In this document: positions 1 to 20,027 of the stretch, in pieces
Numbering within the stretch: the stretch's first letter is position 1
Layout: each line of letters opens with the position of its first letter
DNA from: an uncultured Eubacteriales bacterium
GTDB lineage: Bacteria; Bacillota; Clostridia; Oscillospirales; Acutalibacteraceae
Reading direction: 5' to 3'
DNA: 20,027 bases
NCBI GenBank assembly: GCA_934700635.1
Contig: CAKUXU010000005.1
Location: forward strand, 1 to 20,027
Translations under genes and position numbers: made by a program
Notes under the pieces: model-generated
Seen by the model: the letters and a program-made list of their open reading frames with translations, nothing else
Told to the model about the DNA's origin: nothing
Databases searched by the model: none

Positions 1-1
1 C

Positions 2-586
2 TCATATCCTATAATGGCATCTATGGATATATGCTTAGAATGGATTGAAAAATTTGGAAATCAAAAATATGAATTACTTTCTAATAGAATAGAAAATTTT
101 AAAAAAAGCTCTTTATTTAAAGATGCTTTTTTAAGCGGTACAGACATTGATCCTATAAGAATAACAATAAACACGAAAGAAATAGGATATAGCGGTTATG
201 AATTCAGAAATGAGCTTTATAAATTTAAAATAGAACCTGAATTTTGTGATGAAAATTATGCTGTACTTATAGCTACTCCTTTTAATCGAGAAAAAGATTG
301 GAGTAGGCTTGAGTCTGCAATTAAAAATGTGAAAATCAAAAGAAAATTTTTTGCTTTTGAAAAATCTGAAACAAAAATTCCAAAATCTGAAATGAAAATT
401 TCAAAGGCTCTTTCTTTGAACTCTAAGGAAGTAGACTTAGAAAAATGTTTAGGAAAAATTGCAGCCGAAATAATTTGTCCGTGCCCTCCTGGAGTACCAG
501 TTGTTATGCCGGGGGAAAAAATTAGGGAAGAAGAAATAGCTTCTCTTAAAAAGTATGGTATTTCAAAGGTGTATGTGGTAGAATGA
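2..586 (+). CDS. Orn/Lys/Arg decarboxylase family protein, C-terminal part (partial)
   Basis: The reading frame is open back to the first bases, so this is the 3' part of a longer gene. The residues just upstream of the first ATG (SYPI, then MASMD) fit the conserved stretch of PLP-dependent Orn/Lys/Arg decarboxylases where the PLP fold ends. The C-terminal motif near residues 152-168 of the visible part (CPCPPGVPVVMPGE) is typical of the small C-terminal domain of this family. The family decarboxylates basic amino acids to polyamines, but members located next to yaaQ/holB (B. subtilis yaaO type) have no firmly assigned substrate. The gene leads a forward block with darA 39 bases downstream. 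The PLP-binding lysine lies outside the window, so activity cannot be judged. Confidence 0.88.
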   Translation, partial: SYPIMASMDICLEWIEKFGNQKYELLSNRIENFKKSSLFKDAFLSGTDIDPIRITINTKEIGYSGYEFRNELYKFKIEPEFCDENYAVLIATPFNREKDWSRLESAIKNVKIKRKFFAFEKSETKIPKSEMKISKALSLNSKEVDLEKCLGKIAAEIICPCPPGVPVVMPGEKIREEEIASLKKYGISKVYVVE

Positions 587-625
587 AGTTCTAGATGGAT
601 CCTTAGTTATATGGAGGTATTTATT

Positions 626-952
626 ATGAAATTGGTAATGGCAATTATGAGCAGAGACGATTCTTCGGTAGTTATGGATGCACTTACGGAAGAAAATTTT
701 CAAGTTACAAGAATGGCTTCCACAGGCGGATTCCTAAAGTCAGGGAATACAACTCTTATAATAGGAGTTGATGACAGCAAAACAAATAAAGTCATAGATG
801 TTATATCAAAATACAGCAGCAAAAGAAAACAGCTCGTTGTAGATGCATCACCGATGTATTTGGGTGCTCCGATTCAAAATACCCCTACTCAAGTTCAAGT
901 AGGAGGAGCGATCATATTTGTTTTAGATGTAGACAGATTTGAAAAGGTGTGA
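626..952 (+). CDS. darA: Cyclic-di-AMP receptor, DarA/PstA (YaaQ) family
   Basis: This 108-residue protein matches the PII-like c-di-AMP receptor family (YaaQ/DarA/PstA, about 109 residues in Bacillus). Visible family features are the N-terminal strand MKLVMAIMSRDD, the STGGFL segment followed by GNTTLIIGVDD, and the C-terminal VQVGGAIIFVLDVDRFEKV. The glycine- and threonine-rich STGGFL and GNTT region forms part of the nucleotide site in known structures. The ATG at 626 was chosen because GGAGG at 613-617 sits 8 bases upstream; the in-frame ATG at 611 lies too close to that site. The protein is a cytosolic trimer in characterised homologues, and its downstream output is still poorly understood. 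It is co-directional with holB, which begins 11 bases later. Confidence 0.93.
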   Translation: MKLVMAIMSRDDSSVVMDALTEENFQVTRMASTGGFLKSGNTTLIIGVDDSKTNKVIDVISKYSSKRKQLVVDASPMYLGAPIQNTPTQVQVGGAIIFVLDVDRFEKV

Positions 953-963
953 ATTTTGTATAG

Positions 964-1743
964 ATGTATTTTGAATGTCTGTGTAATATGGCAAAAAATG
1001 AAAAAGTAACCCATGCGATTATTATTGAGGATTCAAATTTTGAAAAAGCTTTAGAAAACATATCTTATTTTTTTAAAATTTTGCTTTGTAAATCAAAAAT
1101 TTCCGAAAATCCATGCAATGCATGCAGTTCCTGCATTAAAATAGAAAAAAATTGTCATCCGGACATAAAGTTTTTTTCTTTGGAAAAAGATTCTAAGTCA
1201 ATAAAAATAGAAAGTATAAGGTTTATTCGTAAAGATTCTTATATAATTCCAAACGAAGGAAAGTATAAAATATATGTTTTAAGTCCCGCTGAAACGTTAA
1301 CTGTTCAAGCTCAGAATGCTTTCATAAAGCTTCTTGAGGAGCCACCCAAGAATGTTATTTTTATTCTTCTTTGTAAGTCAGTAGAGCCGCTTTTAAATAC
1401 GGTTATTTCCAGATGTCAAATTTTTAGATCACATGAAGAAGGTATTGAAAATGAAGATGAAAAAGCGGTTGAATATGCGAATGAAATTACAAAATTAAGT
1501 ATTGAATCCAAAAGAGTAGAAATAATTAAAATTCTTGCTGGTATTGCTCCAAATAGGATATTTTTAAAAAAATTTATGGTAAATATGATCTCGGATTTTA
1601 TTCAAATAATTAAAAATTCTTCTGATATTGAATTTATTAAGATTGTATCAAAAAAAATTGATGATATAAAATATGCCATCAATTTAATCGAAAAAAATGT
1701 AAATGTGGGTTTGATTTTAACGTATTTGAGTATTGTTTTGTAA
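964..1743 (+). CDS. holB: DNA polymerase III subunit delta'
   Basis: The product (259 residues) resembles the delta' subunit of the clamp loader, which acts with delta and tau/gamma to load the beta sliding clamp. It has a four-cysteine zinc-binding cluster (Cys42, 51, 54, 57), LLEEPP at about 123-128 and an SRCQ sensor-type motif at 149-152. There is no Walker A motif, as expected for delta', which does not bind ATP productively. The N-terminus is short compared with typical delta' proteins. The start is uncertain: ATG 964 follows AAGGTG at 945-950 at a rather long spacing, and an ATG at 988 (Met9) is an alternative. The gene lies between darA and ricT, the usual neighbourhood, although yaaR is missing. 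Confidence 0.9.
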   Translation: MYFECLCNMAKNEKVTHAIIIEDSNFEKALENISYFFKILLCKSKISENPCNACSSCIKIEKNCHPDIKFFSLEKDSKSIKIESIRFIRKDSYIIPNEGKYKIYVLSPAETLTVQAQNAFIKLLEEPPKNVIFILLCKSVEPLLNTVISRCQIFRSHEEGIENEDEKAVEYANEITKLSIESKRVEIIKILAGIAPNRIFLKKFMVNMISDFIQIIKNSSDIEFIKIVSKKIDDIKYAINLIEKNVNVGLILTYLSIVL

Positions 1744-1761
1744 AAAGGAGTTTTTAAATGT

Positions 1762-2568
1762 ATGAGTGTTATTTTGGCGGTTAGATTTAAAGAAGTTGGA
1801 AAAATCCACTATTTTCAGTATTTTAATGATGATATATCAGTAGGAGACATTGTAATAGCGGAGACAAAAAAAGGGATTCAAAACGGAGAAGTTATAAGCA
1901 TTAAAGAAAATTTTTCTGAAACAAATGATTTTCAAACGGAAAGAATTATTCGCAAAGCAACACCCGAAGATTTGGAATCTGTGAAGAAAAAAAAGCAAGA
2001 AGAAAAAGAAGCATGTGAAATATGCAAAAGTAAAATTAAGCTTCATAAGCTTAAAATGAAGGTAATTGATGTTGAGTACATGTTTGATAGAAATAAAATT
2101 ATTTTTTATTTTATTTCAGAATCAAGAATTGATTTTAGAAATTTAGTCAGAGATTTAGCACATGCTTTTAAAGCAAGAATAGAATTAAGACAAGTTGGCA
2201 TAAGAGATGAAGCTAAAATTTTAGGCGGTCTTGGTATATGTGGGAAATCTTTGTGTTGTGAAACATTTTTGAATGAATTTCCTCTTTCTTTGGTTAAAAT
2301 GGCAAAAGATCAAGGAGTTTCACTTAGCCCTTCTAAACTTTCAGGTATATGCGGAAGATTAAAATGTTGTCTTAATTATGAACAAGACACTTATCTTGAT
2401 TTGCTTGAAAAGATGCCACAGGTAGGCGACATTATAGAAACTCAAGAGGGAGAAGTTGTGGTTTTAGCAAAACATCCTATTTCTTCAACTCTTAAGGTCC
2501 AAATAAAGGACGAAAATGGAAATATACGTGTAAAAAATATAAAAATGGATGATGTGATTAAATCCTAA
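1762..2568 (+). CDS. ricT: RicT/YaaT, PSP1-domain regulator of RNase Y and sporulation
   Basis: This 268-residue PSP1-domain protein corresponds to YaaT/RicT. In B. subtilis RicT joins RicA and RicF in the Y-complex, which guides RNase Y cleavage of operon mRNAs and is needed for sporulation, competence and biofilm formation. Conserved cysteine clusters are visible: ICGKSLCCETF in the middle and ICGRLKCC after it, the residues linked to Fe-S cluster binding in the complex. A charged Lys/Glu-rich stretch (about residues 65-95) separates the first part from the PSP1 core. AAAGGAG at 1744-1750 is 11 bases before ATG 1762. Another ATG at 1758, better spaced, opens only an eight-codon frame that overlaps this start. 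The gene ends the forward block that began with the decarboxylase. Confidence 0.93.
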   Translation: MSVILAVRFKEVGKIHYFQYFNDDISVGDIVIAETKKGIQNGEVISIKENFSETNDFQTERIIRKATPEDLESVKKKKQEEKEACEICKSKIKLHKLKMKVIDVEYMFDRNKIIFYFISESRIDFRNLVRDLAHAFKARIELRQVGIRDEAKILGGLGICGKSLCCETFLNEFPLSLVKMAKDQGVSLSPSKLSGICGRLKCCLNYEQDTYLDLLEKMPQVGDIIETQEGEVVVLAKHPISSTLKVQIKDENGNIRVKNIKMDDVIKS

Positions 2569-2585
2569 GTGTGTAAATAAACAGG

Positions 2586-2614
2586 TTGATTTTTAGCAAA
2601 AAATAAGATATAAT
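2586..2614 (+). promoter_or_regulatory. Sigma-A type promoter for pcrA
   Basis: TTGATT at 2586-2591 and TATAAT at 2609-2614 are separated by 17 bases. Transcription would start near 2621 and give a leader of about 80 bases before the helicase start. In this leader GTCAAAT (2647-2653) and ATTTGAC (2690-2696) can pair, which would place a weak stem right before the start codon. Confidence 0.65.
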
Positions 2615-2702
2615 TATACTGAGAATAATAAAAAAATTTTAGAGCTGTCAAATTTAAATGAGTTGTGAATTTCTTGATTTTTATTGCTGATTTGACCTTT
2701 TG

Positions 2703-5147
2703 ATGCTCTTAGTATATGGTGGTGCTAATAAATTGTTAGATGGATTTTCAGAAGAATTTTTAAAGCTTAGGAAAGCTTTGCTTGAGAAACGATTTTCAAA
2801 TTTGAATAAAAGACAACAAGAAGCAGTTTTTAATGTTAATGGACCTATGGTTGTTTTAGCAGGTGCAGGAAGCGGAAAAACCACTGCTATAATTAATAGA
2901 ATTGTTAATATGGTAGACTATGGGGATGCATACACAAATAATTTAGTTGATGAAAGTGAAGTAACAAAAGAAAATATTTCTTTGCTTAAAAATGCTTATA
3001 ATGGCTTTCAAAATATAGAATCGGTGAATTATTTACTTAAACTTAATCCTGTTGACCCTAAAAATATTCTTTCGATAACTTTTACAAATAAAGCTGCATC
3101 TGAACTTAAAAACAGACTTAAGCAAGCTTTAGGTGAAAAGTCACGAGATGTTTGTTCTTGTACATTTCATTCATTTTGTTCAAGAGTATTAAGGACTCAT
3201 GCTTTGAGACTTGGATATAGTAGTCATTTTACTATATATGATGATGAAGATAGCACAAAAGTAATAAAAGAATGTTTAAAAATGCTTAAACTTGATGACA
3301 AAGTGACTACACCTAGAAATATAAAAAATGAAATTTCTCGTATGAAAGATAAACTTATTGATTTTAAAGATTATAAGTTGTCTTTAAAAGATAGTTTAAG
3401 AAGCGCGATGCTTAGTGATATTTATGAATATTATCAAAATAAGCTAATTGAAGCTGATGCAATGGATTTTGACGATTTGATTTTTAATACAGTTAAGTTG
3501 TTTCAAAATTATCCTGAAATACTTGAATCTTATAGAGATGTTTTTAAATATATTCTTGTTGATGAATATCAAGACACAAACTATGCTCAATATGTGCTTA
3601 TTAAAAGTTTAGCAGAAAAAAGCGGAAATTTATGTGTTGTGGGAGACGATGATCAAAGTATTTATAAATTTCGTGGAGCAACAATAGAAAACATAATTGA
3701 TTTTGAAAAAGTTTTCCCAGGAGCAAAAGTAATAAAGTTTGAACAAAATTATCGTTCAAGTAAAAATATAATCGAAGCAGCAAATTCAATTATAAATAAT
3801 AACATTTACAGAAAAGGAAAAGAATTATGGACAAATAATTGCTGTGGAGAGCCGATTAGAATTCATACAGCGTACAGCGAACATGATGAAGCAAATTTTA
3901 TTGCCGAAGCTATCCAGGATAGAGTTGCAAAGGGCGAGAAATATTCAGATTTTGCAGTTCTTTACAGAAGAAATCTTCAATCAAATGTAATAGAAAAAGT
4001 ATTTATGAGACGCTCCATACCATACCGTGTATTTGGCGGTCAGAGGTTTTATGACCGAAAAGAAATAAAAGATATGATAGCATATTTAAGTGTCATAAAT
4101 AATCCTTTAGATGAAGTAAGACTTAAAAGAATAATTAATCAACCGAGACGGTCTATTGGTGAAAGAACTATCGCACAAGCATCTGAAATTGCAAAAGAAA
4201 CAAATAGTGATTTGTTTACTGTTATGAAAAACTGTGAAATGTATGATAGTCTCCAAAGAGTTTCAGTAAAGCTTAAATCTTTTTCAAATTTAATAGATGA
4301 GCTTATGTATATTTATGCTTCGGGAAGAGTTTCTGTTTCTGAGCTTTATGAAATTCTTCTTGAAAAAACTCAGTATATTAATTTTCTTAAATCCGAAAGA
4401 GACAATTCTGAGTCTAAAATTGAAAATGTGAAAGAATTTTTAAACAGTATAAAAAGTTATGAAGAAGAAAAAGGTAAAGACGCTACACTTTCAGGATTTT
4501 TAGAGGAAATATCTCTTTTTTCAGATATAGATAATTATGATTTAAATGCAGATGCAGTAATACTTATGACTCTTCATTCTGCTAAAGGGCTTGAATTTCC
4601 TAATGTTTTTTTGCCAGGACTTGAAGAAGGAATTTTCCCAAGTATTCAAGCAATAGACGATGAAGTGGAGCTTGAAGAAGAACGTAGGCTTGCTTATGTT
4701 GGTGTAACAAGATGCAAAAAAAGTTTGTACCTTCTTAATTCAGATAGCAGAATGCTTGCTGGAATTACTTCTCATAATAAAGCTTCTAGATTTTTGTGTG
4801 AAATTCCGCAAGAAATCGTGAAAAAAACAAAATCAAGAGATTGGAAAGATCTTAAAGAAGGAGAACCTATTCCTGAATCTGCTCAAGAACAAAGAGTTAA
4901 ATCTGTTATGGCTGCACATAATTTCGGCGGAATAGCAGGTGGAAAATCTAATCTATCTAAAAAAGGAGAAATTTCATCCGCAGATGTTTTTGAAAAAGAT
5001 ATGATGGTAAATCACGGATCATTTGGTGACGGAAAGATTTTATCTAGTGTTGAAATTGGTGGAGATCATTTACTTACAATAGATTTTGGAGGCTCTATAG
5101 GTTCCAAAAGATTACTTGCTAATTTTGCAAATCTAAAAAAAATATAA
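2703..5147 (+). CDS. pcrA: ATP-dependent DNA helicase, UvrD/PcrA (superfamily 1)
   Basis: The product is a superfamily 1A 3'-5' helicase of about 814 residues, somewhat longer than the roughly 740 of typical PcrA. Motifs appear in order: Q-motif LNKRQQEAV near residue 35, Walker A GAGSGKT near 55, Walker B region VDEYQDTN near 288, motif III DDDQSIYKFRGA near 315, and late motifs including MTLHSAKGLEF and RRLAYVGVTR. PcrA unwinds DNA in repair and in removal of proteins from DNA. An insertion after Walker A (about residues 70-100) fits a clostridial PcrA-like subgroup. The start is uncertain. ATG 2703, preceded in frame by TTG 2700, has no clear ribosome site. TTG 2733 lies about 10 bases after GGTGG and would give a 30-base-shorter N-terminus. 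Confidence 0.93.
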   Translation: MLLVYGGANKLLDGFSEEFLKLRKALLEKRFSNLNKRQQEAVFNVNGPMVVLAGAGSGKTTAIINRIVNMVDYGDAYTNNLVDESEVTKENISLLKNAYNGFQNIESVNYLLKLNPVDPKNILSITFTNKAASELKNRLKQALGEKSRDVCSCTFHSFCSRVLRTHALRLGYSSHFTIYDDEDSTKVIKECLKMLKLDDKVTTPRNIKNEISRMKDKLIDFKDYKLSLKDSLRSAMLSDIYEYYQNKLIEADAMDFDDLIFNTVKLFQNYPEILESYRDVFKYILVDEYQDTNYAQYVLIKSLAEKSGNLCVVGDDDQSIYKFRGATIENIIDFEKVFPGAKVIKFEQNYRSSKNIIEAANSIINNNIYRKGKELWTNNCCGEPIRIHTAYSEHDEANFIAEAIQDRVAKGEKYSDFAVLYRRNLQSNVIEKVFMRRSIPYRVFGGQRFYDRKEIKDMIAYLSVINNPLDEVRLKRIINQPRRSIGERTIAQASEIAKETNSDLFTVMKNCEMYDSLQRVSVKLKSFSNLIDELMYIYASGRVSVSELYEILLEKTQYINFLKSERDNSESKIENVKEFLNSIKSYEEEKGKDATLSGFLEEISLFSDIDNYDLNADAVILMTLHSAKGLEFPNVFLPGLEEGIFPSIQAIDDEVELEEERRLAYVGVTRCKKSLYLLNSDSRMLAGITSHNKASRFLCEIPQEIVKKTKSRDWKDLKEGEPIPESAQEQRVKSVMAAHNFGGIAGGKSNLSKKGEISSADVFEKDMMVNHGSFGDGKILSSVEIGGDHLLTIDFGGSIGSKRLLANFANLKKI

Positions 5148-5190
5148 TAGGTAACACAAATAAATATACCTCCATAATATAGATAATGGA

Positions 5191-5253
5191 AACTCAAAAT
5201 TTTTGAGTTGTCAGTAAGAAGCTATGATTTTTAAAGTTTAAAAATATTTACTG
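5191..5253 (+). repeat. Two adjacent hairpins upstream of the 288-residue protein gene
   Basis: The first hairpin has 9-base arms, AACTCAAAA (5191-5199) and TTTTGAGTT (5201-5209). The second has an outer stem CAGTAA/TTACTG (5212-5217 with 5248-5253) and an inner stem ATTTTTAAA/TTTAAAAAT (5227-5235 with 5237-5245). Neither is followed by a clean T-run, so neither is a classical terminator. They could end or process the pcrA mRNA, or lie in the next gene's leader. Confidence 0.5.
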
Positions 5254-5294
5254 GCTGTTTTGGTATCCATTACTATTATGGGGGGATTTTTCAT

Positions 5295-6161
5295 ATGACA
5301 GAGAATTTTTCAACGTTTTCATGTCGTGAAAATAATCAGTTTAAAGAATCGGTATGTATAGATGCTTATCGTGTTTACGATTCATGTGCCGATAGAAGCT
5401 GTCTTAAGGATTTAAGGGTTAATTTTACTGAATCTGGTCAACATATAATTGACCAAGCTGCAAGTGTAAGAGTAAAAGATGTAAATGTTGTAACAGTTTT
5501 TATAGATATGGAACCTGTACCGTTTAGACGAGGATATTATTCCATAGATATGACTTATTTTTTAGAAGTTTGCATAGAAGCTTTTTTAGCTCCTTCAGTA
5601 ATGCCGGCAAGCGTTTCGGGACTTTGTGCTTTTAATAAAAAAGCTATACTTTACGGTAGTGAAGGAAATGTAAGTGTTTTTTCTTCTGAATATTCTTCAA
5701 ACGAAAACGATTTACAAAATGCATCAATAAGGAATTTACCTCGTGCAGTTGTTCAAGTGGCAGATCCAGTAGCTCTTTCTGCAAGAATTTGCTGTGCGGC
5801 AGATTGTGCAGTTCAACCTCAATTTAGAGTACCGGATTGCATTTGTAGAAGATTTGGAGGAGAATTTTTGCGCCCGAGTGCAAGTAGTAAATCAGTAGCG
5901 GTTACTCTAGGACTTTTTACTATTGTTCAAATAGAAAGAAATGTACAAATGCTTATTCCTGCATATGATTTTTGTGTTCCTAACAAAGAATGTACATCTT
6001 CTACCGCTGATCCGTGTGATTTATTCAGTAGAATAGAATTCCCTACAGAAGAATTTTTTCCACCACGTTCTCAAAGTAATGAGCCTCCTAAAGGTTGTTG
6101 TGGGGGATGTTCAGGATCGAGTAATTCATCATCTCAAGTAATTGAGCAACAAAATCAATAA
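5295..6161 (+). CDS. Conserved-looking clostridial protein of unknown function, cysteine-containing
   Basis: I cannot assign a named family to this 288-residue protein. Its sequence has the look of a conserved clostridial protein of unknown function: an N-terminal ESVCIDAYRVYDSCADRSC segment, a long central part rich in strands (VVTVFIDMEPVPF, GYYSIDMTYFLEV), a CCAADCAVQPQFRVPDCICRR cysteine cluster, then FTIVQIERNVQMLIPAYDF. The C-terminus is a low-complexity tail with GCCGGCSGSSNSSS. It has no signal peptide or membrane segment. Cysteine clusters and a Gly/Ser/Cys tail would suit a cross-linked spore-coat or cell-surface protein in a sporulating host, but this is only inference. A six-G ribosome site at 5280-5285 precedes ATG 5295, and a terminator follows directly. 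Confidence 0.8.
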   Translation: MTENFSTFSCRENNQFKESVCIDAYRVYDSCADRSCLKDLRVNFTESGQHIIDQAASVRVKDVNVVTVFIDMEPVPFRRGYYSIDMTYFLEVCIEAFLAPSVMPASVSGLCAFNKKAILYGSEGNVSVFSSEYSSNENDLQNASIRNLPRAVVQVADPVALSARICCAADCAVQPQFRVPDCICRRFGGEFLRPSASSKSVAVTLGLFTIVQIERNVQMLIPAYDFCVPNKECTSSTADPCDLFSRIEFPTEEFFPPRSQSNEPPKGCCGGCSGSSNSSSQVIEQQNQ

Positions 6162-6165
6162 AGTA

Positions 6166-6196
6166 AAAACTCTCCTTTGAAAAGTAGGAGAGTTTT
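6166..6196. terminator. Bidirectional terminator between convergent genes
   Basis: AAAACTCTCCT (6166-6176) and AGGAGAGTTTT (6186-6196) form an 11-base stem with a 9-base loop. The A/T-rich flanks on each side can serve transcription from both directions. It lies between the 288-residue protein gene (forward) and the leader peptide gene (reverse). Confidence 0.85.
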
Positions 6197-6201
6197 CTAT
6201 T

Positions 6202-6600
6202 TTAGAAATAATTTTTATTAATATATTTTCTTATTGATTTTACTGCCATAACTGTGCCAACAGCGACAGGAGCTGCTACACATACCGTAGGTACACCCAC
6301 AATAGCTGCTTGAGATGATATTACTGCTGCCTTTGTGGTTTTAGATTTAAAATTTTCATAGTTTGCCTTTATTGTGTTTACATATCCTACGGGAATTTTG
6401 GAGGTATCTCCATATATTGTTAAATTATATTCATCTTTTAAAATCATGCCGCTGTATGAAGGATATGATTCGTAAGAATTTTTTGGATACATACCGAGAA
6501 GCGCGCATCCTGTAGCTTCAAAACCATCTTTAAAATTATCAAAAGTTCCAGCGGTTAATTTTTCTAACTGAATATTATTTAAAGTTTGAATATTCATCAT
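6202..6600 (-). CDS. Double-glycine-type (AG) leader peptide, C-terminal apolar segment
   Basis: This 132-residue product starts with a leader of the type cut by C39 peptidase-containing ABC exporters: LNNIQLEKLTAG, with the Ala-Gly cut site at residues 17-18. The predicted mature chain is 114 residues: a polar, Tyr/Ser-rich body with two early cysteines (Cys32 and later Cys107), then an apolar Ala/Val segment at about 90-120, then a basic tail (KSIRKYINKN). The organisation equals that of the two peptides near 13.2-14.2 kb. Bacteriocin or signalling roles are both possible; the family is unassigned. The reverse-strand GAGGA lies 8 bases before the first of two tandem ATG codons, so residue 1 or 2 may be the real start. 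No exporter gene is in the window. Confidence 0.8.
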   Translation of the reverse strand: MMNIQTLNNIQLEKLTAGTFDNFKDGFEATGCALLGMYPKNSYESYPSYSGMILKDEYNLTIYGDTSKIPVGYVNTIKANYENFKSKTTKAAVISSQAAIVGVPTVCVAAPVAVGTVMAVKSIRKYINKNYF

Positions 6601-6646
6601 TATACTATTCCTCTATTATTAAAAAAAATTACATATTCTATTAATT

Positions 6647-6675
6647 ATTATAGTCATTATTTTTTGAAATGTCAA
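6647..6675 (-). promoter_or_regulatory. Consensus sigma-A promoter for the AG-leader peptide
   Basis: On the reverse strand TTGACA (6670-6675) and TATAAT (6647-6652) are both perfect and 17 bases apart. This is one of the strongest promoters in the window and predicts high expression of the peptide gene. It starts TTGACATTT, as does the promoter of the second leader peptide at 13162. Confidence 0.85.
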
Positions 6676-6725
6676 GTTTATTTTAATAAAAACAACGAAT
6701 ATTTATAATGTTATATCCTTATTGC

Positions 6726-8126
6726 TTATTTCCATAAAACAGTATCATTAATTCCACAGTCTGCAGCTTTAAAAACAGGGTCTTTTTTAGTCGCTTTTTG
6801 TCTGAGGTAGTCTTTTCGACATGCTTTATAACGATTAGAGAGTATTAATATAGTTATTATATTTATGATTGCTATGAAAGCCATAGATATATCTGCTAAA
6901 TTCCATGCTACTGAAGCTGTTGCAACACAACCGAACATTATAGGGAAAAAACTTAATATTCTTATTATTTTTAAAAGTTTGGGACTATCTTTTATAAAAA
7001 GTATATTAGGCTCACAAAATCCAAAGTTTCCTATTATTGCAGAAAATGCAAATGCCGAAACGGATAATGTTATAAAATGTACACCCCATACCCCCAAATG
7101 ATTTTCAAGAGCTTTTTGCATAAGTGGCATGCCTGTAATTGAAGTATTAAGATTTACTTCTGAAAGAAGAAGAATGAAAGCAGAAGTAGAGCAAATTAAA
7201 ATAGTATCTATAAAAACAGAAATAATTTGAGCAATACCTTGTTTAAAAGGATGAGACGTATCAGCTGATGCTGCAGCATTAGGAGCACTTCCCATACCTG
7301 CTTCATTAGAAAGTAATCCTCTTTTGATTCCTATTAAAATAGCACTTCCGCTAAGGCCACCGAAGACTGATTTAAAATCAAAAGCGGATTCAAATATTAG
7401 TGAAAACACCATTGGCAATTGTGAAAAATGGGATACTATTATATAAAGACCTGTCAAAATATAAATACTTGCCATTGCAGGAACTAAATACGAAGAAACA
7501 AAACCTATTCTTTTCATTCCACCAAAAACTACATATCCTACTAAGGAAGAAAGTATTATTCCCGTAACATATGGCCAAAATGTGTTTTCATAGTTCGGTA
7601 TATAATATTCAAGTGCAGAAGACATATTATGTGCTTGCAATGCATTGAATCCAAATAAAAAGCAAAATACAAATAAACTTGAAAACAAAACTCCTAGTTT
7701 TCTTTTTCCGAGAGCTTGACTTATATAGTAGGCAGGTCCACCTATAAAAGAATTTCCATCCTTGCTCTTTATTTTATATATCTGAGCTAGTGTAGCTTCG
7801 GCCATCGATGATGCAGATCCGATAATAGCCATAGCCCACATCCAAAATATTGCCCCAGGACCTCCTATAACAATTGCAGTTGCGACACCAGCAATATTAG
7901 CAGTACCTACTTTTGAAGCCGTGCAAATCATTAGTGCTTGAAAGGAAGATACCTTTTTACCTTCTGACTTTTCTCCTATTGATTTAATAGCTTCTGGGAA
8001 AAATCTAATCTGAGAGAATCCTCCCAATACAGTAAAATAAACTCCGCAGATTATTAAAAGTGCTACAAGTACATAAATATACAAGAAGTCACTTATGGGA
8101 GTTAAAATTGAATTTATATAATCCAA
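6726..8126 (-). CDS. Sodium:alanine/glycine symporter, AGCS family
   Basis: This integral membrane protein of 466 residues, with many hydrophobic segments, belongs to the alanine/glycine:cation symporter (AGCS, AlsT-like) family, whose members take up small neutral amino acids with Na+. The signature region is clear at about residues 70-95 (KVGTANIAGVATAI followed by GGPGAIFWMW). GGPAYYISQALGK, GLLSNEAGMGSAPNAAA and GFNALQAHNM further on are also typical. The family's usual GTGNI is GTANI here. The start is TTG at 8126, preceded by AAAGGAGG about 10 bases upstream on the reverse strand; no better ATG exists nearby. The length is normal. The substrate cannot be told from the sequence alone. 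The leader peptide gene follows 125 bases downstream but has its own promoter. Confidence 0.94.
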   Translation of the reverse strand: MDYINSILTPISDFLYIYVLVALLIICGVYFTVLGGFSQIRFFPEAIKSIGEKSEGKKVSSFQALMICTASKVGTANIAGVATAIVIGGPGAIFWMWAMAIIGSASSMAEATLAQIYKIKSKDGNSFIGGPAYYISQALGKRKLGVLFSSLFVFCFLFGFNALQAHNMSSALEYYIPNYENTFWPYVTGIILSSLVGYVVFGGMKRIGFVSSYLVPAMASIYILTGLYIIVSHFSQLPMVFSLIFESAFDFKSVFGGLSGSAILIGIKRGLLSNEAGMGSAPNAAASADTSHPFKQGIAQIISVFIDTILICSTSAFILLLSEVNLNTSITGMPLMQKALENHLGVWGVHFITLSVSAFAFSAIIGNFGFCEPNILFIKDSPKLLKIIRILSFFPIMFGCVATASVAWNLADISMAFIAIINIITILILSNRYKACRKDYLRQKATKKDPVFKAADCGINDTVLWK

Positions 8127-8244
8127 GACTATAAAACCTCCTTTTAGTTTAAATCATATAAAATATACCACATTTACTGAAATATTGGAAGATTATAATT
8201 TGATAAGTATCAATATATTTATTGAATAGTTTATTTCATTTCAG

Positions 8245-8288
8245 GTAAAAATTTTTTTAAAAAAAAATGATAAAAATGAAATTTTTAC
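8245..8288. repeat. AT-rich inverted repeat upstream of the ribbon-helix-helix gene
   Basis: GTAAAAATTT (8245-8254) and AAATTTTTAC (8279-8288) are perfect 10-base inverted copies. They directly abut the 15-base palindrome at 8286. With the hairpin at 8304-8334 this makes three stacked symmetrical elements in the 249-base gap between the symporter gene and the ribbon-helix-helix gene. Confidence 0.5.
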
Positions 8289-8300
8289 ACGAATCGTGTA
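8286..8300. promoter_or_regulatory. Palindromic operator candidate, copy 1
   Basis: TACACGA-A-TCGTGTA is a perfect 15-base palindrome. The stretch TACACG-AAT-CGTGTAGAAA reappears at 9727-9745 with only the three central bases changed. It lies 76 bases upstream of the TTG start of the ribbon-helix-helix gene. It is most likely the binding site of a dimeric regulator, either that protein or the nearby XRE protein. Confidence 0.65.
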
Positions 8301-8303
8301 GAA

Positions 8304-8334
8304 AAATATATGTTATAAAAATTAACATATATTT
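8304..8334 (+). repeat. 12-bp hairpin before the ribbon-helix-helix gene
   Basis: The arms 8304-8315 (AAATATATGTTA) and 8323-8334 (TAACATATATTT) pair perfectly with a 7-base loop. Part of the second arm (TTAACA at 8322-8327) could also serve as a -35 element for the following gene, with a weak -10 around 8344-8349. The role is unknown. Confidence 0.5.
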
Positions 8335-8375
8335 CTATTATTACATTATGTTACAATATAGCAGAGGTGGTAATA

Positions 8376-8579
8376 TTGATAAAAAATAAAAAGTTTCACC
8401 TCAGCTTGGGAACATCCAAGGGGGAGGATGGGTACAGGACTTTCTCAATACGATTAAAAAAGAAAGTTGTTGACAAACTTGACAATCTTTCATTTAAAAC
8501 CTGTAGAAGTCGAAATGAAATAATTTCACTTATGATTGATTTTTCGTTAGAGAATTACGAAGAAGCAAGTGGAGATTGA
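8376..8579 (+). CDS. Small ribbon-helix-helix (Arc/CopG-type) DNA-binding protein
   Basis: The 67-residue product has the pattern of a ribbon-helix-helix protein: a strand YRTFSIRL (about 20-27), a first helix KKKVVDKLDNLSF, a turn with CRSRNEI and a second helix ending DFSLEN. Such proteins dimerise through the strand and bind short palindromes, so the palindrome at 8286 may be its own operator. The TTG at 8376 is chosen because AGAGGTGG (8363-8370) lies 5 bases upstream; the in-frame GTG at 8367 overlaps that ribosome site. It could also be an antitoxin-like or plasmid/mobile-element type regulator, but no toxin gene lies next to it. A strong terminator follows. Confidence 0.8.
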   Translation: MIKNKKFHLSLGTSKGEDGYRTFSIRLKKKVVDKLDNLSFKTCRSRNEIISLMIDFSLENYEEASGD

Positions 8580-8602
8580 TATATTTATCTTTTTGAGGAA
8601 TG

Positions 8603-8647
8603 TACCCAGTCCGTAACCGTTAAGGTGCCCGGGCTGGGTATTTTTTT
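8603..8647 (+). terminator. Rho-independent terminator after the ribbon-helix-helix gene
   Basis: TACCCAG (8603-8609) pairs with CTGGGTA (8634-8640), with more GC pairs inside (TCCG with CCGG), followed by seven T residues at 8641-8647. The reverse strand lacks a T-run, so it acts mainly on forward transcription. Confidence 0.9.
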
Positions 8648-8652
8648 GTTTA

Positions 8653-8736
8653 TTAAATCTTTTCTTTCTTAATTTTAAATATCTTTCTTAAAAAGAAACC
8701 TAAAAATGCGGGACTTTTAACTACAACAACTTTCAT
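8653..8736 (-). CDS. spoVM: Stage V sporulation protein M (27 residues)
   Basis: This 27-codon frame encodes a very small amphipathic peptide that lines up without gaps with B. subtilis SpoVM (26 residues). Shared positions include Met1, Lys2, Lys7, Pro9, Phe11, Leu12, Gly13 and Arg17, and the C-terminus is basic. SpoVM is made in the mother cell, lies shallowly in the convex forespore membrane and anchors SpoIVA so that coat assembly and cortex formation can go on; Pro9 is known to matter for that shallow insertion. GGGAGG on the reverse strand, 9 bases before ATG 8736, is a strong ribosome site. It lies 25 bases after the 47-residue membrane protein gene and is probably transcribed with it. 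No convincing SigE promoter is visible. Genes of this length are often missed in annotation. Confidence 0.93.
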   Translation of the reverse strand: MKVVVVKSPAFLGFFLRKIFKIKKEKI

Positions 8737-8761
8737 ATATCAAGACCTCCCTATATTAAAG

Positions 8762-8905
8762 TCAACGTTTAACTAATGATATAGACAAAATTACAAGGAT
8801 CAGCGATATAATAATTATTATGACTTGTTCTGGAAATAAAAATGAAAGTATAAGCCCCAGTCCAAAAGCAAGTGAAAGTACACCTTGCTGTTTATAGCTA
8901 CACAT
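8762..8905 (-). CDS. Small membrane protein, 47 residues, unknown function
   Basis: This frame encodes a 47-residue peptide with two apolar stretches split by FPEQV: residues 8-24 (VLSLAFGLGLILSFLF) and 28-44 (mostly Ile, Leu, Val), with a KR end. It would span the membrane twice or form a hairpin. The reverse-strand sequence GGCGGTGA just before ATG 8905 offers a ribosome site about 7 bases away. It lies directly upstream of spoVM in the same direction, so it may be co-expressed in sporulation. I do not recognise a family. The frame begins right inside one arm of an 11-base inverted repeat. Confidence 0.65.
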   Translation of the reverse strand: MCSYKQQGVLSLAFGLGLILSFLFPEQVIIIIISLILVILSISLVKR

Positions 8906-8906
8906 A

Positions 8907-9000
8907 AAATTCACCGCCACTCACACATAGATAGAAAGCAATGACTGAAACTTAATTTTTAAGACCTCTGTTTCTATACTATACGAATAGCGGTGAATTT
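8907..9000. repeat. Spaced 11-bp inverted repeat between the 47-residue gene and xre
   Basis: AAATTCACCGC (8907-8917) and GCGGTGAATTT (8990-9000) are perfect inverted copies 72 bases apart. Between them TAGATAGAAA and TTTCTATACTA can also pair, so the whole stretch could fold as one long imperfect hairpin. It lies in the reverse-strand leader of the 47-residue gene and touches the 3' end of xre. It could be an RNA element between the two genes, or the ends of a small relic element. Confidence 0.6.
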
Positions 9001-9001
9001 G

Positions 9002-9391
9002 TTATTTTTTATTTTTATATTCAGACAAAACTACAGCAATTGCAACACGAAGGGCATTAGAAATTTTAATCTTACTTTCCTTGTCCATAAATTTTCCATT
9101 TAACATAATATTCTTTTCAGTTTCAATATATTTAGTAAATTTATCAAGCATCATTCCAACATCGTTGTCTTTTGTTTTAAAACAGTTTCCTTCTATATCA
9201 AGCATGTAGTCACTGGTAACATTTAATTCGTTACAAATTTTTGAAAGAACTTGGCCGCTCGGCTCTCTTCTTCCTTGCTCATACATTCCTATACAAGACG
9301 GTGAAACCTGTACTCTTTCGGCCAATTCAGATTGTGTAAGACCCGATTTAAGACGCAGGCTTTTAATTTTTTTACTTAAGTCTTCTTTCAT
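9002..9391 (-). CDS. XRE-family transcriptional regulator
   Basis: This 129-residue protein has an N-terminal Cro/C1-type helix-turn-helix: residues 18-45 read LTQSELAERV, then VSPSCIGMYEQGRREPS, the standard pattern with recognition helix and following turn. The C-terminal part (about 70-129) is helical and lacks recognisable TPR repeats or a peptidase domain, so it is a simple dimeric repressor-like protein, not an Rgg/PlcR-type peptide sensor. The start is ATG 9391, nine bases after AAAGGTG; the in-frame TTG nine codons upstream lacks a ribosome site. It diverges from the operon at 9755, and a palindrome lies at its own promoter, so autoregulation and control of the neighbouring genes are likely. 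Confidence 0.9.
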   Translation of the reverse strand: MKEDLSKKIKSLRLKSGLTQSELAERVQVSPSCIGMYEQGRREPSGQVLSKICNELNVTSDYMLDIEGNCFKTKDNDVGMMLDKFTKYIETEKNIMLNGKFMDKESKIKISNALRVAIAVVLSEYKNKK

Positions 9392-9517
9392 TAAGCTTAC
9401 ACCTTTCCTAACTTTCAATTTTTGATTTTTCCATCACTTAAAAAACTCATTTTATCAAATAATAACTGTTTCGACAGCGGAAGTAACGAGAAAATTGTCG
9501 TACAAATAAACTACTTT

Positions 9518-9552
9518 ATTATAGTATCATTCTACGCTTGTTGCACACAAGC
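9518..9552 (-). promoter_or_regulatory. Promoter and palindromic operator of xre
   Basis: On the reverse strand TATAAT (9518-9523) is a perfect -10 element. The 17-base palindrome GCTTGT-TGCAC-ACAAGC (9536-9552) covers where the -35 region would be, so bound protein would block RNA polymerase. This is a likely autorepression site. The surrounding 363-base gap (9392-9754) also holds the forward promoter at 9623 and the second palindrome at 9726, and I see no gene in it. Confidence 0.65.
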
Positions 9553-9622
9553 TAAGATAAAAAATGATATTTTTTGTAAAATTCTAGATTTTTGTTATTT
9601 AATGTTAAAAATAAAAAAATAG

Positions 9623-9651
9623 TTGACGGATAAATATACATATGCTACTAT
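9623..9651 (+). promoter_or_regulatory. Promoter of the 69-residue/sigma-like operon
   Basis: TTGACG (9623-9628) and TACTAT (9646-9651) are 17 bases apart. Transcription from about 9658 would give a leader of nearly 100 bases that contains the palindrome at 9726, right before the ribosome site. Confidence 0.7.
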
Positions 9652-9725
9652 ATTTATAAAAAGTGTTTTTTGGATTTGGTCTTAAAATTAAAAACAAATT
9701 ATTGAAATTATTTTTTTGCAGCTAA

Positions 9726-9742
9726 CTACACGTTTCGTGTAG
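9726..9742. promoter_or_regulatory. Palindromic element, copy 2, abutting the ribosome site
   Basis: CTACACG-TTT-CGTGTAG is a perfect palindrome with 7-base arms. It lies 84 bases after the promoter's -35 hexamer end and touches AAAGGAG (9743-9749), the ribosome site of the 69-residue gene. As DNA it matches the copy at 8286 (operator). As RNA it would be a short hairpin next to the ribosome site. Either way it can control the operon. Confidence 0.65.
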
Positions 9743-9754
9743 AAAGGAGAGTTT

Positions 9755-9964
9755 ATGTATTACCTGAAATTATACAAAGAGTACATAAAGCAAATGGATG
9801 TTTTGAAATCACATATTAAATCACTTAAAAATACTCCTGGTGAAATGTGGGAACATGAAAATATCAAATGGAGAGTTTCTGTGCTTTATAGTATGTATCT
9901 TGATATGAAACATACTGCTGAATATTTAAAAAGAAAATGCGAGGTTATGAAAAATGAAAACTAA
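9755..9964 (+). CDS. Small helical protein, 69 residues, unknown function
   Basis: The product is a highly charged, probably all-helical 69-residue protein rich in Lys, Tyr and Met, with no signal peptide or membrane segment. The segments YLKLYKEYIKQMDVLKSHI and VLYSMYLDMKHTAEYLKRKC read as two amphipathic helices split by a TPGEMW turn. I do not recognise a family. AAAGGAG at 9743-9749 precedes ATG 9755 at normal spacing. The last 11 bases overlap the start of the sigma-like gene, which suggests translational coupling and a joint function, as seen with small genes of phage or conjugative-element regulatory modules. Confidence 0.75.
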   Translation: MYYLKLYKEYIKQMDVLKSHIKSLKNTPGEMWEHENIKWRVSVLYSMYLDMKHTAEYLKRKCEVMKNEN

Positions 9965-10253
9965 ATTGTTTCATTTGGATGATTTTACGGAATCTATAAT
10001 AAGTGTTTCCGAGTATAAAAATAATATACACGATAAAGTTGATATTAATTATATGAAAATGAAAGAGGCAGTTAAAAATATAATTAAAGGGGAACTAACT
10101 CAAAGACAAAGAGTGTGTATTTTAATGTATTATGGTGAATCTATGAAAATGAAAGATATAGCAAGTAATTTGGGAATAGGAATTTCTTCAGTTTCAAGAC
10201 ATATTAAAAAAGCTAAAAACCGTATAAAAAAAACTATTGAATATTATTTTTGA
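9954..10253 (+). CDS. Sigma-70 region 4-like DNA-binding protein
   Basis: The 99-residue product has a clear sigma-70 region 4 / LuxR-like helix-turn-helix at about residues 48-93 (LTQRQRVCILMYYGE, then KDIASNLGIGISSVSRHIKKA). There is no region 2, so it cannot be a complete sigma factor. Proteins like this act as transcription activators or accessory sigma-like regulators in phage and integrative elements. The first 45 residues are polar and unassigned. GAGGT at 9941-9945 lies 8 bases before ATG 9954, inside the end of the upstream gene. The secreted peptide gene that follows has its own promoter and may be a target; that is inference. Confidence 0.85.
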   Translation: MKTKLFHLDDFTESIISVSEYKNNIHDKVDINYMKMKEAVKNIIKGELTQRQRVCILMYYGESMKMKDIASNLGIGISSVSRHIKKAKNRIKKTIEYYF

Positions 10254-10265
10254 ATTTGTTTATAG

Positions 10266-10294
10266 TTGACAAATTATACATATATAATTATAAT
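10266..10294 (+). promoter_or_regulatory. Consensus sigma-A promoter for the secreted peptide
   Basis: TTGACA (10266-10271) and TATAAT (10289-10294) are both perfect and 17 bases apart. A good ribosome site (AAGGGGA, near 10312-10318) follows, then ATG 10327. The gene should be strongly expressed unless repressed. Confidence 0.88.
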
Positions 10295-10326
10295 ATATAC
10301 ACATTTTAATAAAAGGGGACGATAAA

Positions 10327-10614
10327 ATGAAAAAATATAATTTTTTAGTAAAACAATTATTGTTGGGGACTTTTACCATGTCAATTTTAGTTTCTGTTCA
10401 AGATGCTTATACTGGTGTTTCTGAAAAGTCATTAAGAGAAAAAATGCAAGAAATGAATATTAAAGTTCCGGATGCTAATCCGGTTTACGGAAACCCTAAA
10501 AATAAAAGTGCTGAAAATAAAGAAAAATCCTCGCAAGATAATAAATCCTACGGCATAACAAATGAAATTTTACTTAAACAAATGGAAAAAATGGGTCTTA
10601 AACCTGTGTGTTGA
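10327..10614 (+). CDS. Small secreted peptide with internal repeat and C-terminal Cys
   Basis: This 95-residue product starts with a standard Sec-type signal: basic MKKYNFLVK, an apolar core to about residue 23, and a likely cut near QDA/YTG at 27. The mature part is hydrophilic. Residues 36-48 (LREKMQEMNIKVP) and 82-93 (LLKQMEKMGLKP) are diverged copies of one motif, joined by a Lys/Asn/Ser-rich linker. The chain ends in GLKPVC, a free C-terminal cysteine. There is no lipobox. A C-terminal short motif behind a Sec signal and a disordered spacer is the layout of peptide pheromone precursors such as PapR or Phr, but no partner receptor is evident here. I do not recognise a family. Confidence 0.8.
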   Translation: MKKYNFLVKQLLLGTFTMSILVSVQDAYTGVSEKSLREKMQEMNIKVPDANPVYGNPKNKSAENKEKSSQDNKSYGITNEILLKQMEKMGLKPVC

Positions 10615-10718
10615 TTTTTTGCTTATCGCTATAAATTGATTTTAATAGGTTTAAAAAGTCATAAAATATCTATAAATCATAAAATAGTTTAAAATCATCA
10701 ATAAATTTACAGCGCATT

Positions 10719-10752
10719 ATGACAAAAAATTCCATATGCTTGCTTATATAAT
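10719..10752 (+). promoter_or_regulatory. Candidate spoIIE promoter with wide spacing
   Basis: ATGACA (10719-10724) and TATAAT (10747-10752) are 22 bases apart, wider than the usual 17. Spo0A-activated SigA promoters such as B. subtilis spoIIE and spoIIG show this wide spacing with Spo0A boxes near the -35. TGACAAA (10720-10726) differs by one base from the Spo0A box TGNCGAA. Upstream, TCATAAAATA occurs twice (10659-10668 and 10677-10686), 18 bases apart. Confidence 0.4.
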
Positions 10753-10800
10753 TAATTCAAACGAAAAGTTTTAAGAATTAATAATAGGTGGCGATGGAAG

Positions 10801-13095
10801 TTGAAGGAATCTTTAGTTAAAACAAGCGGAAAGTTAGCACAGGCTGCTAAAAATTATTCTATTAAGTTGATTTTTGCAAAAACAATGTATTTTATTTCTG
10901 CAATGCTAATTTCAAGAGGTTATATTTTTGGCAGTTGCTATCCGTTTGGACTTTCTTTATCCGCATCTGTACCGGGTAAGATGCTTTTTCCTACTTTAGT
11001 TGGATCTATTTTTGGTTATTTGGTTCCTTTAAGACTGGGACAAGGTATGAGATACATATCTACAGTTATTTCAATAGCGGCAATAAGGTGGGCATTGAGT
11101 GATGTTGAAAAAATTAAAAATCATGTGCTTTACACGCCAATGGTTGTTTTTATGTCGTCTATTGTTACTGGTTTAGCGGTTAACTGTGCAGACGGATTTA
11201 GCAGTCACGGGGTTTTAATTACTTTCTTCGAATGTTTAGTTGCGTCTATTGTATCTTATTTTTTTGATACCAGCTTTAAAATTATTAAAAGTAAAAAAAT
11301 CTATAATCTTAATATGAAAGAGCTTTCGTGTATAGTTGCAAGCTTGAGTGTGTCTTTAATTTCTCTTTCAGGAATTAATATTCATGGGATATCGATCGGT
11401 AGAATTTTAGGTATAACTCTTACTTTAATTTCTGCATATTGCTTTGGAGTTGTAGGAGGGTGCATTGCGGGAGTTTCTGTAGGTGTTATATTTATATTGC
11501 CTTCTTTTGGCCTTAGCTATATTTCAGGAGCTTATGCTTTTGCTGGAATGATTTGCGGAGCATTTTCTTCATTTGGAAGACTAGGAATTTGTGTTTCATT
11601 TACTCCTGCATATTTACTTTTATGCTTAAGCTGTATGGATTTTATGCAGTCTTCTGGAAGAATTTATGAACTTTTATTTGGCCTTTTAATATTTTATGTT
11701 TTACCGAATTCGGTTTTTGGATTTCTAAAGAATAATGCGATTTACATAAATTCAACTAAAAATAATTGCTCTTCGGATTTCGCTTCAAAACGTCTTAAAT
11801 TAATTTCGGATTGTTTCGCTTCTTCATGCAGATGCCTTGAAAAAATAGAATTGGAAGCAGAAAATATATCTAAAACCAGTTTTGAAGAAACGGGTATTGA
11901 ATGTGTAAAAGCTTATTGTTCAGGATGTGGTATGAGGAAGCTTTGTTGGGATCAAAACTGTAAATCTACATATTTTTCGATTAAAAACATGATATATGAA
12001 ATTGCCAAATCGGATAAAGCTTTGAGCAGTTTAAAAAATTGCAATAAACAAAATGAAATAATAAAAAGAATAACCGCTTTAAAAAGAGATTTTTCTTCAT
12101 ATGAAGCTGTTAAAAATCAAACAAAAGAATTTAAAAGCATTGCAATGCATCATTTTGAGGACATAAGTCATTTACTTTCAGATATATCAGAAGGAATGAA
12201 ATTCGAAAACGATATTCCTGAAATAACACTTAAAATAAAAAAGTTATTAAGTAAGAAAAATATGAAATCAGAGGATGTATTGTGTAAAAAAATTAATGAT
12301 AAGATGTTTTTAAATATTAAAATAGGAATATTTGAAAAAAATAAATTTGATGAAAAATTACTTAAAGATATTTCATCTTTAATAGGAAGAAAAATGGACA
12401 AACCAATTTTTAACATGGTGGATAACAGCTGTATTGTTAATATTTCTGAGAAAAAAAATTACGAGGTTAACTTTTCGGTAAGCCAGCATGCATGTAACGG
12501 AGGAAAATTTTGCGGAGACAGTTGTAGGTGTTTTGAAGATGAAGAAGGAAACTTTAGCGTTATTTTGAGTGATGGAATGGGAACAGGAGGAGGTGCTGCT
12601 GTTGAAGGAACTTTGGCGGCTGAACTGACCAAACACTTTCTGAAATTCGGAATGAATTTTTCTTTAGCTTTGAAAATAGTTAACTCAGTTATGCTTTTAA
12701 ATACAAAATCCGAAACTTTAGCGGCATTGGATATACTTTCAATAAATCTTTTTAATGCGGAAGCAAAATTTATTAAAGCAGGTTCTCCGTCAGGGTTTAT
12801 AATTCATGAAAATGAAATTGAGAAAATAAATTTTTCATCCTTACCAATAGGAATACTAAGCGATGTTTCTTCTTCAAACAGAACTGTAAAATTAAATCCT
12901 GAAGATATAGTTATTATGGTTTCTGACGGTGTAACCGATTTAGGAGAACAATTTGTAGATGAATTGTTTAAGAATATGAATACGAGAAATGTCTCTGAAA
13001 TATCTAAATATGTAGTTTCTATGGCGGCAAAAGAGAGAAAAAACAGTGACGATGACGATATTACGGCAATTGCTATTAAAATTTCTGAAATATAA
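10801..13095 (+). CDS. spoIIE: Stage II sporulation protein E, membrane PP2C-type phosphatase
   Basis: The 764-residue product has the SpoIIE architecture: about ten membrane-spanning segments in roughly the first 310 residues, a helical central region with Cys residues (CVKAYCSGCGMRKLC), and a C-terminal PP2C phosphatase domain. Phosphatase metal-binding signatures are visible: CGDSC near 574, VILSDGMGTGGGA near 588 and IVIMVSDGVTDLG near 703. SpoIIE dephosphorylates SpoIIAA to release SigF in the forespore and also takes part in the polar septum. B. subtilis SpoIIE is 827 residues, so this is somewhat shorter. The start is TTG 10801, nine bases after AGGTGG (10786-10791); a nearby ATG at 10794 is in another frame. 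No neighbouring ftsH or tilS is seen. Confidence 0.95.
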   Translation: MKESLVKTSGKLAQAAKNYSIKLIFAKTMYFISAMLISRGYIFGSCYPFGLSLSASVPGKMLFPTLVGSIFGYLVPLRLGQGMRYISTVISIAAIRWALSDVEKIKNHVLYTPMVVFMSSIVTGLAVNCADGFSSHGVLITFFECLVASIVSYFFDTSFKIIKSKKIYNLNMKELSCIVASLSVSLISLSGINIHGISIGRILGITLTLISAYCFGVVGGCIAGVSVGVIFILPSFGLSYISGAYAFAGMICGAFSSFGRLGICVSFTPAYLLLCLSCMDFMQSSGRIYELLFGLLIFYVLPNSVFGFLKNNAIYINSTKNNCSSDFASKRLKLISDCFASSCRCLEKIELEAENISKTSFEETGIECVKAYCSGCGMRKLCWDQNCKSTYFSIKNMIYEIAKSDKALSSLKNCNKQNEIIKRITALKRDFSSYEAVKNQTKEFKSIAMHHFEDISHLLSDISEGMKFENDIPEITLKIKKLLSKKNMKSEDVLCKKINDKMFLNIKIGIFEKNKFDEKLLKDISSLIGRKMDKPIFNMVDNSCIVNISEKKNYEVNFSVSQHACNGGKFCGDSCRCFEDEEGNFSVILSDGMGTGGGAAVEGTLAAELTKHFLKFGMNFSLALKIVNSVMLLNTKSETLAALDILSINLFNAEAKFIKAGSPSGFIIHENEIEKINFSSLPIGILSDVSSSNRTVKLNPEDIVIMVSDGVTDLGEQFVDELFKNMNTRNVSEISKYVVSMAAKERKNSDDDDITAIAIKISEI

Positions 13096-13161
13096 CATAA
13101 TGTTTAAAAATATAATTTTACAATAATAAAAATTTATAAATAATTTTATATTAAAAAAGTG

Positions 13162-13190
13162 TTGACATTTTAAAAAAAATATAATACAAT
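13162..13190 (+). promoter_or_regulatory. Strong promoter of the GG-leader peptide at 13248
   Basis: TTGACA (13162-13167) and TACAAT (13185-13190) are 17 bases apart. It shares TTGACATTT with the promoter of the reverse-strand leader peptide. Transcription would begin near 13197, so the in-frame ATG upstream of 13248 is not used. Confidence 0.82.
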
Positions 13191-13247
13191 AAATGTGTGA
13201 GTTCGAGAGGACAAAACAAATCTGATAATATTTTAGGAGGACACAAA

Positions 13248-13595
13248 ATGTTAAATTTAAAAGCTTTAAGTATCAATGAACTCGAAAATGTAGTAGGAGG
13301 TAAGACAGCAGCCGAAGCAGGATTGTATGGATACAAAGACGGTGTAGTACAAACAGTTAAAGCAATTCTTCCTTTCCTTGAACCAACAGTAACAGAAGAA
13401 CTAGTTGAAGGTAAAAATAAAGAACTCGGTTACTTCTCAAAAATTGGAAAGAACTTCTCAAACATTGATGGCACAGGCAAAAAAGTTGCAGTAGCAGCAA
13501 CTATAGCAGGCGCTCCAGCAGCAGGAGCAGCTGCAGTAGCAGGAGCAGCTGTCGGCGGATACTTCTTAGTAAAAAAATACTTAATTAAAAAATAG
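13248..13595 (+). CDS. Double-glycine leader peptide, Ala/Gly-rich C-terminus, likely highly expressed
   Basis: This 115-residue precursor has a textbook double-glycine leader, LSINELENVVGG, ending at residues 17-18. The leader is typical of substrates of C39-peptidase ABC exporters. The mature chain would be 97 residues: a polar part with LPFLEPTVTEEL, then an Ala/Gly-rich apolar stretch at about 79-107, then KKYLIKK. ATG 13248 follows TAGGAGG (13234-13240). The longer frame starting at 13197 begins at the expected transcription start and is discarded. All four Phe codons are TTC and four of five Tyr codons are TAC, unlike the AT-loving neighbours; with a strong promoter and ribosome site this points to heavy expression. 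A bacteriocin-like or signalling role is inferred, not shown. Confidence 0.85.
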   Translation: MLNLKALSINELENVVGGKTAAEAGLYGYKDGVVQTVKAILPFLEPTVTEELVEGKNKELGYFSKIGKNFSNIDGTGKKVAVAATIAGAPAAGAAAVAGAAVGGYFLVKKYLIKK

Positions 13596-13623
13596 TTTAA
13601 ACTATAAGGTGTAATTCTTTTTC

Positions 13624-13800
13624 TCACTGTAGGGGGTTGAAGATGTAAGCCTAGTACCGTGGGCCATATGGGAATTCACACTTGTAGACACTGCGTAAGA
13701 CGTTCTAAATTTAGTAGAATGCAGAGTGATTAAAGCAATAAGCCACCTATTTAATCTTCATTGTAGATAGTTAAGTGGGTGGTAGTTTGCAACTAAATAG
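13624..13800 (+). ncRNA. Structured RNA candidate, family not assigned (raiA-type possible)
   Basis: The gap between two leader peptide genes is denser in GC-bearing sequence than other intergenic DNA here and folds well. A 12-pair stem joins CCACCTATTTAA (13743-13754) with TTAAGTGGGTGG (13771-13782), with only wobble pairs as departures. Its 16-base loop contains TCTTCA (13755-13760), which is complementary to TGAAGA at 13638-13643, giving a possible pseudoknot. A 7-pair hairpin joins 13701-13707 with 13715-13721, enclosed by CACT/AGTG (13689-13692 with 13725-13728). GCCT/GGGC (13649-13652 with 13661-13664) forms another stem. There is no open frame. Size and pseudoknot would suit the clostridial raiA RNA; 6S RNA was also considered. 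It could instead be the leader of the next gene, whose ribosome site begins at about 13801. Confidence 0.55.
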
Positions 13801-13820
13801 AAAGGAAAAGGTTTATAAGT

Positions 13821-14180
13821 ATGAAATTGATTTCTGATTCTGGTTTTTTGAGTAAAGTCTCTGGAGGGCAGGAGTATGGGTCGAAGGAATTTGCATTTAT
13901 TAATGCAAAAAATTACTATATAAACCTTCTTCCTATGTGCAAAAAGGATCATATCAAAGTTACATATACTGTAAATGGTGAAGGTTGGTCTAGTTCTGAT
14001 CAGGATAATAAATGGACGAGAGATTTAACCGAAACACTTTACAGAGAGGAAATGTGTTGGAAAAATTTAAGCGGAAAAGAAAAGCTGTATGTTGCTTTGC
14101 CTCCTATGTTTGTTGCAACTTGTGTTGCAGGTGTGGCAGGTAAAATGATTTATAGACATATCAAAAATAAAGTTGGATAA
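13821..14180 (+). CDS. Double-glycine leader peptide, third member
   Basis: This 119-residue precursor has a short leader ending GG at residues 15-16 (SGFLSKVSGG), with Leu and Val at the hydrophobic positions of double-glycine leaders. The mature chain of about 103 residues has two Trp, two internal Cys (40 and 79), a polar middle and an apolar C-terminal segment (about 89-111, VALPPMFVATCVAGVAG) with a basic tail (RHIKNK). The layout equals the other two leader peptides although the sequence differs. AAAGGAAAAGG (13801-13811) precedes ATG 13821. No own promoter is obvious; the structured RNA stretch just upstream may be its leader. A terminator follows directly. Confidence 0.78.
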   Translation: MKLISDSGFLSKVSGGQEYGSKEFAFINAKNYYINLLPMCKKDHIKVTYTVNGEGWSSSDQDNKWTRDLTETLYREEMCWKNLSGKEKLYVALPPMFVATCVAGVAGKMIYRHIKNKVG

Positions 14181-14184
14181 AGAT

Positions 14185-14221
14185 AAAAAGCTCATCTTAA
14201 ATTTGAAAAGATGAGCTTTTT
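14185..14221. terminator. Bidirectional terminator between leader peptide 3 and tadA
   Basis: AAAAAGCTCATCTT (14185-14198) pairs with AAGATGAGCTTTTT (14208-14221) over 14 bases, with a short loop. T residues follow the stem on the forward strand, and the leading A run gives T residues on the reverse strand. It lies between two convergent genes. Confidence 0.92.
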
Positions 14222-14230
14222 TGTTAGATT

Positions 14231-14701
14231 TTATTTTAATTTTTTACTTCTGAGTTTTTTAAAGAATTCAGACAAAATAGAAGAACATTCTTCCTCACAA
14301 ATCCCTCCGATTACTTCAGGTTTATGATTATATGGCAACTCAAAAAGATTTATTACTGATTCGCATGAACCTGATTTTAAATCTTTAGCACCATAAACAA
14401 CTTTTGAAATACGTGAATTTATAATTGATCCAGCACACATAGCGCATGGCTCAAGAGTAACATATAAAGTACAGTCTGCTAAACGCCAACTTTTTAGCGT
14501 TTGGCAGGCTTTATATATTGCTTCAATTTCAGCGTGATGAAGTGCATTTAAGTTGCTTTCTCTTTTATTTTTTCCTGTAGATACAATTTTCCCTTTATAT
14601 GTTATTACTGCTCCCACAGGAACTTCGTTTTCTTCAGCAGCTTTTTGTGCTTCTTCTAATGCTAATTTCATCATTTGAATATCTATTTCTTCATTAGGCA
14701 T
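14231..14701 (-). CDS. tadA: tRNA adenosine(34) deaminase
   Basis: The 156-residue protein is a zinc-dependent cytidine/deoxycytidylate deaminase-fold enzyme. His56 and Glu58 (HAEIEAI) and Cys86/Cys89 (PCAMCAGSI) form the zinc and catalytic site. Length, motif order and the SRISKVVYGAKD segment match TadA, which deaminates A34 to inosine in tRNA-Arg(ACG) so that the anticodon can read several codons. It starts one base after the stop codon of the cation diffusion facilitator gene, so the two form a tight operon. In Bacillus the SRP RNA gene lies next to tadA; I find no such RNA here. Confidence 0.96.
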   Translation of the reverse strand: MPNEEIDIQMMKLALEEAQKAAEENEVPVGAVITYKGKIVSTGKNKRESNLNALHHAEIEAIYKACQTLKSWRLADCTLYVTLEPCAMCAGSIINSRISKVVYGAKDLKSGSCESVINLFELPYNHKPEVIGGICEEECSSILSEFFKKLRSKKLK

Positions 14702-14702
14702 C

Positions 14703-15914
14703 TTATTTTAAATTTTCCTTTTCATCATTTAAATTATCAAAATAATTTCTAGTTATGTCTATTATACATTCATATTCCGGTTCTATTTTATTTAAGCTCT
14801 GTTTTATTGCTTTACATATTTCAAAGTCAGTTTTAGTTACATTATACGGAACACAAACTTGAAATATGAGTGTCGGTGATGCGCCTGGAACTATTCTTAA
14901 ATCGTATATTCTGGTATCTTCACTTATTAACTTTACGAGTCCTGAAAGCTTTTCGCGCATGTCCTTGACTATTTTATCATCTGTTACTATGGGGTCCATG
15001 TGAATTATAGCTTGACATTTAAATTTATCTTTTAATTTTTTTTCGAGCATGTCTATTTCGTCATGGATTTCCATTATATTTCTTTTTGCATTTACTTCTG
15101 CATGAAAAGAAATAAAGCTTCTTCCAGGTCCGTAATTATGAACTGTTAAATCATGTATACCAAGAATTTCTGGGAATTCTTCAACTGTTTTATATATCTT
15201 TTTTACAAATTCGGGATTCGGAGATTGCCCTAAAAGAGGACTTAAGGTTTCTTTTATCATGCTTATACCTGTAAAAATTATAAAAAGTGCAACCCCTATT
15301 CCTAGATAAGCATCAATAGAAATTTTTGTAAAATAAGTTATTATCATTCCGACGAGAATAGTTAATGTTATGATTGCATCTCCTAAACTGTCAAATGCAG
15401 TGGCTTTCATTGCAGTCGAGTTTATAATACTTCCTATTTTGTTGTTGAAATTTCCAAGCCACAATTTAATTATCATTGAAATAACAAGAATAATTATTGG
15501 AATTATCCCCGAGGTTACAGGTTCGGGATTGAAAAGTTTTTCAACAGAGGATTTAGTAAACTCTATTCCCATAAATATAATTGCAATTGAAACTATTAAA
15601 CCTGAAACGTATTCTATACGCCCATATCCAAATGGGTGATCTTTATCTGCAGGACTTCCAGAAGTTTTAAAACATATTAATGTAACTATTGAAGAAATTG
15701 CGTCAGATAGATTATTAAACGCATCTGCACTTATTGCTATAGAAGAAGTTATTATTCCCGCGAAAAATTTAGAAAAAGAAAGAATAATATTGCATACTAT
15801 TCCAACTATTCCACTTAACATGCCAAGACGTCTTCTAGCAGATAAATCTTCTGAGTTAAAATTGGATTCGTCATTTACTTTAGCATATTTGTGTATTAAA
15901 AAATTAGTTATCAT
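14703..15914 (-). CDS. Cation diffusion facilitator (CDF) family transporter
   Basis: This 403-residue inner membrane protein has the CDF pattern: about six membrane segments, ISADAFNNLSDA near residue 61 carrying metal-binding Asp64 and Asp71, HPFGYGR at about 93-99, a second metal region AFDSLGDAIITL, and a C-terminal cytosolic domain with LTVHNYGPGRSFISFHAEV. CDF proteins export Zn2+, Mn2+, Fe2+ or Co2+ in exchange for H+; the metal cannot be assigned here. The C-terminus is longer than in the minimal family. The start at ATG 15914 fits the family N-terminus (GMLSGIVGI about 30 residues in), but the only good ribosome site lies 31 bases upstream, with a hairpin between them. Confidence 0.94.
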   Translation of the reverse strand: MITNFLIHKYAKVNDESNFNSEDLSARRRLGMLSGIVGIVCNIILSFSKFFAGIITSSIAISADAFNNLSDAISSIVTLICFKTSGSPADKDHPFGYGRIEYVSGLIVSIAIIFMGIEFTKSSVEKLFNPEPVTSGIIPIIILVISMIIKLWLGNFNNKIGSIINSTAMKATAFDSLGDAIITLTILVGMIITYFTKISIDAYLGIGVALFIIFTGISMIKETLSPLLGQSPNPEFVKKIYKTVEEFPEILGIHDLTVHNYGPGRSFISFHAEVNAKRNIMEIHDEIDMLEKKLKDKFKCQAIIHMDPIVTDDKIVKDMREKLSGLVKLISEDTRIYDLRIVPGASPTLIFQVCVPYNVTKTDFEICKAIKQSLNKIEPEYECIIDITRNYFDNLNDEKENLK

Positions 15915-15921
15915 TTTGTTT

Positions 15922-15952
15922 GTAGGTTCTATAAAAACCTACTTTCACCTCC
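15922..15952 (-). promoter_or_regulatory. Ribosome site separated from the CDF start by a hairpin
   Basis: The reverse-strand ribosome site GGAGGTG (15946-15952) is 31 bases from ATG 15914, far too long by itself. A 7-pair stem, GTAGGTT with AACCTAC (arms 15936-15942 and 15922-15928), lies between them. If it folds, the effective spacing is about 10 bases. Such hairpin bridging of a ribosome site is known in phage T4. It could also allow regulation, since unfolding would separate site and start. Confidence 0.55.
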
Positions 15953-15993
15953 AAATAAAACAGTATCCTTTAATCTATAGACGAAATGAAACT

Positions 15994-16021
15994 ATTATAC
16001 TATTTTTTTGAAATTTGTGAA
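15994..16021 (-). promoter_or_regulatory. Promoter of the CDF-tadA operon
   Basis: On the reverse strand TTCACA (16016-16021) and TATAAT (15994-15999) are 16 bases apart. The start near 15987 gives a leader of about 75 bases that contains the ribosome site and hairpin. Confidence 0.65.
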
Positions 16022-16044
16022 GTTAATTTTATCTTATTAAAATT

Positions 16045-17262
16045 TTATTTGTCATTTTCGTTTGATTTGATATTTTTAATCACAAAAAATGCTATCACTG
16101 ATGAAGTTAATAAAAAAAGTAAAATTACAGCTACACAGATTCCTAATTCGCCACTGTTTAAAATATTTGATTCTTCATTTTCTTTTAAATTCTGAATATT
16201 CGAAGTTTTTGAAGTACCGCTAGCCAAATTTAAAAATTCTTCGTCGGGGTGAAAGTCATTTTTTATGTCATTTTCATCGTCCTCTTCTTCCTCTTCATCT
16301 TCTTCATTTTCAAATTCTTCCGAATTTTCATAAACAAAACTTTCATTTTTGATTTTTTGTTCCTCTTTGGTATTTTTAAATGAAGTGTTCTCTTTGGTTT
16401 TAGAAGAATTTTTATTGGAAGTGGGTGTATTTATTTTACTGTGTTTAGATTTTATTTTGCTTTTAATTGAAGATTTATTTTTCTTGTCAGTGACATTGGC
16501 GTCTCTGTTAACCTTTACTGTATATGTTTTTTTAAGTCCTCTTATCCAAGGATTAGAAACAAAAATTTTCACTATGGTTGTTTTTCCAGGAGCAAAAAGT
16601 TTTTTCCTACTTATTTTTACATTTAAATAATCATTTGCCGGGTAAGTATTGAAATCTATGGATTTTGTGTCGCCTGAAACGTCAAGATTATACTCCGTAA
16701 TATCAGGATCAAAAGAAGGAGTTAATTTTCCTTCACTGGGAGATAAATTTATTAATTTGCACTTCGCAACTTCTGGATTTTCTTCCATTGAAATTGTGAA
16801 TGAATCCAAAACTTTTTCTTCTTCCGAGGTTTTGCTTGCAAGAGAGAGTATTATGTTTGAATTACTTGAAAAAATTTTATCTTTCGTTTCAAATTCCACT
16901 TTTATATTTGCATTTCCGAGTCTATTCCTGATTTTTTCTTTTTTAAAAGAAACATTTAAAGCCGAAGAATATTTATGTATATCTTTTTCGACCTTTGTGT
17001 ACCCATGTTTTAAGAATCCATCGAAGGTTGTATTTTTATATTTCATCTTACTGCTGTCATATTTAACTTTTAAAAAAGAATCTTTTGGAAGTGAATTTAC
17101 AAAATCTTCTGTGTTTGAAAAGTCAATTGAAATTGAAACTTTTTCGGGTAAATCTTTACTTTGTGAAACTTTGCATTCCATAGCATTTGATTTTTGGAAT
17201 AGCATTAAAAGAGTTAAAGTCAAAAGAGGTAAAATCTTTTTCATAGGTTTATTGTAGTTCAT
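16045..17262 (-). CDS. Membrane-anchored surface protein with cadherin-like beta-sandwich domain
   Basis: The 405-residue product has a Sec signal (MKKILPLLTLTLLMLFQKSNA), so the chain is exported. Residues about 28-160 are a polar, strand-rich region of unknown fold. At about 172-250 the sequence LSPSEGKLTPSFDPDITEY, followed by strands to YTVKVNR, is the signature of the bacterial cadherin-like beta-sandwich domain. Next come a Ser/Lys/Asn-rich linker (about 255-300), a strongly acidic stretch (EEFENEEDEEEEEDDEND), and a C-terminal membrane helix (ICVAVILLFLLTSSVIAFFV) with a charged cytosolic tail. It is therefore a surface-displayed protein held by its C-terminal helix. GGAG lies a few bases before ATG 17262; Met7 is an alternative. 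Adhesion or wall binding is suggested only by the domain type. Confidence 0.82.
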   Translation of the reverse strand: MNYNKPMKKILPLLTLTLLMLFQKSNAMECKVSQSKDLPEKVSISIDFSNTEDFVNSLPKDSFLKVKYDSSKMKYKNTTFDGFLKHGYTKVEKDIHKYSSALNVSFKKEKIRNRLGNANIKVEFETKDKIFSSNSNIILSLASKTSEEEKVLDSFTISMEENPEVAKCKLINLSPSEGKLTPSFDPDITEYNLDVSGDTKSIDFNTYPANDYLNVKISRKKLFAPGKTTIVKIFVSNPWIRGLKKTYTVKVNRDANVTDKKNKSSIKSKIKSKHSKINTPTSNKNSSKTKENTSFKNTKEEQKIKNESFVYENSEEFENEEDEEEEEDDENDIKNDFHPDEEFLNLASGTSKTSNIQNLKENEESNILNSGELGICVAVILLFLLTSSVIAFFVIKNIKSNENDK

Positions 17263-17312
17263 TTTTCTCTCCTTTAAAATATTAATTTTTTATAAACTTT
17301 ATCTGTAATAAG

Positions 17313-17321
17313 TGGTATAAT
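17313..17321 (+). promoter_or_regulatory. Extended -10 promoter of mscS
   Basis: TGGTATAAT at 17313-17321 is a perfect extended -10 element (TGN plus TATAAT). No good -35 is seen, which is allowed for this promoter type. It lies 23 bases before ATG 17344. The gap is shared with the reverse-strand promoter area of the cadherin-like gene. Confidence 0.55.
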
Positions 17322-17343
17322 AAAATATCTTGGAGGTATTTAT

Positions 17344-18135
17344 ATGAGCATGATGAATAATTTAGCAGGAAATTTTACTCCTGAAGTTTTAAAAATATAT
17401 TCTTTAGCTGTTGCTAAAGCAGTCGCAATTCTTTTTTTTGGTTGGTGGTTTATTAATAGAGCTTCTAAACTTGCGGCTTTATTTTTAAGTAAGGCATGTG
17501 TAGATTTAAGTGTTGCTTCTTTTTTAAGTTCTTTGCTTAAATTTTCTATGAGGGTAGTACTTTTAGTTCTTGTTATGAGTCAACTGAAATTTGATGTTAC
17601 ATCAATAATAACCGCAATGGGTGCTTCTTTAATCGCTGTGGGAATATCTCTCAAAGAAAGTCTTTCAAATTTTGTAAGCGGTATAGTTCTTGTAATTACA
17701 AGACCGATTCATATGGGAGATTTCATAGAATTTGAAAATTTTTCTGGAACTGTGATTAAAATGGAAATGCTTTTTACTACTCTTCAAACCGAAGAAGAAG
17801 GAAAAACTGTTGTTATACCAAATGGAAAACTTATTTCAAATGCAATAGTTAAAAGAAGTAAATATGAAATTTCAAATATAAGATGTAAGTATACTTTGAA
17901 AGGAAAATTTAAAAATAAAGATATAGATAAATTTTTAATCAAAGAGTTTATTTTAAATAAAAATATTCTCAACCTTCCAGAGCCGGAAGTTAAAATCGAA
18001 AGCTTAAATGAAAATGAACTTAATTTAGAAATAAGCGTTTGGTCACAAAATCAGTACGCTTTAAATGTTAGAGAAAATATAGACAAAGCAATTTCGAAAG
18101 TTCCCGGCAAATATGAAATTGAAAAGAGAGAATAA
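17344..18135 (+). CDS. mscS: Small-conductance mechanosensitive channel, MscS family
   Basis: This 263-residue membrane protein has three N-terminal membrane segments. The third, with the pore-lining Ala/Gly-rich helix, reads ITAMGASLIAVGISLKESLSNFVSGIVLVI. The beta domain follows with RPIHMGDFIEF and a conserved VVIPNGKLISNAIV. Length and layout match the compact MscS of about 280 residues. Such channels open under membrane tension and release solutes on osmotic downshock. GGAGGT (17332-17337) lies 6 bases before ATG 17344. The next gene begins 75 bases downstream and may be transcribed separately. Confidence 0.93.
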   Translation: MSMMNNLAGNFTPEVLKIYSLAVAKAVAILFFGWWFINRASKLAALFLSKACVDLSVASFLSSLLKFSMRVVLLVLVMSQLKFDVTSIITAMGASLIAVGISLKESLSNFVSGIVLVITRPIHMGDFIEFENFSGTVIKMEMLFTTLQTEEEGKTVVIPNGKLISNAIVKRSKYEISNIRCKYTLKGKFKNKDIDKFLIKEFILNKNILNLPEPEVKIESLNENELNLEISVWSQNQYALNVRENIDKAISKVPGKYEIEKRE

Positions 18136-18210
18136 ACTTAAAATCATAACTCTTACATTACATAATTATAACATATATTTTATAAAAATCAACAGAAAGG
18201 TAGGAATAAA

Positions 18211-18768
18211 ATGGAAAATAAAGCTTTTTCCGCAGGGGTAGTTCCTGGTGGACTCAGAGACAAAAATGAAATAAAGATACTGATTTGCTATTTAATTTTT
18301 AAAATAGAAAATCATTTAAAAAAAAGTGATATAACTTTAGTTCTTCAAACTTACGGTATTGCAAATTATTTTGAAGTAAGTGAAGCGGTTTCAGAGCTTG
18401 AACTAAATGGAAGTATAAAATCCTCAGAAGAAGGGTATGAAATAACAAATCAAGGAAAAATTATAGTAGATGAGCTTTCAAAAAATATACCTGCTGCTGT
18501 AAGAAATAAAGCTTTGCAATCAATGATTTCATATATTGAAAGAGTAAAACTTGAAAAAGAAAATAAAGTGGTTATTAAAGAAACTAAATTTGGTTATGAA
18601 GTTATATGTACCGTCTCTGGAGGGGAATTTAACATGATGCAGCTCACTCTTTATGCACCTGACAAAGAATTTTCAAATGCTATAAAAAATAATTTTTATA
18701 AAAATCCAGGGAAAATATATAACAGGATAATGTCCTTATTAATGAATGGGAATCTATTAGATGATTAG
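18211..18768 (+). CDS. DUF4364 family protein, winged-helix-like
   Basis: The 185-residue product matches my knowledge of the DUF4364 family, found in Clostridia and of unknown function. The N-terminal half (about residues 18-85) reads as a winged helix: IKILICYLIFKIENHLKKSDITL, then a second helix (EVSEAVSELELNGSIK) and a wing (SSEEGYEITNQGKII). The C-terminal half is strand-helix and may bind a ligand or partner. This makes a transcription-regulator role plausible, though no target is known. AGAAAGG (18195-18201) precedes ATG 18211. It lies between mscS and the rlmN promoter. Confidence 0.85.
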   Translation: MENKAFSAGVVPGGLRDKNEIKILICYLIFKIENHLKKSDITLVLQTYGIANYFEVSEAVSELELNGSIKSSEEGYEITNQGKIIVDELSKNIPAAVRNKALQSMISYIERVKLEKENKVVIKETKFGYEVICTVSGGEFNMMQLTLYAPDKEFSNAIKNNFYKNPGKIYNRIMSLLMNGNLLDD

Positions 18769-18792
18769 GGCTTGTATAAGATTTTAATGAAC

Positions 18793-18822
18793 TTGACAGG
18801 TTTTCGTTTTAGCAATTATAAT
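18793..18822 (+). promoter_or_regulatory. Consensus promoter of rlmN-prpC
   Basis: TTGACA (18793-18798) and TATAAT (18817-18822) are perfect hexamers 18 bases apart. Transcription starts near 18829, after the ATG at 18827, so that ATG cannot be the start of rlmN. Confidence 0.88.
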
Positions 18823-18877
18823 ATGATTGAAATTTTTAAAGTTTATTTTATTAAATACGGAGGTGCGGAAGTTTAAT

Positions 18878-19903
18878 TTGAAAGATATTAAATCAATGAC
18901 TTTAAAGGAGATTACAGAAGATTTTCTAAAAATCGGAGAAAAAAAGTATCGTGCCAATCAAGTTTACGATTGGATTGTCAAAGGGGTGTCTTCTTTTGAT
19001 GAAATGACAAATTTACCAAAAAGTCTTCGTGAAAAATTGAACGAGATTTATAGCATAATTTCTTTAAAAATAGAAAACAAAAAAGTGTCTGTAGATTCAA
19101 CTGTAAAATATCTATTTAAACTTTATGATGGCGAGTTCATTGAATCCGTTGTTATGAAATACAATCACGGATATACCATTTGTGTTTCTACTCAGGCAGG
19201 GTGTAAAATGGGTTGCGCTTTTTGCAAAACAGGAAAACTTGGATTTTCGAGAAATTTGCTTACAAGTGAAATGGTGTCTCAAATTCAAGCTGCAGAGCGG
19301 GATTTAAACATAAAAATTTCAAATGTTGTTCTTATGGGCATGGGTGAACCTCTCGATAATTACGATAATGTTGTTAAATTTCTTAAAATGATTTCTTCAG
19401 AAGATCATATGTGTATAGGAATGAGACATATTTCGCTTTCAACATGCGGAATAGTTGATAAAATTTATCGTCTCGCAGATGAAAATTTTCAACTTACTCT
19501 TTCTGTTTCTCTTCATGCCCCAAATGATGAAATTAGAAAAAATTTAATGAAAATTGCTCGAAGATGGAATGTAAATGAGCTTATGGATGCTTGTAGATAT
19601 TACATTAGAAAAACAGGCAGAAGGATTTCTTTTGAATACACTATGATCAGTGGTGTAAATGACAGTATTAAGTGCGCTGGGGAACTTGCAAGTATACTTA
19701 AGGGAACTTTGTGCCATGTCAACTTAATACCACTTAACGGAGAAGATGAAAATTTAAAGAGGAGTTCTAAGGAAAATATTTACAAATTTAAGAATTTTCT
19801 TGAAAAAAATCATATTAACGCAACTATAAGAAGAACTTTGGGAGAAGATATAGAGGGAGCGTGCGGTCAGCTAAAGGCTAGTCATATACCTAAGGAGGTC
19901 TAA
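18878..19903 (+). CDS. rlmN: Dual-specificity 23S rRNA/tRNA adenine-C2 methyltransferase
   Basis: The 341-residue radical-SAM enzyme methylates C2 of A2503 in 23S rRNA and A37 in certain tRNAs. The 4Fe-4S cluster motif is C109-x3-C113-x2-C116 (in GCKMGCAFCKTG). MGMGEPLDNYDNV follows, then the methyl-carrier and catalytic cysteines near STCGI and GACGQL. The start at TTG 18878 is chosen because the transcript begins near 18829 and GGAGGTG lies at 18859-18865; the GTG at 18863 overlaps that site. The remaining N-terminus (KDIKSMTLKEI) matches the family. It overlaps nothing and is followed after 8 bases by prpC, the usual order rlmN-prpC-prkC. Confidence 0.95.
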   Translation: MKDIKSMTLKEITEDFLKIGEKKYRANQVYDWIVKGVSSFDEMTNLPKSLREKLNEIYSIISLKIENKKVSVDSTVKYLFKLYDGEFIESVVMKYNHGYTICVSTQAGCKMGCAFCKTGKLGFSRNLLTSEMVSQIQAAERDLNIKISNVVLMGMGEPLDNYDNVVKFLKMISSEDHMCIGMRHISLSTCGIVDKIYRLADENFQLTLSVSLHAPNDEIRKNLMKIARRWNVNELMDACRYYIRKTGRRISFEYTMISGVNDSIKCAGELASILKGTLCHVNLIPLNGEDENLKRSSKENIYKFKNFLEKNHINATIRRTLGEDIEGACGQLKASHIPKEV

Positions 19904-19911
19904 CTATTAAC

Positions 19912-20027
19912 ATGGAATTTTATAGTAAAACTGATATTGGTAAAAAAAGATACAGCAATCAAGATGCAGTAAATGGAAATATTATTTCAGAAAATTTAGC
20001 TTGGACAGTTGTGTGTGATGGCATGGG
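19912..20027 (+). CDS. prpC: Protein phosphatase PP2C, PrpC/Stp (5' part)
   Basis: Only the first 38 codons are in the window. They show the PP2C start: DIGKKRYSNQDAV (first metal-binding Asp region) and VVCDGMG, the canonical DGMG motif. PrpC/Stp dephosphorylates targets of the Ser/Thr kinase PrkC, and its gene commonly lies directly after rlmN. TAAGGAGG at 19891-19898, at the very end of rlmN, provides the ribosome site before ATG 19912. The rest, including prkC, would lie downstream. Confidence 0.93.
   Translation, partial: MEFYSKTDIGKKRYSNQDAVNGNIISENLAWTVVCDGM

Follow-up and report, generated by a model that had tools for sequence, protein, structure and literature searches.

Three genes in the window (the whole stretch of 20,027 nucleotides that was analysed) encode small proteins that begin with double-glycine-type leaders, and this raises the question of how these proteins leave the cell and what they do afterwards. 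Double-glycine export is usually taken to mark a bacteriocin or RiPP cluster, and one looks for it beside an exporter; here, the precursors are scattered and the exporter is unlinked. Our analysis suggests, with a probability of about 0.8, that the three proteins (P1, P2 and P3) are small, secreted proteins that would be cleaved and exported by an unlinked NHLM-type (LahT-like) C39 exporter.

Double-glycine precursors in the window

P1: 6202..6600, minus strand, precursor of 132 amino acids; the 18-amino-acid leader ends in AG; mature part of 114 amino acids with apolar segment and basic tail
P1 leader codons: 6547..6600, minus strand, L at -12, Q at -8, L at -7 and AG at -2/-1, read from the sequence
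P2: 13248..13595, plus strand, precursor of 115 amino acids; the 18-amino-acid leader ends in GG; mature part of 97 amino acids
P2 leader codons: 13248..13301, plus strand, L at -12, E at -8, L at -7 and GG, read from the sequence
P3: 13821..14180, plus strand, precursor of 119 amino acids; the 16-amino-acid leader ends in GG; mature part of 103 amino acids

The first-pass annotation had reported three double-glycine precursors with these positions, lengths and leaders, and both the sequence and the leader-model ranking given below bear it out. With the cut site marked by a slash, the leaders end in ...QLEKLTAG/ (P1), ...NELENVVGG/ (P2) and ...FLSKVSGG/ (P3). The L(-12)/E(-8)/L(-7)/GG consensus, as given in the available text of PMC6959990, is complete in P2 and partial in P1 and P3; P3 has L at -7 and GG, with Phe at -8 and Ser at -12 (Ile at -13). 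The lack of Leu at -12 in P3 and the presence of AG, not GG, in P1 are points against cleavage by a C39 peptidase. For P2, the open reading frame (ORF) listing places a GTG start at 13197; the AGGAGG found just 5' of the ATG at 13248 supports this ATG as the start.

The claim that the three proteins share an apolar end and a basic tail also held. Analysis of the mature parts revealed a hydrophobic 17-mer in all three (mean KD 2.17, 1.70 and 1.85) and, C-terminal to it, a tail with a net charge of +4 in P1, P2 and P3. The C-terminus of P2 is an apolar Ala/Gly/Val segment followed by a KKYLIKK tail. The predicted structure of P3 has a long helix (residues 85-118) at the C-terminus, together with the basic tail; the model has a pLDDT of 57.5 overall, with blocks of 68-80 from residue 81 on, and supports the C-terminal helix only. 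The model of P2 (pLDDT 39) is unusable. Comparison of P1, P2 and P3 with the curated families of Pfam and NCBIfam gave nothing above cut-off, and the best match of the P2 profile in a PDB sequence search had an E of only 0.65. The export principle is already known. Titles and abstract openings returned by literature searches contained nothing on the scattered precursors of this genus, which is weak evidence of novelty.

Ranking by a leader model

A leader HMM was built from 34 leaders of relatives, without the window proteins and without homologues of P1-P3; it is not fully independent, since the 34 leaders were gathered by pattern and by an earlier leader profile that contained the window leaders. 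Among the 74 ORFs of at least 40 amino acids in the window, P2 ranked first (17.9 bits), P1 second (10.9 bits) and P3 third (8.0 bits), and the next ORF reached 4.2 bits. In the shuffle control of 7,400 ORFs (100 per ORF), 24 reached 5 bits and the top score was 9.4. P3 is individually marginal, its score being within the range of the top shuffled ORFs, but all five proteins of its family retain the GG.

Transcription units

P1 promoter: 6647..6675, minus strand, TTGACA-17-TATAAT, 12 of 12 consensus positions
P2 promoter: 13162..13190, plus strand, TTGACA-17-TACAAT, 11 of 12 consensus positions
P2 ribosome-binding site: 13235..13240, plus strand, AGGAGG, read from the sequence
Terminator-like hairpin with T run 3' of P1: 6160..6206, minus strand, fold of -15.2 kcal/mol, z -4.4
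Terminator-like hairpin 3' of P3: 14180..14226, plus strand, fold of -16.7 kcal/mol, z -5.4
Strongly folding P2-P3 intergenic stretch: 13596..13815, plus strand, -61.5 kcal/mol, z -3.1 for 13590-13815

The P1 unit and the P2-P3 unit each run from promoter to hairpin, with no further same-strand gene of at least 50 amino acids between. Both hairpins come from folding, and a pattern scan for terminators listed neither; the hairpin with its T run makes P1 likely to be a single-gene unit. The intergenic stretch between P2 and P3 (13596-13815) matched no Rfam family and no plasmid, and had no copy in the genus genomes (one 17-base match).

It had been noted earlier that two of the genes share a promoter start. 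This stands in so far as TTGACATTT occurs in both promoters; it is the ordinary consensus -35 and nothing special. The window contains three copies against 0.94 expected, a count reached in seven of 100 shuffles. Since two of the copies lie within very good sigma-A-type promoters, ordinary transcription is indicated, and a special regulon marked by TTGACATTT was rejected.

The C39 exporter and double-glycine leaders in relatives

A total of 11 same-genus genomes, relatives with the same gene order as the window, were used for the analysis of the exporter. A C39 domain over the Pfam cut-off was found in all 11. The exporter frames are open and 721-737 amino acids long in ten of them; the frame in G207 has 312 amino acids and ends at the contig end. 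Additional C39 matches were a second frame of 582 amino acids in G068 and short ones in G208 and G204. The 11 exporter rows listed, one per genome, all carry the Cys and His motifs; a narrow pattern for the Asp motif matched just four of the 11. In six of the nine genomes with a readable neighbour, the exporter lies behind the gene for V/A-type ATPase subunit D.

Two of these exporters, those of G001 and G182, were scanned with the NHLM models. Both exceed the cut-offs of TIGR03796 (900.6 and 911.8 bits, respectively; cut-off 853.3) and TIGR03797 (735.2 and 726.9 bits; cut-off 709.4). The TIGR03794 adapters, short forms of 194-195 amino acids, fall below the cut-off of 156.2 bits (92.2 and 95.4 bits). 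LahT is the best match of the C39 domain of G001 (PDB 6mpz, 184.8 bits; PCAT1 about 53 bits). In G182, the one genome read through, over 54 kb separate the exporter from the closest curated precursor of the same contig, and a precursor pattern scan of 20 kb around the exporter of G001 found none.

Leader-profile matches were found in all 11 genus genomes. Among 60 genomes sampled from the family, leaders occur in five, all among the seven with a full-length C39 exporter (G011 and G037 have the exporter and no leader match), and in none of the 53 without one (E up to 0.1). Fisher values for this association are 3.8e-6, and 3.3e-5 without G001, and overstate independence because the 60 genomes are related; the five leader-positive genomes have sizes of 1.0-1.4 Mb and may belong to a single clade.

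The earlier proposal of one exporter elsewhere in the genome is therefore probably right as to place, with C39 in 11 of 11 relatives, leaders that track exporters and an unlinked exporter in G182; the word 'one' is not strict, given the second frame in G068 and the short extra matches in G208 and G204. Processing by an unlinked C39 exporter is well supported through the relatives, and for the window species we infer its own exporter, the cleavage, the export and all membrane action. An NHLM-type (LahT-like) ABC exporter, encoded at another place in the genome, would receive the short leader at its C39 peptidase domain; this domain would cut after GG or AG, and the remaining 97-114 residues would be exported. 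After export, the C-terminal apolar helix and basic tail of P1-P3 would most likely enter a membrane, either the producer's own (body outside, tail inside) or that of a neighbouring cell. Membrane action or tethering may be read from the apolar segment and basic tail, which fit either one.

Body families

The three bodies had been described as different. This is true for P3, which comparison rejected as a relative of P1 or P2 and which forms a separate family; P1 and P2, as judged from their sequences, are probably distant homologues. Aligned with hhalign, the mature family profiles of P1 and P2 scored 28.6 against a maximum of 22.1 in 100 column shuffles, at a probability of only 51%; when just the two window proteins were compared, z did not exceed 3. 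The shared design is therefore probably homology for two of the three proteins.

P1 has a sister protein, P0009, that is 78% identical and keeps the AG leader; in both G001 and G182, the corresponding site carries no such gene. Homologues of P2 are P0004-P0007 and one protein in G182, and within four members of this family the mean pairwise identity is 86% in the leader and 45% in the body. The P2 profile gave four matches over 200 family genomes, of which only that in G182 was accepted (E 2e-8); those in G124 and G161 lie on SecE frames and that in G095 has an internal stop, and these were rejected. Homologues of P3 sit after spoIIE in G001 and G182, and strong P3 matches occur in two of the 11 genus genomes, both of which contributed rows to the model. 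In G182, the P3 homologue is followed by a DUF3792/TIGR04086 membrane protein that has no counterpart beside P3 in the window. Conservation of P1-P3 themselves does not extend across the genus.

Precursor repertoire of a relative

Analysis of G182 (1.09 Mb) revealed about 24 scattered precursors with apolar, CxxC and small polar bodies. Selection was by eye, with 20 taken from 83 matches to a loose pattern and four from the leader-model list; at 8 bits or more, the leader model found 14 of 3,372 ORFs (13 in the curated set) and 12 in ten shuffled sets. The design shared by P1-P3 is just one of several body types behind such leaders in relatives, and P1-P3 would belong to a large dispersed repertoire served by that exporter in this Clostridia genus. 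We tentatively consider that the C39 exporter of the genus, one LahT-like exporter, is a general secretion route and not a bacteriocin accessory, with some 24 scattered small-protein genes in one relative; exported CxxC zinc-ribbon-like mini-proteins and C-terminally membrane-anchored ones like P1-P3 would be included. If scattered precursors do depend on an unlinked exporter, mining by cluster overlooks a large share of the peptides that these Clostridia secrete, and deleting one exporter, or running one C39 assay, would probe what dozens of unknown proteins do.

The products of P1-P3 are probably unmodified. None of the 11 genus genomes has YcaO, and G001 and G182 gave no LanC-like match, which agrees with a lack of modification. 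Against it stand LanC-like matches in three of the 11 genomes, just above the cut-off (26.4 bits; cut-off 23.2); these extend only over positions 4-80 of the 350, and their frames contain two TGA. The Nif11/nitrile-hydratase leader models TIGR03798 and TIGR03793 did not match P1-P3 at E up to 10.

Possible functions of the putatively secreted proteins

A set of 28 proteins (three of the window, one of G001 and 24 of G182) was compared with family models. Three match Bacteriocin_IIc (best E 8.5e-6), four the CTB-family bacteriocin model (8.1e-5) and three the cerein 7B model (0.00088); three match TIGR03798 (E up to 0.05), and these do not include P1, P2 or P3. The bacteriocin matches speak for the possibility, somewhat less likely than not, that P1-P3 are class II-type bacteriocins, membrane-active and antibacterial, unusually long and with unlinked resistance. 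Class II-like leaders, apolar Ala/Gly-rich ends, fast-changing bodies and the patchy presence of P1 and P3 agree with this, as does the score of P2 with TIGR01847 (14.8 bits), just under the cut-off of 15.7. However, all three proteins are below the bacteriocin cut-offs (P2 scores 10.9 bits with PF10439, cut-off 27.1; P1 and P3 match neither PF10439 nor TIGR01847), and they differ from class II bacteriocins in length. Moreover, P1 is likely a single gene and P2-P3 end in a terminator, so neither unit has an accompanying immunity gene, and in G182 such leaders carry CxxC and polar bodies too.

P1-P3 may instead belong to the producer's surface or matrix, where the helix would tether them or they would serve aggregation or biofilm like EbfG of Synechococcus, a reading that is also less likely than not. 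As a rule, a basic tail behind a membrane helix gives a body-out, tail-in orientation, and the ends of P1-P3 fit such an anchor. C39 throughout the genus sample and the position behind the V/A-type ATPase gene give the exporter the look of a core function; the proteins themselves, however, vary across the genus. PteB/EbfG1-4 of Synechococcus elongatus, as outlined in PMC4997328, is a precedent with several small double-glycine proteins, a common C39 exporter and a biofilm role. The EbfG1-4 genes lie in one transcript and the mature proteins are of 6-7 kDa; the likeness to P1-P3 is drawn from the described features.

Precursors of a signal or pheromone read by a receptor are improbable: two of the 28 proteins weakly match the ComC model (best E 0.0066), but the mature parts of 97-114 amino acids are far longer than known double-glycine pheromones, and no histidine kinase or receptor gene was seen by eye in the window ORF list. 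That the GG motifs arose by chance in ordinary small membrane proteins is very improbable: shuffled ORFs can reach P3 alone, but P1-P3 together take ranks 1-3, their leaders are conserved within each family and the 53 sampled family genomes without a full-length C39 exporter have none at E up to 0.1.

Comparison with known systems

The proposed export of P1-P3 by a LahT-like C39 exporter can be set beside three described systems. PCAT1/CtA of Clostridium thermocellum is another clostridial C39 exporter, with a 90-residue substrate, a 66-residue cargo and an L-12/E-8/L-7/GG leader; the available text of PMC6959990 describes one substrate, and G001 has a C39 domain that resembles LahT more than PCAT1. 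The LahT protease of Lachnospiraceae C6A11 takes off leaders that differ widely and tolerates great variation in the residues that follow the cut site (PMC6363468). Points of likeness are the LahT-like C39 domain of the G001 exporter, together with one tolerant protease, many different bodies and well-kept leaders. The LahA1-9 precursors carry Nif11-type leaders and are encoded together with their exporter, in a single cluster within a lanthipeptide operon (PMC6363468); unlike them, the window leaders have 16-18 amino acids, the precursors of G182 are scattered, and neither G001 nor G182 has YcaO or LanC-like matches. In NHLP/Nif11 (NHLM) export (TIGR03794/03796/03797; PMC2887384, in the text available), the adapters and leader models differ, since the adapters of G001 and G182 are below cut-off and the precursors of the window fit neither of the leader models. 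The two ABC subunits in G001 and in G182 are of this type, and in the NHLM system, as here, the distributions of leader and exporter correlate across genomes.

Precursor genes and leaders in the window

The three double-glycine leader precursor genes named in the first-pass annotation were found to be real open reading frames (ORFs), with positions and lengths unchanged:

6202-6600, reverse strand: P1, 132 amino acids
13248-13595, forward strand: P2, 115 amino acids
13596-13815: 220-base gap between P2 and P3
13821-14180, forward strand: P3, 119 amino acids

The apolar end and basic tail claimed for these proteins were present in all three mature parts, the tail having a net charge of +4. A leader model derived from 34 relatives' leaders, excluding the window proteins and homologues of P1-P3, ranked P2, P1 and P3 first, second and third among 74 window ORFs (17.9, 10.9 and 8.0 bits; next ORF 4.2), and 24 of 7,400 shuffled ORFs scored at least 5 bits (highest 9.4); the test is only partly independent, since the 34 leaders were collected by pattern and with profile A5 (19 leaders: three from the window, one from the P2 relative P0006 and 15 from genome G182), which includes the window leaders. 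The P2 leader carries the complete L-12/E-8/L-7/GG consensus reported for substrates of the exporter PCAT1 (PMC6959990). The P1 leader has glutamine at -8 and ends in AG, and the P3 leader lacks leucine at -12 and glutamic acid at -8.

Sigma-A-type promoters matched the consensus at 12/12 positions for P1 and 11/12 for P2, and T-run hairpins lie 3' of P1 and 3' of P3. The promoter scan found no plus-strand promoter in the gap 5' of P3, which may be transcribed from the P2 promoter. The gap has a strong fold (-61.5 kcal/mol, z -3.1), no Rfam family match and no copy in 11 genomes of the genus of G182 except one 17-base match.

Families and gene order in relatives

P1 has one relative (P0009, 78% identity) besides an identical copy, P2 has four (P0004-P0007, 98 to 50%) and P3 has three (P0001-P0003, 99 to 73%); P0002, P0005 and P0009 are probably all carried by one sister genome. 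The different bodies originally described hold for P3, whose kinship with P1 or P2 was rejected, but are in doubt for P1 and P2, which on sequence comparison are probably distant homologues. Alignment of P1 and P2 by hhalign gave 96% probability with leaders included; the mature parts alone scored 28.6, with a probability of only 51%, while the highest score from 100 column shuffles was 22.1. Pairwise shuffles of P1 or P0009 against P0006 or P0007 gave z values of 3.1 to 4.0, and z for P1 against the window P2 did not pass 3. Mean identity among four members of the P2 family is 86% in the leader, 45% in the body and 67% in the apolar end.

Scanning genome contigs with the SpoIIE protein revealed one relative with the same gene order, the uncultured Clostridia MAG G001, in which a P3 homologue lies 3' of spoIIE (29% identity, E 1e-18). 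G182, of the same genus, carries spoIIE, homologues of P2 and P3, a DUF3792/TIGR04086 membrane protein and two more short GG precursors in this region. The window alanine symporter shares 76% identity with its G182 counterpart and 75% with that of G001, and SpoIIE 52% and 51%; on these identities we place the window in or near this genus. The P1 site is empty in both genomes, the flanking genes being about 160 bases apart in G001 and 39 in G182. Two of the 11 genus genomes have strong P3-like matches, namely G001 and G182, which each supplied rows to the P3 model, and two more have weak ones (E ~0.05). Hence, precursors appear to have been gained and lost within the genus.

Two further window features were noted. 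A 95-residue ORF directly 5' of spoIIE (10327-10614) has an N-terminus that by eye resembles a Sec signal peptide. A sub-threshold Rfam n00280 match (4647-4751, E 0.00034) inside a helicase-like ORF is most likely shared coding sequence, since the n00280 family itself sits in a helicase gene.

Precursor repertoire and product type

All 1,087,135 bases of G182 were surveyed. With a leader model from nine non-G182 leaders, 14 of 3,372 ORFs scored at least 8 bits, compared with 12 from ten shuffled sets together (1.2 per set). Curation by eye gave a set of 24 precursors, which includes 13 of the 14. In nine of the 24, the mature part contains a transmembrane-like segment. Six show the window design, an apolar segment followed by a short basic tail; among 350 other small ORFs, 24 do (Fisher p 0.008). 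CxxC pairs are present in eight, seven of which have two pairs. By eye, loci of other genus members contain the same mixture of bodies; P1-P3 are thus the apolar class within a wider precursor set. The precursors at L114 4816-8418, L121 13095-13397 and L090 1809-2075 (G182 loci) have CxxC pairs resembling zinc ribbons, and the Pfam scan of the precursors gave weak hits to DUF7685, DksA/TraR and Gin zinc fingers.

That P1-P3 are plain bacteriocins is somewhat less probable than an even chance. The 28 aligned precursors (three window, one G001, 24 G182) include matches to models of CTB-family bacteriocin (4/28), cerein 7B (3/28) and Bacteriocin_IIc (3/28), besides the Nif11 leader (3/28), and the fast-changing bodies and patchy presence among relatives also suit a bacteriocin; against this, the window has no immunity gene and the G182 set includes non-apolar bodies. 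As for modification enzymes, YcaO was found in none of the 11 genus genomes and LanC-like proteins in neither G001 nor G182. Three of the 11 gave partial LanC-like matches barely above cut-off, in frames with stops (G201 C51, G068 C46, G203 C66; positions 4-80 of 350, two TGA codons in frame).

Exporter in the genus and proposed mechanism

All 11 genus genomes have a match above cut-off to C39, the peptidase domain of the ABC transporters that cut double-glycine leaders. The open frame is 721-737 residues in ten; that of G207 (312 residues) is cut by a contig end. G068 has a second C39 frame (582 residues), and G208 and G204 have short additional matches. With one row per genome (the second G068 match, L031, has none), the Cys and His motifs were found in 11/11 rows and a narrow Asp pattern in only 4/11. 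The model scan covered G001 and G182 and identified the exporter of both as an NHLM system. Their peptidase-ATPases score 900.6 and 911.8 bits against a cut-off of 853.3 and their second ATPases 735.2 and 726.9 bits against 709.4, with the short adapters below cut-off (92.2 and 95.4 vs 156.2). The G001 C39 domain is closest to LahT (6mpz, 184.8 bits; PCAT1 ~53).

The exporter lies directly 3' of the ATPase subunit D gene in G001, G206, G182, G068, G205 and G207, that is, behind V/A-type ATPase genes in six of nine genomes with a readable neighbour; in G208, G204 and G201 it does not, and in G203 and G202 a contig end comes before the neighbour. Subunit D was called by PF01813 in G001 and by motif or eye elsewhere (G205 and G207, missed by the pattern, were read from ORFs). 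The NHLM genes follow the V/A-type ATPase operon at L019 439-14082 (G001, with PF01813 and PF22919 matches) and G182 C2 126983-140552. A pattern scan of the 20 kb around the G001 exporter found no precursors, and in G182 more than 54 kb separates the exporter from the closest curated precursor on its contig.

In exporters of this type, the leader helix docks on C39 through residues -7 and -12 and is cut at the double glycine, with the cargo unstructured inside the transporter cavity (PMC6959990, PMC6363468). The LahT protease takes leaders of very different kinds, among them short ones that it cleaves after GA or GS, with high tolerance for the sequence after the cut (PMC6363468). By analogy, the genus exporter would dock, cut and export like PCAT1 and LahT; the apolar helix may then anchor the protein in its own cell or attack another membrane.

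Haft et al. 2010 (PMC2887384) argued that leader conservation reflects shared transport handling and also described genomes in which Nif11-type precursors number up to 29, and one C39 exporter is common to several small proteins in Synechococcus (EbfG, PMC4997328). As far as titles and abstract openings in the literature searched show, the families of P1-P3, the pairing of short class-II-like leaders with an NHLM exporter outside any cluster, and the range of bodies, CxxC mini-proteins among them, are apparently new.

Co-occurrence of leaders and exporter

Profile A5 matched every one of the 11 genus genomes, with 6 to 25 matches in each at E <=1, a count that includes the training genome G182, about one expected chance match per genome and some long, probably unrelated frames. 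In the 60-genome family sample also scanned for C39, leaders were found at E <=0.1 in five (G001, G006, G034, G042, G047). Seven genomes of the sample have a full-length C39 exporter: these five, and G011 and G037, which gave no leader match. Seven further genomes with partial or weak C39 matches were not scored as full-length. The Fisher value is 3.8e-6 (3.3e-5 with G001 removed), which is not a true probability since the sampled genomes are kin. The small C39-free genomes G005, G020, G023, G028 and G059 (1.0-1.4 Mb) had no leader match. A clustered form occurs in G047 and G042 (L022 15105-18620, L023 15192-18550), where arrays of precursors with longer leaders lie behind a full-length C39 exporter; in both arrays the first precursor exceeds the cut-off of the Nif11 leader model (45.9 and 39.3 vs 32.3 bits).
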